From Cyanobacteria bacterium FACHB-502 (lineage in GTDB: Bacteria; Cyanobacteriota; Cyanobacteriia; Elainellales; Elainellaceae), in the NCBI GenBank assembly GCA_014695325.1, contig JACJNZ010000071.1, positions 1 through 64,000 on the forward strand: 64,000 nt of DNA, read 5' to 3'. Shown here one piece after another: positions 1 through 64,000 of this stretch. Within the stretch, counting starts at the first letter, position 1, and every line of letters starts with the position of its first letter. The position numbers were made by a program, and so were the translations under genes. A model generated the notes under the pieces. The model ran no database searches and had not been told where the DNA came from. It was given only the letters and a program-made list of their open reading frames with translations.

Positions 1-57
1 CTGGCTGCGGGTGAGGCTGCTCCTGTTGCAGTGACCGCTCCCGCTATCCACGGTTAA
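1..57 (+). CDS. psbA: Photosystem II D1 protein, C-terminal end (partial)
   Basis: The first frame encodes 18 residues and a TAA stop. They read LAAGEAAPVAVTAPAIHG, which matches the extreme C-terminus of D1, including the short tail that CtpA removes after the Ala of the conserved DLA motif in the mature protein. D1 is the reaction-centre subunit of photosystem II in the thylakoid membrane. Only the tail lies in the window, so which psbA copy this is cannot be judged. The match is by eye to a very conserved tail; a terminator follows 21 bp later. Confidence 0.88.
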   Translation: MAAGEAAPVAVTAPAIHG

Positions 58-78
58 GCTCTCGCTGCTTAGCAATCA

Positions 79-108
79 AGGCACTCTCCTCAAGGAGGGT
101 GTCTTTTT
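79..108 (+). terminator. Rho-independent terminator after psbA
   Basis: An 11-12 bp stem (GGCACTCTCCT paired with AGGAGGGTGTC, with G-U pairs) and a two-base loop are followed by TTTTT. It lies just after the psbA stop and ends that transcript before smc. Confidence 0.85.
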
Positions 109-303
109 GCATTTGATTTTTACATTTGAGGAAAGACTTTCAGTGACGATCGCCTAAATCCTATAACTTATCCAGAATTCTTTTATTTTTTCGGTGCAGA
201 TTCTGAATTTGCCGCTATGATTCCCTCTTAGTTTGCATTGTTCTGTTGCGAATTTCGCCCAGAGCGATTAGTATATCCGTACTTAACCTTCTGACTTTAC
301 GAC

Positions 304-3300
304 GTGTATATCAAGCGCGTTGAGTTATCCCACTTCAAGTCCTTTGGCGGCACAACAGGAGTTCCCCTGCTGCCGGGGTTTACCGTGATTTCGGGTCCAA
401 ATGGCTCTGGGAAATCAAATATTCTAGATGCCCTGCTGTTTGCGCTCGGTTTATCTAGCTCTAAGGGAATGCGGGCAGAGCGACTGCCCGATCTGGTGAA
501 CCAGAGCCAGATGGGACGCGGTAGGTCGATGGTTGAGGCAAGTGTAACGGTCACGTTTGCCCTGGATGAGACAGAATGGGAAAGCGACGATCGAGAGGAC
601 AACGGTGCAGATGAACCCTCTAGTAGCGATGTTGAAAATCCTTTCACCCAGCCTGATTCCTCCGAAGAGGAAATTGTAGCAACTCATCCCTTCCAAAACG
701 GTCACTCTACAGGTCACTCCACCAACGGTAAAACGTCAGAGCATTACGTTTCCAATGGTCATCTTCGGGAATGGAGCGTTACCCGTAAGCTGCGTGTTAC
801 TCAGCAAGGAACCTATACCTCTAGCTATGCAATTAACGGGCTGCCCTGCACCCTAACTGAACTACACGAACAGCTTCACAAGTTCAGAATTTATCCCGAA
901 GGCTACAACGTTGTTCTACAGGGAGACGTTACCAGCATTATCTCGATGAATCCGCGGGAACGGCGGGAAATTATTGATGAGCTGGCGGGGGTTGCTGCCT
1001 TCGATCGCAAAATCGTTCAGGCAAAAGACAAGCTGGATGCAGTCAAGGAACGCGAAGAGAAATTTCGAATTGTAGAACGAGAGCTAATGGCGCAGCGCGA
1101 TCGGCTCTCCCAGGATCGCATCAAGGCTGAGAAATATCAGCGGCTCAAAGCTGACTTGCAACTCAAGTCCCAATGGGAGGCTGTGTTAGTCTGGCAGGCT
1201 CAAGTACGGCAGGCAGGCCATCTTCAGGCACAAATTACCGCAGGCGATCGTACCCAAGCAGAACTCCAAACACAGATTGCAGAGTTCGTACAGCAAATTC
1301 AGGTTGCCGTTCATGAACTCGATCGGTTGAATACGCGGGTTAAAGCACTCGGAGAAGACGAGCTTCTGGCACTCCAGGCAACCTTGGCAACTCGTGAGGC
1401 AGAGCTAAGACAGCTACAGCGGCAAGAACAAAATCTGCTGGACTCTAGTAAGGAAATTGCTGCAAATCTGGAGCGGACGCAGCGGGAGATTCAGGAGCAG
1501 ATTGGTGCGCTGGAGCAGGTGACGCAAGAGAAGAACAGGCTTGAAACGCAAGCGCTCGTCTCTTTGCAGTCGGACTATCATCAGGCGCAGCAGTCCCTTG
1601 AAGCCAGTCGGGAAGCAGCAAGTGCGATCGCGTCCGCGTCAGAAGCTTGGGTTCAGGAGCAGACCGCTCTCCGACACGGCATTGAAGCAATTCTGCAAAC
1701 CCTCGAGCCCCAACGCACCGAGCAAGCCCGTCTCCAAGAACGAGTCACCCAGCTTCGCCAGAAAATTGCAGAACAGACAGCGACACTGGGAACGATCGCC
1801 GAAGAAATTGCGGCAAAGCAAGCCGAACGAATTGAAGCAGAAAATCAGCTGGCCTACTTTAAACAGCAGGTAGACACCTTTGATCTGTACCATGCTAGGG
1901 CAGAACGAGAACTGCAAACCCAGCAGGAAACCCAGGCTCGGCTCCTGAAAGAACAGCGAGACAAGCAGCGACAGCTCGACAAGCTAGAAGCGCAGATTCA
2001 GGCAGTTCGCGAAACCCAGGGAACGGGCACCACGCAAATGCTCCTGGAGGCTGGGTTGCCGGGAATTTGCGGCGTAGTCGCACAGCTTGGACGGGTTGAT
2101 CCGCAGTATCAGCTTGCGTTGGAGATTGCGGCAGGCGGACGATTAGCCCAATTGGTCGTCGAAGATGATGGAGTGGCAGCGGCTGGAATTGCGCTGCTGA
2201 AACAAAAGCGAGGCGGACGAGCCACGTTTCTGCCGCTTAACAAAATTAAGCCACCTCAGTTCGATCCGATCTCAGCCTGGAAACGCCCCAATGGGTTTAT
2301 TGACTACGCCAGCAATTTGATTGAATGCGACGATCGCTACCGAGATGTGTTTGCCTACGTGTTTGGCAGCACTGTTGTCTTTCAAACCCTGGAAGCTGCC
2401 CGTCGTCACCTGGGACAGTACCGCATCGTGACGCTGGACGGAGAACTGCTGGAGCCGAGCGGCGCGATGACCGGGGGAAGCCTTCAGTCTCAGCGTGGCT
2501 CACTTCACTTTGGCACAGTGGAACCTGCGGAATCGGTGGAAGTGTTGGCACTACGCGATCGGCTGCGTGAAATTGACCGGATTCTCGATCGGTGTCAGCA
2601 GGCGATCGACCAAGAAAATCGCCATGTGCGACAGCAGGCTCAGGCATTGCAGGAAGCCCGTCAGCAGCATCGCGAAACCCAGCTTCAGGCAGAGCAACTC
2701 CAGCATCAGCTCGCCCATGCCGTCGCGCAGGAAGGACAGTTGCGGACGCAAATCTCTCACTTCACCCAGGAGCTAACGACCGCCCAGGAGCGACTGCACC
2801 ATCTGGAGCAGAACATTCCTCAGCAGGAAACTGAGCTGAATCAGCAGCGACAAGTCCTGGCAGAGCTAGAGCAATCCCAAACCCACAGCGAATGGCAGCA
2901 GATGCAGGCAACCATTCGATCGAAAGAGGCAGCGTTGAGCGATCGTCAGCTGGCTCTCCAGGCAGCAATGCAGCGACTCCAGGAGCTAGAGACCCAGCGA
3001 CAGCGAATTCAAGAAAAGACCAATCAGCTTCGACAGCGACTGCAGGAATGCCGGACACAACAAGCTTCTCAGCTCAATCAGCGATCGACTCTCAGTAGCC
3101 AGCAGTTCTCGCTGCGCGATCAAATTACAGAGGTGCAAACTGCCTTATCAACCCTAGACCAAACCCTTTCCGCCGAAAAGCAAGAGCGCGATCGCGCAGA
3201 GCGACAGCTTCGGGAACAGCAAAACCAGCAGCAGCAGCTTGAGTGGCAGGGGCAAAAACTGCACGAAACCCAGCAAAACCGTCGTCAGGAACTCGTCGCG

Positions 3301-4035
3301 CTTCAGGAACAGATTGAAGCCCAGCGTGCCGAATTGCCCGATCCTTTGCCGGAGATCCCTGAAACGATTGCGGACCTGACTGCCCTGCAACATGAACTGC
3401 GCTCGATGCAAAAGCGGCTTCAGGCAATGGAACCTGTCAATATGCTGGCGCTGGAAGAATACGATCGCACCCAGGCGCGGCTGGAAGAGCTGAGTCAAAA
3501 GCTGGCAACGCTGGATGAAGAGCGTACCGAACTGCTGCTGCGGATCGAGAACTTTACAACCCTGCGGCAGCGAGCCTTTAAAGAGGCATTTGATGTGGTA
3601 AATCAAAACTTTCAGGTCATCTTTGCGGAACTGTCCGACGGGGACGGCTATTTGCAGCTCGACAATCCGCAGGATCCCTTTGCGAGCGGGCTAAATCTGG
3701 TCGCGCATCCGAAGGGTAAGCCTGTGCAGCGCTTAGCTTCAATGTCGGGAGGCGAGAAATCGCTCACAGCCCTGAGCTTTATTTTTGCGCTGCAACGCTA
3801 TCGCCCTTCGCCTTTTTACGCCTTTGATGAAGTTGATATGTTCCTGGATGGAGCAAACGTCGAACGATTATCAAAAATGATTAAGCATCAGGCGCAGCAG
3901 GCACAATTTATCGTGGTCAGCCTGCGACGACCGATGATTGAGTCGGCTCAGCGGACGATCGGCGTGACTCAGGCAAGGGGTGCCTACACGCAGGTTTTAG
4001 GCATCGACCTACAGGCTCAACCCGCTTCGAGCTAG
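304..4035 (+). CDS. smc: Chromosome segregation protein SMC
   Basis: A 1243-residue SMC ATPase, the usual family length, which organises and segregates the chromosome. The N-terminal head has the Walker A motif GPNGSGKSN at residues 31-39. Two long coiled coils (about 230-540 and 730-1080) flank a hinge at about 580-700. The C-terminal head holds the signature MSGGEKS near residue 1145 and the Walker B segment FYAFDEVDMF near 1172. The start is GTG at 304, which gives the family-typical opening YIKRVELSHFKSFG. Residues of about 95-160 form an acidic, Ser/Asn/His-rich low-complexity insertion in the head. The gene stands alone; the downstream gene begins 171 bp later. Confidence 0.97.
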   Translation: MYIKRVELSHFKSFGGTTGVPLLPGFTVISGPNGSGKSNILDALLFALGLSSSKGMRAERLPDLVNQSQMGRGRSMVEASVTVTFALDETEWESDDREDNGADEPSSSDVENPFTQPDSSEEEIVATHPFQNGHSTGHSTNGKTSEHYVSNGHLREWSVTRKLRVTQQGTYTSSYAINGLPCTLTELHEQLHKFRIYPEGYNVVLQGDVTSIISMNPRERREIIDELAGVAAFDRKIVQAKDKLDAVKEREEKFRIVERELMAQRDRLSQDRIKAEKYQRLKADLQLKSQWEAVLVWQAQVRQAGHLQAQITAGDRTQAELQTQIAEFVQQIQVAVHELDRLNTRVKALGEDELLALQATLATREAELRQLQRQEQNLLDSSKEIAANLERTQREIQEQIGALEQVTQEKNRLETQALVSLQSDYHQAQQSLEASREAASAIASASEAWVQEQTALRHGIEAILQTLEPQRTEQARLQERVTQLRQKIAEQTATLGTIAEEIAAKQAERIEAENQLAYFKQQVDTFDLYHARAERELQTQQETQARLLKEQRDKQRQLDKLEAQIQAVRETQGTGTTQMLLEAGLPGICGVVAQLGRVDPQYQLALEIAAGGRLAQLVVEDDGVAAAGIALLKQKRGGRATFLPLNKIKPPQFDPISAWKRPNGFIDYASNLIECDDRYRDVFAYVFGSTVVFQTLEAARRHLGQYRIVTLDGELLEPSGAMTGGSLQSQRGSLHFGTVEPAESVEVLALRDRLREIDRILDRCQQAIDQENRHVRQQAQALQEARQQHRETQLQAEQLQHQLAHAVAQEGQLRTQISHFTQELTTAQERLHHLEQNIPQQETELNQQRQVLAELEQSQTHSEWQQMQATIRSKEAALSDRQLALQAAMQRLQELETQRQRIQEKTNQLRQRLQECRTQQASQLNQRSTLSSQQFSLRDQITEVQTALSTLDQTLSAEKQERDRAERQLREQQNQQQQLEWQGQKLHETQQNRRQELVALQEQIEAQRAELPDPLPEIPETIADLTALQHELRSMQKRLQAMEPVNMLALEEYDRTQARLEELSQKLATLDEERTELLLRIENFTTLRQRAFKEAFDVVNQNFQVIFAELSDGDGYLQLDNPQDPFASGLNLVAHPKGKPVQRLASMSGGEKSLTALSFIFALQRYRPSPFYAFDEVDMFLDGANVERLSKMIKHQAQQAQFIVVSLRRPMIESAQRTIGVTQARGAYTQVLGIDLQAQPASS

Positions 4036-4206
4036 GTCAACAAAAGTAACCAGCGTCCGCTATAGTGGAATAACTTGTTTGGGGCTAGTCCACAGATTTT
4101 GGAGATTGATTCTAATCTTGATTAATATTGATATCTAACGGTATCTTTATTAGATTTATTCAAACTGAACGAATACCAAACGCGGTTTCGGGATTGGGAC
4201 GCGCAA

Positions 4207-5187
4207 ATGAATTTTGAACAACAGTATTGCCAACGGTCTGACCTGATTGGAACACAGTTGATTACTCGCGATGGCGGGAAACGGCTGGGGGTGGTCAGCC
4301 AGCTTTGGGTTGATGTCGATAGCCGGGAAGTGGTGGCGATCGGGATTCGTGAAAGTCTGCTGTCTGGGGTGGTGTCCTCGGTGCAGCAGACGGTGTTGCT
4401 AAGCAGTATCAGCCAGATTGGGGATGTGCTGCTGGTGGAAGATGACGATGTGATCGAAGACGATTTCAACACCGAGGCATACAGCAAGCTGATTAATAGC
4501 GAAGTCATCACCGAGACAGGAGAGATGCTGGGCAAGGTGCGCGGCTTTAAGTTTGACAAGCGCGATGGTCGCGTTGAGTCGATCGTAATTGCTACCTTTG
4601 GGCTACCCCAGATCCCCGATCAGTTGGTTAGCACCTACGAGCTATCAATGGATGAGGTGGTTAGCAGTGGACCCGATCGTCTGATTGTGTTTGAGGGAGC
4701 AGAAGAGAAACTCAGTCAGCTCACAGTGGGTCTGCTGGAGCGGATTGGTATTGCCAGACCTGCCTGGGCGAGAGACGAAGACGATGCTTACGTGACGCCC
4801 ACGGCTGCCGTCAATCAGCTTCCTTCTGGGATTCGTACGCCTGTTGAGCCACTGCAAGTCAGAACGCCTGTCGCTGAAGAAACCTGGGACGAAGACAACT
4901 GGAGCGAAGCGCAACCCCGCCGCCAGCTAAAAGAGCTACGCCAACCCGAGCCTGTGTATCTCGAAGAGGAAGATAACTGGGGCGGCAAGCAGCAGCAGTA
5001 TGCCGAAGTCGAGTATCAAGAGATTCCTGTCGATCGCCCAGAATATCGCCAGATGGAGTACGCGACTCCCGATGAGGATCTGACAAAGGATGCTTGGGCA
5101 GATGACGAAAACCCACAGCCTGCTCCTCCGGTGAATCTTCCTGAACGGAGACGAGTTGTGGAATACGAGGAAGAGACGGATTATTAG
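4207..5187 (+). CDS. PRC-barrel domain protein
   Basis: A 326-residue cytoplasmic protein with two PRC-barrel-like segments, at about residues 10-85 (LIGTQLITRDGGKRLGVV) and about 95-175 (VITETGEMLGKVRG). PRC barrels are small beta domains seen in RimM-type RNA-processing factors and in photosynthetic reaction-centre H subunits. The C-terminal third is acidic, rich in Glu, Pro and Trp, and probably disordered. Two-PRC-domain proteins of this type are common in cyanobacteria, but their role is not established. It starts at the ATG at 4207 and has no obvious operon partner. Confidence 0.8.
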   Translation: MNFEQQYCQRSDLIGTQLITRDGGKRLGVVSQLWVDVDSREVVAIGIRESLLSGVVSSVQQTVLLSSISQIGDVLLVEDDDVIEDDFNTEAYSKLINSEVITETGEMLGKVRGFKFDKRDGRVESIVIATFGLPQIPDQLVSTYELSMDEVVSSGPDRLIVFEGAEEKLSQLTVGLLERIGIARPAWARDEDDAYVTPTAAVNQLPSGIRTPVEPLQVRTPVAEETWDEDNWSEAQPRRQLKELRQPEPVYLEEEDNWGGKQQQYAEVEYQEIPVDRPEYRQMEYATPDEDLTKDAWADDENPQPAPPVNLPERRRVVEYEEETDY

Positions 5188-5233
5188 ATTTCGAGGGAAT
5201 CTCCGATCAAGTCATCGCTCCTGTTGATCCTGT

Positions 5234-5255
5234 AGGGCGGTTTAAAAACTGCCCT
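5234..5255. repeat. Palindromic hairpin between the PRC gene and kaiC
   Basis: AGGGCGGTTT and AAACTGCCCT form a 10-bp stem with one G-U pair and a two-base loop. No T-run follows on the plus strand, so it is a poor terminator by sequence. It resembles the GTAGGGGCGGGTT-type interspersed palindromes of cyanobacteria and lies between two convergent genes. Confidence 0.5.
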
Positions 5256-5371
5256 TGCGACTATTTCAACCTGATATTTCAGTCTGATGAATAGGAAGCC
5301 CCGGTAATCCAGAGTCTCTATATCTCTATAAATTAATAAATTACAAGATAAAGTAAAAGCGTTTCGCTGCC

Positions 5372-6952
5372 TTAGCGTTCCGGTGTGCCTTCGTCCGATT
5401 TTTCCTGGAAGCTGCGGACGATGCGCGACAGCTCGTTTTTCTCATCTATACTCACTCGGCTGGGCGAGCCGCTAATAATCCGCTCGAAGTTGCGGAAGGA
5501 ATCCTTGATTTCTGGACCTCGATCGCTAATCACATATTCACGGATGCCTTTATCGTGCCAGGAGCCGCGCATCTTAAAGACGTTGATTGCCCGCGCCATT
5601 TCGCCGCGAATCTCGACGTATTGCAGCAGAATGATCGTGTCGGTAATGGTAGAAATATGGGAATCGGTAATTGAGTGCGCTCCCATAAACTGATCAGAGG
5701 TGTTGGTGAAGAATCCGGTGATTTCCTCTTGCTTAGCAAATCCCGTTACACCAATCACAAATTGACGGAAGGCATTGTTGCTTACTCCCCGCGCTAGCGC
5801 AGAAAGGGAATCGATCGCAATGCGAGAAGGCTTAAACTCGGCGATCTCCGATTTGATGATCTGCAAATGATCTTCGAGTCCAGCAGATTCAGGATAGGCG
5901 CAGATAATTTTGAGTAAGCCGCGCTGCTCCAGATCCTCAAAGTCAATGCCCCACGAGTAGGCGTTGCGAGAAAGCTGAGCACGAGATTCTTCGTAGGCAA
6001 ACAGCAGGGCACGTTCACCAATCCGGCAGGCGTTCTGAAGGAATTTGCTGACCAGCAGCGTTTTTCCGGTTCCCGTTGCCCCGGTTGCCAGAATGATTGA
6101 ATCTTTGAAAAAGCCGCCACCGCACATTTCGTCCAGTGTTCTGACTCCAGACGAGACGCGCACATTCGACGATCGCTGCGTCAGGCGCATTGCCCCCAGC
6201 GGGAAAATATTAATGCCGTCATCGGTAATCGTGAAAGGATATTCCCCTTTCATGTGGGTTGTGCCGCGCAGCTTTAAAATTTCGATCGTTCGTCTGCGTC
6301 GTTCACCTTCCAGCACATTTCGCACGATCGCCACATTGTCTGACACAAACTCTTCCACGCCAAAACGAGCAACAGGTCCGTATTCCTCTACCCGTTCAGT
6401 CGTCATGATCGTCGTTGCGCCAACCTGCTTCAGGCGGGCAACCAAACGAAAGATTTCCCGACGAACCACGGATGCTGCGTCATACTGTTGGAACACTGAG
6501 GTGACTGAGTCGATCGACACCCGCCTTGCATTATATTTGCGGATCGCGTATTGAATTCGCTCGATTAATGCGGAAAGATCAAAATTGCCAATCACGTCCT
6601 GCCCTTCGGGATCGGGGGACGCATCGAGAATAAACAGCTTGCCTTCATCGATCAGCTTTTGCAGATCCCAACCAAAGCTAAAAGCGTTTTTGATAATGTC
6701 AGCAGGCGACTCTTCAAAGGTGACAAAAATTCCGGGCTGGTCAAAATAAATAATGCCGCTGTAGAGAAACTGGACTGCAAATAGCGTTTTCCCTGTTCCC
6801 GATGTGCCGCTCACAAGCGTTGTTCTGCCCGCAGGCAACCCCCCATGACTAATATCATCAAAGCCTTCAATCATGGTACGGATTTTCTGAACCCCTAACA
6901 GGGTTTGACCATTTTGACTGCTAAGCTGTCCATCCTGATTAATCTGGGTCAT
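5372..6952 (-). CDS. kaiC: Circadian clock protein KaiC
   Basis: A 526-residue double-domain RecA-like ATPase, autokinase and autophosphatase, the central oscillator component. Two P-loops are visible: GTSGTGKT in CI and GATGTGKT in CII. The catalytic Glu pair follows CI in TFEESPAD. The phosphoacceptor pair is Ser434/Thr435 in SHISTITD, corresponding to S431/T432 of Synechococcus elongatus. The C-terminal A-loop and tail (SRIVRSFQEK) that binds KaiA is intact. It is the last gene of the minus-strand kaiA-kaiB-kaiC set but lies 367 bp from kaiB, so it may have its own promoter. Confidence 0.98.
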   Translation of the reverse strand: MTQINQDGQLSSQNGQTLLGVQKIRTMIEGFDDISHGGLPAGRTTLVSGTSGTGKTLFAVQFLYSGIIYFDQPGIFVTFEESPADIIKNAFSFGWDLQKLIDEGKLFILDASPDPEGQDVIGNFDLSALIERIQYAIRKYNARRVSIDSVTSVFQQYDAASVVRREIFRLVARLKQVGATTIMTTERVEEYGPVARFGVEEFVSDNVAIVRNVLEGERRRRTIEILKLRGTTHMKGEYPFTITDDGINIFPLGAMRLTQRSSNVRVSSGVRTLDEMCGGGFFKDSIILATGATGTGKTLLVSKFLQNACRIGERALLFAYEESRAQLSRNAYSWGIDFEDLEQRGLLKIICAYPESAGLEDHLQIIKSEIAEFKPSRIAIDSLSALARGVSNNAFRQFVIGVTGFAKQEEITGFFTNTSDQFMGAHSITDSHISTITDTIILLQYVEIRGEMARAINVFKMRGSWHDKGIREYVISDRGPEIKDSFRNFERIISGSPSRVSIDEKNELSRIVRSFQEKSDEGTPER

Positions 6953-7319
6953 GGGTTAACGTAGCCTTCACCTAAAATCAATTTGTTAAAAGAGACAAGT
7001 TTGAAAATATAGCAAATAAATGGAAAAGGGTTTGGTAATGTTCTCCATCGCGTTTGAAAATTTACTGCGCTGTGCCCTTGGTCAGGCAGCATGATTTCCT
7101 GCTAGAACTTATGCTTACGCAGCGTGACTTGACTGCTACGGTGTTACTGGTTGCGTGGTTATTTATTGCTTTTAATTACTGATTGCTTGGTGACTGATTG
7201 CTTTAAGTTGCTTAAAAGGTGGGATTCTCAGCAGTCGAGATTAAAACAGTTTCATCACAACTCCTTTGTAATATCAGGCCTGTCAGAAAAATTCAGTCAT
7301 TACTAATTACCCCATCGCC
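6953..7319. other. Long kaiB-kaiC spacer
   Basis: This 367-bp spacer has no credible gene. It contains a 14-bp imperfect tandem duplication around ACTGATTGCTT (about 7175-7205) and AT-rich stretches that could hold a kaiC promoter on the minus strand. No convincing -10/-35 pair could be fixed by eye. Confidence 0.5.
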
Positions 7320-7655
7320 TTATTCCGGTTCCTCGATCGATTCAATTTCGGTTTCTTCCTCCTGAAGCTCATCGTAGAGCAAGTCTAGCCCAATCAAAAC
7401 TCGCTCTCGATCGGAGAGGTCGCCAATAATTTTCCGCACCGGAGGCGGCAGAATTTTTGCCAGGGTAGGAGTGGCTAGAATCTTATCTTCTTCAGCAAGC
7501 TGAGGATTTTTAAGAACATCGATTACTTTAAGTGCGTACACCCCCTGAAACTCTTTTTCCAGGATATTGTTCAGCGTTCTTAACGCTCGTACCGAGTTGG
7601 GTGTATTGCCTGCAACATAAAGCTTCAGAATGTAAGTTTTTTTAAGGGGACTCAT
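7320..7655 (-). CDS. kaiB: Circadian clock protein KaiB
   Basis: A 111-residue thioredoxin-like, fold-switching clock protein that binds phosphorylated KaiC and sequesters KaiA. The conserved N-terminal core [15 protein letters not shown] and the central segment [20 protein letters not shown] are present. The acidic C-terminal tail ([13 protein letters not shown]) is typical of cyanobacterial KaiB. It starts at the ATG at 7655. It lies 195 bp downstream of kaiA and 367 bp upstream of kaiC. Confidence 0.97.
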
Positions 7656-7850
7656 GGAGCATAGAGAGGGGTGGTTGCCTTAGCTGAATGCTTTAACCAA
7701 GCAATCAAGGCGTATTGCGAATGAATTCACCACAAAGATACCATCATACTCAGCCTGTTTTGATTCAGCAATGCAGGCTTTTGTGGGCAGTTTGCCTTCG
7801 TCTCTAGCCCTGCTCAAGTTTGCAGGAACCCTTCAAGAACTGTCTCTTGG

Positions 7851-8723
7851 CTAGGATTCTCTCGGAATTGAGCGGCGATACATTTCACAGAGATGGGCGA
7901 TCGTGTCAATGAGCGTGAGCCGATAATCCAGCAAAACTTCGTCGCTGCGCCCCTCGATCTTAAGATGCTTGGAAAACTCGTCCATTAAATCCATGTGGAT
8001 CTCAACGATCTGCGAAACAGGGACATCAGCGAAGAAGGCGACATTCACAAAGTTGTCGATTTGCTCGTTGAGCGACGGCTCATTCAGAAAGTAAATTAGG
8101 ATAATTTCCCGATATTCTGCCTTGAGCTGCCGAAGCAGGTCATCCCGCTGCTCTAGCGCCATGTGACGCAGAAAGTTTTGGGGATTGCGCTTGTAGTAAA
8201 CTCCCAGGTAACCCAGTCGCTCTTTAAGTTTTTCGGCGAGACGAAGCTGCTGTTCCATCAGGGATTTGTGGGTTGCGAGAGCCTCGATCGCAGTCGCGGT
8301 CACTGGCATACCTGACTCAGCGCTACCCGGAGAAAGCTGAATAAATTTGCTGATTGCCTGGTCGATTGCTAGCCCAAGCTGTCCGAGTTGCTGGACACTG
8401 AGCTGTCGCACTGCGGCGTGATAAGTAAACTGGCAATCGCTCAAGGGTCGCTCAGGTTCAGGCTGAATGATGACTGTGGGTAGAAAAATAGCTTCTCGAT
8501 TGAGCTGGTCGAGCAAGACTTGCAGCGTTGGGTTCGCCTGAAGCAGCAGGCAGTCTACATGATTGGACTGAACAAAATTGAATAGATCTGCTGTATCGGT
8601 GAAAGCATTCAAGGCATAGTCAACTATCCCTTGGTCACCAGAAGCAGACTGCTTTAAGGCTTCAGACAGCTTCTGAACAACGGCTGTGGCAGCAAGAATC
8701 CCGATCGAGAGAAGTGAACGCAA
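7851..8723 (-). CDS. kaiA: Circadian clock protein KaiA (full length)
   Basis: KaiA stimulates KaiC autophosphorylation. The protein has the N-terminal pseudo-receiver domain (about residues 1-135) and the C-terminal four-helix KaiC-binding domain (from KLKERLGYLGVYYKRNP to the end), so it is the long form and not the short form reported for heterocystous Anabaena/Nostoc. The start is uncertain. The frame is open from a TTG at 8747, but homology to other KaiA N-termini (RSLLSIGIL) favours the TTG at 8723, giving 290 residues. There is no clear Shine-Dalgarno for either. It is the first gene of kaiABC and is divergent from the histidine kinase gene. Confidence 0.93.
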   Translation of the reverse strand: MRSLLSIGILAATAVVQKLSEALKQSASGDQGIVDYALNAFTDTADLFNFVQSNHVDCLLLQANPTLQVLLDQLNREAIFLPTVIIQPEPERPLSDCQFTYHAAVRQLSVQQLGQLGLAIDQAISKFIQLSPGSAESGMPVTATAIEALATHKSLMEQQLRLAEKLKERLGYLGVYYKRNPQNFLRHMALEQRDDLLRQLKAEYREIILIYFLNEPSLNEQIDNFVNVAFFADVPVSQIVEIHMDLMDEFSKHLKIEGRSDEVLLDYRLTLIDTIAHLCEMYRRSIPRES

Positions 8724-9363
8724 GGCTAGGCGACCCGTGGAAGACAAATACCTGAGCCATACGACCTGGATCGCAGTCTGGACAACAACCTGAACAACAG
8801 AAGAAACCAGAGGGAAAGCCAGAGTCGTTTATTGTTTGTCAGTCAATCAGTTCAAACAAGCTCAAACAAGCAATCCAAGCAAAAATATCAGTCATGCTTA
8901 GAATACTTAACATTCATTGTAGTTGAAAAAGCCGTTGGTTCAGTCCTTCTGCCGTCATAATTGAGGTACGCTCTCCAGATGTCCTTCCAGCAGATTAGGA
9001 GGTTGCGATCGAGTTCCTGATCCACCCTTCCCTCGTCTACCCTGACTCGATTACCCGATCGGATTGGTTTTGCTCTCACTGTTCGCTTCATTCGTTGAAA
9101 TGCAGTCAATCTGAGCTTTTCTTCGGCTGATTAAGTTTTGATCACCCCTGTTACCTGTCGCGCTTTTATTCCTACTGTTTCGCTCGATCTTGGCATACGC
9201 TGTCGTGTGACGACTTCTACGATCGCCTTTCAAAACCGCTTCCACGCTTTGCTTTTGTTCTGCCTTTTATTTCCGCTGTTCTGCCTTTTATTTCCGCAAG
9301 CCTGTTCCTTGAGCTGTCCCATGCGCCACAGCTTGTCTCTTGAACCTTTCCCGGCATGAATTC
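8724..9363. promoter_or_regulatory. Divergent intergenic region kaiA / histidine kinase
   Basis: About 640 bp separate the divergent kaiA and kinase starts, so both promoters should lie here. No clear sigma-70 boxes were fixed. A 21-bp unit (TTCTGCCTTTTATTTCCG plus three bases) occurs twice in tandem at 9258-9299. Short ORFs in this region look like chance frames. Confidence 0.5.
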
Positions 9364-12300
9364 ATGGCTACTGTTCGTCTCAAGAAGTTTTTAGTTTCTG
9401 TTCCAGCGATCGCCGTGACGAATTCTGTTGCCCAGGCGTGGGAGATTTTTCGTCAGCGTGGCTGTGAACAAATTGTGGTGCTGGACCAGCAGAGCTATCC
9501 GATCGGCGTGCTGCGGCTTTTGCGGCTTTTGCCCTATTTGCCCCCCGGGGTGTCTCCCCAGTTCTCTAAAGCGGGAATTCGATCGGGAATTCGATCAGCC
9601 GATCAGCAGCAGGAGACAAACTCGCCCGCACCGACACCTGCACCGACAGAAGCTCAGCAGAGCATTTATCAGCTTTGTCAAACTGCCCTGCAACAGGGAC
9701 AGATGCTTTTGGAAGATTTAACCCTACTGCCAGCTGATCAGCAAGTCAATCAGCTCCAGCCCCATCTGGGTCAGATTCATCAGCAGCATTGGGGCATGCT
9801 GGACGCGAATCACCACTTTGTCGGCTTAGTCGATCGCCTCAGTCTTCTGCAATTTCTCTCGCACCAGACCCCTCCGCTCAGCGTTGAAACGGTTCGCGAG
9901 CCAAAGCGTGAGTCAAAAGCCGGCAAAACCCAACAGGCATCAAAAAAGCGTGCCTCTGCAAAAGAGGTGAAGACGGTCGAAGAACAGTGGCAAGCCTCGG
10001 GTACAGCGTCGCGTCATTCCTTAGCTGGAAAACCCACAGATGGAAAACCGGCAGCCCAAAAGTCCGTTCCCCTACAACCGTCTGCTGCCCCCGATCCGCT
10101 GGTCGAACTGTTAGAACGCTTGCCCATTCCCCTGATGCTGCAAACCGCTGCCGGCCAGGTGATCGCGCAAAATTTGGCATGGCGACAGCAAATCGGCGAA
10201 CTGCGTGACCCCCATCAGGTGCAGTGCGAGGCAGCCCTGGCTCTAGAATCTGCTGAGCGGCACGCGGTGCTTTCAGTTGAGACCGGATCTGCCACCGCTG
10301 AGAAAATGCCTGCCAGCGTTCCTCCACGCCTTGACGCTCCTGCTGTGGAACGACAAAGCAACCGCGACTGGGAAAACTGGAACGCAACCGCTAGCCAAAT
10401 TTCTCCAGAAGCCGACGCTACAGGTCTTTGCCGGATTGGCACAACGCCCGATGCTTGCGTTTGCCTGTGCCCGATGAAAAACGGTCAGGAGCGGATCTGG
10501 CAGTTTATGAAAGTGTCGATGGGAACCACAAGCCAGCCTTCGGCTACGTCGCCGTTTTCCAGCAGGGTAAATGACGCTGTTTCTCACTGGGAATTGGAAT
10601 CTCAGGCAGATTGGCTGCCCCAGTTTAAACTGGCAACCTTGAGTTTTAATCCTGACCCGAATTGGTATTGCCTGCACCAAACTGAATCCCTTTGGCTGGT
10701 GCTGGCACAGGACATCACCGAACAGCAGCAGGTGGCCAAGGAACTCGCCGCCAAAAATGCAGACCTGGTGCAGTTAAACCGCCTGAAGGATGAATTTCTC
10801 GCCTGCATTAGCCACGAATTGAAAACACCGCTGACGGCAGTTTTGGGCTTATCCAGTCTGCTTAAGGAGCAGGCACTCGGCGCGTTGAACGATCGCCAGG
10901 CACGCTACACCCAGTTAATCCACCAGAGCGGTCGGCATTTGATTCAAATCGTCAACAACATTCTCGACTTGACTCGGATTGAAACCGGACAGCTTGACTT
11001 GCTGCCAGAACCCGTGGCGATCGAAGAAGTGTGCCGTCGTGCCTACGAGCAAGCCTGTCAGCTCCAAATGGTTGAGCAACACACCGACTCTGCCTTGCCT
11101 CACCATCCCCCGGTGCGCTTTACACTGAACATCCAGCCTGATTTGCACAATTTGATTGCGGACGAGCTGCGGCTACGGCAAATGCTCACCAATCTGCTCA
11201 CAAACGCGATTAAATTTACCCCGCTGGAGGGGGAACTGGGGCTGCGGGTTGAAACCTGGGAAGGCTGGATCGCGTTTACGATCTGGGACACCGGAATTGG
11301 AATTCCAGCGGAGAAGCAGCATCTCATTTTCCAGAAGTTTCAGCAGCTTGAAAGCCCGATGACGCGTCGATTTGAGGGAACGGGGCTGGGCTTAGTCCTG
11401 ACGCAGCGACTTGCCAGGCTGCATGGTGGCGATGTCACCTTTACTTCTCAGGAAGGTCGCGGCAGTGAGTTCACGCTGCTGTTGCCGCCTAGCCCGCCGC
11501 AGGTCATGTCGCATTTTCGATCGCCCGCATTAAACCAGGCGGGGCATCGCAATCGGATAGCGATCGTGATTGAGGCAGACACGCTTGCGGTTGAGGGGTT
11601 GACGCACCAGTTAATGGGCTTGGGCTACCGGGCAGCCATTGCCCGATCGGGAACAGAAGCCCTGGAAAAAATCCGACGGCTCCAGCCGGGCATCATCTTC
11701 CTGAATCCAATTTTGCCGCTGCTGTCTGGGTGGGACGTGCTGACACTTCTCAAAACCGACCCCGAAACGCAGCATATTCCCGTCGTCGTCACCACAATGC
11801 GGGTGGAAAAAGATTTGGCGTATCAGAATGGAGCCGATGGCTTTTTGAGTCTGCCTGTGCAGGTCACAGCTTTGCAGGCTTGCCTCGATCGGCTGATCAA
11901 AAGAACACCCATTGCGATAGAACGATCGCAGTCCAACCTGACGGTTCTCTACCTGAATCCAGCGCAGGGGCAACAGCCCACCCATCTCGCCAACCAGCTT
12001 CATCAGCAGCAGTGCCGGGTGCTAGAAGTTGAGGATCTGGATCAGGCAGATTTACTGGCACGAGTCTGGAAGCCCGATGTCCTGCTCTTAGACCAGAATA
12101 TTGCTGATCCGGCAAGCACATTGCATCAGTTGAGCCAGTCTTCTTGTCTGGCAAACTTGCCCTTGGTCACACTAACGGTAAAAGCAACAGAAGCAGCCAA
12201 TCACATTCCGGCACTGCGAGTGTTCCCCTGTCTATCTGGGGCGTGGGACAGCCCAGAGGAACAGCTTCACTGCCCGCTCCAGGATTTGCTGCAAGTGATC

Positions 12301-12933
12301 CAGATGGCGGCAGGAATGAACTGGACGCCCCATGTGCTTATTGTTGACTATAGCCAACTTGCAGCCAATCCTGCTGTAGCCCAGAGCAGTTCCCTTGCGG
12401 AGACGCTTGCTTTGCAGTTCCCCGAAGGGAGCATCGCTTCTGGTTCTCTCAAGCCGCAGCAGGAGTCAACAGAGGCAATCGGTAGAGCTGAGGTGAACGT
12501 GCCAAAATTGCCCCATACCCCCCAGGCGATCGCTCAGTATCTTCAAATGGCAGGACTACAGAGTACCGTCGCTCAATCCTGGGCGGATGTCCTGCATCAG
12601 CTTCAGCATCACAGCGTCAATCTACTTTTGTTTTGCGTTTATCCCGGTCATACTCCAGCACAACTGCCTGAGATGGCGAACGAACTCGCCCAAATGCCAG
12701 GAAAGCCTCCGATTCTGGTTTGGAACCCGCAACCCATTTCCCTAGGAGGAGAACAACCCGTCCCTGACGCAGCAAGCCTCTTCGCCGAGCAACAGCAGTT
12801 CGTCGCGTTCTGGCAATCGTTTGTTTTGCAGTTGTCTAAAGAAGGAATCGCAACCGAAGTCTTGCCGGATGGCATCCCCATTTCTAAACTGCTCGATCGC
12901 CTTCAGCAAATTTTGTGTCACCCGATCCAGTGA
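9364..12933 (+). CDS. Hybrid sensor histidine kinase with multiple receiver-like domains
   Basis: A protein of about 1189 residues from the ATG at 9364; the TTG at 9340 is an alternative. Domain order: a CBS-like N-terminal segment (1-60), a charged linker, a PAS-like region (about 245-460), HisKA with phospho-accepting His484 in ISHELKTPLT, HATPase with GTGLGL near 672, then receiver-like modules. The first receiver (about 730-850) has Asn781 where the phosphorylatable Asp is expected (FLNPILPLLSGWDV). The second (about 860-970) keeps an Asp at 910. A third segment starting HVLIVDYSQL is interrupted by an insertion that includes a genomic repeat. No transmembrane segment is seen, so it is probably cytoplasmic. 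It is divergent from kaiA; a link to the clock is only inferred. Confidence 0.9.
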   Translation: MATVRLKKFLVSVPAIAVTNSVAQAWEIFRQRGCEQIVVLDQQSYPIGVLRLLRLLPYLPPGVSPQFSKAGIRSGIRSADQQQETNSPAPTPAPTEAQQSIYQLCQTALQQGQMLLEDLTLLPADQQVNQLQPHLGQIHQQHWGMLDANHHFVGLVDRLSLLQFLSHQTPPLSVETVREPKRESKAGKTQQASKKRASAKEVKTVEEQWQASGTASRHSLAGKPTDGKPAAQKSVPLQPSAAPDPLVELLERLPIPLMLQTAAGQVIAQNLAWRQQIGELRDPHQVQCEAALALESAERHAVLSVETGSATAEKMPASVPPRLDAPAVERQSNRDWENWNATASQISPEADATGLCRIGTTPDACVCLCPMKNGQERIWQFMKVSMGTTSQPSATSPFSSRVNDAVSHWELESQADWLPQFKLATLSFNPDPNWYCLHQTESLWLVLAQDITEQQQVAKELAAKNADLVQLNRLKDEFLACISHELKTPLTAVLGLSSLLKEQALGALNDRQARYTQLIHQSGRHLIQIVNNILDLTRIETGQLDLLPEPVAIEEVCRRAYEQACQLQMVEQHTDSALPHHPPVRFTLNIQPDLHNLIADELRLRQMLTNLLTNAIKFTPLEGELGLRVETWEGWIAFTIWDTGIGIPAEKQHLIFQKFQQLESPMTRRFEGTGLGLVLTQRLARLHGGDVTFTSQEGRGSEFTLLLPPSPPQVMSHFRSPALNQAGHRNRIAIVIEADTLAVEGLTHQLMGLGYRAAIARSGTEALEKIRRLQPGIIFLNPILPLLSGWDVLTLLKTDPETQHIPVVVTTMRVEKDLAYQNGADGFLSLPVQVTALQACLDRLIKRTPIAIERSQSNLTVLYLNPAQGQQPTHLANQLHQQQCRVLEVEDLDQADLLARVWKPDVLLLDQNIADPASTLHQLSQSSCLANLPLVTLTVKATEAANHIPALRVFPCLSGAWDSPEEQLHCPLQDLLQVIQMAAGMNWTPHVLIVDYSQLAANPAVAQSSSLAETLALQFPEGSIASGSLKPQQESTEAIGRAEVNVPKLPHTPQAIAQYLQMAGLQSTVAQSWADVLHQLQHHSVNLLLFCVYPGHTPAQLPEMANELAQMPGKPPILVWNPQPISLGGEQPVPDAASLFAEQQQFVAFWQSFVLQLSKEGIATEVLPDGIPISKLLDRLQQILCHPIQ
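9573..9596. repeat. 12-bp tandem duplication inside the kinase gene
   Basis: GGGAATTCGATC occurs twice head to tail. It adds four residues (GIRS twice in the protein) to the linker after the CBS-like segment and keeps the frame. Confidence 0.8.
12396..12440 (+). repeat. GC-rich hairpin repeat inserted in frame in the kinase gene
   Basis: The segment GCAGTTCCCCGAAGGGAGC followed by ATCGCTTC, with a preceding CTTGCGGAGACGCTTGC, matches the hairpin repeats at 53499 and 58139. Here it is translated as part of SLAETLALQFPEGSIASG, within the third receiver-like region. Confidence 0.65.
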
Positions 12934-12975
12934 CGAAACTAAACGCATAAAAATAAATACGCAAAATAAATACAC

Positions 12976-13030
12976 AAAAATAAGGGGCAAGAAATGGTTT
13001 GTGTACCACTCATCGCCCCTTTAATTCATT
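12976..13030. terminator. Bidirectional terminator between kinase gene and ftsH
   Basis: TAAGGGGC (12981) pairs with GCCCCTTTA (13015-13023) across a loop of about 27 bases. On the minus strand the hairpin is followed by TTATTTTTG, a good T-run for ftsH. On the plus strand it is followed by TTTAATTC. It sits between two convergent genes. Confidence 0.6.
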
Positions 13031-13075
13031 CAATTCATTCGGTTAATTCCGAAGGCTTAGCGAAGCCATCAAGAA

Positions 13076-14977
13076 CTAGTGGGCTGCTGCCATCTGATCT
13101 GCTTGAGCGACTTCGATCACTTCGGCGTCGATCGACTTCACCTGACTCAGCAGTTGCGTCAACGATTCCCCTTCGATCACTTCGGTTTCAATCAGCTTGA
13201 TCGCGATCGTTTCCAGCAAATCTCGATTAGTTCTCAAAAGGGTGAGAGCCGTTTCGTGGGCACGATCGACAATGCCTTTCACTTCTTGATCGATCGCCTC
13301 TGCGGTTTGGGCACTGACCATCCGACGCGGATTCGTATCACCACCAAGGAAGGTATTCTGCTGTCCTTGCTGATACGCGAGTGGACCCAGAACTTTGCTC
13401 ATACCGTAGGTTGTCACCATACGCTCTGCCAGATCGGTTGCCCGTTGCAGGTCATTGGAGGCTCCGGTCGTGATGCTGCCAAACACCACTTCTTCTGCCG
13501 ATCGCCCGCCCAACAGCGTAGTAATTTCGCCCTGAAGCTCAGCTTCGCTCATCAGAAAACGGTCTTCGGTCGGGAGTTGAAGCGTATAGCCCAGAGCTGC
13601 CATGCCACGAGGCACGATCGAAATCTTCTCGACTCGACCCGATCCGGGCATCACTGACCCTACCATGGCATGTCCAACTTCGTGGTAGGCAACGATCTTT
13701 TTCTCTTTCTCGTTAAGGACGCGACTCTTTTTCTCCAGACCTGCCACAACGCGCTCGATCGCTTCAGCAAAATCTTCTTGAGCCACTGCCTGACGGTTAT
13801 TTCGGGCTGCCAGCAGTGCAGCTTCATTGACCAGGTTTGCCAAATCTGCTCCGGCGAATCCGGGAGTGCGGGTAGCAATCACCTTCAGATCCACATCGGG
13901 ACCCAGCTTCACATCCTTAGAGTGAATGTTGAGAATTGCCAATCTTCCCTGTAAGTCGGGGCGATCGACCAAGACCTGACGATCGAAGCGACCAGGGCGC
14001 AACAGCGCCGGATCGAGGGTTTCAGGACGGTTGGTGGCTGCCAGTACGATCACGGTCCGGTCGCCTGCGGCAAAGCCATCCATTTCAGTGAGCAACTGGT
14101 TCAGGGTTTGCTCGCGCTCGTCGTTGCCGCCGTAAAAGCCGTTGCTGGCACGAGATTTACCGATCGCATCCAGCTCATCAATAAAGATAATGCAGGGAGC
14201 CTGCTTTTTCGCCTGTTCAAACAGGTCGCGCACGCGAGAAGACCCAACGCCTACAAACAGTTCCACAAACTCCGAACCCGAAATGCTGAAGAATGGAACT
14301 CCTGCTTCTCCGGCAACCGCCTTTGCTAACAGCGTTTTCCCGGTTCCGGGAGGACCAACCAGCAGCACCCCTTTCGGAATCCGTGCGCCGAGCTGGGTGA
14401 ATCGCTGCGGACTTTTCAGAAAATCAACAATTTCAACCAGCTCAGTTTTAGACTCTTCCACCCCTGCAACATCTGCAAAAGTGACTTTATCCGCTTCGCC
14501 TTCGACATAAACCTTGGCACGGCTCTTACCGATCGACAACACACCCTGCTGTCCACCACTGCCGCGACTGATGAAGAACTGCCAGATTGCCACAAAGATC
14601 AGCGGTGGAACCACCCAGCTTAGGACACTGCCAATCCAGTTATTTTTGGGCGGAGGTGCAGCCGCAAACTCAACGCCGTTGTCTTCCAGCAGCTTGGGCA
14701 ATTCCAGGTCGAAAATCGGTGTGGTTTCCAGAACTTGCCCAGCGGTGTCATTATCCGCTTTGAGCTGATAGCGAATTTCGTTTTGCCCGACAGAAACCCG
14801 TGTCACCTCCTGATCCTGCACCTGATGAATAAACAGGCTATAGGGCACGCGGGGAACCTGCGAACCGAATAGATTCGGCAAAAAGATGTTTGCCAGCAGG
14901 AACAGCCCTGAGACAAGCAGCAAAATATTGCTTATCTGGCGGAAACGGGAGGGCTGAGGTTGATTTTTTATCGCCAT
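13076..14977 (-). CDS. ftsH: ATP-dependent zinc metalloprotease FtsH
   Basis: A 633-residue membrane-anchored AAA+ protease. Two transmembrane helices (about 15-38 and 108-128) flank a periplasmic or lumenal domain. The AAA module has Walker A GPPGTGKT and Walker [12 protein letters not shown], and the second region of homology is intact ([19 protein letters not shown]). The zinc-binding HEVGH is at 432-436. Cyanobacteria carry several FtsH paralogues that form hetero-complexes and degrade damaged membrane proteins, including D1. The opening MAIKNQPQP and the GGNDEREQ insert resemble the FtsH1/FtsH4 group, but the paralogue is not certain. An AAGGAAA ribosome-binding site precedes the ATG. 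Confidence 0.97.
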
Positions 14978-15236
14978 TTGTACAGCGTTTCCTTTCTTAT
15001 AGGTTTAGTGGGCTAAATGAGAATTTTTCTGGCGATCGATCCGGTGCAGCGTACTGCCAATCGCAAAAACACATCCTCAAAAGAATAGCCCTGTCTCAGA
15101 ATGAGCATCCTGCCCCCAGCGGGGGAAATCATCTCACTCTGAGAAGCATCTTATTCACAATTCTAAATACTTTGTCTTATTTATAAAGGGGCGGAAATCC
15201 ACACTGCCTCCGTCCAGGCTGCGTCGTTCCGCGTTC

Positions 15237-15434
15237 TCAAGCTGTTTCCATCCATTCAAAAATGCGATCGAGCTGTTCGGTCGTGATCAGCCCATACTGC
15301 CAGAGAATCATCGGCAGCAGATTAACCCCCTGATGAGGTTGCCGCAGCGCAAAGGCAATTGCCTGAGTCGGAACTGCCAGCTCATCTTTCAAAAAATCGA
15401 TTAGTTTTGCCTGTGCGTTAGACACCTGTGCCAT
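15237..15434 (-). CDS. DUF2949 family small protein
   Basis: A 65-residue protein of the cyanobacterial DUF2949 type, recognised by the opening LIDFLKDELAVPTQAIAFAL and the end LWQYGLITTEQLDRIFEW. It is predicted to be small and helical, with no membrane segment or known function. It follows ftsH upstream on the same strand at a distance of 260 bp and is probably transcribed alone. Confidence 0.75.
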   Translation of the reverse strand: MAQVSNAQAKLIDFLKDELAVPTQAIAFALRQPHQGVNLLPMILWQYGLITTEQLDRIFEWMETA

Positions 15435-16006
15435 TGCTGATTGCCTTGAAAATATAAGTGTTTGTAACGATTAGTTTAAGTTTTGTAAACTTCTTTCAGA
15501 ATTTGTTGATGGTAATTATAGCGACAAACTGCAAAATTGAGGTATCTCTCTCAAGAATTGCAAACAAAGCCTTTATTTACTCAGCTTCCAATTCGTAGGG
15601 AAGACCGATATCTACCAGAAGGGAGACTTCGACCAGAACAGCTTCTCATTCAGGACGATCGTTCCTGATAGAGTTCCTCAAAGAATTTCCTAAGCAACAA
15701 AATTGCGAAAATAAATTTTCTTGAAAGACTATCTTGAATTCGTCCAGCTCAGAAATACCTCAGTAGATTTGTCATTCATTTCGTTTGTCATTTATTTGGT
15801 TTGTCGTTTATTTCGCTGTCATTCCATTCGGCGTTTAAGCCCGGTATAACTGCCTACCGCAGGCTGAACCCTGGAAACGTCTTTCGTTTTAGTACAAAAT
15901 TACTGCTCGCGGCGCATTTTAGAATATAGCAAAATAGGCAAACCGTCAACCGAATTTATTCCTCACCTCGTATCTCACCCCGTCACCCCTCACTTTCCCA
16001 TCCCCT
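15435..16006. other. Gene-free spacer with a 16-bp tandem repeat
   Basis: This 572-bp spacer separates two divergent genes, so both promoters should be here. At 15768-15815 a 16-bp unit (TTTGTCATTTATTTSG) is repeated three times with few changes, and a fourth degenerate copy follows. A pyrimidine-rich tract (15960-16005) abuts the start of the methyltransferase gene. No gene is supported. Confidence 0.7.
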
Positions 16007-16669
16007 ATGCCTGCCAAATATCTTTCCCTGACCGATCGCCTCTACCACTACCTGCTCAACCACTCTCTTCGCGAACCCGAACTGCTGCAAAAGCTACGTC
16101 AGGAAACTGCAAGCCATCCGATGAGTCAAATGCAAATCTCGCCGGAGCAGGGGCAGTTTATGGCGTTTTTAGTGCAGCTGATGGGCGCGAAGAAGGCGTT
16201 AGAAATCGGCGTGTTCACCGGATATAGTTCGCTCTCTGTGGCACTAGCACTTCCCGACGACGGCAAACTGATCGCCTGTGATGTCAGCGAAGAATACACC
16301 TCGATCGCCCGTCGCTACTGGAAAGCGGCTGGAGTCAGCCATAAAATTGACCTCCACCTTGCCCCCGCCCTAGAAACTCTCGATCGCCTTCTGCAAGAAG
16401 GTCAGGCAAACACCTTTGATTTCGCTTTTATCGATGCTGATAAGAGTAGCTATCCTGCCTACTACGATCGCGCCCTTCAGCTCATTCGTCCGGGGGGATT
16501 GATTGCGATCGACAATGTTCTCTGGTCTGGACGAGTCGCCGACCCACAGGAGCAGGACAACCGCACTAACCTGATCCGCCGCTTTAATGAACAGCTTCAT
16601 CAAGACGATCGCATTACACTGAGTCTCTTGCCGATCGCCGATGGTCTAACCCTTGCCCTTAAGCGATAG
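16007..16669 (+). CDS. Class I SAM-dependent O-methyltransferase
   Basis: A 220-residue soluble enzyme of the cation-dependent, caffeoyl-CoA/catechol type O-methyltransferase family. The SAM-binding motif I is ALEIGVFTGYSSLSVAL (about residues 65-81). The metal-binding acidic residues occur in FIDADKSSY and in AIDNVLWSG. The family methylates hydroxyl groups of phenolic substrates; a cyanobacterial homologue (SynOMT) is known, but the natural substrate here is unknown. The next gene, proA, starts 122 bp downstream and could be co-transcribed. Confidence 0.92.
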   Translation: MPAKYLSLTDRLYHYLLNHSLREPELLQKLRQETASHPMSQMQISPEQGQFMAFLVQLMGAKKALEIGVFTGYSSLSVALALPDDGKLIACDVSEEYTSIARRYWKAAGVSHKIDLHLAPALETLDRLLQEGQANTFDFAFIDADKSSYPAYYDRALQLIRPGGLIAIDNVLWSGRVADPQEQDNRTNLIRRFNEQLHQDDRITLSLLPIADGLTLALKR

Positions 16670-16791
16670 CCCTCAAGCAATCATCCATTTATTAATGAAT
16701 CGGCTTCAATCCCGCGCCGAGCCGCGATGTAGAGCAAAATCAGTCAAAATGATAGGATTGGCTACCTGCTCCTTTCACCTGCCGCCCCGCT

Positions 16792-18096
16792 ATGACTTCG
16801 ACCTTTACCCCAGATCTGACCACACTTGCCCAGCAAACTCGCGACGCTGCCCGCCAACTGGCTGTGCTTTCTTTAGCAAATCGCGATCACGCCATTGAAT
16901 TGATCGCCCAGGCACTCGAAGCGGCAACCCCAGAAATTCTGGCGGCAAATCAGGCAGACTGTGAAGCGGCTCTGGCGGAAGGGTTAGCCAATGCCCTCTA
17001 TGGACGGCTCAAGCTGGATGCGCCAAAACTAAAGGCGGCGATCGCAGGAGTGCGCGATGTAGGGCGTTTGCCTGATCCGATCGGGGCAGTCCAGATTCAT
17101 CGTGAACTGGATACCGAGCTGATTCTGCGGCGAATTGCCTGTCCTCTCGGTGTCGTTGGAGTCATTTTTGAGGCGCGTCCCGATGCGGTCATTCAGATTG
17201 CATCGCTGGCGGTGAAGTCGGGCAACGGCGTGATTCTCAAGGGCGGGAAAGAGGCGGTTCGCTCCTGTGAAGCACTGGTCAAGGCGATCCAAACGGGGCT
17301 AACCCAGGCCAATATCAATCCTGCTGTTGTGCGGCTACTGACGACTCGCGAAGAAACGCTGGCACTGCTCCGACTTGAATCCTGTGTGGATCTGATCATT
17401 CCCAGAGGCTCAAATGCGTTTGTCCGCTTTGTGCAGGAAAATACCCGCATTCCGGTGCTGGGACATGCAGACGGCATCTGTCATCTTTATATCGATCGCG
17501 CTGCCAATCTCCAGCAGGCAGTTTCGATCGCACTGGACTCTAAAACCCAGTATCCTTCCGCCTGCAACACGATCGAAACCCTCTTGGTTCACCCATCGAT
17601 CGCGCCAGAGTTTTTGCCCCTAGCTGCGACTGCCCTGCGTGAAAAAGGCGTGGAGCTTCGCGGAGACGATCGCACTCGTCAAATCATTTCCGCTGAACTT
17701 GCCACCGATGCAGACTGGTCAACCGAGTATAGCGATTTGATTCTTTCCATTAAAGTCGTCGATTCCCTTCAGGATGCCGTCGCCCACATCAATACCTACG
17801 GCTCTCGCCATACCGAGGCGATCGTCACTGAAGATCAGGCAGCCGCGGCAGAATTTATGGCACAGGTTGATGCGGCAGGCGTATTTCATAACTGCTCGAC
17901 CCGTTTTGCAGATGGCTTCCGCTATGGCTTTGGCGCAGAGGTCGGCATCAGCACCCAGAAACTCCCCCCACGTGGCCCCGTCGGACTGGAAGGACTGGTG
18001 ACTTACAAATATCAGCTTGTCGGACAGGGTCAAATCGTGGCCACCTACAGCGGCACAGACGCAAAACCCTTTATCCATCGAGATTTTCCCTGCTAG
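16792..18096 (+). CDS. proA: Gamma-glutamyl phosphate reductase
   Basis: A 434-residue enzyme that reduces gamma-glutamyl phosphate to glutamate-5-semialdehyde with NADPH, the second step of proline synthesis. The catalytic cysteine is Cys258 in [14 protein letters not shown]. Family motifs [12 protein letters not shown] and the C-terminal [27 protein letters not shown] region are present. Length is about normal for the family. The stop codon lies inside the first unit of a 15-bp tandem repeat. folB follows after 97 bp in the same direction. Confidence 0.97.
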
Positions 18097-18128
18097 GATC
18101 CACCTTGCTAGGATCTACATTGCTAGAA
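18091..18128. repeat. 15-bp tandem repeat across the proA stop codon
   Basis: TGCTAGGATCYACMT begins at 18091, 18106 and 18121, an exact 15-bp period; the third unit diverges after TGCTAG. The TAG stop of proA is in the first unit, and the other units carry in-frame TAG copies. Confidence 0.8.
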
Positions 18129-18193
18129 GGAGCAATACCACAAGTCCCCTCACCTCCTCACCCCTCCACTCCTTACCCACTCGGTCAGCCCCC

Positions 18194-18553
18194 ATGGATC
18201 GACTGTACGTTAATAACATTCGCGCCTACGGATACACAGGTGCGCTGGCAGAAGAACAAATTTTAGGACAGTGGTTCTCCGTCGATCTGGTGCTCTGGCT
18301 GGATTTGTCCGAAGCGGGGGAGAGCGATCGTCTCTCCGATACTTACAACTATGCTCAAGCCGTTGAAATCGTGCAGCAGATTATCCAAACCTGCAAGTTT
18401 GCGCTGATCGAAAAGCTAGCGGAAACGATCGCCCAGTCCATCCTGACTTCTACTTCAATTCAGCAGGTGCAGGTTCGCCTGACGAAGCCGACACCCCCCA
18501 TTCCCAACTTTAGCGGCTCAATTACCGTGGAACTTACCCGCCCATCTGTATAA
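18194..18553 (+). CDS. folB: Dihydroneopterin aldolase
   Basis: A 119-residue enzyme of folate synthesis that converts 7,8-dihydroneopterin to 6-hydroxymethyl-dihydropterin and glycolaldehyde. The N-terminal signature YVNNIRAYGYTGAL, the active-site region YNYAQAVEIV and the C-terminal KPTPPIPNFSGSITVEL are typical. The frame is open further upstream, but homology places the start at the ATG at 18194, after a pyrimidine-rich tract. It is probably co-transcribed with proA. Confidence 0.93.
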   Translation: MDRLYVNNIRAYGYTGALAEEQILGQWFSVDLVLWLDLSEAGESDRLSDTYNYAQAVEIVQQIIQTCKFALIEKLAETIAQSILTSTSIQQVQVRLTKPTPPIPNFSGSITVELTRPSV

Positions 18554-18578
18554 CTACGATTAGACGATAAACCTTATT

Positions 18579-18750
18579 GGTTGTGTCGCAAAAAGTTTTT
18601 AAGGACAAACAATCTGTATCGTTTGCATTCCCTTAAGCAGCAATTCCAAAGAGCGCTGCCCCTGAAACAGAGAAGCAGTAGACATCGCAGAGAAATCGGG
18701 CGTGTCCGAGCTTACCTACCTTACCCTTGACCAGTTTCTGCGACACCACC
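18579..18750. mobile_element. 172-bp MITE-like element with terminal inverted repeats
   Basis: The left end GGTTGTGTCGCAAAAAGTTT and the right end CCAGTTTCTGCGACACCACC are near-perfect inverted repeats of about 20 bp. The interior has only short open frames (at most 37 codons), and none is recognisable as transposase. It lies between folB and an ABC transporter gene facing the opposite way. It looks like a non-autonomous element or an IS remnant. Confidence 0.65.
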
Positions 18751-18799
18751 CGCATTGTCACAACTTGCATTGTCTAGCGTTGCCTTCAGCGAGCAGTGC

Positions 18800-20620
18800 C
18801 TACCGATATCCTGCCGCCTGCAAAGAAAACAGCCTGGCATAGCGTCTGCCCTGAGCCAGCAGTTCTTCATGAGTCCCATGCTCTAGAATTTCACCCTGCT
18901 CCATCACCAGGATCTGATCTGCCATGCGAACGGTCGAAAAGCGGTGAGAGATCAAGATTGCCATCTGGTTTTCGGTCATTTCTCGAAAGCGATCGAAGAT
19001 TTCTGCTTCAGCCTCGGCATCTATGGCGGAGGTCGGTTCATCCAGCACCAGCAAATCTGCGCCCGATCGCATAAATGCCCGCGAGAGAGCAATTTTCTGC
19101 CACTGTCCACCCGATAGCTCCTGTCCGCCTTTGAACCAGCGACCCAGCCGCGTATAAAATCCCTGGGGGAGATGGTCGATAAACGATCGCGCCGTGCCCT
19201 TCTCGGCAGAAATTTCCCATCGCTGCTGATTCTCAAACTGCGTCACATCGCCTGCGCCCACGTTTTCACCCACCGTGAACTGATAGCGCACAAAGTTTTG
19301 AAAAATCACGCCGATTCGCCGTTGTAGCACTTCCAGATCCCACTCGCGCAGGTCGATGCCATCCAGCAAAATTCGCCCGGAGTCAGGAGTATAAAGGCGC
19401 GTCAGCAGCTTGATCAGCGTAGTTTTGCCAGAGCCGTTTTGTCCAACGATCGCCAGCTTTTCTCCGGGTTGCAGATGAAAGGAAATATCGCGCACGGCCC
19501 AGCGGGAACTGTCGGGATAGCGAAACGAAACCTGCTCAAACCGAATCCCATCTCCGGGAAGGCTACCCTCGGTCACGGTTCCGGTTTGCGGCGGCACATC
19601 TTCTTCGAGAAATTCGTACAGGTTCGATAGGTACAGACAATCCTCATAGGCTCCGCCGATCGCGGACAGCACCGAGGAAAACGTAGACTGTCCCTGCCGA
19701 AACACGACGAGATACAGCGTCAGATCGCCGATCGTAATCCGTCCATTAATCGTTGCCAGCACAATCCAGACATAAGTGAGGTAAAAAGCGATCGTGCTCA
19801 CCAGACTCAGCCCATAACCCCACCCGCTGCGGCGAATCGTCAGATCCCGGTCTTCGCGATAAAGGCGATCGAACACGGCACGGTAGCGTCTCAGCAGCAG
19901 GTCGCCCAACTGAAACAGCTTTACCTCCATTGCAAAATCTTCGCGGGCGATCAGCGTTTCCAGGTAAGTTTGCTCCCGCGTTTCGGGGGCACGCCAGCGG
20001 AAGAGCCGAAAAGCTGCGCCTGCAAAGCGAGTTTCAGCCACAAATGCCGGAACTGCCGCCACCATCAGCAAAATCACCGACCAGACCGAGAATTGCAGCA
20101 GCAAGCCGCCAAAGGTCAACAGCGACAGCACATCTTTCACCAGCCCAAAGGTACGCGCCACCAAGCTCAGCGGACGAGTTGAAGCTTCCCGGCGGGCACG
20201 GCTCATTTTGTCGTAGAACTCGGAGTCTTCAAAGTGCCGCAGATCGAGCGTGAGTGCCTTTTCTAAAATCAGCACATTCACCTTTTGCCCCAGCAGCACT
20301 CGCAGCAAAGACTGACACAGTGCAATCCCCTGCTGACTACCGGAAAGCACGATAACGCACAGCGCCTCCAGCCCCAGATAAAACAGAGCTGTTTCTCGTC
20401 CAATTCCCCCAAATTGAGCCGCCTGCACCACGCCATCGACAATTAGCTTTCCGATATAAGCAATGGCTCCGGGCAACAGACCCGCAATCAGCGTCAAAAC
20501 TGCCACAATCACAGTCAAACGGCGATCGGTTGTCCAAACGAGTTCTAGTGCCCGATAGCTATATCGAAAAATTGCCAGCGATTGGCGTAATGCCTGGAAG
20601 GAACGTTCAAATCTCTTCAT
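18800..20620 (-). CDS. ABC exporter, fused permease and ATPase
   Basis: A protein of about 606 residues from the ATG at 20620; an ATG at 20632 is possible. The N-terminal half has six predicted membrane helices of the type I exporter fold. The C-terminal half is a complete ATPase: Walker A VGQNGSGKTT, signature LSGGQWQKIALSRAF, Walker B LLVLDEPTSAID and switch His in ILISHRFSTV. Half-transporters of this type act as dimers to export lipids, peptides or drugs; the cargo is not evident. It is transcribed alone on the minus strand. Confidence 0.92.
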   Translation of the reverse strand: MKRFERSFQALRQSLAIFRYSYRALELVWTTDRRLTVIVAVLTLIAGLLPGAIAYIGKLIVDGVVQAAQFGGIGRETALFYLGLEALCVIVLSGSQQGIALCQSLLRVLLGQKVNVLILEKALTLDLRHFEDSEFYDKMSRARREASTRPLSLVARTFGLVKDVLSLLTFGGLLLQFSVWSVILLMVAAVPAFVAETRFAGAAFRLFRWRAPETREQTYLETLIAREDFAMEVKLFQLGDLLLRRYRAVFDRLYREDRDLTIRRSGWGYGLSLVSTIAFYLTYVWIVLATINGRITIGDLTLYLVVFRQGQSTFSSVLSAIGGAYEDCLYLSNLYEFLEEDVPPQTGTVTEGSLPGDGIRFEQVSFRYPDSSRWAVRDISFHLQPGEKLAIVGQNGSGKTTLIKLLTRLYTPDSGRILLDGIDLREWDLEVLQRRIGVIFQNFVRYQFTVGENVGAGDVTQFENQQRWEISAEKGTARSFIDHLPQGFYTRLGRWFKGGQELSGGQWQKIALSRAFMRSGADLLVLDEPTSAIDAEAEAEIFDRFREMTENQMAILISHRFSTVRMADQILVMEQGEILEHGTHEELLAQGRRYARLFSLQAAGYR

Positions 20621-20782
20621 AATTCCCACCATAGCGAATTGCGCCGCAAACGAGGAGAACTGGGCTGCCGTCAGGGAAGAAGCGGTATTGGATTAAACCC
20701 TCCTCACTCAAAGCATCTCTCTATACTGAAGAAGTAACGACTGCCTAACCGTTGAAATTGCTTAATTCTGGAGGACTTGGAT

Positions 20783-20920
20783 ATGGCTATGAACGATCGC
20801 AAAAAACGCATTATGGAACATCTGGCACGCAGCAGCGGCAACTTCATTCAATCCACGCCGCGTAACTCAAATGAGCGCAAGCAGCAAATCCTCGACCATG
20901 TGAAGCGCACAAAAGGTTAA
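20783..20920 (+). CDS. Small basic protein with an internal two-fold repeat
   Basis: A 45-residue ORF with a good ribosome-binding site (GGAGGA at 20770, 7 bp before the ATG at 20783). Two halves resemble each other: DRKKRIMEHLARSSG and ERKQQILDHVKRTKG. It is basic, predicted helical, and has no membrane segment. The repeat and the RBS argue for a real gene; the function is unknown. It lies 213 bp upstream of the exbB-like gene. Confidence 0.7.
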   Translation: MAMNDRKKRIMEHLARSSGNFIQSTPRNSNERKQQILDHVKRTKG

Positions 20921-21133
20921 TTGCTGAAATCACTGCTTCGCACGATTTTGCTTCCTGAAGTCCCATGAATCCTTTTGCCAGAATGGCAGTCTATATGGAC
21001 TATATTGGACTGTTGATGATAGGTCATCCTGATCGTTCGGGGTTTCGCTCGAACAGCTAAAGAAGGAATTCCGGGCGGATCTTGCCTATCTTCTCCGTCT
21101 GGCATGCGGCATAACTGGAGGTAAAACGAAGCA

Positions 21134-21838
21134 GTGAGTATTTCTGACCTATTTGCCAGGGGCGGAGTCGCCATGTGGCCCCTGCTATTTCTCTCTTTCC
21201 TGACCCTCAGCACCATTATTGAGCGGGCGTGGTTCTGGTCAAAAATTCTGACCCACGAGCGGGAAATTTCCGGGCGGGTGTTGGAGGCAGCACGACGGGA
21301 CTGGGATGCAGCAACCGAGATTGCTCGCAAATCCAGCAGTCAGCCGATCGGTCGTTTTCTCTATTCCGCGCTGGAACTGCAAGACCCCGATCCCGAAGTG
21401 TTTGAACTCGCCCTGCAAGCCTCAGCAGACGAAGAACTTAACGCGATGCGGCGCGGAGACAAGGTGCTAGAAACAACAATCGCGCTCGCCCCTCTGCTGG
21501 GTCTATTGGGAACAGTGCTGGGTTTGATTAGTTCGCTGAGCTCGATTCGCATTGGAGACCTGGGTACAGGTGCAGCAGAAGGCGTGGGGCTGGGAATCTC
21601 AGAAGCCCTGATTAGTACGGCAGCAGGCTTGATTGTGGCAATCACTGCACTAGCTTTCTACCGTTTGTTCCAGAGTTTTGTGTTCGGTCAGGCAAAAATT
21701 TTCCGACAGTCAGGTAACGAGCTAGAACTGCTTTACCGCAAAGAACGCCTTCCCTTGGTAAGACGAAACGCGCTGAATGCTTCCAGCCTGAGTTCTGAAT
21801 CGATCGTCCCTCAGTCCACTGCGGGAGAAAACCCATAG
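21134..21838 (+). CDS. MotA/TolQ/ExbB proton channel family protein
   Basis: A 234-residue inner-membrane protein with three predicted helices (about 12-32, 115-140, 155-180). The conserved region LLGLLGTVLGLISSL and the following GISEALISTAAGLIVAI match ExbB/TolQ. With ExbD it forms a proton-driven motor that energises TonB or Tol-type outer-membrane processes. It starts at the GTG at 21134 with a GGAGG sequence upstream. It is followed 49 bp later by an ExbD gene, and the two form an operon. Confidence 0.93.
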   Translation: MSISDLFARGGVAMWPLLFLSFLTLSTIIERAWFWSKILTHEREISGRVLEAARRDWDAATEIARKSSSQPIGRFLYSALELQDPDPEVFELALQASADEELNAMRRGDKVLETTIALAPLLGLLGTVLGLISSLSSIRIGDLGTGAAEGVGLGISEALISTAAGLIVAITALAFYRLFQSFVFGQAKIFRQSGNELELLYRKERLPLVRRNALNASSLSSESIVPQSTAGENP

Positions 21839-21887
21839 CGTTGCGGTTGAATTTTACGCTGTTCCTCACATTTCTTACCGAGTTGTC

Positions 21888-22502
21888 ATGCCGATTAAAA
21901 CTCACCTCGAATCGACCGAGACTGATGTTCGCATTGAAATTGTCCCGCTAATTGACGTTATCTTTTGTATTCTCACTTTCTTCATCCTGGCAGCAGTCAC
22001 GTTAACTCGGCAGACTGCAATTAGTGTCGATCTGCCCCGTGCTGGCACAGGTGCGCCACAACTGCGACAGTTGCTCGTGGTTAGCGTTGACCCGATCGGT
22101 CAAACCTACCTGGAAAAACAGCCGATTTCCCGCGAATCGCTTGCCGCTGCCCTGCAAAACTTTAAGCAGCAGAATCCCGATGGGCTGATGGTGCTATATG
22201 CCTCTAAAGCCGCTAGCTATAACGATGTGGTGCAAGTGCTCGATTTGCTGAGAGATGTCGGGGGCGATCGCGTCGCACTGGCAACCCTGCCGGATAACGG
22301 ACAAAACCCGGCTCCGCTACCAAATTCCTTTACCCTTCCGGGTGGATCGATTAATCCTCAGGCTCCCTACCAGATTCCGGGTCAGGTTGACCCATTGAAC
22401 CCGGCTCCAATTCCGGCTCAACCGCTTCCTGGCATTGAGTCACCCCGCACAAGCCCCGCTCCCGCCCCCAAATCAAACGCGCCCAAGCCAGTAGCACCTT
22501 AG
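21888..22502 (+). CDS. ExbD/TolR family biopolymer transport protein
   Basis: A 204-residue protein with a short cytoplasmic N-terminus, one membrane helix (about 20-42) and a periplasmic domain. The proton-carrying Asp occurs in VPLIDVIFCILTFFILA. The last 60 residues are Pro-rich (ending in repeated Pro-Ala-Pro), longer than typical ExbD, perhaps to span the periplasm or bind the envelope. It is the partner of the upstream ExbB-like channel. No TonB gene is seen nearby. Confidence 0.92.
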   Translation: MPIKTHLESTETDVRIEIVPLIDVIFCILTFFILAAVTLTRQTAISVDLPRAGTGAPQLRQLLVVSVDPIGQTYLEKQPISRESLAAALQNFKQQNPDGLMVLYASKAASYNDVVQVLDLLRDVGGDRVALATLPDNGQNPAPLPNSFTLPGGSINPQAPYQIPGQVDPLNPAPIPAQPLPGIESPRTSPAPAPKSNAPKPVAP

Positions 22503-22694
22503 CGTTTCAGGCGAGCGTTTATGCCTGTCTTCATTTGCCTTTCTAAATGCTTCCTCAGGAAAAGTGCTTTATGTAGAATCGGCATCAACACGATGCGATA
22601 TTTGCAACGCTTGTAGAAAAATGTGCCTAGGGATATAGAATTGTTCCCCCTGCCTATGGGCAAATTAGTGAAGTGGGATTTCAATGTGACAGTA

Positions 22695-22865
22695 ATGAAT
22701 CGAAAAACGCCGCGTAACGCTCAACCCAATCCGTTACATCTTTCTCTAACAAGTTTGACGACCGCTACCAATCGCGAGACTGAGTTTGACTTCGATCGTT
22801 GGGCAAGTGCAGTTAGAAGGCAAATGCTCGATTCGCTCAAAAAGCGTGATGCGCGCAATCTCTAA
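22695..22865 (+). CDS. Small hypothetical protein
   Basis: An ORF of 56 residues from the ATG at 22695; in-frame starts at 22623 (GTG) and 22656 (ATG) would lengthen it. The C-terminal half, FDFDRWASAVRRQMLDSLKK, looks like an amphipathic helix. There is no clear RBS. A strong terminator at 22930 in the same direction supports a transcript through this region. Function unknown. Confidence 0.45.
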   Translation: MNRKTPRNAQPNPLHLSLTSLTTATNRETEFDFDRWASAVRRQMLDSLKKRDARNL

Positions 22866-22929
22866 ATTCTTTTCGCTCGCCCTTTCCTGGACAATCAGCT
22901 CATTGTAAAAAGTAAAAAGCCTTCATAAA

Positions 22930-22960
22930 AAGCCCCCCGTAGAGGAGGGCTAATTTTTTG
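22930..22960. terminator. Bidirectional terminator between small ORF and aroC
   Basis: AGCCCCCC and AGGAGGGCT form a stem with a short loop, followed by TAATTTTTTG on the plus strand. On the minus strand the hairpin is followed by TTTTTATG, so it can also end the aroC transcript, whose stop is 15 bp away. Confidence 0.85.
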
Positions 22961-22974
22961 TTTGAGTGTTTCGC

Positions 22975-24075
22975 TTACCGGGAAGGGTCGAGCACATGGC
23001 ACTGTCCAGCGTCTCGCAGCAGATGATCACACAGCACGAGTGCCACCATCGCTTCGACCATCGGCACTGCCCGAGGCAGCACACAGGGGTCATGTCGTCC
23101 TTTGCCTGCCAAAATCGTTTCCTCGCCTTCTTTCGTAACGGTGCGCTGCTCTTTACGAATTGTGGCTGTCGGCTTAAATGCCACCCGGATCAGAATGTTT
23201 TCCCCGTTAGAAATGCCGCCCTGGACGCCGCCCGATCGATTGGTTGTGGTGCGAATGTCACCTGCGTCGTCGAGGTAGAATTCGTCGTTGTGTTCGCTTC
23301 CGACCAGCAGCGTTCCGGCAAAGCCTGAGCCGATCTCAAATCCTTTGGTGGCAGGCAGCGACATCACCGCTTTTGCTAAATCGGCTTCGAGTTTGTCAAA
23401 CACGGGTATGCCTAGACCTTTGGGAACCTGCCGGGCAACGCATTCAACTACACCCCCGACCGAATCGCCCGATCGCCCAATTTGCTCGATCATTTCAATC
23501 ATGCGATCGGCGCAGTCGCTATCGGGACAGCGGACAATATTGCTCTCTACCTGCTCTAGCGTCACCGTTGCCGGATCGACCACGCCTTCTAGATCCTTAA
23601 TTCGCTTCACATAGCCGACAATTTCAACACCTGCCACCTGCCGCAAAATCTTTTTGGCGATCGCTCCCGCTGCGACTCGTCCGATCGTTTCTCGTGCTGA
23701 GGATCTGCCGCCGCCCTGCCAGTTGCGAATGCCGTATTTGGCATCGTAGGTTGCATCTGCATGGGAAGGACGATATGCCTTGGACATTTCATCGTAGTCC
23801 TGCGGGCGAGTGTCCTTGTTGCGAACCAGAATGGCGATCGGCGTTCCCAGGGTTTTGCCTTCAAATACACCGGAGAGAATTTCGCACTGGTCAGCTTCTT
23901 TGCGCGGCGTAGTGATTTTGCTTTGCCCCGGACGGCGGCGATCGAGTTCAAACTGAACTTCTTCGATCGAAATCTCAAGCTGCGGCGGGCAACCGTCGAT
24001 CACGACACCGACTCCACCGCCATGAGATTCGCCAAAGGTGGTGACGCGAAACAGATGTCCGAAAGTGTTGCCCAT
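22975..24075 (-). CDS. aroC: Chorismate synthase
   Basis: A 366-residue enzyme that makes chorismate from 5-enolpyruvylshikimate-3-phosphate using reduced FMN, the last step of the shikimate pathway. Visible signatures are the N-terminus [18 protein letters not shown], the central [14 protein letters not shown] and [18 protein letters not shown], and the C-terminal [13 protein letters not shown]. It starts at the ATG at 24075. It is probably its own transcript, with a terminator just downstream. Confidence 0.98.
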
Positions 24076-24163
24076 AGATGTTATGCAAAGGTCGTAAGTC
24101 TTTGATTTTACCCAAGATAGGGGAGGAACGACCAGCGTGCAAATGACTCACTCTTTTTGTCGA

Positions 24164-24202
24164 GGAATTTGTGCAAGAAATTTGTGCAAGAAATTTGTGC
24201 CA
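24164..24202. repeat. 13-bp tandem repeat between devA and aroC
   Basis: GAAATTTGTGCAA and close variants occur three times with an exact 13-bp period (24164, 24177, 24190). It lies in the 156-bp spacer between the exporter ATPase gene and aroC. Confidence 0.8.
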
Positions 24203-24231
24203 GGAACAAGTACTGCAAATCGTTCTGTTTG

Positions 24232-24903
24232 CTAACGACAGCAACCATCTTCCATATGCAAAATGCGATCGGCGACATCTAAAATTCGGTTGTCGTGGGT
24301 GACGAGCAAAACCGTGCAGCCTTCTTCTTTCGCAAGACTTTGCATCACGTTCACCACATCGCGCCCTGTCTGGCTGTCCAGAGCGGCAGTCGGTTCGTCC
24401 GCAAGCACCAGTTTGGGATGACTGACCAAGGCACGGGCAATGGCGACGCGCTGCTGCTGTCCCCCAGAGAGCTGCTTTGGGTAAACATCGACAAATTCGC
24501 CCAGCCCAACTGCCGAAAGGGTTTCAACCGATCGCCGCCGATACTCCGACTTGGGAATTTTGGGATGCAGCTTCAGCGACATACTGACGTTTTCCCAGGC
24601 AGTAAGACAATCGAGCAAATTATGCGCCTGAAAGATAAAACCAATCTGATTGCGAACCTGCATGAGCTGCTGCTTTTTCGCGCCCAAAAGTTCCTGTCCC
24701 AAAATTTTGAGGCTGCCCGACTGAGCCGATCGCAGTGCTCCGATTAGGGTCAACAGCGTCGTTTTTCCCCCACCTGACGGACCCTCAAGAATCACTACCT
24801 CTCCCGCATTTAAATCCAGAGTGATATCAGAGAGAACGGTTTTTTGCAGCGAGCCTTTACCAAAAGAATGATTGAGATTGCGAATGGCGACGATCGAATT
24901 CAT
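24232..24903 (-). CDS. devA: DevA-type ABC transporter ATPase
   Basis: A 223-residue ATPase of the MacB/LolD group. Walker A is EGPSGGGKTT, the signature LSGGQQQRVAIARAL and Walker B LVLADEPTAALDS. It starts at the ATG at 24903, 23 bp after the stop of the permease gene. With the two upstream genes it forms a DevBCA-type exporter; in heterocystous cyanobacteria DevBCA exports heterocyst glycolipids with TolC. Homologues occur in many cyanobacteria without heterocysts, so the cargo here is open. Confidence 0.88.
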   Translation of the reverse strand: MNSIVAIRNLNHSFGKGSLQKTVLSDITLDLNAGEVVILEGPSGGGKTTLLTLIGALRSAQSGSLKILGQELLGAKKQQLMQVRNQIGFIFQAHNLLDCLTAWENVSMSLKLHPKIPKSEYRRRSVETLSAVGLGEFVDVYPKQLSGGQQQRVAIARALVSHPKLVLADEPTAALDSQTGRDVVNVMQSLAKEEGCTVLLVTHDNRILDVADRILHMEDGCCR

Positions 24904-24926
24904 AGATATTCTCAAAAATGAATTCC

Positions 24927-26147
24927 CTAAAACACATCCACCGGATCAGCCGATCGCAGCTTATTCATTGCCATCGTGCCCGCCACGCTACACATCACCA
25001 CCGTTAAGACAAACACCTGCACAGCAACATCCCACCGCATCACAACTGGAATTCGCGTTGCCTGAGCCAGCAGCCCATACACGCCGTAGGAAGCCAGGCA
25101 TCCGGGAATAAAGCCCAGCACTGCCAAAATCAACGCTTCTTGCAGCACAATTATCCAGAGGGAACGATCGCTATAGCCCATTGCCTTGAGCGTGGCGTAT
25201 TCGGGTAGATGGTTGCTGATGTCGGTATAGAGAATTTGATACACAATCACCATACCCACTACAAAGCCCATGATCGCGCCAAAGCTCAGCACTTTGCCTT
25301 GAGGAAAAGAAGCGGCAAACTCCTGCTCTAAAGCAATTAGCTCGGCTTTGGTAGCAACTCGCACTTCAGGCGGCAATCGTGCCTGGAGCTGAGCCTGCAC
25401 CGCACCAATATCTGCGCCGGGTTCCAGAATCACCACGCCCACGTTGATAGAATTGCTGCCCTGGCGGCTGATTTGCTCGTAGTTCCAGTCGCTCATCAAC
25501 ACATAGCCTTTGTCGTTGAAGTTGCTGCCCAGGCTAAATAGCCCCACAACCTGCACTCGCCGATTATTGATCGTGGTGTTGACGCTGCCTGCTTCGGCAA
25601 ATAGTTGGGGCACGTTTCCGAGCGTGGGTTGTCCCAGGCGATCGAACAATACGGTTCCGGGGGTGGTGAGGCGATCGACCTGCTGATCGACTTCGGGCAG
25701 ATTCAGAACAGGCTGCACCGGGTTAAACGCCAGCACTTTGATAAAATTGGCGGCAAAAATGTCGATCGGCACAGGCTGAGCATCGGGAGATTTAGGTTGC
25801 CGCAGCGTTTCCGGATTTGTCCAGCGCACTCTGCCGATGTAAAGCGGACGCACCGACTCTACACCGGGAACAGTGTCTGCCTGATACAGGTAAGACTTGG
25901 GCAAACCGCCAAACCCAAAGTCGATCGACGGAACTCGCGCAGACAGCAAATACAGTTCGCCTTTCAGTGCCTCCGGCAGCAGCGTGATTCCATCAAACAA
26001 CATTGCCCGTAACCCAAGCTGGGTAAAAATCAAAATATTGGAAAACGCAACGCCCGTCAGCGCGACAGCTAAACGTACTTTCTGGTGAGAAAGCTGTGCC
26101 CAGCCAAGGGGTTTATGGATTTGCCAAAATTGACGCAGTGCTTTCAT
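24927..26147 (-). CDS. devC: DevC-type ABC transporter permease
   Basis: A 406-residue MacB/FtsX-type permease. One membrane helix lies near residues 25-47, followed by a large periplasmic domain (about 50-275) and three helices at the C-terminus (about 285-310, 335-360, 370-395). The opening GWAQLSHQKVRLAVALTGVAFSN is the DevC hallmark. It lies between devB-like and devA-like genes on the minus strand. The upstream spacer to devB holds a long tandem repeat. Confidence 0.88.
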   Translation of the reverse strand: MKALRQFWQIHKPLGWAQLSHQKVRLAVALTGVAFSNILIFTQLGLRAMLFDGITLLPEALKGELYLLSARVPSIDFGFGGLPKSYLYQADTVPGVESVRPLYIGRVRWTNPETLRQPKSPDAQPVPIDIFAANFIKVLAFNPVQPVLNLPEVDQQVDRLTTPGTVLFDRLGQPTLGNVPQLFAEAGSVNTTINNRRVQVVGLFSLGSNFNDKGYVLMSDWNYEQISRQGSNSINVGVVILEPGADIGAVQAQLQARLPPEVRVATKAELIALEQEFAASFPQGKVLSFGAIMGFVVGMVIVYQILYTDISNHLPEYATLKAMGYSDRSLWIIVLQEALILAVLGFIPGCLASYGVYGLLAQATRIPVVMRWDVAVQVFVLTVVMCSVAGTMAMNKLRSADPVDVF

Positions 26148-26244
26148 TAAACGATCTCCAAATTATCTCCTGAGTCAGCAACCAGTGATTCCCCGTAGCA
26201 TCAATCGATTATTGCCTGACTTAAAATTGATTGGCCTGAAATTA

Positions 26245-26334
26245 ATTGATTCGGAATTTATTGATTCGGAATTTATTGATTTGGAATTTATTGACTTGAA
26301 ATTAATTGATTCCGAATTAATTAATTTGAATCTC
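26245..26334. repeat. 15-bp tandem repeat, six units, running into the devB 3' end
   Basis: ATTGATTCGGAATTT and variants are repeated six times with an exact 15-bp period from 26245. Units 1-3 are nearly identical and units 4-6 more diverged. The array crosses the devB stop codon (26317-26319), so the last units encode the C-terminal residues LEIQIN. The flanking bases 26222-26244 look like a further degenerate unit. Confidence 0.9.
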
Positions 26335-27480
26335 AAGTCGCACCTGCATATTCGTCAAAGCCGCAACTTTTGCGTTATCGCTTGCATTAATCCGAACTTT
26401 TACTTCTACCACTCGCGTATCCTGATCGCTGGTTGGGTCATTGCTATCTTCAGAAAGTTTGCGTTTACCGACCTGTAGCCCGACCTGCTCGACCACGCCC
26501 TGAAGCTTGCCCTCAAATCCGCCATATTCACTCGCGATCGTCACCTTTTGTCCGGGCTTAACTTTTGCCATATCCGTCTCATACACTTCGGCAATCGCAT
26601 ACATCTGGTCAGTTCGTCCCAGTTCCACAATGCCCTGCTGCGTATTCACCTGTTCACCCACACGGGTATTAATTCGGAGTACCTGACCTGCGATCGGGGC
26701 TTTCACCTGGGTATCCTCTAACTCAGCGCGACGCTGTTCCACCGCAATCATCGCTTTTTCCAGATCGGCTTGTGCCACCCGCAGATCAACAGGGCGAACT
26801 TCGCTCAACTTTGCCAGATTTTCTCGCTCTTGCCGGATTTGCTGCGTCAGGGTTTCGATCGTCATTTGGCGTTCTGCCTGTCGCTGTCTCAGGGTTGCCT
26901 GCGCTGTTTCTAGTTCCTGTCTTGCCTGATCCAGATCAGACGCTTTAAGTGCGCCTTCCTGCTGCAAATAAACGTTGCGATCGTAAGTAGTCTGTGCCTG
27001 CCGCAAAACCGCTTCTGCACTGGCGATGGCAGCCTCCTGACCGACGACTTCGTTTTTGAGCTGTGCTTCTAAGCGGGCAATCGTAGCTTGTTGTGCAGCG
27101 ACATCGGCATTTTTGGCTTCTCCTGCCTGGGTTTGCGCCAGTCTTGCCCGATAGTATTCCACGTTCTTTTCGGCTTCTTCCAGGTCACGCTGTTTGCGAT
27201 CGGCTCCTTGAAGAATCGCAATTACCTGTCCGGCTTTTACCCAGTCGCCTTCTTCTACCAAAATTTGATTCACACGACTATCTGCTGCATTCGTCACCGA
27301 CAGCTTCATCACTTCGCCCTGAGGAGCTAATCGCCCGATCGCCACCACAGAAGTAATCGGCTGAACGCTTGGAGCAGGCTGGGGCTGTGCCTGGGAAGAG
27401 TTAGAAATCGCAGAACAGGCAGTATTGCCGCTCAGGAGCAGTAGAAGCACAAAAGGAAACCATTTGAGTCTGGACTGCAT
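26317..27480 (-). CDS. devB: DevB-type membrane fusion protein (HlyD family)
   Basis: A 387-residue periplasmic adaptor from the ATG at 27480. The N-terminus WFPFVLLLLLSGNTAC looks like a lipoprotein signal with Cys near residue 21. It is followed by a lipoyl half-motif (VNQILVEEGDWVKAGQVIAIL), a long coiled-coil hairpin (about residues 100-250, Gln/Glu/Ala-rich) and the second lipoyl and beta-barrel parts (IAGQVLRINTRVGEQV). It links the DevC/DevA inner-membrane complex to an outer-membrane TolC-type channel. It is the first gene of the exporter set, and its last codons lie in a tandem repeat. Confidence 0.88.
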   Translation of the reverse strand: MQSRLKWFPFVLLLLLSGNTACSAISNSSQAQPQPAPSVQPITSVVAIGRLAPQGEVMKLSVTNAADSRVNQILVEEGDWVKAGQVIAILQGADRKQRDLEEAEKNVEYYRARLAQTQAGEAKNADVAAQQATIARLEAQLKNEVVGQEAAIASAEAVLRQAQTTYDRNVYLQQEGALKASDLDQARQELETAQATLRQRQAERQMTIETLTQQIRQERENLAKLSEVRPVDLRVAQADLEKAMIAVEQRRAELEDTQVKAPIAGQVLRINTRVGEQVNTQQGIVELGRTDQMYAIAEVYETDMAKVKPGQKVTIASEYGGFEGKLQGVVEQVGLQVGKRKLSEDSNDPTSDQDTRVVEVKVRINASDNAKVAALTNMQVRLEIQIN

Positions 27481-27764
27481 AGGAAGGGGAGGGTTTAGAT
27501 GATCTGGGCATGAATCGAGAATCAGGCACGATCGCATAGGGATACCGCTTCCAGAAACCCAACTCCGAAAACTGAGAAACTTCTTAACGATAAGGATGAA
27601 GGTTAGCGAAAGACTAAAGGAAGGCAGGATGAATCAATACTTCACTTAAAGCATAGCGTCAAAGCCTACCTGCAAAGCGTGATCCATCCCACGATCGATA
27701 ATGTCTGTATTCAGCATAAAAAACTGAGCTTCGTCTGACTTCTAACAAGCGTTAGAAACTGGTT

Positions 27765-30461
27765 TTACAAGCCATTGCCGATGAGAATAAACGATGCCCA
27801 GTAGTAGGGATGCTCTAGCGTTACAGGCTGATTTTCGCTGTCCACGAGATGTTCGAGACGAGTTCTAGTTGCTCCCTGAATCAGGGCAATTTGTGCCTGC
27901 TGAAGTGCGGCAGTTTTAGAGAGATTGCCCGATCGTAGTGCGGTATAAAATCGGCTCATCAGTGCCTCCGTCCCGCCGTCATCCACTGCCCACAAAGAGG
28001 CGATCGCGGCTCTGGCTCCGGTTGCCTGAATTTGATAGCCAAATCCCAAAATCTCTTTGCCGTCTTGAAGCTGCATCGAGCTCACAGCAGTCTGACAGCT
28101 ACTCAGCACGACGAGATCAACATTGTCCAGATCCAGGCTGCTGACATCGCGCATCGTGATCGTGCTGCCGTCCCCAAACAAAATAAATGAATCTTCTGGT
28201 GATCCAGTCGTGAACATCGCGTGAGTAGCAAGATGAACGATGTTGTAATCATTTAAGATTGGCTCAGTGGCAGCGCGGGTGAATTCCCGATCGATTAACT
28301 GGCGCGTGTTGGGATACAAACGGGCGATCGTCTCCACTTCCGGTTTGGCAAAGGGTAGCCCGCCAAAGGGTAAAACGGTGCCGCCGCGCGGGATGTTGTA
28401 GCGTCCTTCGGAAAACGCGCCTGCTAAGACACGGGGCTGGGTTCGCGGTTGGGAATCAAGATTAAACAAACTTACCGCCGTGACATAGTTCACCTGAAAT
28501 CGCTCGGTGATCCACTGATCTCCGTCATAAAGCGTGCCAAGCGGAATATAGCGCAACTGCCCATCGGGAGCATAGATAATGGTTTTGATATTGCCCTGTG
28601 CGAGAACTTCCTCGATCGGCTTAATCAGCCAGTTATAGAGCCGCTGTGCGTTAGGTTTCGGATCGGAGTTTTGATCTGTTAAGTCACTGAGCAGGGCAGA
28701 AATCGCCCGATTTAGCTCCACTCGCCCAACCGGAACCGAATAACGCATGGGCGCAGTATGGCGAGACAGCACCACCAGTTCAAGGCGATCGTCCAGCACC
28801 AGCGGATAAAGCAAAACCGCATCCTGCTGAATGTCATTGCGAATTGCCCTGATTGCTCTGAGATCAATTTCCTGATCGATCTGGACTTCGAGCTGTTCGA
28901 TCGCCGCTACAATCTCAGGCTGCTCTAGAAAATCTTGAAACGCCAGGGTAATTTGACGTTGCCGACCACGGAGTTCTTCGACGCGCTGCTGCTGCTCAGG
29001 AGTTCGCTGCTCGGATGGAATGTCGTCTAGTTCATCAAGCTCTTTGCCTAATTCGATCGCCCCTTGAATCAGCTCATCATACTGCTCTGAAATCTGCCGC
29101 TCTGCCGGAAGAATATCCACGCCCTCAGCCGTCTGCTCGCTGCCCCTCACTCCTCGCCGCAAATAGTCCTGAATTTCCTGCACTTTCAGCAAATCTAAAA
29201 CCTGCTGCGCTTCTAAAATGCGATTTTGCTGCAATAACAAATCCGCTAATCTCCGATAAGTATCCGCAACGGTATCGGTGTAAGACTGCTGTTGCTCGAT
29301 CGGCAATCCGGTAATATCTCGCCGAATGGCTTCGGTGACGTTGATCGATCGTTTGTAGAAAAGAATGGCGAGTTGGGGTTGGTTTTGCTGCGCGAGGAGA
29401 TCGCCAAGATTGCTTAAAACGCTTCGTTGCCCTGGAAGTGACCCAGTTTCTATTGCAATAGATAATGCTTGCTGATAGAACGCTTGCGCTTTTTCAAACT
29501 CATTTGAGCTTGAATAAACTGTACCTAAACGGTTGAGAGTATCAATTGTGTTATCGCGATCGCCTATTTCTTCCGAAAGCTTAAGTGCCTGTTCTAAAGT
29601 GAATAAAGCCTCTTCTCTTCGTCCTACTGTATAGTAGACAAACCCCAAATTACTAAGAACTTCTGCCTCATGAGAAGGTTGCTGAGCTTCTCGCCTTAGT
29701 AAAAGAGCTTGCTGGTAGCTTTCAATTGCTTTTGAATACTGATTTAGTCTTTCGTATATAAAACCAATATTGTACAGAACTATACTTGCACTTGATTGTT
29801 GATTGTGTTTATCCCCTTGAGTAACAGTAGGAAGCTGCTGAATAATTCCTAAAACTTCTCGAAACGCCGTTAACGCTTGCTCAAATTGACCTAAATCTGT
29901 ATAAACCCAGGCTAGATTACTAAGAACCTGTTGCTCTCCGAGTAAATCTCCCAGTGATCGAACAATATCTAGTGCCTGTTGTTGAGCTGAAACTGCTTGA
30001 GTAAATTGTCCCTGATCAGCATAAATGGTTCCTAAATTTGACAAGATACGCCATTCTCCCTCGGAGCTATTAATACTCCGCGAAATTGTTAAGGTTTGCT
30101 CGTATGTCTCTATAGCTTGCTCGTAATTACCCTCTTGCTGATAAACAGCAGCAATGTTGTAAAGACAGTATTGTTGACCAACATTATCTTCGAGTTCTCG
30201 ATAAATGTTTAATGATTGAATGAAAGCATTCAGTGCGAGGTCGTAATATCCTTGAATATAGTAGATTCTGCCCTTTTCAAAAATCTGCTTGGCTTTGTTT
30301 TGTTGATTCTGGAATAAAAAGGGTTTTATTTCTAAAAAATGTTCTATCGATTGAGCTTCCTCTTGTTGAAGAGGTTGAAGTGAATTAGCCTTAGTGTGAT
30401 TGCAACATAATAGTATTCCTACACAAGCAAAAAGGTAGAATCTTGAACGTTGAAAAAACAT
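27765..30461 (-). CDS. Exported TPR-CHAT domain protein (caspase-like protease fold)
   Basis: A protein of about 898 residues. An N-terminal hydrophobic stretch (FYLFACVGILLCCNHTKA) looks like a signal peptide, possibly of lipoprotein type. Eight tetratricopeptide repeats follow (about 45-385), then a helical linker, then a CHAT domain at about 590-898. The catalytic pair is visible as His747 in VHLATHA and Cys789 in LSSCQTA. CHAT is a caspase-clan fold, and TPR-CHAT proteins are abundant in filamentous cyanobacteria. The gene is mosaic: the TPR part upstream of about 29440 is much more AT-rich than the CHAT part. It is the last gene of the accessory block; substrates are unknown. The TTG at 30467 is an alternative start. 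Confidence 0.9.
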   Translation of the reverse strand: MFFQRSRFYLFACVGILLCCNHTKANSLQPLQQEEAQSIEHFLEIKPFLFQNQQNKAKQIFEKGRIYYIQGYYDLALNAFIQSLNIYRELEDNVGQQYCLYNIAAVYQQEGNYEQAIETYEQTLTISRSINSSEGEWRILSNLGTIYADQGQFTQAVSAQQQALDIVRSLGDLLGEQQVLSNLAWVYTDLGQFEQALTAFREVLGIIQQLPTVTQGDKHNQQSSASIVLYNIGFIYERLNQYSKAIESYQQALLLRREAQQPSHEAEVLSNLGFVYYTVGRREEALFTLEQALKLSEEIGDRDNTIDTLNRLGTVYSSSNEFEKAQAFYQQALSIAIETGSLPGQRSVLSNLGDLLAQQNQPQLAILFYKRSINVTEAIRRDITGLPIEQQQSYTDTVADTYRRLADLLLQQNRILEAQQVLDLLKVQEIQDYLRRGVRGSEQTAEGVDILPAERQISEQYDELIQGAIELGKELDELDDIPSEQRTPEQQQRVEELRGRQRQITLAFQDFLEQPEIVAAIEQLEVQIDQEIDLRAIRAIRNDIQQDAVLLYPLVLDDRLELVVLSRHTAPMRYSVPVGRVELNRAISALLSDLTDQNSDPKPNAQRLYNWLIKPIEEVLAQGNIKTIIYAPDGQLRYIPLGTLYDGDQWITERFQVNYVTAVSLFNLDSQPRTQPRVLAGAFSEGRYNIPRGGTVLPFGGLPFAKPEVETIARLYPNTRQLIDREFTRAATEPILNDYNIVHLATHAMFTTGSPEDSFILFGDGSTITMRDVSSLDLDNVDLVVLSSCQTAVSSMQLQDGKEILGFGYQIQATGARAAIASLWAVDDGGTEALMSRFYTALRSGNLSKTAALQQAQIALIQGATRTRLEHLVDSENQPVTLEHPYYWASFILIGNGL

Positions 30462-30631
30462 TATCAAAACACTCCATGTTTTCCCTGCGAAAAATTAATA
30501 TTATTGTATGGTGAAAAAGTTTAATTATTAAAAATTTGTAGAGCGAATGCTCTGCGTATTAGTAGTTAACATCCGCTCTACGTCTTACTCTATTTACCCA
30601 CTTAGTTTTATTTAGGGCAACTATTAATAAT

Positions 30632-30967
30632 CTACTTCTTTGGCGGAAATTCAGGAATAATTCCTTGCTCTTGAACTCCCAAAACCTTAAATTTTACTAG
30701 TCTATTTATTGTGTCTTTAACCCATGTTAAAACTTCTTGCAGCTTTTTGAAAGAAGTTTCTTCTGTTTCTGGGTTTTTAGAGTTGCACAAATTGAAAAAA
30801 AAGTCTCTAGTTGCCTTGCCTACTTCATCGGAAAACTTTTTCAACTCATCTAGTGCTACTTCAGCATCAAGAGGTTTACTGTAAGCTTTTTGCTTCAATT
30901 TCTTGTAGAGTTTTTCAGTCTCTGCATAAAGTTGATTGACAATGTCATTTACATTTTCGTAATTCAT
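30632..30967 (-). CDS. Small AT-rich hypothetical helical protein
   Basis: A 111-residue protein with a good RBS (AAGGAAA, 5 bp before the ATG at 30967). It is Lys/Glu-rich and predicted to be almost all helix, with no signal peptide or membrane segment. It is not recognised. Base composition is clearly more AT-rich than the surrounding genes, like the 5' half of the CHAT gene downstream. It lies between the exported TPR protein and the CHAT protein, 154 and 170 bp from each, so it may belong to the same transcript. Confidence 0.75.
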   Translation of the reverse strand: MNYENVNDIVNQLYAETEKLYKKLKQKAYSKPLDAEVALDELKKFSDEVGKATRDFFFNLCNSKNPETEETSFKKLQEVLTWVKDTINRLVKFKVLGVQEQGIIPEFPPKK

Positions 30968-31121
30968 GGATTTTCCTTGGTCTAGAACAGCAACAATTGG
31001 AAACTACCCCAACATCGATCGCCCATTCACCAATACATTTGGAAACTCGATCGCTAAAATCGACCCGTCTCCAATATTTTTTAGTGAGCGATCGTCATAG
31101 ATTTACCTTCGTCTGCGCTCA

Positions 31122-32027
31122 TTATCCGGCTTGAGTTGAAAGATCGGTGAGTTTTTGCTGTAATTCTTCAACCTTTGCCTGGTTTCCTAACGTTTGGTAG
31201 CTTTCTTTTGCCTGTGTTAGCCATTCGATCGCCTGCGGTCTCAATTCCAGCCGGATATAAACTTCGCCAAGCGATGCCTGAAGTCGGGCTTGCTCCGGCA
31301 GATTTCCAGAGGCGAGGGGAATTGCTTGCTGATAGTAGGATTCGGCTCGCAAATTAACGTTTGCTTGAGCGTAGAGGTCTGCCAGTTTGCGATAGACGAT
31401 CGGGTTTTGGCTGCCTTGCTCGATTAGAGATTCGAGGGTGTCGATCGCCGCCGCGTAGAGTTCGGAGCCGATGTAGAGATCGGTTTTAAGCAGCGTTGTG
31501 GATTCGGAGGTGTTATTAAACAGGGATTCTGCCTGGCGGATGCGATCGGCTTCAGGGTCAGACAGGCGGTAGAAGGTGGTCTGGATGTCTTCTTCGGTGG
31601 AGGAGCGATCGGTGTTGGTTTTCACCTCTAGCGTGTAGTTGATTCCGGGTTGCAGGGCAGGAGCATCCGATGGATAGGCGATCGCATCCGTCTCGACCTG
31701 TTTTGTCCATAGGATTGTGTCTCCGTTTTTCAGCGTTACCGTGTACTGGGTTACGCCCAACACTTTATTCCAGCGTAGATTGGGACGATCGCTTAAAACC
31801 GCCGAATTGCGAGGCTCAATGATGTAGGGAATCAAGGCATCTTCGGGACCGCGCGGATTGGCAGTGCGAGCAGTGCGACACTGGGCGATGAGATATTCTG
31901 CAGTCGATTCGATCGGAGGTGAGACGGGGTTGAGTTCCCGCACCGCAGAGATTCCTGGACTCGTTGCCGTTGGAATCACTAACAGCAAGCCTGCAATTCC
32001 AGCACCCTGAATAAAACGATCGTTCAT
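31122..32027 (-). CDS. Exported TPR-containing protein
   Basis: A 301-residue protein. The start has a hydrophobic helix (about 8-28) that may be a signal peptide. Residues 65-145 form a beta-rich, fibronectin-like segment (RPNLRWNKVLGVTQYTVTL) seen in cyanobacterial exported proteins. The C-terminal half has TPR-like repeats (about 180-300). It begins 11 bp after the kinase gene, so the two are almost surely co-transcribed. Function unknown; the context suggests a periplasmic sensor or scaffold for the signalling block. Confidence 0.75.
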   Translation of the reverse strand: MNDRFIQGAGIAGLLLVIPTATSPGISAVRELNPVSPPIESTAEYLIAQCRTARTANPRGPEDALIPYIIEPRNSAVLSDRPNLRWNKVLGVTQYTVTLKNGDTILWTKQVETDAIAYPSDAPALQPGINYTLEVKTNTDRSSTEEDIQTTFYRLSDPEADRIRQAESLFNNTSESTTLLKTDLYIGSELYAAAIDTLESLIEQGSQNPIVYRKLADLYAQANVNLRAESYYQQAIPLASGNLPEQARLQASLGEVYIRLELRPQAIEWLTQAKESYQTLGNQAKVEELQQKLTDLSTQAG

Positions 32028-32038
32028 GGCTGTTTAAC

Positions 32039-33625
32039 TCACTCTAAAAACTGTTGAGCGTGCGTCATCCATTGTTGTTCGTCGGAATTTTTTCGATCGC
32101 CATATTGAAGACATTTGCGATAGGCATTCACCGTGTTTGGTATATCTTTAATTTCTTCATAAACTTGCCCCATTAAGCAATAGGCTGTCCCTCGTTTATC
32201 GTCAATCTTAACTGCATTTTTCAACGCTTCTTGGGCAACGTCATATTGCTTAAGCTTAAGCTGTGCCCAGCCCAAATTTTTTAGAAGCGCATAGTGATCG
32301 ATCGGTCTTTTTGCAATGTGCCGACCTTCATTCAATAGTAGAATGGCACGATGATATTCCTGATTCAAAATATATAGTCTTGCTAAATTGTTGTAAGCAT
32401 CTGGTCGCTGTTCTGTATCAAGGTCTTCAATCATGGATTGGGCATAAGCAGCTCTCGCTTGAGCAAGCTTGTTTTGCGTTTCATACAGATCGCCCAAGTT
32501 AAACAATGTTGCAGCATTTTGTCGATTGAATAACAGCGCAAACTGATAAGACAACCAGGCAAGCTCAGGGGCATTTGCAGTTTGGGCATCAAGTCCCCAA
32601 TCATTGAACTGAATCGAAACTGTGAGTCGATTTTGCCAGAGGGTGAAACCACCAGACAGAACCGCCACCAGCAGCGCAGTTTTGAGCGGAGTGAGTTGCA
32701 ACAGGCGACGATCGAGCTTTGCACGCAGGCGATCGACCTGGCGCAGCACAGGCAGCCGTCGTTCCCAGTTGAGTTTTCGTTCGATTTGTCGAATGGTTTG
32801 CAGGATGATTTCGCCTGACTGCGGACGCTGCCCCGGAAAGGGAGCCATGAGACGATCGAGCAAATCTGCAAATTGGGGCGGCAGGGCATCGGTGAGAGTG
32901 CGCCACTGGAGTTGTCCGGTCTGGGGATCAACGGGGAGATCGATCGGCGGTTTGCGTGTCAGTAACGTGACCAGGGTTCGTCCGAGCGCGAAGAAATCGG
33001 ACTGGGGAACTGCCTGCCCTTCTGCCTGTTCTGGGGGCGTATATCCAGCGGAAATAATGGCGGTTCCGGTTTCCTGCTGTTCCTGCTTCACTAAGTAGGT
33101 GACAGATACCTCGCGCACAGTGCCAAAATCGATCAGCATCAGCTGACCATCCGGACGCAGCATAATGTTTGATGGTTTAATGTCGCGATGGAAAAACTGC
33201 TGCTGATGCAGAGGAATCAAGATCTCGACTAACTGATGCAGCCAGTCGATCGCTTCTCGCGCTGAAAGCCGTTTTCCCTGCTGGAGCCATTCCTGCAAAT
33301 TGATGCCCGGAACTTTTTCCATCACCAGACAGTGCAGGGGGGCAAGCCGATCGCGCTGCCAGACAAAGTAGCCATCTGGTTCAACCTGGGGCACACCGCG
33401 ATGGTGAAACTGGCTCAGAAAAGTGGCTTCCCGTCGAAATAGCTCGATCGCTTTTTGCTGCTGTGAACGCGAAAACTCTTTGAGGTCAAGAACTTTCAGC
33501 ACCTTCGTCGCATCCCCGTCCCGGATTTCAAACACTTGACTAAAGCCACCGCCACCCAGAGGTCGGATAATCTCGTAGCGGTGATGCAGCAGGGTTCCGG
33601 GAGCTAGCACGATCAGGGCGCTCAT
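32039..33625 (-). CDS. Serine/threonine protein kinase with C-terminal TPRs
   Basis: A 528-residue Hanks-type kinase. The kinase domain (about 12-270) has a Gly-rich loop GGGGFSQVFE, catalytic FHRDIKPSN near 147 and MLIDFGTVRE near 162. A hydrophobic helix at about 310-328 (TALLVAVLSGGFTLW) may anchor it in the membrane. TPR repeats fill about 355-525. The start overlaps the stop of the STAND gene by four bases (ATGA), indicating translational coupling. It probably signals for the STAND/CHAT block; its targets are unknown. Confidence 0.93.
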   Translation of the reverse strand: MSALIVLAPGTLLHHRYEIIRPLGGGGFSQVFEIRDGDATKVLKVLDLKEFSRSQQQKAIELFRREATFLSQFHHRGVPQVEPDGYFVWQRDRLAPLHCLVMEKVPGINLQEWLQQGKRLSAREAIDWLHQLVEILIPLHQQQFFHRDIKPSNIMLRPDGQLMLIDFGTVREVSVTYLVKQEQQETGTAIISAGYTPPEQAEGQAVPQSDFFALGRTLVTLLTRKPPIDLPVDPQTGQLQWRTLTDALPPQFADLLDRLMAPFPGQRPQSGEIILQTIRQIERKLNWERRLPVLRQVDRLRAKLDRRLLQLTPLKTALLVAVLSGGFTLWQNRLTVSIQFNDWGLDAQTANAPELAWLSYQFALLFNRQNAATLFNLGDLYETQNKLAQARAAYAQSMIEDLDTEQRPDAYNNLARLYILNQEYHRAILLLNEGRHIAKRPIDHYALLKNLGWAQLKLKQYDVAQEALKNAVKIDDKRGTAYCLMGQVYEEIKDIPNTVNAYRKCLQYGDRKNSDEQQWMTHAQQFLE

Positions 33626-35415
33626 GACGCTTGCGATGGGTTGATCAATTCCAACAGCTTGGTCAGGTTAATTTCCGCATAGCCGATCGCTTCAGGCGGT
33701 TGGTCTTTGAGCCATCCTAAAATCTGTTGTAGCTGGTCGGATAACTGTTCCACATCCCCCGCGAAGGTACTCACCAGCCGATCGCGAACTCGATAGAGAA
33801 TGCGGCGAACGTGATACAGGGTGATGGAAAAGGTTTCTTCATCTTTTAGCAGCAGATGGGTTTTGAGAATGCCTAAGTGAGAAATCGAGCGGGCTTCGAT
33901 GACTGTTTCAACGTCCTGCCACAGCGCATCGACCAACTGATGCAGCACGCATTTCATTACAACGGGTTCGAGAGAGAAGAGGGTGGGTAAAGGGGTAGAG
34001 GAGTGAAGGGGAACGGTTGCAGGACAATTACTCTCCGGCAGGAGTCGTTTTGTGTCGGTGTTTTTTTCGATCAGGGAGCGTCGCCAGAGGGAGCCGAGGG
34101 CGGTGAGCAGGTGCGATCGTTCTTCGGTGCTCATTAAGAGTTTGAGGTCGGCGATCGCGGTGGGTTTTCCAACGATGGCAAGCCAGAACATCACGTTTCT
34201 TTCGGCATCAGACAATTTGGAGAGCTGCTGTTCGAGCAGGTTAGATAATACGTCGCCTAGAACGAGCGAAGTCTGCGCCAGAAATTGGGACACTTGCCCA
34301 TCACAAATGTCTTGAATCAACGCGCCGATCAGTTTCAGGGCTGCAGGGTTACCACGATAAATGCTGACCAGTTCCGATAAGCCTGCTTCCTGTCCAGCGA
34401 AGCCGCGTGTGTTGAGTAGAGTTTTGGCATCGGCAGGTTGCAAGCCGCGCAGTTTGAGGCTTTGAACGACGGGTTCTCCGGCAAATGCAGCAAGCTCGAT
34501 CGGCTGTTCGCGGCTGAGGACAACCAGACAACTTTGATGCTGCTCTGCTGCAAATCGTTGCAATAAGCGGCTATAGCCCCGATATTGAATGGCACAGTAG
34601 CCTGACAGTTCGCCTTCCTGCAACAGCGTTTCCCAGTCATCCAGCACAATTAGAAACCGTCGCTGTCGTAGCTCAGAAAGTAGATGGGAGATTTGCTGAT
34701 CGATCGTGCTAGTGATCGTCAGTTCGGTTGAGTCGGTGACAAACTGCCGGATGTCCTGAACCAGCTCGCCGATCGGGGGTGCATCCCGCAGCGATCGCCA
34801 CAGAACCCCTTCAACGCCAGCTTTTTCGAGCGAGGCATCGCTGAAACTATCTTGAATTAATTTTGCAACCAGACTGGTTTTGCCAATGCCGCCCATGCCA
34901 ACGATCGCCGCAACTCGCACTGTGAAATCGGTCAGCCAGGCGTGCAGCGTTGCCTGTTCAGCCGATCGCCCGTAAAAGCGCGAAACATCGATATAGGCAG
35001 CTAGATCTTGCCGCGGCGCAGATTTAGTCGGTACAGCAGACAGAGTCACTGCGTTCAAGCGATAGCCCGATCGCTCCAAAATAAACGCGATTTGCTGCCA
35101 GTTTTTAGGACGCTGCTCGGTCAGCACTTCCAAATAGTCATAAAGTCCATCCCGGGACAGGCTGACTCGTAACCCGGTGACATCTCGATTCAGGCGCAGC
35201 GCAATTTCAGTCGGGCTATGACCACAGAGCAATCCGCGCAGGCAGTCTTTCTCTAGCTCGGTGAGTGCGCTGTTTTGCTTGCCGTTACAAGCCCGTTTTA
35301 CAACAGTCAGATCCGCATAGAGCCGAGGTAAATCCCACTGTTGCGCTGCTTCTGCATAGATGTCGTCGGGCATGGTCGAAACACAGGGAAGTGAATTTAT
35401 TTTTGCAGCATTCAT
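33622..35415 (-). CDS. STAND (NB-ARC) ATPase with vMAP-type N-terminal HTH
   Basis: A protein of about 597 residues from the ATG at 35415; alternatives are 35373 (ATG) and 35487 (TTG). The N-terminal segment LRGLLCGHSPTEIALRLNR is the helix-turn-helix domain found at the start of cyanobacterial vWA-MoxR-associated (vMAP) STAND proteins. The NTPase has Walker A GMGGIGKTSLVAKL and Walker B FLIVLDDWETLL. A winged-helix region follows. The protein stops at TKLLELINPSQAS, just where homologues normally continue into WD40 or pentapeptide sensor repeats, so it lacks a sensor domain. A pyrimidine-rich tract (33962-34020) inserts a Ser/Thr/Pro stretch. It overlaps the kinase gene by four bases. Confidence 0.88.
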   Translation of the reverse strand: MNAAKINSLPCVSTMPDDIYAEAAQQWDLPRLYADLTVVKRACNGKQNSALTELEKDCLRGLLCGHSPTEIALRLNRDVTGLRVSLSRDGLYDYLEVLTEQRPKNWQQIAFILERSGYRLNAVTLSAVPTKSAPRQDLAAYIDVSRFYGRSAEQATLHAWLTDFTVRVAAIVGMGGIGKTSLVAKLIQDSFSDASLEKAGVEGVLWRSLRDAPPIGELVQDIRQFVTDSTELTITSTIDQQISHLLSELRQRRFLIVLDDWETLLQEGELSGYCAIQYRGYSRLLQRFAAEQHQSCLVVLSREQPIELAAFAGEPVVQSLKLRGLQPADAKTLLNTRGFAGQEAGLSELVSIYRGNPAALKLIGALIQDICDGQVSQFLAQTSLVLGDVLSNLLEQQLSKLSDAERNVMFWLAIVGKPTAIADLKLLMSTEERSHLLTALGSLWRRSLIEKNTDTKRLLPESNCPATVPLHSSTPLPTLFSLEPVVMKCVLHQLVDALWQDVETVIEARSISHLGILKTHLLLKDEETFSITLYHVRRILYRVRDRLVSTFAGDVEQLSDQLQQILGWLKDQPPEAIGYAEINLTKLLELINPSQAS

Positions 35416-35674
35416 CGGGATTTCAGGAGCGTTCAGGGGTGCATTGTCATAAATAAAAACGAATTGCATCAAAACCAAGCGAATCAAACGAAAAGATTCA
35501 GCTCACGTTCGCGTAATGGGCAACGTTCAACTTGATTGATTTGTAGTGTAGAAGCTTCGATCGCCCAATGTCACCTAACAGGACTGATAACTCATTCCTA
35601 ATGGCCGTTAGGAGATTTCCAACCCAAGGGTTTCTATGTTGAATACATGGTCCACTTGTCCTGGAGGCATCACC

Positions 35675-35890
35675 ATGTTAGGTTCCCTTTCGACCAAGCT
35701 GTTCAGCCTCACCGTTCTTATCCTGCTTGGCAGCACGCTCATCGGCAACAGCAAAGCTGCACTTAGGTTAGAACCTTCCGTTTCTCCTCAAGTCACACAG
35801 CCCACTGTTCTGCCTTCTGCCACTCCTGAGCTGAGCGATCATCATAACTCCTGCAATGCCTATCCCTATCAACAGTGCCTTACTCCATGA
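35675..35890 (+). CDS. Small exported Cys-containing protein
   Basis: A 71-residue protein with GGAGG 7 bp before the ATG at 35675; the frame is open from 35636. A signal peptide is clear (LFSLTVLILLGSTLIGNSKA, about residues 9-28). The mature part is Pro/Ser/Thr-rich and ends with two Cys in HNSCNAYPYQQCLTP. It is not recognised. It is divergent from the STAND gene, about 260 bp away, which may be chance. Confidence 0.65.
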   Translation: MLGSLSTKLFSLTVLILLGSTLIGNSKAALRLEPSVSPQVTQPTVLPSATPELSDHHNSCNAYPYQQCLTP

Positions 35891-36020
35891 GGCGATCGGA
35901 TTTGTCTCCTGCTTAATTCTTCTAAAGGGTGTTTGAGCAGCCTTGCTTGCGACGCGAAGCGCCTCCCTAATTCCCACGTTAAGACCGATTCTTCCCAGCC
36001 CCCGGAACGTCCCTCATCTT

Positions 36021-36518
36021 ATGGTTTCTGCTCATCAGGCTTGGTCTGAATCTTTTCAGACATTTGTTCAGCGTGTTCGATCGCTCGAAATCAGCTCGCT
36101 AGTTTATCAACTCAATCATTCCCCAATAAGTGCGAATTGGACGGAGAAAGAGATGAGGAAGACGATCGCCCAATATTTTGCTTTTCTATATTTGGTTGAT
36201 CACTATCCAAATCTCGCCTTAGTGCCTACTCAGAATATTGATCACGTTTGGCAGTGCCATATTCTCGATACTGAAAAATACGCGATAGACTGTCAAATTC
36301 TTTTTAACCGTTTTATTCATCGTTTCTCTTTTTTAGAGTTCAGCCATGAAGACGATCGCAATCAGTTTTCACAGGGCAAGCGGCAGAATAACCTTGCAGC
36401 TTCCGTCCTGACTCAGGTACTCTTTCGCAAGCATTTTGGCTGCACGATGCAGCAATCCTCTACAGTATCCGTCGAGGATCAATTATCTAGCTCTGCCTGG
36501 ATCGGCATACCGCACTAA
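36021..36518 (+). CDS. Glycine-rich-domain-like (GRDP-type) protein
   Basis: A 165-residue protein from the ATG at 36021; an upstream in-frame TTG at 35943 falls in repeat-like sequence. The motif NIDHVWQCHILDTEKYAIDC (about residues 74-93) matches the conserved core of glycine-rich domain-containing proteins, normally DxxWHxHxLDTxxYxxDC, where His replaces this Gln. Function is unknown in bacteria. It is predicted soluble and helical, and no operon partner is evident. Confidence 0.65.
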   Translation: MVSAHQAWSESFQTFVQRVRSLEISSLVYQLNHSPISANWTEKEMRKTIAQYFAFLYLVDHYPNLALVPTQNIDHVWQCHILDTEKYAIDCQILFNRFIHRFSFLEFSHEDDRNQFSQGKRQNNLAASVLTQVLFRKHFGCTMQQSSTVSVEDQLSSSAWIGIPH

Positions 36519-36553
36519 ACTGGCTCCGGTGCAGGGTTCAAATTTCAGCCCAA

Positions 36554-37132
36554 TTAATTTTCATCATGCCAAAGCCGCTCTAGCTGATATCGCCATGCGC
36601 CTAAAACCTGGCTCCGCGCTGCACCGCCCAAATCAATATCGCCCATGACTCCTTCTTCGTAAAGGTGATCGAGGGTTTGCATCGTGGCTTCGAGGGACTG
36701 TCCCTGCTGTTTTGCCGCCCGAATAATCTGCCGAATCTGCGCCTCTGCCAATCGACTAAAACTTTCAGAAAGTCCCTGCTGCTGGAGCGCAATTAGCCGA
36801 GACACCGCCGATCGAAAATCAGAGCGGGTCAATCCCTCGCAGCTATGCTGAAACACACCCCACAGCAACTCTTGAAACAGGGCATAGCGGGTTTCCTGCG
36901 TTTCATCAAAATTCGCTTCCATCAACTGAGGCAAAAAAGGAGCTGCTTCTTGAGCCGGGGCGATCGTCACCAGCAGCCGCAGCCAAGACTGATCCTCAGA
37001 CAACAGTACCAGCAGCCGCATCTCATTCGTTTCCACCTGCCACGTCTCCACCGAAGTCTGCTGCACCCCCTCGCCAAACAAATTCGTCAGCTCATCCCCA
37101 ATCTCTTGTGGCGTCATAACCAACCTCACCAT
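36554..37132 (-). CDS. Conserved hypothetical protein
   Basis: A 192-residue soluble protein (ATG at 37132 or 37117). The N-terminal half looks alpha-beta (VETWQVETNEMRLLVLLSED), the C-terminal half helical and ending RYQLERLWHDEN. No domain is recognised with confidence. Codon use and GATCG content match neighbouring housekeeping genes. It converges with the preceding gene, ending 36 bp from its stop, and is divergent from the pentapeptide gene. Confidence 0.75.
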   Translation of the reverse strand: MVRLVMTPQEIGDELTNLFGEGVQQTSVETWQVETNEMRLLVLLSEDQSWLRLLVTIAPAQEAAPFLPQLMEANFDETQETRYALFQELLWGVFQHSCEGLTRSDFRSAVSRLIALQQQGLSESFSRLAEAQIRQIIRAAKQQGQSLEATMQTLDHLYEEGVMGDIDLGGAARSQVLGAWRYQLERLWHDEN

Positions 37133-37310
37133 TGCACTACTCCCATCCTAATCCCCCACCCCCATCTCCCCATCTCCCCATCGCCCTACTCGTTCCCCCT
37201 ATGTAACAACAAGCTGCGATTCCCTAAGACTCTTATCCAACTCCCCCAGAAACCGATCGCCGCGTGATACCCCAGAAAGAGGACGACGCAAGGTAGGACG
37301 ATTTTCATTG

Positions 37311-38330
37311 ATGGATGTTTTAGAATTTGCTGCCCAATACGCTGCTGGAGAGCGTAACTTTGCGGGCATTAATTTAGCCGGGGCGAATCTAGGCGGAATG
37401 GATCTGAGCGGAGCAAACCTGACCCAGGCAGTCCTGTCTTCGACCCAGTTCGATCGCGCGAATCTGGCTCAGGTCAATCTGAGTGGGGCGTATTTGTATG
37501 GCGCAACGGTGCAGTATGCCCGCTTAACCAGTGCAAATTTAGTCGGCGCAGATTTCACTAAGGCAAACTTGAGTGGCGCAAATCTAGCGAAAGCAAATCT
37601 CACCCGAGCCCGATTTAGCGGCGCAATTTTGAAGGGTGTGAATCTGCGGCAGGCAAACCTGAGCGGGGTTAACTTTTGTGGCGCAAACTTGAGTGGGATT
37701 AATTTGCGATCGGCAAACCTGACCGAGGCCAATTTGCAGTGGGCAAACTTGAGCGGGGCAAGGCTGAGCGGCGCAATTCTCACCAATGCCAAGCTCGACA
37801 ACGTGCGACTGAGCCAGGCATATCTTAACGGTGTTGATTTGCACGGAGTTGATTTAGATGGCGTAGACCTGAGCAATTCCAAGCTGAACGGCACGAATTT
37901 AAGCGGCGCAAATTTAACGGTGGCGAATCTCGACGATGTGTGTCTGCGTTGGGCAAACCTGAGCGGGGCAAATCTTCATGCAGCATCGCTAAACGGCGCA
38001 GCACTGGATCACGCAAATCTAGAATCTGCCAATCTGAACCAGTGCGACCTGATGGAGGCAACGCTGCACCATGCCAATTTGAACCGGGCAAACCTGAACG
38101 GCGCGAAGCTATACGGTGCAAATTTGAGCAGTGTAAATCTCACGAATGCTTCTCTTTGGGCAGCAAAGCTCGATCGTGCCGTTTTGCAGGATGCGAATTT
38201 ATCGGGTGCGAATTTGCAGGGGGCAAGTCTTCGACAAACGGATTTGAGCCGAATTCGCTGTAGTTTGCAAACCCAGTTTCCAGAGATGAATTTGCCTCCT
38301 TGTGACGATCGTTCACTAAGCTATGCCTGA
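37311..38330 (+). CDS. Pentapeptide-repeat protein
   Basis: A 339-residue protein built almost wholly of A(N/D)LxX pentapeptides from about residue 15 to 325, for example NLSGANLTQA and NLTRARFSGA. Such proteins fold as a right-handed quadrilateral beta helix. They are common in cyanobacteria, and some mimic DNA or bind gyrase, but most have no known role. It begins with a short helical lead (MDVLEFAAQYAAGERNF). There is no signal peptide, so it is probably cytoplasmic. Confidence 0.95.
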   Translation: MDVLEFAAQYAAGERNFAGINLAGANLGGMDLSGANLTQAVLSSTQFDRANLAQVNLSGAYLYGATVQYARLTSANLVGADFTKANLSGANLAKANLTRARFSGAILKGVNLRQANLSGVNFCGANLSGINLRSANLTEANLQWANLSGARLSGAILTNAKLDNVRLSQAYLNGVDLHGVDLDGVDLSNSKLNGTNLSGANLTVANLDDVCLRWANLSGANLHAASLNGAALDHANLESANLNQCDLMEATLHHANLNRANLNGAKLYGANLSSVNLTNASLWAAKLDRAVLQDANLSGANLQGASLRQTDLSRIRCSLQTQFPEMNLPPCDDRSLSYA

Positions 38331-38443
38331 TCAATATTTGCTTTTGCACGCTAAAAATTTTCATAATTCGATCCGCGATCGAATCGAACAGTTATAGGAT
38401 CAATCAGGTGAATGTACCAATCTTCTCTGATTAATCTGCAATA

Positions 38444-41056
38444 ATGTCTCACTCTGCAATTGAATCGGTCGCCTTTGATACCAATAACGGACGCAAATCG
38501 TTTGTTCTGCCGGGTGCGAAGCCTCACTACAACCCCGATCGTCCCGGTCAGGTCGAGCATATTGCGCTGGATCTGGTGCTGAATATCCCAGAACAAAGCT
38601 ACAGCGGAACGTGCAGCATTCGGATTTGTCCGGTGCGCGACGGGGTCGATCGGCTCACGCTAGATGCAGTCAATTTGCAGATTGATTCGGTGCAGGTCGA
38701 GGACGTAGAGCAGCCGTTTGACTATGACGGTGAACGGCTTCAGGTTCGGCTCAAGCAACCCACCGAAGCGGGTCAACCGATTATGCTGGTGATTGCCTAT
38801 CGGGTTGAGAAGCCCCAGCGCGGACTGTACTTTATTGCACCCACCACCGACTATCCCCAGAAATCCGTCGAGGTCTGGACACAGGGCGAAGATGAAGACT
38901 CGCGCTTCTGGTTTCCCTGCTTCGACTATCCGGGACAGTTGGCAACTTCTGAAATTCGGGTGCGAGTGCCGCGCCAGTATCTTGCCCTGTCTAACGGCGA
39001 ACTGATCGACACGCAGACCGCAGGCGACGACAAAATTTATCACTGGTATCAAAAGCAGGTGCATCCTAGCTATCTGATGACGCTGGCAGTTGGCGACTTT
39101 GCCGAACTTCAGGACGAGTGGAACGGCAAGCCCGTTACCTACTACGTGGAAAAGGGACGCGAAGCCGATGGCCGTCGCACGATGGGCAAAACGCCGCAGA
39201 TGATTCAGTTCTTTAGCGAGACCTTTGGCTACGACTATCCGTTTCCCAAATATGCTCAGGTCTGCGTGGAAGACTTCATCTTCGGCGGCATGGAAAATAC
39301 CTCCACAACACTCCTGACCGATCGCTGCCTTCTGGATGAACGGGCTGCCCTCGATAACCGCAGTTCTGAATCGCTGGTGGCACACGAACTGGCGCATCAG
39401 TGGTTTGGCGATTTAGTCGTGATCAAGCACTGGTCGCACGCCTGGATCAAAGAAGGCATGGCAACCTACTCCGAGGTGCTGTGGACGACTCACGAATACG
39501 GCGCAGACGAAGCCGCCTATTACCGTCTGGAAACCGCCCGCAGCTATTTCAGCGAAGATGCCACCCGCTATCGCCGTCCGATCGTCACCCATATTTACCG
39601 GGAAGCGATCGAACTCTACGATCGGCATCTCTACGAAAAGGGAGCCTGCGTCTATCACATGATTCGGGCAGAGCTGGGCGACGAACTATTCTTCCGGGCG
39701 ATTCATACGTTTGTGAATGACAACGCTCATCGCACCGTGGAAACGATCGATCTGCTGCGGGCGATCGACCAAGCCACCGGACGCAACTTGCAGCCCCTCT
39801 TTGATCAATACGTCTTCCGGGGCGGACATCCTGATTACAAGATCGCCTATGGGTGGGACGGCGACAGCAATCTTGCTAAGCTCACCGTCACGCAAACCCA
39901 GGCACAGGAAGGCAACGGACTCGACAGCGGCTTGTTTGACCTGCGCGTGACGATCGGCTTTGGCTACATCGATGAATCCAGCTCTGAGCAATCAGCATCC
40001 ATCAAACCCTTTACGGTTCGCATTCATGAGCGCGAGCAAACCTTCTATTTTCCCCTGGCAGAAAAGCCGCAGTTTGTCAGCTTCGATCTAGGCAACCATC
40101 TGCTGAAAACGGTGACGCTGGAATATCCGATCGCCGAACTCAAGGCGCAGTTGCAGCACGATCCCGATCCGGTTTCTCGCATCTATGCGGCAGAGGCTCT
40201 GGCGAAAAAAGGCGGTCTGGAAGCGGTAAAAGCGCTGGCTCAAGCGATGCAGTCTGATTCTTTCTGGGGAGTCCGGGCGGAAGCCGCCGATCAGCTTGCA
40301 TCGGTCAAGCTCGATCAGGCATTTGAGGAACTGGTCAAAGGACTGGAAGACCCAGAAGCAAGAGTCCGGCGATCGGTGGTAAACGCGCTGGCGCAAATGA
40401 AGACGATCGGCAGCTACCGAGCACTGAAGAAACTGGCAGAAGCAGGCGATCCCAGCTATTACGTCGAGGCGGCTGCATTGTCTGCTTTGGGAACTGTCGC
40501 CGCTGGAAAACTGGAGGGTAAATCGAAAGAGGAAAAGGCGCTGAAGCTTTATCGATCGGTTTTACAGGAGCGAGCAGGCTGGAACGAAACGGTACGCAGC
40601 GGCGCAATCCTTGGACTGAGCAAACTCAAAACTTCAGAAGCTGCCCTCGATCTGATTCTGGAATACACCGCAGCAGGCATACCCCAGGCACTCCGTCTGG
40701 CGGCAATCCGGGCACTCGGCGCAATCTCCACTGGACAAAATAACGTCAACCTGGAGCGCATTCTCAATCGTCTGGACGAACTTTCCCGCGAATCGTTCTT
40801 CCTGACGCAGGTTTCCACCAGCATTGCATTAGGACAAATGGAAACCGTAAAGGCAATCGGCATCCTCAGCGCACTGGCAGACCAAACCCCTGATGGCAGA
40901 GTCCGCCGTCTGGCAGAAGAGGCGATCGAGCGCGTCCAAAAAGCCGTGAAGCAAGATCAGGCAGTCCAGAAACTCCAGGAGGAACTGGATCAGCTCAAGA
41001 AAGATAATCAGGAACTCAAGAGCCGCTTGGAGACGCTGGAAGCAAAGGCAAAATAA
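38444..41056 (+). CDS. M1 family aminopeptidase with C-terminal HEAT repeats
   Basis: An 870-residue zinc metallopeptidase. The GGMEN exopeptidase motif (FIFGGMENTST) is near residue 282. Zinc ligands are in HELAHQW (314-320), with the third Glu about 19 residues later in WIKEGMATY. After the M1 fold (to about 560) come HEAT-like repeats (about 565-830: DPVSRIYAAEALAKKGG, DPEARVRRSVVNALAQM) and a short Lys/Glu coiled coil at the end. It is probably a cytoplasmic aminopeptidase. No promoter is identified and no partner gene lies nearby. Confidence 0.95.
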   Translation: MSHSAIESVAFDTNNGRKSFVLPGAKPHYNPDRPGQVEHIALDLVLNIPEQSYSGTCSIRICPVRDGVDRLTLDAVNLQIDSVQVEDVEQPFDYDGERLQVRLKQPTEAGQPIMLVIAYRVEKPQRGLYFIAPTTDYPQKSVEVWTQGEDEDSRFWFPCFDYPGQLATSEIRVRVPRQYLALSNGELIDTQTAGDDKIYHWYQKQVHPSYLMTLAVGDFAELQDEWNGKPVTYYVEKGREADGRRTMGKTPQMIQFFSETFGYDYPFPKYAQVCVEDFIFGGMENTSTTLLTDRCLLDERAALDNRSSESLVAHELAHQWFGDLVVIKHWSHAWIKEGMATYSEVLWTTHEYGADEAAYYRLETARSYFSEDATRYRRPIVTHIYREAIELYDRHLYEKGACVYHMIRAELGDELFFRAIHTFVNDNAHRTVETIDLLRAIDQATGRNLQPLFDQYVFRGGHPDYKIAYGWDGDSNLAKLTVTQTQAQEGNGLDSGLFDLRVTIGFGYIDESSSEQSASIKPFTVRIHEREQTFYFPLAEKPQFVSFDLGNHLLKTVTLEYPIAELKAQLQHDPDPVSRIYAAEALAKKGGLEAVKALAQAMQSDSFWGVRAEAADQLASVKLDQAFEELVKGLEDPEARVRRSVVNALAQMKTIGSYRALKKLAEAGDPSYYVEAAALSALGTVAAGKLEGKSKEEKALKLYRSVLQERAGWNETVRSGAILGLSKLKTSEAALDLILEYTAAGIPQALRLAAIRALGAISTGQNNVNLERILNRLDELSRESFFLTQVSTSIALGQMETVKAIGILSALADQTPDGRVRRLAEEAIERVQKAVKQDQAVQKLQEELDQLKKDNQELKSRLETLEAKAK

Positions 41057-41445
41057 ACGCAAACCCTCGATCGCCACTGTCCTTCCTCAGCGCAAAGCCC
41101 AAAACAGGATACTGCGCGGATTGTCAGATCGGAGAAACCACCGAAACAGGCGATCGATTAGTCAAAGTACCATACACCCAAAGTACACTACACCTTTGAC
41201 CCTGAAGCCCAAACTCTAACAGAAACGCTGCTCAATCCTTAGACCAAGCAGCCCGTCGATCGCACCCGATCGTCTTCTTCCGCGTCGCGCCATGAGGGAA
41301 ATTCATGCGTCGATCGATTTCTTAAGCATTCTTGTGAGGTGGATGTCCCCGTCCGTTCAGTGCAACATCTCTATTTCCCAAGCAGAATTTCCCAAGCGGA
41401 GGAAGATGCTCACCCCACAAAAACCAAACTATTAAATTTCAGTTT
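41057..41445. other. Gene-free spacer between convergent genes
   Basis: This 389-bp spacer holds no credible ORF, RNA gene or repeat family member. The phrase AAAGTAC-TACAC is imperfectly duplicated around 41165-41195. No terminator with a clear T-run was found. Confidence 0.5.
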
Positions 41446-43467
41446 CTAAGCAAACGCCTCCAAATCTACCTTGTACTCCTCTGTCGGAACCAACTGCCAG
41501 CTTGTATCCGGCTCCAGCTTCAGTACGTAGTCGTGATACTTCAGCAAGCTGGTGCGGTGTCCGACGCTGATGAAGGTGGTTTGGGTATCACGGAGCGTTT
41601 GGTAGAGCCGCTGTTCATTCGCCAGATCGAGCGCACTGGTGGCTTCGTCTAGAATGGCGTAGCGCGGTTTGGTCAGCAGCAAACGGGCAAAGGCAAGCCG
41701 CTGCTGTTCGCCCAAAGACAGCACATCCGACCAGTCGAGAATTACATCAAAGCCACCGACGCGCTCCGGCAAGTCTGCTAAGTTAACTTGCTTCAGCACA
41801 CGATACACATCTTCGTCGTTGACTGCGTTGTTTTCCAGATTGGGATAAAGCAACTGATCGCGCAAGGTTCCCAGCACCATGTAGGGGCGCTGCGGCAAAA
41901 ACAGCATTTCCTTCAGATTCGGACGACCGATGCGCCCGGTTCCCGTGTTCCACAATCCGGCGATCGCCCGCAGCATCGAGCTTTTGCCCACCCCGCTCTG
42001 ACCGACAATCACCAAGCCCTGTCCGGGTTGCAGCGTCATCGACAAATCACTGGTTAGTGTCCGTTGACCTTTGGGCGTTTGCAGCGTCACGCGATTGAGA
42101 GAAATTTGCGGTTCTTCAACCAGATCGATCTTGGTTTGTCCTTCGGGATAAATCTTGTCCTGTTCTTGCAGGGCTTCGGTAAAGGTTTCCAAACGGTTGA
42201 TTCCGGCAGCGAAGGCACTGATTCGCTCAACCTGCCCATAAAGCACAAAGACTGCAAAAGCAGCAAGTACCTGGCTAAAGGCAAAGTTTGCCTGAGTAAT
42301 ATCACCAAACTGAATCTGTCCAGCAAAAAACAGCGGGGCCATAATCAACGAGGGCAAAATCACGATCGCATACTCATACCCTTTAGTGAAGAAAGAAAGG
42401 TTTCGCTGCCAGCGAATCAGGAAGTTGAAGTTTTGCAGAACCCGATTAAATCGCTGTCCTAATTGCCCAATTTCCTGATTTTCTCCCCGATAAAAGGCAA
42501 TTGATTCAGCGTTGTCCCGAACGTGAATCAACCCATAGCGAAAATCTGCTTCGCGTTTTAATTGCAGGAAGTTGAGCGTAATCAGCCGTTTACCAAAAAT
42601 GGCAACGACGATCGTCCCAAAAATGGCATAGCCAATCAAAAACACCGACAGAGTTCTGGAGATTGACCAGAGAATTCCGGTAAAGGAAATGAGATCAAGA
42701 ACTGCACCCAAAATCAGCAGCAAATAATACAAGCTTGTATTCGTAAAGCCGCGAATATCTTCAGAAATTCGTTGGTCAGGGTTATCAATATTTTCGTCGT
42801 TATTAATTTCGTAGTAGGCGCGATTGCTGAAGTATTCGTTGAGAAACTTTCCGGTCATCCATTCTCGCCAGTAAAGCCCCAGCACGTCCTGCAAATAACT
42901 GTAGATCACTACGATCGGCGTACCGACGACAAATACACCCGCATACACAAACAAAAACAGCCAGAAAGTCGGCTGGTCTTTATCTGCCAAGGCAGTCATA
43001 AAGAAGTTGCTAACATAGCTAATCGTCACGTTTAAGCCGCTTACCGCCAGCGACAACAGCAGCAGTGACGACAGCAAAAGCCACTGCCTCCAGCGGGGTA
43101 ATACATTACGTCTTGCTAGGAAAAACCCGATCGCCGGAATCAGCAGCGCAGTGAGGACGATCGCGACCCCAGGCGAAGTCCAAACCGCTTGCACAAGGCC
43201 GACGAATCCGCCTGCCGTTTGTTCCATAAACTGCGGAAAAAGCTGCTGACAAAGCATTGTCACGCCGCTAATCAGCACAAATAAAAACGCAAACAAAAAC
43301 ACGATCAGTAGTACCAGCAGCCCAAAGAAAACCTTGCCGCTTCCTGGTGTAGTGGGATACCAGTAGGGCTGGGCGATCGCCACAAAGCGATTCCAGAGTT
43401 TCCAGTCGAAGCGACTTAGCCGACGTAATGATTCCTGTGAAGAATTCGGGGCAGTTGCAGTGGTCAT
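41446..43467 (-). CDS. ABC transporter, ABCD/SbmA-type membrane domain fused to ATPase
   Basis: A protein of about 673 residues from the ATG at 43467. Six to eight membrane helices fill residues 40-400, in the ABC_membrane_2 style of peroxisomal ABCD and SbmA/BacA transporters. The ATPase has Walker A VGQSGVGKSSML, signature LSLGEQQRLAFARLL, Walker B YAILDEATSALD and a switch His in ISVGHRTSLL. ABCD relatives carry fatty acyl-CoA or cobalamin, and SbmA carries peptides; the substrate here is unknown. It is a lone minus-strand gene. Confidence 0.9.
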   Translation of the reverse strand: MTTATAPNSSQESLRRLSRFDWKLWNRFVAIAQPYWYPTTPGSGKVFFGLLVLLIVFLFAFLFVLISGVTMLCQQLFPQFMEQTAGGFVGLVQAVWTSPGVAIVLTALLIPAIGFFLARRNVLPRWRQWLLLSSLLLLSLAVSGLNVTISYVSNFFMTALADKDQPTFWLFLFVYAGVFVVGTPIVVIYSYLQDVLGLYWREWMTGKFLNEYFSNRAYYEINNDENIDNPDQRISEDIRGFTNTSLYYLLLILGAVLDLISFTGILWSISRTLSVFLIGYAIFGTIVVAIFGKRLITLNFLQLKREADFRYGLIHVRDNAESIAFYRGENQEIGQLGQRFNRVLQNFNFLIRWQRNLSFFTKGYEYAIVILPSLIMAPLFFAGQIQFGDITQANFAFSQVLAAFAVFVLYGQVERISAFAAGINRLETFTEALQEQDKIYPEGQTKIDLVEEPQISLNRVTLQTPKGQRTLTSDLSMTLQPGQGLVIVGQSGVGKSSMLRAIAGLWNTGTGRIGRPNLKEMLFLPQRPYMVLGTLRDQLLYPNLENNAVNDEDVYRVLKQVNLADLPERVGGFDVILDWSDVLSLGEQQRLAFARLLLTKPRYAILDEATSALDLANEQRLYQTLRDTQTTFISVGHRTSLLKYHDYVLKLEPDTSWQLVPTEEYKVDLEAFA

Positions 43468-43760
43468 TCGCAATAGAACCAGCGATAGAAATTTAGATGT
43501 TTTCAGTCATTCTATCGACCTATTTTAGGAGTTTATTCTGCGATCGGTGGTTCATTGCGATCGATTTCTTTTTGTTTCGATCCAGATGAATTCGATTTAT
43601 TGCAGTGAATTTGATTCGCAGTGTGACGGCAAAAGACGATGTGTTAGACGAAATGTTCCTACTCAAGACGAGAGCTGTTTTTCCCACATCAGATTTAAAG
43701 TTCTCCCGAATCAGCTCTGATGTAGATTCAAGTTCTCTAAGCAGTGTTCGATGAGTTGCA

Positions 43761-43948
43761 GCCCCCTAAATCCCCCAATTCTGGGGGACTTTGAACTGAG
43801 GGAAGGCTTTTAAGCAGTGGTAAAGGTTAGAGGGCGAATAAGAAAGATTTTCCCCTTAGAGATGTGTCCACATCGCAGCCAACCCTGATGGAACCGAGCT
43901 AATAATGCTAACTGTCAAAGTCCCCCAAAATTGGGGGATTTAGGGAGC
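43761..43948. mobile_element. 188-bp MITE-like element with 30-bp inverted ends
   Basis: The left end CCCCCTAAATCCCCCAATTC, continuing into GGGGGACTTTG, is mirrored at 43914-43948 by CAAAGTCCCCCAAAATTGG with GGGATTTAGGGAG. The 30-bp terminal inverted repeats differ at only a few positions, and each end can itself form a hairpin (CCCCCAATTNTGGGGG). The interior is non-coding. A related single end occurs near 60313. Confidence 0.75.
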
Positions 43949-43980
43949 AATGCAGGATCTTCCCACGCCCAAAATCCCTT

Positions 43981-46074
43981 CTATGACTGCGTTTTCTCCT
44001 CCACTCTCAACGTCCGCAGCAAAAACGCCCAGCGATCGGCAACTTCCTCAATAATTTTGGCAGTTGGCTTTCCGGCTCCGTGTCCTGCCTTCGTTTCGAT
44101 CCGAATCAGCACCGGGTTCTCGCCCTGATGGGCTGCCTGCAAAGCTGCCGCAAATTTGAAGCTGTGTGCCGGAACCACGCGATCGTCATGGTCTGCCGTA
44201 GTAATCATTGTTGCCGGATAAGCCGTTCCCAGTTTGAGATTGTGCAGCGGCGAATAGGCGTAGAGGGTCTGAAACTCCTCAGGATTCTCCGGCGAACCGT
44301 ACTCAGCACACCATGCCCAGCCGATCGTGAACTTATGGAACCGCAGCATATCCATCACGCCCACCGCAGGTAGAGCCGCCCCAAACAAATCCGGTCGCTG
44401 AGTCATGCAGGCTCCCACCAGCAAACCGCCATTGCTACCACCGCCGATCGCCAGTTTCTGGGGCTGGGTGTATTTGTTCTCGATCAGCCACTCTGCCGCC
44501 GCGATGAAATCATCAAACACATTTTGCTTGTTCAGCTTCATGCCCGCCTGATGCCAGTCTTCGCCATATTCGCCGCCGCCCCGCAGGTTTGCCATTGCAT
44601 ACACGCCGCCCAACTCCATCCAGACCAGATTGGCAGGTGAAAAAGAAGGCGTGAGCGAAATATTAAACCCGCCGTAGGCATAAAGGTAGGTCGGATTGTT
44701 GCTATCCAGCGCCAGTCCCTTCTTGTGGGTAATAAACATTGGGATCTGCGTCCCGTCTCTGCTGGTGTAAAACACCTGGCGCGTCTCGTAATCATCCGGG
44801 TTGAAATCGACCTGCGGCTGACGGAACAGCGTACTTTCCCCGGTGATCATGTCATAGCGATAAATTGTGGGCGGCGTGGTGAAACTCGTAAAGCTGTAGA
44901 AGGTTTCCGTATCGTGTCGCTCTCCCCCAAATCCCCCGGCTGAACCCAGTCCAGGCAGTTCCACCTCGCGCACAAAGCGACCGTCCAGGTCAAAAATCTT
45001 TACCTGCGTCCGGGCATCTTTCAGATAAGACGCTACAAACTGGTTGTTCAGTATCCCCACACCTTCCAGCGTTTCCGCTGCCTGCGGGATAATTTCCTTC
45101 CAGTTTGATTTGTCGGGACTGGTCAGGTCGATCGCAATCACCCGACCGCGCGGCGCGTCCAGATCGGTCTGTATCCAGAAAGTCGTGCCCTCATTATCAA
45201 TCACGCTGTAGCTGGCTTCAAAGGTATTAATCAGCTCGACCACCGGAGCATTTTCCTGGCTCAAGTCTTTGTAAAACACCAGATTGCGCGAATCTGTGCC
45301 CAGCCACACCGAAATAATCAAATACCGTCCGTCCTCGGTCACGCCACCACCAAAGCCCCACTCCTTCTGGTCGGGACGCTCATAGATCAACACATCCTCA
45401 GACTGCGATGTACCGAGTCGGTGATAGTAAAGCTTCTGGAAATAGTTCACGTCCTCCAGCTTGGTCGCTTCGTTCGGCTCATTGTAGCGAGAGTAAAAGA
45501 AGCCCTGATGATCTGGCGTCCAGCTTGCCCCCGAAAACTTGATCCACTTCAAATGATCCGGCAGATCCTCGCCCGTCTCGACATCGCGCACCTTCCACTC
45601 CTGCCAGTCCGACCCTGCGGTGGACAAGCCATACGCCATCCGTTTCGCATTCTTGCTGATCGCCAGCCCCGACAGCGCGACCGTTCCATCTTCCGAAAGC
45701 TTGTTGGGATCAAGCAAAACCCGCGCCTCTGCATCTAGATTCGGCAAGGTGTACAGCACGCTCTGATTTTGCAGCCCATCATTCTTAAAGTAGAAATAGC
45801 GCGATTCCTCTTTAAACGGAATGCCGTACTTCTCGTAGTCCCAGAGTGCCGTCAACCGCTGCTGAATTCGATCGCGGCTCGGAATCTCCTTCAAAAACCC
45901 AAACGAAACCTGATTTTGCGCCTCAACCCAGGCTTGGGTTTGTTCACTGTTGGGGTCTTCCAGCCAACGATAAGGATCAGCCACCACAACGCCATGATAG
46001 TCATCCACTTGGTCAACCGCAGGGCTTTGCGGATAAGCTAGGGACTGGGAAAGGGGGTGGGAAGAAGGAGTCAT
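43981..46074 (-). CDS. Prolyl oligopeptidase family serine peptidase (S9A)
   Basis: A 697-residue peptidase. The frame extends to 46200, but homology and a pyrimidine-rich tract upstream favour the ATG at 46074. An N-terminal propeller domain (about 75-420) is followed by the alpha/beta-hydrolase domain. Catalytic Ser is in GGGSNGGLLVGA, Asp in ADHDDRVVPAHS and His in KAGHGAGKPTAK. It cleaves after proline in short peptides. No signal peptide is seen from this start, so it should be cytoplasmic. Confidence 0.95.
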   Translation of the reverse strand: MTPSSHPLSQSLAYPQSPAVDQVDDYHGVVVADPYRWLEDPNSEQTQAWVEAQNQVSFGFLKEIPSRDRIQQRLTALWDYEKYGIPFKEESRYFYFKNDGLQNQSVLYTLPNLDAEARVLLDPNKLSEDGTVALSGLAISKNAKRMAYGLSTAGSDWQEWKVRDVETGEDLPDHLKWIKFSGASWTPDHQGFFYSRYNEPNEATKLEDVNYFQKLYYHRLGTSQSEDVLIYERPDQKEWGFGGGVTEDGRYLIISVWLGTDSRNLVFYKDLSQENAPVVELINTFEASYSVIDNEGTTFWIQTDLDAPRGRVIAIDLTSPDKSNWKEIIPQAAETLEGVGILNNQFVASYLKDARTQVKIFDLDGRFVREVELPGLGSAGGFGGERHDTETFYSFTSFTTPPTIYRYDMITGESTLFRQPQVDFNPDDYETRQVFYTSRDGTQIPMFITHKKGLALDSNNPTYLYAYGGFNISLTPSFSPANLVWMELGGVYAMANLRGGGEYGEDWHQAGMKLNKQNVFDDFIAAAEWLIENKYTQPQKLAIGGGSNGGLLVGACMTQRPDLFGAALPAVGVMDMLRFHKFTIGWAWCAEYGSPENPEEFQTLYAYSPLHNLKLGTAYPATMITTADHDDRVVPAHSFKFAAALQAAHQGENPVLIRIETKAGHGAGKPTAKIIEEVADRWAFLLRTLRVEEKTQS

Positions 46075-46334
46075 AAGACGATCGCCTGCCGCTTTTCTGA
46101 GGTGAACTGCCACGACGAACACAAATCCGCCGCTCTCTTCATTGTAATTATCTCCAAAACTCCCCAAGCGGAATCCCAATCCCCTCACCCATTCACCCAT
46201 CTACTCATCCACCTAACTCCCCACACAAAAAACGATCAAAAAGCCCCAACCTTTCTGGAAACCCCCATGCCCCAACTTGTATCTCAATAAGATGTTTGAT
46301 GATACGCGTTGCCTGATTGCGGCATAATTCTGGC

Positions 46335-48632
46335 ATGACTCCTCCCCAGACACCCAACCCAGCCCCAAATCCTCAGCCGCCCAATCCTTCACCCAACCCG
46401 CCGAAAACCCTCTTGGGGGCACTGACTCAGGCGGTGCGAACGGTGCAGGCGCGGGTCGATTTTACCAAGCTTCGGCTTAAGCCTAATGCCAGAGTCCCCG
46501 AACTTCTGGTGCAGGATGCCGACGCAACCCAGGCTGAAACCTATCCCTTGCTGGGCGAAAGCTACCTGCTAGGACGCAGCTCCAAGTCCTGCGATATCGT
46601 GGTGCGAAATCCGGTTGTGAGTCAGGTTCATCTGTCGCTGACGCGGGATAAGCGCAAGCCGAATGCGCCCTTTGTGCTGCGCGACGAAAATTCGACCAAC
46701 GGAATCTATCGCGGCAAGCGGCGAGTCACCAAGTTTCCCCTGCGGCATGGGGATATTTTGACTCTAGGGCCCCCAGAACTGGCGGCAGCCGTCCGCGTTC
46801 AGTATCACGATCCCCCACCTTGGTATGTCAGAGCCTTTCGCTACGGGCTATATGGCGCAACAGGGGTGACTGCGCTCACGGCTTGCTGGGTCGGGTTAGA
46901 GTGGCAAAAGTTCTCGGTGCGTCCGCTGCCTGCCTCAGTTCAAGGTCCGGTCGTCGTTTATACGCGAGACGGAAAAACGCCGCTCAGCACCGTAGAAACT
47001 CGTCCGCACGTCGAGATGAAGCAGCTCAGCGATTTTTCGCCCTATTTGGCGGAAGCGGTGATTGCCTCAGAAGATACTCGCTACTACTGGCATTTAGGCG
47101 TTGATCCGCTCGGTATTTTGCGGGCGGCCGTCATCAACGTTCGGGACGGCCAAATCCTGGAAGGTGGCAGTACCGTCACCCAGCAGCTTGCCCGCAGCAT
47201 TTTCCGTGACTATGTAGGAACCGAAGACTCTGCCGGACGCAAACTGCGTGAAGCGGTTGCTGCCTTGAAGCTAGAGACGTTTTACAGCAAAGACGACCTG
47301 ATGCTGACCTATCTGAATCGGGTTTATCTGGGGAACGGGAACTACGGCTTTGAGGACGCGGCACAGTTTTACTTCGGCAAATCTGCTAAAGACCTTTCGC
47401 TGTCAGAAGCCGCAACGCTGGTCGGAATTTTGCCTGCGCCGAACCGCTTTAATCCGGTGCGGGACTACGAGACGGCAGTGCAGTTTCGTGATCGCGTTCT
47501 CAACCGCATGGCAGCCCAGGGCAAAGTCAGCCAGGAAGACGCCCAACGTGCCCGTCGATCGCGCATCGAAATTAATCCCGCAGCCGTTAAGCAGCTGCAA
47601 AGCACGATCGCCCCTTATTTCTACGGTGAGGTGTTTGCGGAACTCGAACGCCTGCTAGGAGAGCAGCTCGCCCAGGAAGGAAATTTTGTCGTCGAAAGCA
47701 CCCTCGATCAGCGAATTCAGCAGGTCGCAGAATCCTCACTGAGAACTGCCGTAACGGACACGGGCACCTCGGTAGGTTTCTCGGAAGGGGCAATGGTGAC
47801 GCTAGATTCCCAGTCGGGCGAAGTACTGTCAATGGTCGGTGGTGCGGACTACCAGCAGAGCCAGTTTAATCGGGCAACCCAGGCATATCGCCAGCCCGGA
47901 TCGACATTCAAAATCTTTGCCTATGTTGCCGCACTGGAGCAGGGAACCTCGCCCTATACCTCGTTTTCCTGTGCCCCGTTGACCTGGGAGGGACAGTCGT
48001 TTGAGGGCTGTCGATCGGGCAGCGGCAGTCTGGATATGTTTGGGGCAGTGGCTCAATCCGAGAATCCGGTCGCACTGCGGGTGGCGCAAGACGTGGGACT
48101 CGATCGCGTCATTCAAACCGCAAAGCGAATGGGCATCACGGCTGATCTGCAGGCTACCCCCGGATTGATTCTGGGACAAAGCGAAGTGAATCTGCTCCAG
48201 CTCACGGGTGCCTTTGGCGTACTGGCAAATCAGGGAGTAAGCCATCGTCCTCACTTAATCCGCCGCATTTTTGACAGCAGCGATTGCCAGAATGTGAACG
48301 ATGCAAGAACGTGCCGTGTGATTTACGACTACAGCAAAGACGCAGAGGCAAATGTCACCGTTCTCTCACCTGAAGTTGCAAATACCATGACTTCCTTGCT
48401 GCAAGGGGTTGTGCAGTCGGGCACCGGACGAGCTGCCTCTCTCGGTTTAGGTGAAGCAGGCAAAACAGGAACAACCAATGACAATGTTGACCTCTGGTTT
48501 GTTGGCTACATTCCTAGCCAATCACTGGTGACAGGAGTTTGGTTTGGTAACGATGACAACACCCCAACGAACGGCACAAGCGGCGATGCAGCCCAGCTTT
48601 GGGGAAACTTCATGGGACAGATTGCCCGATAA
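46335..48632 (+). CDS. Penicillin-binding protein 1 with N-terminal FHA domain
   Basis: A 765-residue class A PBP. A Pro/Asn-rich cytoplasmic start is followed by an FHA domain (about 60-155: YLLGRSSKSCDIVVRNPVV and DENSTNGIY), a membrane helix (about 175-195), a GT51 glycosyltransferase (EDTRYYWHLGVDPLG, GGSTVTQQLARS) and a transpeptidase with SxxK in GSTFKIF, SEN and KTGTT. It polymerises and cross-links peptidoglycan. The FHA domain binds phospho-Thr, so the enzyme may be controlled by Ser/Thr kinases. The start is the ATG at 46335, not the in-frame TTG at 46317. Confidence 0.95.
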   Translation: MTPPQTPNPAPNPQPPNPSPNPPKTLLGALTQAVRTVQARVDFTKLRLKPNARVPELLVQDADATQAETYPLLGESYLLGRSSKSCDIVVRNPVVSQVHLSLTRDKRKPNAPFVLRDENSTNGIYRGKRRVTKFPLRHGDILTLGPPELAAAVRVQYHDPPPWYVRAFRYGLYGATGVTALTACWVGLEWQKFSVRPLPASVQGPVVVYTRDGKTPLSTVETRPHVEMKQLSDFSPYLAEAVIASEDTRYYWHLGVDPLGILRAAVINVRDGQILEGGSTVTQQLARSIFRDYVGTEDSAGRKLREAVAALKLETFYSKDDLMLTYLNRVYLGNGNYGFEDAAQFYFGKSAKDLSLSEAATLVGILPAPNRFNPVRDYETAVQFRDRVLNRMAAQGKVSQEDAQRARRSRIEINPAAVKQLQSTIAPYFYGEVFAELERLLGEQLAQEGNFVVESTLDQRIQQVAESSLRTAVTDTGTSVGFSEGAMVTLDSQSGEVLSMVGGADYQQSQFNRATQAYRQPGSTFKIFAYVAALEQGTSPYTSFSCAPLTWEGQSFEGCRSGSGSLDMFGAVAQSENPVALRVAQDVGLDRVIQTAKRMGITADLQATPGLILGQSEVNLLQLTGAFGVLANQGVSHRPHLIRRIFDSSDCQNVNDARTCRVIYDYSKDAEANVTVLSPEVANTMTSLLQGVVQSGTGRAASLGLGEAGKTGTTNDNVDLWFVGYIPSQSLVTGVWFGNDDNTPTNGTSGDAAQLWGNFMGQIAR

Positions 48633-48845
48633 AAAACCCTAAGAATTTTCCATCGATACTATTGCAAAATATCAGTGTCTTTTGAATTTTAAAAAAGATG
48701 TTTTCTATTTTGCTGCGCTAACTCAATAGATCCGCTATTATTGCTTGCAAAGCAGTACTGGATTGCAGTATTAATGGGAATCATCTTCTCGTCTACCCTG
48801 CGTTTCCTTGAACTGCCACTCGTCTCGAATGGTTTGGAGAGAATT

Positions 48846-49148
48846 GTGACTATTTACGTTGGCAACCTGTCTTTTCAGGCAACTGAAGAGGATCTACGGG
48901 AAGTTTTCGCTGAGTATGGAAAAGTGAGTCGAGTCAGCTTACCAACCGATCGGGAAACCGGAAGGAAGCGGGGCTTTGCATTCGTCGAAATGGAAGACGA
49001 TGCTCAAGAGCAAAAGGCGATCGACGAACTTGACGGCGCAGAATGGCTCGGTCGCGAAATTCGAGTCAACAAAGCCAAACCCCGTGAAGAGGGCGGTGGC
49101 GGTGGTGGTGGTGGTCGTCGGAATGGCGGTGGCTATCCGAGAGGCTAG
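48846..49148 (+). CDS. Glycine-rich RRM RNA-binding protein
   Basis: A 100-residue protein of the cyanobacterial Rbp family. The RRM (about 1-80) has RNP2 IYVGNLSF and RNP1 KRGFAFVEM. The C-terminus is Arg/Gly-rich with an eight-Gly run. Such proteins are often cold-induced and act on mRNA; some help localise photosystem mRNAs. The GTG at 48846 with GGAGA 5-6 bp upstream is the start. The in-frame extension to 48741 is probably 5' UTR. Confidence 0.93.
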   Translation: MTIYVGNLSFQATEEDLREVFAEYGKVSRVSLPTDRETGRKRGFAFVEMEDDAQEQKAIDELDGAEWLGREIRVNKAKPREEGGGGGGGGRRNGGGYPRG

Positions 49149-49189
49149 ATGGTAACGCTTCTTCGATCGCATCCGGCAGCAGACGGCAA

Positions 49190-49217
49190 CTCCTCTAAAT
49201 GAGCTCCTCTAAATGAG
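49190..49217. repeat. 14-bp tandem duplication after the rbp gene
   Basis: CTCCTCTAAATGAG occurs twice in tandem in the short spacer between the RNA-binding protein gene and the GTPase gene. Confidence 0.8.
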
Positions 49218-49284
49218 CTAAAGAAGCTGCTTTCTATCGGTTCGGTAAGATCAAAAGAAGAACCCTTTATTTCTAGAGCCGCTC

Positions 49285-50811
49285 ATGTCTCGGTCAAGTC
49301 TTTTGTTAGTCCTGGTTGGCATCATCCTGGTGTTGGGGCTAACGATTTGGCTAATCGGTTCCTTGTCACAGCTCTACTACAGCATTGCGTGGACATCGCC
49401 ACTGCTGGCAAATTTGCTGCTGTTCCTCTTGATTGGACTGTTTGCAGCACTGGCGATCGTCCTGTTCTATTATGCGCTGCGATTCACGAAGCCAAAGCAA
49501 CCCAAGCGGCTGCCGACTGTTCCTGTCGAAAAGGTCGATGCGGCAAGAGAGACGCTGCGGGCAGTACAGCAGCAAATTGACCAGATCGAAGACGAAGTCA
49601 CCCGTCAGGCTCTTGCCAGCCGCACCCGTGAAATCGAAGAAAGCCTCAGCCGTCGGGAAATTCGAGTCGTGATCTTTGGCACAGGCTCTGCAGGCAAAAC
49701 GTCCCTGATCAACGCGATTATCGATCGCATTACCGGACAAACGGCGGGGGGGCAGGTTGGCGCACCGATGGGAACCACCTGTGTAGAATCCACCTCAAGA
49801 CTCCAGCTTCGCGGCTTGGGACGAGAGATTTTGCTGACTGACACCCCCGGAATCCTGGAAGCAGGCATCGCAGGAACAGAACGAGAACAGGCGGCGCGAA
49901 AGCTAGCGACCGAAGCCGATTTGCTGCTGTTTGTGGTCGATAACGATTTGCGCCAGTCTGAATACACCGTGCTTCGATCGCTTCTCACTATCGGCAAACG
50001 ATCGCTCCTCGTCTTCAACAAAACCGATTTATATCCCGAAGCCGACCTGGAAGCCCTGATTGCTCAGATTCAGCAGCGGCTTCAAGATTTAATCTCAGCA
50101 GAAGATATCATTCCGATCGCCGCCAACCCTCAGCCCGTGCAGCTCGAAAGCGGCGAATGGCTCACCCCTGAACCCGATATCTTTCCTTTGCTTCAGCGCA
50201 TCGCAGCCGTTTTGCGATCGGAAGGCGAAAATTTGGTGGCGGACAACATTCTGCTGCAATCCCAGCAGCTTAGCGAAGCGGCACGGCAGCAAATCGACGA
50301 CCAGCGACGACAGCAGGCAGAAAAAGTTGTCGATCGCTATCAGTGGATTGTAGCAGGAGCCGTTACCGTCACTCCTTTACCGGGAGTCGATCTGTTAGCA
50401 ACGGCGGCAATTAACGCCCAAATGGTGATCGAGCTGGGGCGCATCTACGGCTGCGAAATTAATCTGGAGCGAGGAAAGGATCTGGCAATTTCCTTAGCAA
50501 AAACCCTGGTCAGTCTGGGCGTAGTGCGCGGCGCGTTTGAACTGCTCTCAATTACGCTGCAAACCAATGTGGGAACCTTTCTCGTCGGTCGAGCCATTCA
50601 AGGCGTGACGGCAGCCTATCTCACACGAATTGCTGGAAAAAGCTTTATCGAATACTTCCGTCGCAATCAAGACTGGGGCGACGGCGGCATGACGGAAGTG
50701 GTGCAGGAACAGTTTCGCCTGAATCAGCGCGACGAGTTCATCCGAGCCTTTATGCAGGATGCGATCGACCGAGTGGTGCAGCCGCTAGTTAATGCTAAGC
50801 AGGCTCCTTGA
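49285..50811 (+). CDS. Membrane GTPase with DUF697 domain
   Basis: A 508-residue protein. Two membrane helices near the start (about 5-27 and 37-60) are followed by a coiled segment and an Era/YcjX-like GTPase: G1 GTGSAGKTSL near 131, G3 DTPGI and G4 NKTD. The C-terminal DUF697 domain (about 345-470, PLPGVDLLATAAINAQM) is hydrophobic and probably membrane-associated. Proteins of this type are widespread in cyanobacteria and plastids with no fixed function. It stands alone. Confidence 0.88.
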   Translation: MSRSSLLLVLVGIILVLGLTIWLIGSLSQLYYSIAWTSPLLANLLLFLLIGLFAALAIVLFYYALRFTKPKQPKRLPTVPVEKVDAARETLRAVQQQIDQIEDEVTRQALASRTREIEESLSRREIRVVIFGTGSAGKTSLINAIIDRITGQTAGGQVGAPMGTTCVESTSRLQLRGLGREILLTDTPGILEAGIAGTEREQAARKLATEADLLLFVVDNDLRQSEYTVLRSLLTIGKRSLLVFNKTDLYPEADLEALIAQIQQRLQDLISAEDIIPIAANPQPVQLESGEWLTPEPDIFPLLQRIAAVLRSEGENLVADNILLQSQQLSEAARQQIDDQRRQQAEKVVDRYQWIVAGAVTVTPLPGVDLLATAAINAQMVIELGRIYGCEINLERGKDLAISLAKTLVSLGVVRGAFELLSITLQTNVGTFLVGRAIQGVTAAYLTRIAGKSFIEYFRRNQDWGDGGMTEVVQEQFRLNQRDEFIRAFMQDAIDRVVQPLVNAKQAP

Positions 50812-51245
50812 AAGGCGATTTGATTTGAAAAGTGAACTTGTGACCTGAACTGCTTCCAGTTTCTGGCTAGCTTGTACATCTGCGTTAAGTCGGCGATCGT
50901 TGTAGGTTTTGCAGTTCCCTGATACTTCTCTAAACGCCTGATAAAAAACTCGATCGCACCGTAATCTTTACTTCAACTTGATAAAGCAACTTCATTCCTT
51001 CAAGCAGCAATTCGGGAATCACCGATACAAAGAATGTAGGTTAGAGAGTTCCCTGCATAATTCAGAACTGCCGTGATTTAAATCAATCACGAATTGGGTG
51101 TATCCGTCACAATTTGCAAAGCCAATCGAGCAAGACGTGAAACTTCACGCTGCTTAAAGAAGTCGTGGTTAATTAGCCCCCAAAGTGGGAACACTCTTGA
51201 CAGGCAATCTATGCCCCCTTACACCGGAGCACTGAGACGAACACT
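50812..51245. promoter_or_regulatory. Long upstream region of the sigma factor gene
   Basis: This 434-bp spacer has no credible gene and should hold the sigma factor promoter and leader. A TTGACA hexamer lies at 51193, about 50 bp before the start, but no good -10 match at the usual spacing was seen. Confidence 0.4.
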
Positions 51246-52511
51246 ATGACAGCAAGACCTTTTCGCGCTGATCTTGATTACGCTGAATCAGCCAGTGTCG
51301 TCAACTTTGAAATGAATGGTGAACACGATGCCTCTGACTTCTCTTTGGAACAGGCAGAAACAGAGCTAGTCAGCCTGGACTTTGAGGATGCAGATCCAAA
51401 TCAACTTTTGCGAAACGCCAACCGACGCACCACTGATCTTGTGCGGCTCTATCTCCAGGAAATCGGGCGGGTGCGGTTGCTGGGACGCGATGAAGAAGTT
51501 TCAGAAGCCCAAAGCGTTCAACGCTATATGCGCCTGGTAGAGCTTCGTAATGAAGCTGCCGAAAAAGGTGATGCAGAGATCCAGCCCTACGTGAAGCTGC
51601 TTGACATTCACGATCGGCTTGCCTCGCACCTTGGTCATCGTCCTTCCTGGGAACGGTGGGCAGTTGAAGCTGAAACCACCGTTGCTGATCTAAAAATAAT
51701 GCTGTCCACCGGAAAGCGTCGCTGGGCAGAGCTGTCGGAAATGACCCCAGCAGAGCTGGACCAAGTTAAAAATGAAGGAACCCGCGCCAAAGATCACATG
51801 ATCAAGGCGAATTTGCGTCTGGTTGTCTCGGTTGCCAAGAAGTATCAGAATCGCGGACTTGATTTGCTGGATCTGATCCAGGAAGGAACACTGGGTCTGG
51901 AACGTGCCGTCGAGAAATTTGACCCCACCAAGGGTTATCGATTCAGCACCTATGCGTACTGGTGGATTCGTCAGGGCATTACCCGCGCGATCGCCACTCA
52001 AAGCCGCACAATCCGCCTGCCCGTTCACATCACCGAGAAGCTCAACAAAATCAAGAAGGCGCAGCGCAAGATTTCCCAGGAAAAAGGCAGAACTGCCTCA
52101 ATGGAGGACATCGCCGCCGAACTGGAAATGTCGCCTAGCCAGGTGCGAGAAGTGCTGCTGCGCGTACCCCGTGCCGTTTCGCTGGAAACCAAGGTGGGCA
52201 AAGAGCGGGATACGGAGCTGGGCGAACTGCTGGACGATCGCGACGGTGTAACTCCTGAGGAGCTGCTGATGCGCGAGGCACTCCACCGAGATCTTCAACA
52301 GCTCCTCACCGACCTCACTACTCGCGAACGCGATGTGATCCAAATGCGGTTTGGCTTGGGCAACGGTCAACCCTATTCACTGGCAGAAATTGGACGGGCA
52401 CTCGATCTCTCTCGTGAACGCGTTCGCCAGATTGAAGCCAAGGCACTGCAAAAGCTCAGACAGCCAAAGCGACGCAACCGCGTCCGGGACTATCTAGAAT
52501 CACTCAGCTAG
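51246..52511 (+). CDS. sigC: Group 2 sigma factor, SigC type
   Basis: A 421-residue sigma-70 protein. Region 1.2 DLVRLYLQEIGRVRLLGRDEE is followed by a long insert (residues about 90-170) that is characteristic of cyanobacterial SigC and absent from SigA/B/D. Region 2 includes YAYWWIRQGITRAI, region 3 VHITEKLNKIKKAQRK, and region 4.2 the helix-turn-helix SLAEIGRALDLSRERVRQIEA. It directs RNA polymerase to alternative promoters; SigC has roles in carbon, nitrogen and heat responses in other cyanobacteria. The SigC call rests on the insert, by eye. Confidence 0.85.
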   Translation: MTARPFRADLDYAESASVVNFEMNGEHDASDFSLEQAETELVSLDFEDADPNQLLRNANRRTTDLVRLYLQEIGRVRLLGRDEEVSEAQSVQRYMRLVELRNEAAEKGDAEIQPYVKLLDIHDRLASHLGHRPSWERWAVEAETTVADLKIMLSTGKRRWAELSEMTPAELDQVKNEGTRAKDHMIKANLRLVVSVAKKYQNRGLDLLDLIQEGTLGLERAVEKFDPTKGYRFSTYAYWWIRQGITRAIATQSRTIRLPVHITEKLNKIKKAQRKISQEKGRTASMEDIAAELEMSPSQVREVLLRVPRAVSLETKVGKERDTELGELLDDRDGVTPEELLMREALHRDLQQLLTDLTTRERDVIQMRFGLGNGQPYSLAEIGRALDLSRERVRQIEAKALQKLRQPKRRNRVRDYLESLS

Positions 52512-52635
52512 TTCAACCAGCGAGTTCAATCCACTTGCAAAAACTGATTCTTCATCATAACGATTCGCCTAAAAAACGATGAGTGCTAGGAACTGGGCTA
52601 ATCCCCGGTTCTTTTTATTTGTTTATACTGATTGC

Positions 52636-53466
52636 ATGACTTACGATACACAGGCAAGCCGGGAATGGTGGGCACAACGCTGGATCGATGTGCTGGAGTC
52701 ATTTGGCTGGGTGCGACGACTCGCCCGTGCCCGAAACTATGCGCGGGAAGGCAATGTGCTGAAAATTGAGTATCAGGGAGCCAAAGTCTCTGCACTCGTC
52801 CAGGGCACCGCACCCGAACCCTACAAAGTTAGCCTTTCCCTCGACCCATTTAACGATGAGCAGTGGCAGTATGTGATCGAGTCGATGGCAGAACGCGCCA
52901 TTTTCTCAGCCAAGCTGCTGGCGGGCGAGATGCCGCAAAATATCGAAGAAGTGTTTACAGCGAACGGGCTGAGCCTGTTTCCGCTCACAAAGTTTGACAT
53001 CCACAGCCGCTGTTCCTGTCCTGATCCGGCGAATCCCTGCAAGCATATTGGCGCACTTTACTATGTGCTGGGCGATCGCTTTAGCGAAGATCCGTTTGTG
53101 CTGTTTCAGCTTCGGGGACGCACTAAGGAGCAGATCATTACCGCTCTGCGGGAAATGCGAAGCGCGAAGACCGAAGGCGAATCTGACCTACCCCCGATCG
53201 AGACCGCTTCAACAAATCAAATTTCCCTCGATCGCTTCTGGCAGTACGATCAGCAGCTTGAGCCGTCTCTTGTCGTGATTGCGCCGCCGCCCAGCAGCGA
53301 AACGGTTCTGGATATTTTAGGAACGTTGCCCCTGAAATCTGACACGCCAGGCAATCAGGCGATCGTCTCAGCCCAGCACGTTCAGGAATATCTCAAATCC
53401 CTCTATGCCCAGGTGAGCCAGCAAGCGGTCCTCGCTGCGATGTCTACCGGAAATCAGGACAACTAA
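52636..53466 (+). CDS. SWIM zinc-finger protein
   Basis: A 276-residue protein from the ATG at 52636. The CxCx(n)CxH metal site is in SRCSCPDPANPCKHIGALYYVLG (about 121-143). The N-terminal region (EWWAQRWIDVLESFGW) and the remainder match the cyanobacterial SWIM proteins often found beside SNF2-type helicases, where they may bind nucleic acid or protein partners. No helicase is adjacent here. The function of this protein is not known. Confidence 0.85.
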   Translation: MTYDTQASREWWAQRWIDVLESFGWVRRLARARNYAREGNVLKIEYQGAKVSALVQGTAPEPYKVSLSLDPFNDEQWQYVIESMAERAIFSAKLLAGEMPQNIEEVFTANGLSLFPLTKFDIHSRCSCPDPANPCKHIGALYYVLGDRFSEDPFVLFQLRGRTKEQIITALREMRSAKTEGESDLPPIETASTNQISLDRFWQYDQQLEPSLVVIAPPPSSETVLDILGTLPLKSDTPGNQAIVSAQHVQEYLKSLYAQVSQQAVLAAMSTGNQDN

Positions 53467-53498
53467 TGCAGCTAGTTTTCAGCAATTGCTGGAAATAA

Positions 53499-53535
53499 GG
53501 CGATGCAAAGCAGTTCCCCTACGGGGTAATCGAGA
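53499..53535 (+). repeat. GC-rich hairpin repeat copy
   Basis: GGCGATGCAAAGCAGTTCCC, continuing CTACGGGGTAATCG, is a small palindrome (CCCCTACGGGG) flanked by GATG/ATCG. It matches the copies at 12396 and 58139. Confidence 0.7.
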
Positions 53536-53568
53536 AGCAATTCGAGAAAAATAGGATTGCCCAAATTA

Positions 53569-53754
53569 CTATTGCCCAAATTCTAATCGGGCTTGCTCGA
53601 CCAATTCTGGTGTCACCGTGTCTAGTTCTGCTTCACGGGCGAGGGCTTCAATGCGCTGTCTTGCCTGCGATCGGACGAAGAAAGGGATGTTTTTTAGCTT
53701 CGCTTCGGCTTCGGCAGTCCAAGTGGGGGAGTCGGAGAAGTGGGGGGTTGACAT
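53569..53754 (-). CDS. Free-standing PCP_red domain protein
   Basis: A 61-residue protein that is almost entirely the PCP_red domain found at the C-terminus of ChlB, the 57-kDa subunit of light-independent protochlorophyllide reductase. The motif [20 protein letters not shown] and the end ITPELVEQ-like sequence [14 protein letters not shown] are clear. In ChlB this domain caps the substrate site. Stand-alone copies occur in cyanobacteria; their role is unproven. It lies about 3 kb from chlN on the same strand. Confidence 0.85.
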
Positions 53755-54224
53755 GATGAGGAGATGGGGGATGAGGAGATGAAGGGGAGGCTGTTAGACG
53801 TGCTTGCAGAGTGGGAGAGAGATAGGGGCTTGAGTTCAATTTTGTCTTGAATTTAGAACTCTCGAGCTGCTCTGGAAACAGATCAACATAATGGAATTAT
53901 AGATAAGCTATTATCTATAGCTGAAGCAGCATTCTTTCACTTCGATAGTCGCTTGCCATTAATCTACTTGCCATTCGATCACCTCTTTCAGTTTGCCTTG
54001 CTTACAGTTTGCCTTGTTCAACGATTGCTGTGTCAGGGTTTACCTCAGTCGTAGCCCAGTATCTAGACACGAATTTGTTTTCATTACAAGTTCTTACTGC
54101 AAGGTTTCGTTGCAAGGTTTCATTGCAAACCGATCGCGCAGGTCTACAGCATGTTTAGCGCAGGTTTAGCCTGTTTACTCAAACCTTGATTTACGCTAGC
54201 CCGATTCAAAAGGAGTTAGTTGCT
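53755..54224. other. Spacer with polypurine tract and small tandem duplications
   Basis: This 470-bp spacer begins with a purine-rich tract (GATGAGGAGATGGGGGATG, 53753-53790) and contains a 13-bp duplication (GCAAGGTTTCRTT twice at about 54100-54127) plus imperfect repeats of CTTGCCATT and GTTTGCCTTG. No gene is supported. Confidence 0.6.
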
Positions 54225-55538
54225 ATGCTTCACCGGATTCAACCCAAAATTCAGAATCGTTTGCAGCTTGTGCAGCGATCGTTCAAGACTGCCTTTGCCA
54301 GGGGCATATTACTCTTTGTAGTTGCGGGCTGTGCTGTGCCTCAAATTTCATCGGCTCCTTCCACGAGTTCTCCGGCAACGGGCACTAGTTCTGAGCCGGC
54401 TACTGCCACAAAAGAGAACAATCAGACTGGAGGATCTAATCAAACGATCGCTCAGGCTCCTGCTTCTGGTGCAGCGCAACGCTATCGACAAACGGTTGTT
54501 CTAGACGGGCTAGAGCATCCCTGGAGTATGGCATGGCTTCCCGATGGGGCAATGCTGGTGACAGAGCGACCGGGGCGGCTGCGAATTGTGCGCAATGATG
54601 TGCTTGATCCAACGCCGATCGCCGGAGTACCACCCGTGTTTGCATCGGGGCAGGGCGGATTGATGGAGGTGTCGCTTCACCCGCAGTTTGCCCAAAATCG
54701 GTTTGTTTACCTGACTTATTCTCACGGCAATGCCTCCGCCAATCAAACCCGTGTAGCGCGTGGTGTGCTGGAGGGTCAAACCTTGCGCGATGTGCAGACC
54801 ATTTTTGAAGCGGCTCCGCAAAAGTCGAGCACGCAGCATTTTGGCTCCCGGATTCAATGGCTCCCCGATGGAACGATGCTGGTGTCGATCGGTGATGGCG
54901 GCAACCCACCTGTTTCGCTTAACGGCGATCTAATTCGCAGGCAGGCACAAAATTTGCAAAGCCGTCTTGGTAAGATTGTGCGGCTCAACGATGACGGCTC
55001 GATTCCTGCTAATAATCCGTTTGCATCGAATGCCAATGCTGATCCGGCAATCTGGAGCTACGGACACCGCAATATTCAGGGGCTGACCCTTAATCCGGCA
55101 ACGGGGCAAGTTTGGGCAACGGAACACGGGGCACGGGGCGGCGATGAGCTAAATCAAATGCAGGCAGGCAATAACTATGGGTGGCCCCTGGTCACTTACA
55201 GCCGGGAATATTCAGGCGGCGAAATTTCCTCAGAACGATCGCGCCCCGGATTAATCGACCCCAAAACGGTCTGGCAATCTGGCATTGCACCCTCTGGTCT
55301 GACCTTTTACACGGGCGATCGACTCTCTGGCTGGAAGGGCGATTTGTTTGCCGGAGGACTGGTGGGACAGGCAATCCAGCGCATTGATCTCGATGCTTCA
55401 GGAAACGTGGTGGGTCAACAGACGATCGCCATCAATCAGCGCGTGCGGGATGTGCGTCAGGGTCCAGATGGCTTGCTATATGTTTTAACGGATGAATCTA
55501 ACGGACAGATGATTCGCATTGAGCCTGTTGCTCCCTAG
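54225..55538 (+). CDS. PQQ-type soluble sugar dehydrogenase (lipoprotein)
   Basis: A 437-residue protein with AAGGAG 9 bp before the ATG at 54225. A lipoprotein signal (LLFVVAGC, about residues 26-33) is followed by a Ser/Thr-rich linker and a six-bladed propeller of the glucose/sorbosone dehydrogenase family (GLEHPWSMAWLPDGAMLVTE, SYGHRNIQGLTLNP, TEHGARGGDELN). Relatives oxidise aldoses in the periplasm with PQQ; whether this strain makes PQQ is unknown. A UbiA-family gene follows 30 bp later, likely in one operon. Confidence 0.9.
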   Translation: MLHRIQPKIQNRLQLVQRSFKTAFARGILLFVVAGCAVPQISSAPSTSSPATGTSSEPATATKENNQTGGSNQTIAQAPASGAAQRYRQTVVLDGLEHPWSMAWLPDGAMLVTERPGRLRIVRNDVLDPTPIAGVPPVFASGQGGLMEVSLHPQFAQNRFVYLTYSHGNASANQTRVARGVLEGQTLRDVQTIFEAAPQKSSTQHFGSRIQWLPDGTMLVSIGDGGNPPVSLNGDLIRRQAQNLQSRLGKIVRLNDDGSIPANNPFASNANADPAIWSYGHRNIQGLTLNPATGQVWATEHGARGGDELNQMQAGNNYGWPLVTYSREYSGGEISSERSRPGLIDPKTVWQSGIAPSGLTFYTGDRLSGWKGDLFAGGLVGQAIQRIDLDASGNVVGQQTIAINQRVRDVRQGPDGLLYVLTDESNGQMIRIEPVAP

Positions 55539-55568
55539 CATCAAGATAATTCTGCTCTTGATTGGCTG

Positions 55569-56495
55569 ATGCAAAAAGTTCGTTTATTTCTGTTCGAGTC
55601 GGTGCTTGAGCCTGCTCGACCGCGCTGGGTTTATCCGTTGGTGCTCAGATGCCTGCATTTTCTGATCGATTCCAGCCTGTGGACAGCTGCCGCGCTTGCT
55701 TCTCTAGTGTTTTTTGTTCAGCAGACTTTGCGCCTGCCTCCCGGCACTCTCCCGATCGCCCTCATTTTCTGTGCCGCGCTAACGTTTTATAACCTCGATC
55801 GCTTTGCCGATGCGATGATGCCGGACCGTTCGAATGAGCAGCTTCCGGCTTTTCATCGTAGTCCGGCGATTGTGCTGCTGATGCTGGGGGCGGGGGTGGC
55901 GACAGTTGTTTTGCTGGTTCAAGCTCCGATCGCCGTGCAAAAGGTCAGCATTGTGGGATTCATTGCGCTAGCGTATGGCATTCCTTTGTTTCCACGACAG
56001 CTTTCGCATCGGCACGATCGACAAACGCGCTGGCATCGCATCAAAGATATTCCCGGTGCAAAAGCCTGGATCGTCTGCGCCACGATCGCTTACGCACTGA
56101 CTGCCATTCCGCTTGCCTATGCAAATCAGCCATTTACCCCTGCTGCCGTTCTCACAGCCGTCTTTCTGCTGATGGTGACGGGTTCCAATGCCCATGTGTT
56201 TGACATTCGTGACCTGAATGACGATCGCAAACAGGGCGTACCCACTCTACCTGTTTTGGTGGGTATCCCCTCAACCCGAATTCTGTTAACTGGATTCAAT
56301 GCGGTTGGACTCGCTGGATTGCTGGGTGGCTGGATTAACGGTTGGAACATTCCCTCAGTTGCAATTGTGCTGCCGATGCTGCTGCTGACGCTGGCTTGTG
56401 TCTGGACATTAACCCCAGAAACGGAGCGATCGATTTACAACGTTTGGGTCGATGGGCTGCTGTTTTTACCCGCTCTGGGAGTTGGGCTAATGTGA
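55569..56495 (+). CDS. UbiA-family prenyltransferase
   Basis: A 308-residue integral membrane protein with about eight helices. The first Asp-rich motif is NLDRFADAMMPD (about residues 76-87) and the second is DIRDLNDDRKQG (about 215-226), as in UbiA enzymes that join prenyl chains to aromatic or sugar acceptors. The substrate cannot be read; it is not an obvious ChlG or MenA. Co-transcription with the upstream sugar dehydrogenase is likely from the 30-bp gap. Confidence 0.82.
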   Translation: MQKVRLFLFESVLEPARPRWVYPLVLRCLHFLIDSSLWTAAALASLVFFVQQTLRLPPGTLPIALIFCAALTFYNLDRFADAMMPDRSNEQLPAFHRSPAIVLLMLGAGVATVVLLVQAPIAVQKVSIVGFIALAYGIPLFPRQLSHRHDRQTRWHRIKDIPGAKAWIVCATIAYALTAIPLAYANQPFTPAAVLTAVFLLMVTGSNAHVFDIRDLNDDRKQGVPTLPVLVGIPSTRILLTGFNAVGLAGLLGGWINGWNIPSVAIVLPMLLLTLACVWTLTPETERSIYNVWVDGLLFLPALGVGLM

Positions 56496-56646
56496 ACAAA
56501 GCAGCCTCTTAATGGGACTAAGCAAATGCTTAAAAAGCCCTAATAATCGATCAGTTTTGCGACGCGATCGAGGATGCCATGCTGCAATTGCACAGTCTTC
56601 AGCTTCGTACAGCAGTTTGGGGTACATCAGGGGTACATCAGGAGCT

Positions 56647-56680
56647 AAAAAAATCCCCACGCCGATATCAGCGCAGGGAA
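56647..56680 (-). terminator. Terminator downstream of chlN
   Basis: On the minus strand CCCTGCGC pairs with GCGTGGGG around a seven-base loop and is followed by ATTTTTTTAG. It lies 26 bp past the chlN stop. An 11-bp duplication (GGGGTACATCA twice, 56619-56640) lies next to it. Confidence 0.8.
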
Positions 56681-56705
56681 CAGAAATCAAGAACAGGAGA
56701 AGATT

Positions 56706-58226
<1,521 letters not shown>

Positions 58227-58670
58227 CTAGTTCGTTCGCTCATACCTCAGGTTGGGGTTTGGTCCTACTCCTTCACAGGCATCGTCTGGCTGGGCAGGAG
58301 CAGGGCGATCGATCGCGTTCTGAGGGATAGGAGAGAAATTGACCACATCGGTCTGGCTGGGGAGCAGTCGGATCGGCTGGGCGGGGATGTAAGCAGCTTC
58401 AAGTTCTTCCAATGCCTCATCGGGGTTGAAGTTCAAACCCAGGGCAATCACAATGCGATCGGGATTGCTGCTGAGATCCACAATCAGCGGAAGCAGCTCA
58501 AGCAGATCGGGTTCGAGCGTTGCCAGGGTTGCCAGAATAAAGCTTGAAGAAGGACGACGCTGACCTTCACAGTTGACCCAAACGCCCAGTTTTACCAGCC
58601 AGTCTCGATGGGTGCGGTAGTAGCTGAGCCACAGAGTTTTGAGGGATTTGCGGAGATGTTCAGTATTCAC
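58227..58670 (-). CDS. DUF5331 family protein
   Basis: A 147-residue soluble protein between chlL and chlN. The N-terminus EHLRKSLKTLWLSYYRTHRDW and the section LATLATLEPDLLELLPL match the cyanobacterial DUF5331 family, which is found at this position. The function is not known; position suggests a role linked to dark chlorophyll synthesis. Confidence 0.82.
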   Translation of the reverse strand: MNTEHLRKSLKTLWLSYYRTHRDWLVKLGVWVNCEGQRRPSSSFILATLATLEPDLLELLPLIVDLSSNPDRIVIALGLNFNPDEALEELEAAYIPAQPIRLLPSQTDVVNFSPIPQNAIDRPAPAQPDDACEGVGPNPNLRYERTN

Positions 58671-58833
58671 GGAATTTATCGTGCTGGATGCAAAAGACGA
58701 TCGCTAAATTTTGCAGAAATAGTGCAAAAAATTATGCAAACCCACTCATACCGTAAAATGGCGACGCATCACCCAAAGAAACAAGGGATTTTCAGCTTTT
58801 GTTGCGATCGAGATTTGCTGCTCCGCACTCACA

Positions 58834-59697
58834 CTAAACCATCATCAGATCCAGTTCTTCCTCGGCCTTGGGCTGATGCTTGGTGGGATTGAGATAGAAA
58901 TCAGACAGCAGGGTAAACAGTTCGCGATCGGGGGCATCCTTAGGCACCACGCCTTCGGGACGCGCCAGAATTTGATCGGCAATATTGAGGTAATAGTCGC
59001 AGACATAGTTCAGCGAGGGGTCGGATTCCGCCATTTCAAACAGCGTTTTGCCCTTCACCCGCGACACCCGAATATCTTCGATCAGGGGCAGAATTTCCAG
59101 CACGGGCATTGGCACAGAATCCACATACTTATCGATCAGATCCCGCTTGGAAGTCCGGTTGCCAATCAGTCCTGCTAGGCGGAGGGGATGGGTTCTGGCT
59201 TTTTCTCGCACCGAAGCTGCAATCCGGTTGGCTGCAAACAGCGCATCGAAACCGTTATCGGTAACGATCATGCAGTAGTCGGCATAGTTCAGCGGAGCCG
59301 CAAAACCACCGCAAACCACGTCGCCCAGCACGTCAAACAAAATCACGTCATATTCGTCAAAGGCGTTGAGTTCCTTCAGCAGCTTCACCGTTTCGCCCAC
59401 TACATAGCCGCCACAGCCTGCTCCTGCCGGAGGACCACCCGCTTCAACACAATCTACGCCGCCATAGCCCTTGTAAATCACATCTTCGGGCCACACATCT
59501 TCGTAGTGGTAGTCCTTTTCCTGGAGCGTATCGATGATCGTGGGAATCAGGAACCCAGTTAGAGTAAAAGTACTGTCATGTTTTGGGTCGCAGCCGATTT
59601 GCAGCACTCTCTTTCCGCGACGCGCCAGCGCAACTGAGATATTGCAGCTTGTCGTCGATTTGCCAATTCCGCCTTTGCCGTAAACCGCTAATTTCAC
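58834..59697 (-). CDS. chlL: Light-independent protochlorophyllide reductase, iron protein ChlL
   Basis: A 287-residue NifH-like ATPase that passes electrons to ChlN-ChlB. The P-loop is [12 protein letters not shown] near residue 5. Cluster-binding Cys residues occur in [11 protein letters not shown] and [13 protein letters not shown]. It starts at the GTG at 59697 with AGGAG nearby; the frame is open to 59733. It is the first gene of the chlL-DUF5331-chlN set. The enzyme is oxygen-sensitive and works without light. Confidence 0.97.
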
Positions 59698-60934
59698 GCT
59701 AAATCTCTCCTGTCTGTAAGTCTTTTTACCCAATACGCAACGCGGCTTTTCGCGTCGTTTCTGGTGTTTCTGTGGCGATCGAATCTCTGTCTAAGTCTCT
59801 GTCTAAAAAATCCTTGCTAAAAATCCTTGGAATTTAGAGATGGGTCGCATCAGACAAGCAACACGACCCGGAGCCTCAACCTCAAAACCTTGTCTGGTTC
59901 ATAACTGCATTATTGTTCACTTTCCCAAACAGTAAAAGGGACTTTGAAAACAGAAGGGGGTTTAATTCTACCTAAGAAGAAGCTATCCGTAGTTTAGATG
60001 AGCTGCTTTAGTCTAAATCTGAACTAATCAAGAAAATAATGCCACGCTCGATTTGTAATAACTCCTTACGTTAATACAGAACAAAAGACAAACGTTGCGC
60101 TGCGCTTTTCCGAGTTCTATCTGGCAAATGCTGTTTAGCTCTAGGGCGATCGCTGGGTTGCTTTACTTCTGAAGGGTGGTTGCCTGAATCGTCGCTGAAA
60201 GGTGGATGGGTGAGGGTCTTAAATCCTGGAGATTCCCCTGAGAGTCGCTTTCAATAAGGGGAAGCAAGCCTGTTTAAGAGCACTTCTGGAGCAGTCGATA
60301 AGGTTTAGCAGCTCAAAGTCCCCTTTTTGAAGAGGAGTTTAGGGGAACCTCCAATCCTTCGCCGTTCGCCAGGTACTTCAACAAACATGCTTGAACTTCC
60401 GGGCTGACCAAGATCAAGTAAAACCCTTTTTCCTTCCAACCCTCGCCGCTTTGTAAAAAATGATAAATTTTCCAGAATCAACCGCTTTAATCCAGGTTGA
60501 TTAACCTCGCTCAAAGGGTTGAAAAATGGCTCTACTTGTGCGTTGCGGTAGACATTCTGCGCTTTTCTAAGTTAAAGTTGTAGTGAGTTCGATTTAGGAA
60601 TTGGGTGCTTAAGTTGCTTTACTGTGCTGATGCTCCTACTGATTCACCCGTGAGCCTCACCCCATGAGTACAATATGAGTGAATGCCGAGGGTATTGCAG
60701 ACTGAGATTAGGCTTGACCAATGCCATGTTTTCAGCGTGGACTTAAGCATCACGAACGAGACGCTGCCTAGAAAACCCTGTTTCTGCCCGCTTGCTCAAC
60801 TGTTTTCCTTGCATCGCCACTCATCGTTCAATCGGATTTAGCATCAAAATTGTCAAAATATTGCCAGTACGAAATTCAGTACGAAATAAAAACAGGGTTA
60901 TTCAATCCATTATTAAGCTGTAGGGAAGGGAGTT
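59698..60934. other. 1.24-kb gene-free region between chlL and perR
   Basis: This is the longest spacer. It must contain the divergent chlL and perR promoters. It holds one diverged end of the MITE family near 60313-60350 (CAAAGTCCCCTTTTT, then GTTTAGGGGAACC), a small tandem repeat of GTCTCTGTCTAA (about 59793) and a direct repeat CAGTACGAAAT twice at 60865-60887, just upstream of perR. The 69-codon minus-strand frame at 60305-60514 overlaps the MITE-like end and is probably chance. Confidence 0.6.
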
Positions 60935-61396
60935 ATGGAGACAGGAGCAGCATCAGTTAAAAAACCAATTCGATCGCTCGAAGAAGCTCTAGATCACTGT
61001 CAATCGCTCGGAATGCGTCTGAGCAAGCAGCGTCGCTTCATTCTAGAACTGCTGTGGCAGGCAAAAGAGCATCTCTCAGCGCGAGAAATTTACGATCGAC
61101 TGAATCAGCAGGGCAAAGAAATTGGGCATACCTCGGTGTATCAAAACCTGGAGGCACTGTCAGAGCAGGGCGTGATCGAGTGCATTGAGCGATCGGATGG
61201 TCGGCTCTATGGCAACATTAGCGATCCGCACAGTCATGTGAACTGCATTGATACCAATCAGATTATGGATGTTCACATCGAGCTACCCGAAGAGCTGCTG
61301 CGCCAAGTGGAGGCACAAACGGGCGTTCGCATTCTGAACTATAAGATCGACTTTTTTGGTTATCGGCAGGCCGAGCAAGTCGCCGCAGCAGATTAG
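60935..61396 (+). CDS. perR: Fur-family regulator, PerR/FurC type
   Basis: A 153-residue winged-helix regulator. The DNA-binding domain is LGMRLSKQRRFILELLWQ through IGHTSVYQNLEALSEQGVIE. The dimer and metal domain is SHVNCIDTNQIMDVHIELPEEL. It lacks the CxxC pairs of FurA and Zur-type proteins, and the sequence closely resembles Nostoc FurC, the peroxide sensor PerR, by my recollection of that protein. It likely represses peroxide-defence genes. It starts at the ATG at 60935 with GGGAGT upstream and has its own terminator. Confidence 0.88.
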   Translation: METGAASVKKPIRSLEEALDHCQSLGMRLSKQRRFILELLWQAKEHLSAREIYDRLNQQGKEIGHTSVYQNLEALSEQGVIECIERSDGRLYGNISDPHSHVNCIDTNQIMDVHIELPEELLRQVEAQTGVRILNYKIDFFGYRQAEQVAAAD

Positions 61397-61512
61397 TTCC
61401 GAGAGTTTATCTCCATTGAGGAAAACTCTTTGCGTCCGAATCTTCAGAAAAGAACGAGTTTTCGTAGCAATTTCAGTTTTATGAGCTAGACAGTTTTATG
61501 GTTAGACAAACG

Positions 61513-61536
61513 GGGAGGGTTAACCTCCCTTTTTTC
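61513..61536 (+). terminator. Terminator after perR
   Basis: GGGAGG and CCTCCC form a 6-bp stem with a GTTAA loop, followed by TTTTTT; a second T-rich run follows at about 61545. Confidence 0.88.
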
Positions 61537-61600
61537 TTGTCTGTTTTTTTCTTATCTGTTTTTTCCTGTTTGCAAAGCGATCGCCCAATTTCACTCCAGG

Positions 61601-62107
61601 TTAACCGCGATGCAACACCTCTTCCTGCACCATTTCCTGAACCAAGGACAGTCCTTGCTGCGAGACAGGCTGGTTAAACAGCACCATTGTCGTGGTCTGG
61701 TTTTCCTCGAAGCCGATGCGCTCGTAAAACTTCTGCTGATTTGTGGTCATCAGATACACCCGCTCGGCGCGATTCAGATGAGGGTGCATCAACAGCGTTT
61801 CGACCAGTTTCCGTCCCAGTCCTAATCCCTGATAATCTGGGTGAACAACCACATCCCAAATAGTGGCGCGATAAATTCCATCCGAAGTTGCCCGTGCAAA
61901 ACCAATCAGTCGATCGCCGTCCCAAGCAGTCACAATTGGTCTACTATTTTGCAGGGCGATCGTCCAGTCTTCAAGTTTGCGATCCTGTGCCCAGAATGCC
62001 GTAATTTGAAAGAGTGCTTGCAGTTCTTCAAGATCAATTTGGCGAGACCCTGTTCCCACTGCAAAGCCTTCGTGAATACTGAACTGAACGTGACGGCAAT
62101 CGTGCAT
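61601..62107 (-). CDS. GNAT-family N-acetyltransferase (Ycf52-like)
   Basis: A 168-residue acetyltransferase from the ATG at 62107 (GAGGG 6 bp upstream); the open frame extends to 62197. Acetyl-CoA binding motif A is VVHPDYQGLGLGRKLVETLL (about residues 97-116), and the C-terminal FYERIGFEE is also typical. Close relatives are the plastid/cyanobacterial Ycf52 proteins. The substrate is unknown. Confidence 0.87.
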   Translation of the reverse strand: MHDCRHVQFSIHEGFAVGTGSRQIDLEELQALFQITAFWAQDRKLEDWTIALQNSRPIVTAWDGDRLIGFARATSDGIYRATIWDVVVHPDYQGLGLGRKLVETLLMHPHLNRAERVYLMTTNQQKFYERIGFEENQTTTMVLFNQPVSQQGLSLVQEMVQEEVLHRG

Positions 62108-62615
62108 GGATTCCCTCTTCCTCCGAAAATCGTCTAAGTTGTGGTATTTGAGTAGTGCTGGATGGTTAGGTTGGCTGCATTCGCTCGCAGTTTGCATTGC
62201 AGGTTTAGCGTTATCCTGTCTTACGATAACTTCAGGTCTTCTGCTTTATAAGGCAAAACTCAGAAATGATTCTTCACTCGATCGAATGACTTTTAACGCA
62301 ATTTCAGTCCCCTAGTGGAACTTTGGCAACCCTGAGCAGTCAGGTCAGCCAGTTACATCACTGATGATCAGAATAATCTGAAGTTTCGGGTTTGAGCAGG
62401 TGGGATCAGCGCAATTTTACTCCGCCTCCGGGAGGACGCTGACGCTGAAAATTGCAGGAAACGAAGGTACCAGCTTCATTTCATTAGTGATAAGGGCTAC
62501 CGCTTTTCTAAGTTTCCCATTCTGAAATCCTGACAATTGTGCCTGTCATTCTTTCCTCAAACACCCCCGCTTTATACCTCCTCGAATTGTTTGCCCCGTT
62601 TGCCTGATTGAATCT
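62108..62615. other. Spacer between GNAT gene and cytochrome gene
   Basis: This 508-bp divergent spacer has no supported gene. A GC-rich hairpin (TCCGCCTCCGGGAGGACGC) lies near 62420. Promoters for both genes should be here but were not fixed. Confidence 0.45.
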
Positions 62616-63182
62616 ATGCCGTTTTTGCGCTTTACCCGCTGGATTCGTCGCCGCCCCGCTCTTCGCTGGTTCAGGGTGACGCTGCTGCTGCTGGTTTGGA
62701 GTCTTTGCTTAGGTTGGGGACTCGCCCAGGCAAAACCTTCGATCGCCCAAACGATCGCCCAAAGCAATGCTCCTGATTCTCAGGCAATTGGCACAGTTGA
62801 CGTGATTCGCCCGCAGTTTCAGGTCGGACAGGAACTTTATCTGCAAAACTGCGCTACCTGTCACCTGGCACTGCCGCCTGCCGCAATGCCGACCCAAACC
62901 TGGCAAGCGCTCATTCAAGATTCGCAGCACTATGGAGTACAGATCGAACCCCTGCGAAGCCCTGACCTAGAGATAGTCTGGCGATATCTCTCTACCTTTT
63001 CGCGATCGACCAATCGCAACGAAATCGTTCCCTATCGCATCCAGCAATCGCGCTATTTCAAAGCACTGCATCCCAAAGTCGAGTTTCCTCAGCCCCCCAG
63101 CGTAAGAACCTGCGCCACCTGCCATCCTGCTGCTGCTCAGTTTAATTATCGGAGTCTCGCACCAGAGTGGGTAGGGGAGTAA
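62616..63182 (+). CDS. Diheme cytochrome c, exported
   Basis: A 188-residue protein. A basic start followed by a hydrophobic helix (about 22-38, ending in AQA) is a signal peptide or membrane anchor. Two haem sites are present: CATCHLA near residue 88 and CATCHPA near 167. The arrangement resembles small diheme c-type cytochromes of unknown partner in cyanobacteria. It probably acts in the thylakoid lumen or periplasm as an electron carrier. It stands alone. Confidence 0.88.
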   Translation: MPFLRFTRWIRRRPALRWFRVTLLLLVWSLCLGWGLAQAKPSIAQTIAQSNAPDSQAIGTVDVIRPQFQVGQELYLQNCATCHLALPPAAMPTQTWQALIQDSQHYGVQIEPLRSPDLEIVWRYLSTFSRSTNRNEIVPYRIQQSRYFKALHPKVEFPQPPSVRTCATCHPAAAQFNYRSLAPEWVGE

Positions 63183-63754
63183 GTAGGAGAGGATGAGGAG
63201 ATGGAGGGTGCAGAAATTGACAGAATCTTAGCTTTGCTAGGGGAAGGATGGCTTCGTGGAGGCTAGGTTCAAATTTTTGCGTGGGTTCAGCAGAAGCTCG
63301 GAAATTTTAGCTCTGAGTAACCCGCTTCAAGTTTCCAGTACAAAATCTTTCGATCGAACCCGAAGTCATACATTCAAACAAGTCATACACTCACACAAGT
63401 CACACGCTCAGAGAAAACAGTATCGCCCAACTCCCTATCCCTCCACTTCCTTTACCCCTCCCCAATCCCTATTCGGCTATCCCCCAACCCAGACTTTCCC
63501 CCGGTTTGAATCCAGATGGTACGATGAAAGTAACTTTGCCAATACTCAATCAATCTTTAGAACCGTACTGGTGAAGACTTTGGGGGATTTTGAGCGATCG
63601 AGTGAGTCAAATTGCTGGGCTGAACCGTGAAAATGCGTCACACTTTACCTAGACTAGAAAAGCCCGAACTCCAAAAGCGATCCCTCGGATAGCTGCACCC
63701 TGCGCCGATACAAATTTCCCTATTTCTCCCTCCTATTAGAGTCTCTCGTTTGCC
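63183..63754. other. Spacer upstream of secA with tandem repeat and pyrimidine tract
   Basis: A 572-bp spacer. A 17-bp unit (AAGTCATACACTCACAC) is repeated three times at 63363-63413. A purine tract (63183-63215) and a pyrimidine tract (63430-63475) are present. The 124-codon plus frame at 63256-63630 is made of these repeats and is not supported as a gene. Confidence 0.6.
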
Positions 63755-64000
63755 ATGTTAAAGAAACTGCTGGGCGACCCCAACGCACGTAAATTAAAGA
63801 AGTATAAAAACGACATTGTCGAAGTCAATCTGCTTGAAGAAGAAATTCAGGCATTGTCCGACGAGCAGTTGACCGGCAAGACGGCAGAGTTCAAGCAGCG
63901 GCTCGAAAAAGGCGAAACGCTGGACGATTTGCTGCCCGAAGCCTTTGCCGTGGTGCGAGAGGCAGCCAGACGCGTCCTGGGAATGCGGCACTTTGATGTG
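63755..64000 (+). CDS. secA: Protein translocase ATPase SecA, N-terminal part
   Basis: The first 82 codons of secA, cut by the window end. The opening [20 protein letters not shown] and the following [20 protein letters not shown] match cyanobacterial SecA. SecA is the motor that drives preproteins through SecYEG in the plasma and thylakoid membranes. Confidence 0.93.

Follow-up and report, generated by a model that had tools for sequence, protein, structure and literature searches.

A conserved STAND NTPase, Ser/Thr kinase and TPR-CHAT gene block in Cyanobacteria bacterium FACHB-502: a possible envelope-spanning receptor unit

The 64,000-nucleotide stretch of Cyanobacteria bacterium FACHB-502 DNA analysed here (the window) contains a block of five genes, all on the minus strand, for a STAND NTPase, a Ser/Thr kinase, an adaptor referred to as D928, a small protein (ORF111) and a TPR-CHAT protein (Table 1). 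Since the same five-gene order is found in two other genomes, and other members occur together in many more, the block is more than a chance arrangement. The STAND gene accompanies the kinase almost exclusively, membrane proteins of different loci carry different cytoplasmic domains, and related sets, with other inner parts in place of these, are found repeatedly among cyanobacteria. In our estimate it is an even question whether these five genes specify a receptor unit that spans the envelope and signals from the outside in. A search of the open-licence literature, judged by titles and the beginnings of abstracts, gave no description of the STAND-kinase-D928-ORF111-CHAT arrangement.

Table 1. 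Positions in the window of the five genes and of one intergenic site
Feature	Position	Strand	Remarks
STAND NTPase	33622..35415	-	ATG start; in-frame TTG at 35487; probable HTH N-terminal region, NB-ARC, C-terminal region
Ser/Thr kinase	32039..33625	-	kinase domain aa 17-273; weak membrane span ~aa 306-330; C-terminal TPR tail predicted outside
D928 exported adaptor	31122..32027	-	predicted signal peptide, disordered linker, Ig/Fn3 sandwich ~66-155, TPR 157-300
ORF111	30632..30967	-	111 aa, AT-rich, three-helix (model), without signal peptide
TPR-CHAT protein	27765..30461	-	predicted exported; HLATHA and LSSCQTA motifs; in-frame TTG at 30467
Terminator-like stem (30553-30540), then promoter-like hexamers (30531-30503)	30503..30553	-	consensus scan, weak

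A preliminary description of this DNA had listed five same-strand genes at 27765-35415, and the reading frames are indeed present at those positions with Pfam domains that agree. It had also singled out a small AT-rich frame, as borne out by the GC content of ORF111 (0.336 versus 0.513 for the window), and two probably exported members, with which our predictions concur, the N-termini of D928 and the CHAT protein being signal-peptide-like by a simple home-made rule. Its label of a vMAP-type HTH for the STAND protein found no support, as the N-terminal 166 amino acids gave no Pfam match at E up to 5. In two related STAND proteins (L092, L093) Pfam places a GerE-type HTH at the N-terminus. The NB-ARC domain itself is clear (PF00931, E 3.7e-13, 49.8 bits versus a cut-off of 23.5). 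STAND NTPases usually act as cytoplasmic sensors or switches, and a C-terminal repeat sensor is usual, if not universal, among them. The window protein showed no repeats among its Pfam matches, and its C-terminal 145 amino acids were without a match at E up to 5.

We surveyed conservation in 81 neighbourhoods of D928 relatives, the window excluded. These comprised the two loci with the full five-gene order (L039 and L040), 20 of 37 rows from a single-sequence D928 search, and 40 plus 19 of the 114 rows from a D928-profile search. They were chosen by score and by the length of the contig, several genomes contribute more than one, some of the last 19 were picked because the match ended like the kinase-type ones, and none was picked by STAND. 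Genes were labelled with home-made profiles at fixed E-value limits, with Pfam spot-checks. D928 itself was found by its single sequence in 29 of 292 phylum genomes (E 1e-6) and by a 23-sequence profile in 72 of 388 cyanobacterial class genomes (1e-12, five candidates scored per genome), most of the genomes searched being without a match.

The complete order is repeated in G003, which belongs to another genus, and in G026, of the same genus, where a Uma2-family gene lies between D928 and the small ORF. In these two relatives the STAND, kinase, D928 and CHAT proteins are 52-57% identical to those of the window (52% and 54% for STAND at L039 and L040, respectively; 57% and 52% for CHAT). Pairwise distances of the same four proteins (for CHAT, of the last 330 amino acids) agree across ten kinase-type loci, with r of 0.76-0.89. 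Such agreement is expected for joint inheritance, and common descent alone could suffice for it. Shared as opposed to scattered neighbourhoods had been proposed as the test of the preliminary description, and the neighbourhoods proved to be conserved.

The strongest association is that between the STAND gene and the kinase, and we regard the two as one unit because a STAND gene was near all 21 kinase versions and near 1 of the 60 others. This figure unites the first 62 neighbourhoods, in which STAND lay within 6.5 kb in 9/9 kinase-type and 1/53 other cases, with a third batch, for which the profiles were kept frozen (12/12 versus 0/7). With L039, L040 and the five loci that went into the STAND profile left out, the counts are 14/14 versus 1/60, with a Fisher value of 3e-14 that is indicative only, since the genomes are related and it overstates the evidence. 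Seven of the 60 others are loci in which no gene was seen in the slot before D928; four of these (L082, L185, L233, L239) are at contig ends and three (L087, L088, L207) are not. Of the 21 kinase-type loci, 16 have the STAND gene upstream and in the same orientation, four have it upstream and divergent, and one (L076) has it beyond CHAT.

In 67 of the 81 neighbourhoods the gene directly before D928 encodes a membrane protein with one and the same TPR tail, on which different fronts are mounted: a kinase in 21, a helical or transmembrane front in 40 and a CHAT-like front in 6. The remaining slots hold a CHASE2 receptor (6), a separate tail ORF (1, L216) or no gene that we could see (7). As judged by its motif, K[ND][LR]GW, the shared tail is specific rather than generic TPR, since the motif is present in 37 of 51 tail-bearing membrane proteins versus 1 of 214 unrelated ORFs, 0 of 48 CHAT proteins and 0 of 62 D928 proteins. 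The window version carries a kinase domain (Pkinase, E 4.2e-31, 108.7 bits) together with Pfam TPR matches, and its HRDxKPxN and DFG motifs of Hanks-type Ser/Thr kinases are intact, as they are in ten of ten kinase-type proteins examined. Cyanobacterial kinases are the subject of an earlier report (PMC2176072).

A kinase domain needs cytoplasmic ATP, and the TPR tail should consequently be outside. The predicted topology agrees with the distribution of charge: the span of the window kinase has six K+R before it and one after it, and an excess before the span was seen in nine of ten kinase-type proteins, the tenth being a tie. For the other fronts the rule is less clear, with 21 for and 6 against among 35 helical fronts and 3 for and 0 against among 6 CHAT-like fronts. 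The span is weak in the window kinase, L039 and L040 (best 17-mer 1.61, 1.54 and 1.38), and a 19-residue scan at a threshold of 1.5 did not call it in these three proteins.

Two assignments of the membrane protein were tried and rejected. The kinase scores very high with PADLOC PD-T4-6 models (best 2e-99, aa 12-285), but the match is to the kinase domain only and gives no evidence for a defence role; the PADLOC matches of STAND (2.6e-4) and D928 (7.6e-4) are weak. Membership of the CHAT-like version in HetF was likewise dismissed, as three of four proteins scanned matched at 22-29 bits versus a cut-off of 1200, in the CHAT region only, and the fourth was unmatched. The window kinase gave no match to the HetF model. 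The HetF protein of Anabaena does resemble the CHAT-like membrane version in having a CHAT front (aa 1-555), one predicted span and TPRs (PMC8406250), whereas the membrane protein in the window is a kinase.

D928 would be an exported protein of an Ig-TPR kind. Pfam TPR families were matched below their cut-offs only, and the predicted structure (pLDDT 82.5) begins disordered and continues as a beta sandwich and TPRs, that is, an Ig/Fn3 sandwich followed by TPR as in the periplasmic protein MtxA. The best two-domain match of the model is the C-terminal domain of MtxA (4z29_B, Z 14.2, rmsd 2.8, 160 residues aligned, model 66-240), and Foldseek gives E 2.8e-5 for the pair, with 12% identity in the structural alignment. 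By sequence, the D928 profile matches FN3 chains (best 1.3e-6), and 4z29 is absent from the best 60 of its 93 matches. Pfam DUF928 (PF06051) was considered as the identity of D928 and discarded (19.5 bits versus a cut-off of 26; profile comparison probability 27%, E 6.6e-4), although the two may be distant kin. FecR was likewise discarded for the extra N-terminal beta-rich region of long D928 relatives, none of the six tested matching it in Pfam at E up to 1.

The CHAT protein matches PF12770 (E 1.3e-62, 212.3 bits) and TPR_12 (E 1.6e-59), and its translation contains HLATHA and LSSCQTA, the His-Cys dyad of the CHAT peptidase family, and it would act as a protease. Of 48 family members all keep the Cys motif; the His motif is found in 45 by a loose pattern and in 16 by a strict one. 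The protein is probably extracytoplasmic, and two lines of evidence point in this direction. In 11 of the first 62 neighbourhoods (L085 Pfam-checked) CHAT is fused to a TPS secretion domain. Moreover, by the home-made rule signal-peptide-like starts are found in 38/48 CHAT and 47/62 D928 proteins, with 0/12 for STAND, 0/51 for the membrane proteins and 52/214 for other ORFs. TPS and/or ShlB genes occur in 16 of 19 kinase-type neighbourhoods outside the order of the window. Within the window no TPS or ShlB gene matched our home-made profiles, which gives no sign of two-partner secretion there, and no TPS domain was among the Pfam matches of the window CHAT. In 51 of the first 62 neighbourhoods and 14 of the last 19 (65/81 in total), an exported-type CHAT gene was present on one strand or the other at a distance of up to 8 kb; none was seen in the other 16 stretches, some of which end at contig ends. 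The genome of the window has 11 CHAT places in 6.6 Mb, or ~0.03 per 16 kb, a background that applies to that genome only.

A paralogous layout in the same genome places the block in a wider context. Three other CHAT clusters (L097-L099) combine CHASE2 receptors with Pfam DUF928 proteins, CHASE2 being joined to a histidine-kinase ATPase in two and to CHAT in one; a TPS gene is Pfam-confirmed in L097 and L099, and ShlB is found in L099 only of the three. These clusters share with the block a membrane receptor, an adaptor and a TPR-CHAT protein, the latter two predicted to be exported. They differ in the CHASE2 receptor and in an adaptor that is not clearly related to D928. Given the shared members, we see a receptor combined with an exported adaptor and an exported CHAT as a general layout in which TPS is optional; the window has the kinase-STAND form, which lacks TPS and includes ORF111. 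Among 20 DUF928 neighbourhoods, CHASE2 was present in 13 and CHAT in 6, and no STAND was listed. One report has DUF928 adjoining CHASE2 in Nostoc (PMC5587647), and another describes CHASE2 as an extracellular receptor domain (PMC8195603).

A similar pairing exists in magnetotactic bacteria. The available text on MtxA describes a predicted signal peptide and a next gene similar to CHASE2 plus adenylate cyclase, so that an exported Ig-like and TPR protein is again found beside a membrane receptor gene; CHAT, Ser/Thr kinase and STAND partners are unmentioned in that text, and the mtxA deletion mutant had no phenotype in the assays it reports (PMC4439547). VMAP ternary and other NTP-dependent conflict systems resemble the block in their NTPase switch, their kinase or peptidase modules and their occurrence in multicellular bacteria (PMC7159879). 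We rejected this assignment, as there was no vWA, MoxR or VMAP among the Pfam matches listed for nine proteins at 26317-37132 (for CHAT, the best 25 of 30), and the block, unlike those systems, has exported members.

ORF111 is the least conserved member. The small ORFs of the two relatives are 32% and 15% identical to the window copy, versus 52-57% for the other four genes, and all three are AT-rich (GC 0.34, 0.37 and 0.40; third-position GC 0.26-0.31). By profile comparison they are nonetheless homologous, since each copy, searched for with a profile of the other two, comes out on top among 93, 114 or 430 ORFs at its locus (E 5e-4, 1e-7 and 4e-6). A single-sequence search of the order returned only the window's own copy and that of G003 (4.3e-4), that is, 2 of 36 genomes. 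With the three-sequence profile, 50 of the 292 phylum genomes scored at E 0.1 or lower; behind the window's own copy, the top match, at 7.8e-5, falls inside a 442-aa frame. We take these matches as probably due to chance and count no convincing relative among them. ORF111 thus diverges quickly and has been recognised in no more than three genomes. Pfam gave a sub-cut-off uteroglobin match only, the structure model (pLDDT 82.2) has three long helices, no PDB match better than E 0.5 was obtained in the fold search, and no hydrophobic signal was found. Its role could be to inhibit, or to serve as an adaptor for, CHAT or the cytoplasmic side.

Successive genes of the block are separated by -4 (the STAND/kinase overlap), 11, 154 and 170 bases. 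The 4-base overlap and the 11-base gap make it likely that STAND, kinase and D928 form one operon. CHAT may have its own promoter; terminator- and promoter-like sites precede it, but in a consensus scan such sites were no commoner than in shuffled sequence. The distance from the small ORF to CHAT is 8 bases in L040 and 170 and 175 in the other two copies. CHAT is convergent, on the other strand, in 16 of 20 kinase-type neighbourhoods with a CHAT gene, and a single transcript ending in CHAT would therefore be a local feature.

According to our reading, the exported TPR-CHAT protease and D928 would sense or process what happens at the cell surface or envelope. D928 would dock by TPR contacts onto the TPR tail of the kinase, the membrane kinase would carry the signal inward, and the STAND NTPase, as an ATP-dependent oligomeric switch, would work with the kinase as the cytoplasmic output. 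ORF111 would be a cytoplasmic accessory specific to the lineage, with a possible inhibitor or adaptor role. In favor of such a receptor unit we count the full order in L039 and L040, the STAND pairing, the shared tail with its different fronts, the CHASE2 receptors in the slot before D928, the export-type starts, the charge rule, the TPS-CHAT fusions, the MtxA fold and the agreeing distances. Against it we count the 16/81 stretches where CHAT was not seen and its convergent orientation, the weak span, the less clear charge rule of the other fronts, the distance agreement that shared descent could explain by itself, the lack in the window lineage of its relatives' TPS/ShlB, the lack of a D928 match in most genomes, and the lack of a phenotype in the reported assays of the mtxA mutant.

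The preliminary description had proposed a transmembrane signalling cascade ending in the CHAT protease. That the genes belong together and form a predicted membrane-spanning set is upheld, but the place of CHAT at the end is not, given that the cytoplasmic domain is the exchanged part, that CHASE2 receptors fill the same slot and that CHAT is mostly on the other strand. The same points bear on an inside-out cascade, in which STAND senses a cytoplasmic cue and acts through the kinase on the TPR tail and D928, with the exported CHAT cutting envelope proteins or killing the cell. The usual role of STAND proteins, the tie of STAND to the kinase version and the mostly intact CHAT catalytic motifs speak for this order of events; besides those points, the window STAND is without a repeat sensor domain in Pfam, and we consider the cascade unlikely. 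Outside-in signalling is favored over it because the cytoplasmic domains are exchangeable, CHASE2 receptors can take the slot before D928 and the fold of D928 matches MtxA, and it is from these that we infer the direction.

Rather unlikely, too, is that the block comprises two adjacent units without a common function, a STAND-kinase-D928 operon and a second one of ORF111 and CHAT. The 154- and 170-base gaps, the weak terminator/promoter-like pair before CHAT and the convergent CHAT of most kinase-type loci would fit such a division, whereas the presence of CHAT near D928 in 65 of 81 neighbourhoods, against a background of ~0.03 per 16 kb in the window's genome, and the 8 bases between the small ORF and CHAT in L040 would not. 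We hold as improbable a conflict or self-non-self system, in which the exported CHAT protein would be a toxin delivered to neighbours, in some relatives on a TPS protein, and ORF111 a fast-evolving immunity protein. The TPS-CHAT fusions, the size, composition and divergence of ORF111 and the PD-T4-6 scores of the kinase, even as a kinase-domain match, lend it some color. However, CHAT is conserved and not polymorphic across the three genomes and is without a TPS domain in the window, ORF111 has neither a hydrophobic signal nor a convincing relative among 292 genomes, and such a system would not need the kinase and STAND.

To return to the receptor unit, the constant outside parts, the exchangeable cytoplasmic domains and the replacement by CHASE2 suggest a family of receptors. 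Tentatively, and with some doubt on our side, we propose an undescribed cyanobacterial envelope-receptor family with a constant outside part (TPR tail, D928, CHAT and often a secreted TPS protein) and interchangeable cytoplasmic readers, in which the kinase version is obligately coupled to STAND. The common view of STAND (NLR-like) switches, receptor kinases and caspase-like proteases in bacteria is of cytoplasmic or separate systems. If the proposal is true, an NLR-like switch is wired to a transmembrane receptor kinase, and a caspase-like protease acts extracellularly. The conserved set would then offer a testable route from a surface event to an NTPase switch in cyanobacteria, and exported CHAT proteins, like orphan Ig-TPR proteins such as MtxA, would gain a context.

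Outside these neighbourhoods, a contig search with STAND returned two distant MAG loci (31%), which in the stretch examined were without D928, kinase and CHAT matches. Some NB-ARC match was obtained in all 36 genomes of the order, and a near-full-length STAND match of the present kind only in G000, G003 and G026. G017, among the same 36, has a partial STAND match at a contig start; inspected by eye, STAND and a shortened kinase are followed there by a urease-like gene, and the block is broken at that point.

Two genes lie upstream of the STAND gene and are transcribed divergently from it (see table): one encodes a small peptide that looks exported, the other a protein of 191 aa. Each of the three genomes carrying the block has a member of the 191-aa protein's family on the block's upstream side. 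Matches to this family occur in 16 of the 36 genomes of the order, and the family is therefore not tied to the block. In one of the order's genomes, G013, the family's match and another STAND match are about 1 kb apart.

Genes and domains near the block and at related loci
Feature	Stretch	Position	Strand
Small exported-looking peptide	window	35636-35890	+
191-aa protein	window	35943-36518	+
Long pentapeptide-repeat-like protein (by eye, from translation)	window	37308-38330	+
Helical/TM front before TPR tail	L077	1252-2526
Helical/TM front before TPR tail	L078	7749-9053
Uma2-family gene (PF05685, 3e-33)	L040	6202-6756
STAND and shortened kinase	L041	98-2376

At L040, another locus with the five-gene order, the Uma2-family gene stands between D928 and the small ORF. 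The STAND gene and shortened kinase of L041 adjoin a urease-like gene, and this stretch is a copy of the block, either decayed or rearranged.

The helical/TM domain precedes the TPR tail in the two tabulated genes and in 38 similar ones; outside the TPRs, the four proteins scanned (L077, L078, L084 and L089) gave no significant Pfam match.

The window's own genome also holds three CHASE2-DUF928-CHAT clusters (L097, L098 and L099). Two of the three contain a CHASE2 protein with histidine-kinase ATPase domains, and two-partner secretion genes were confirmed in two.
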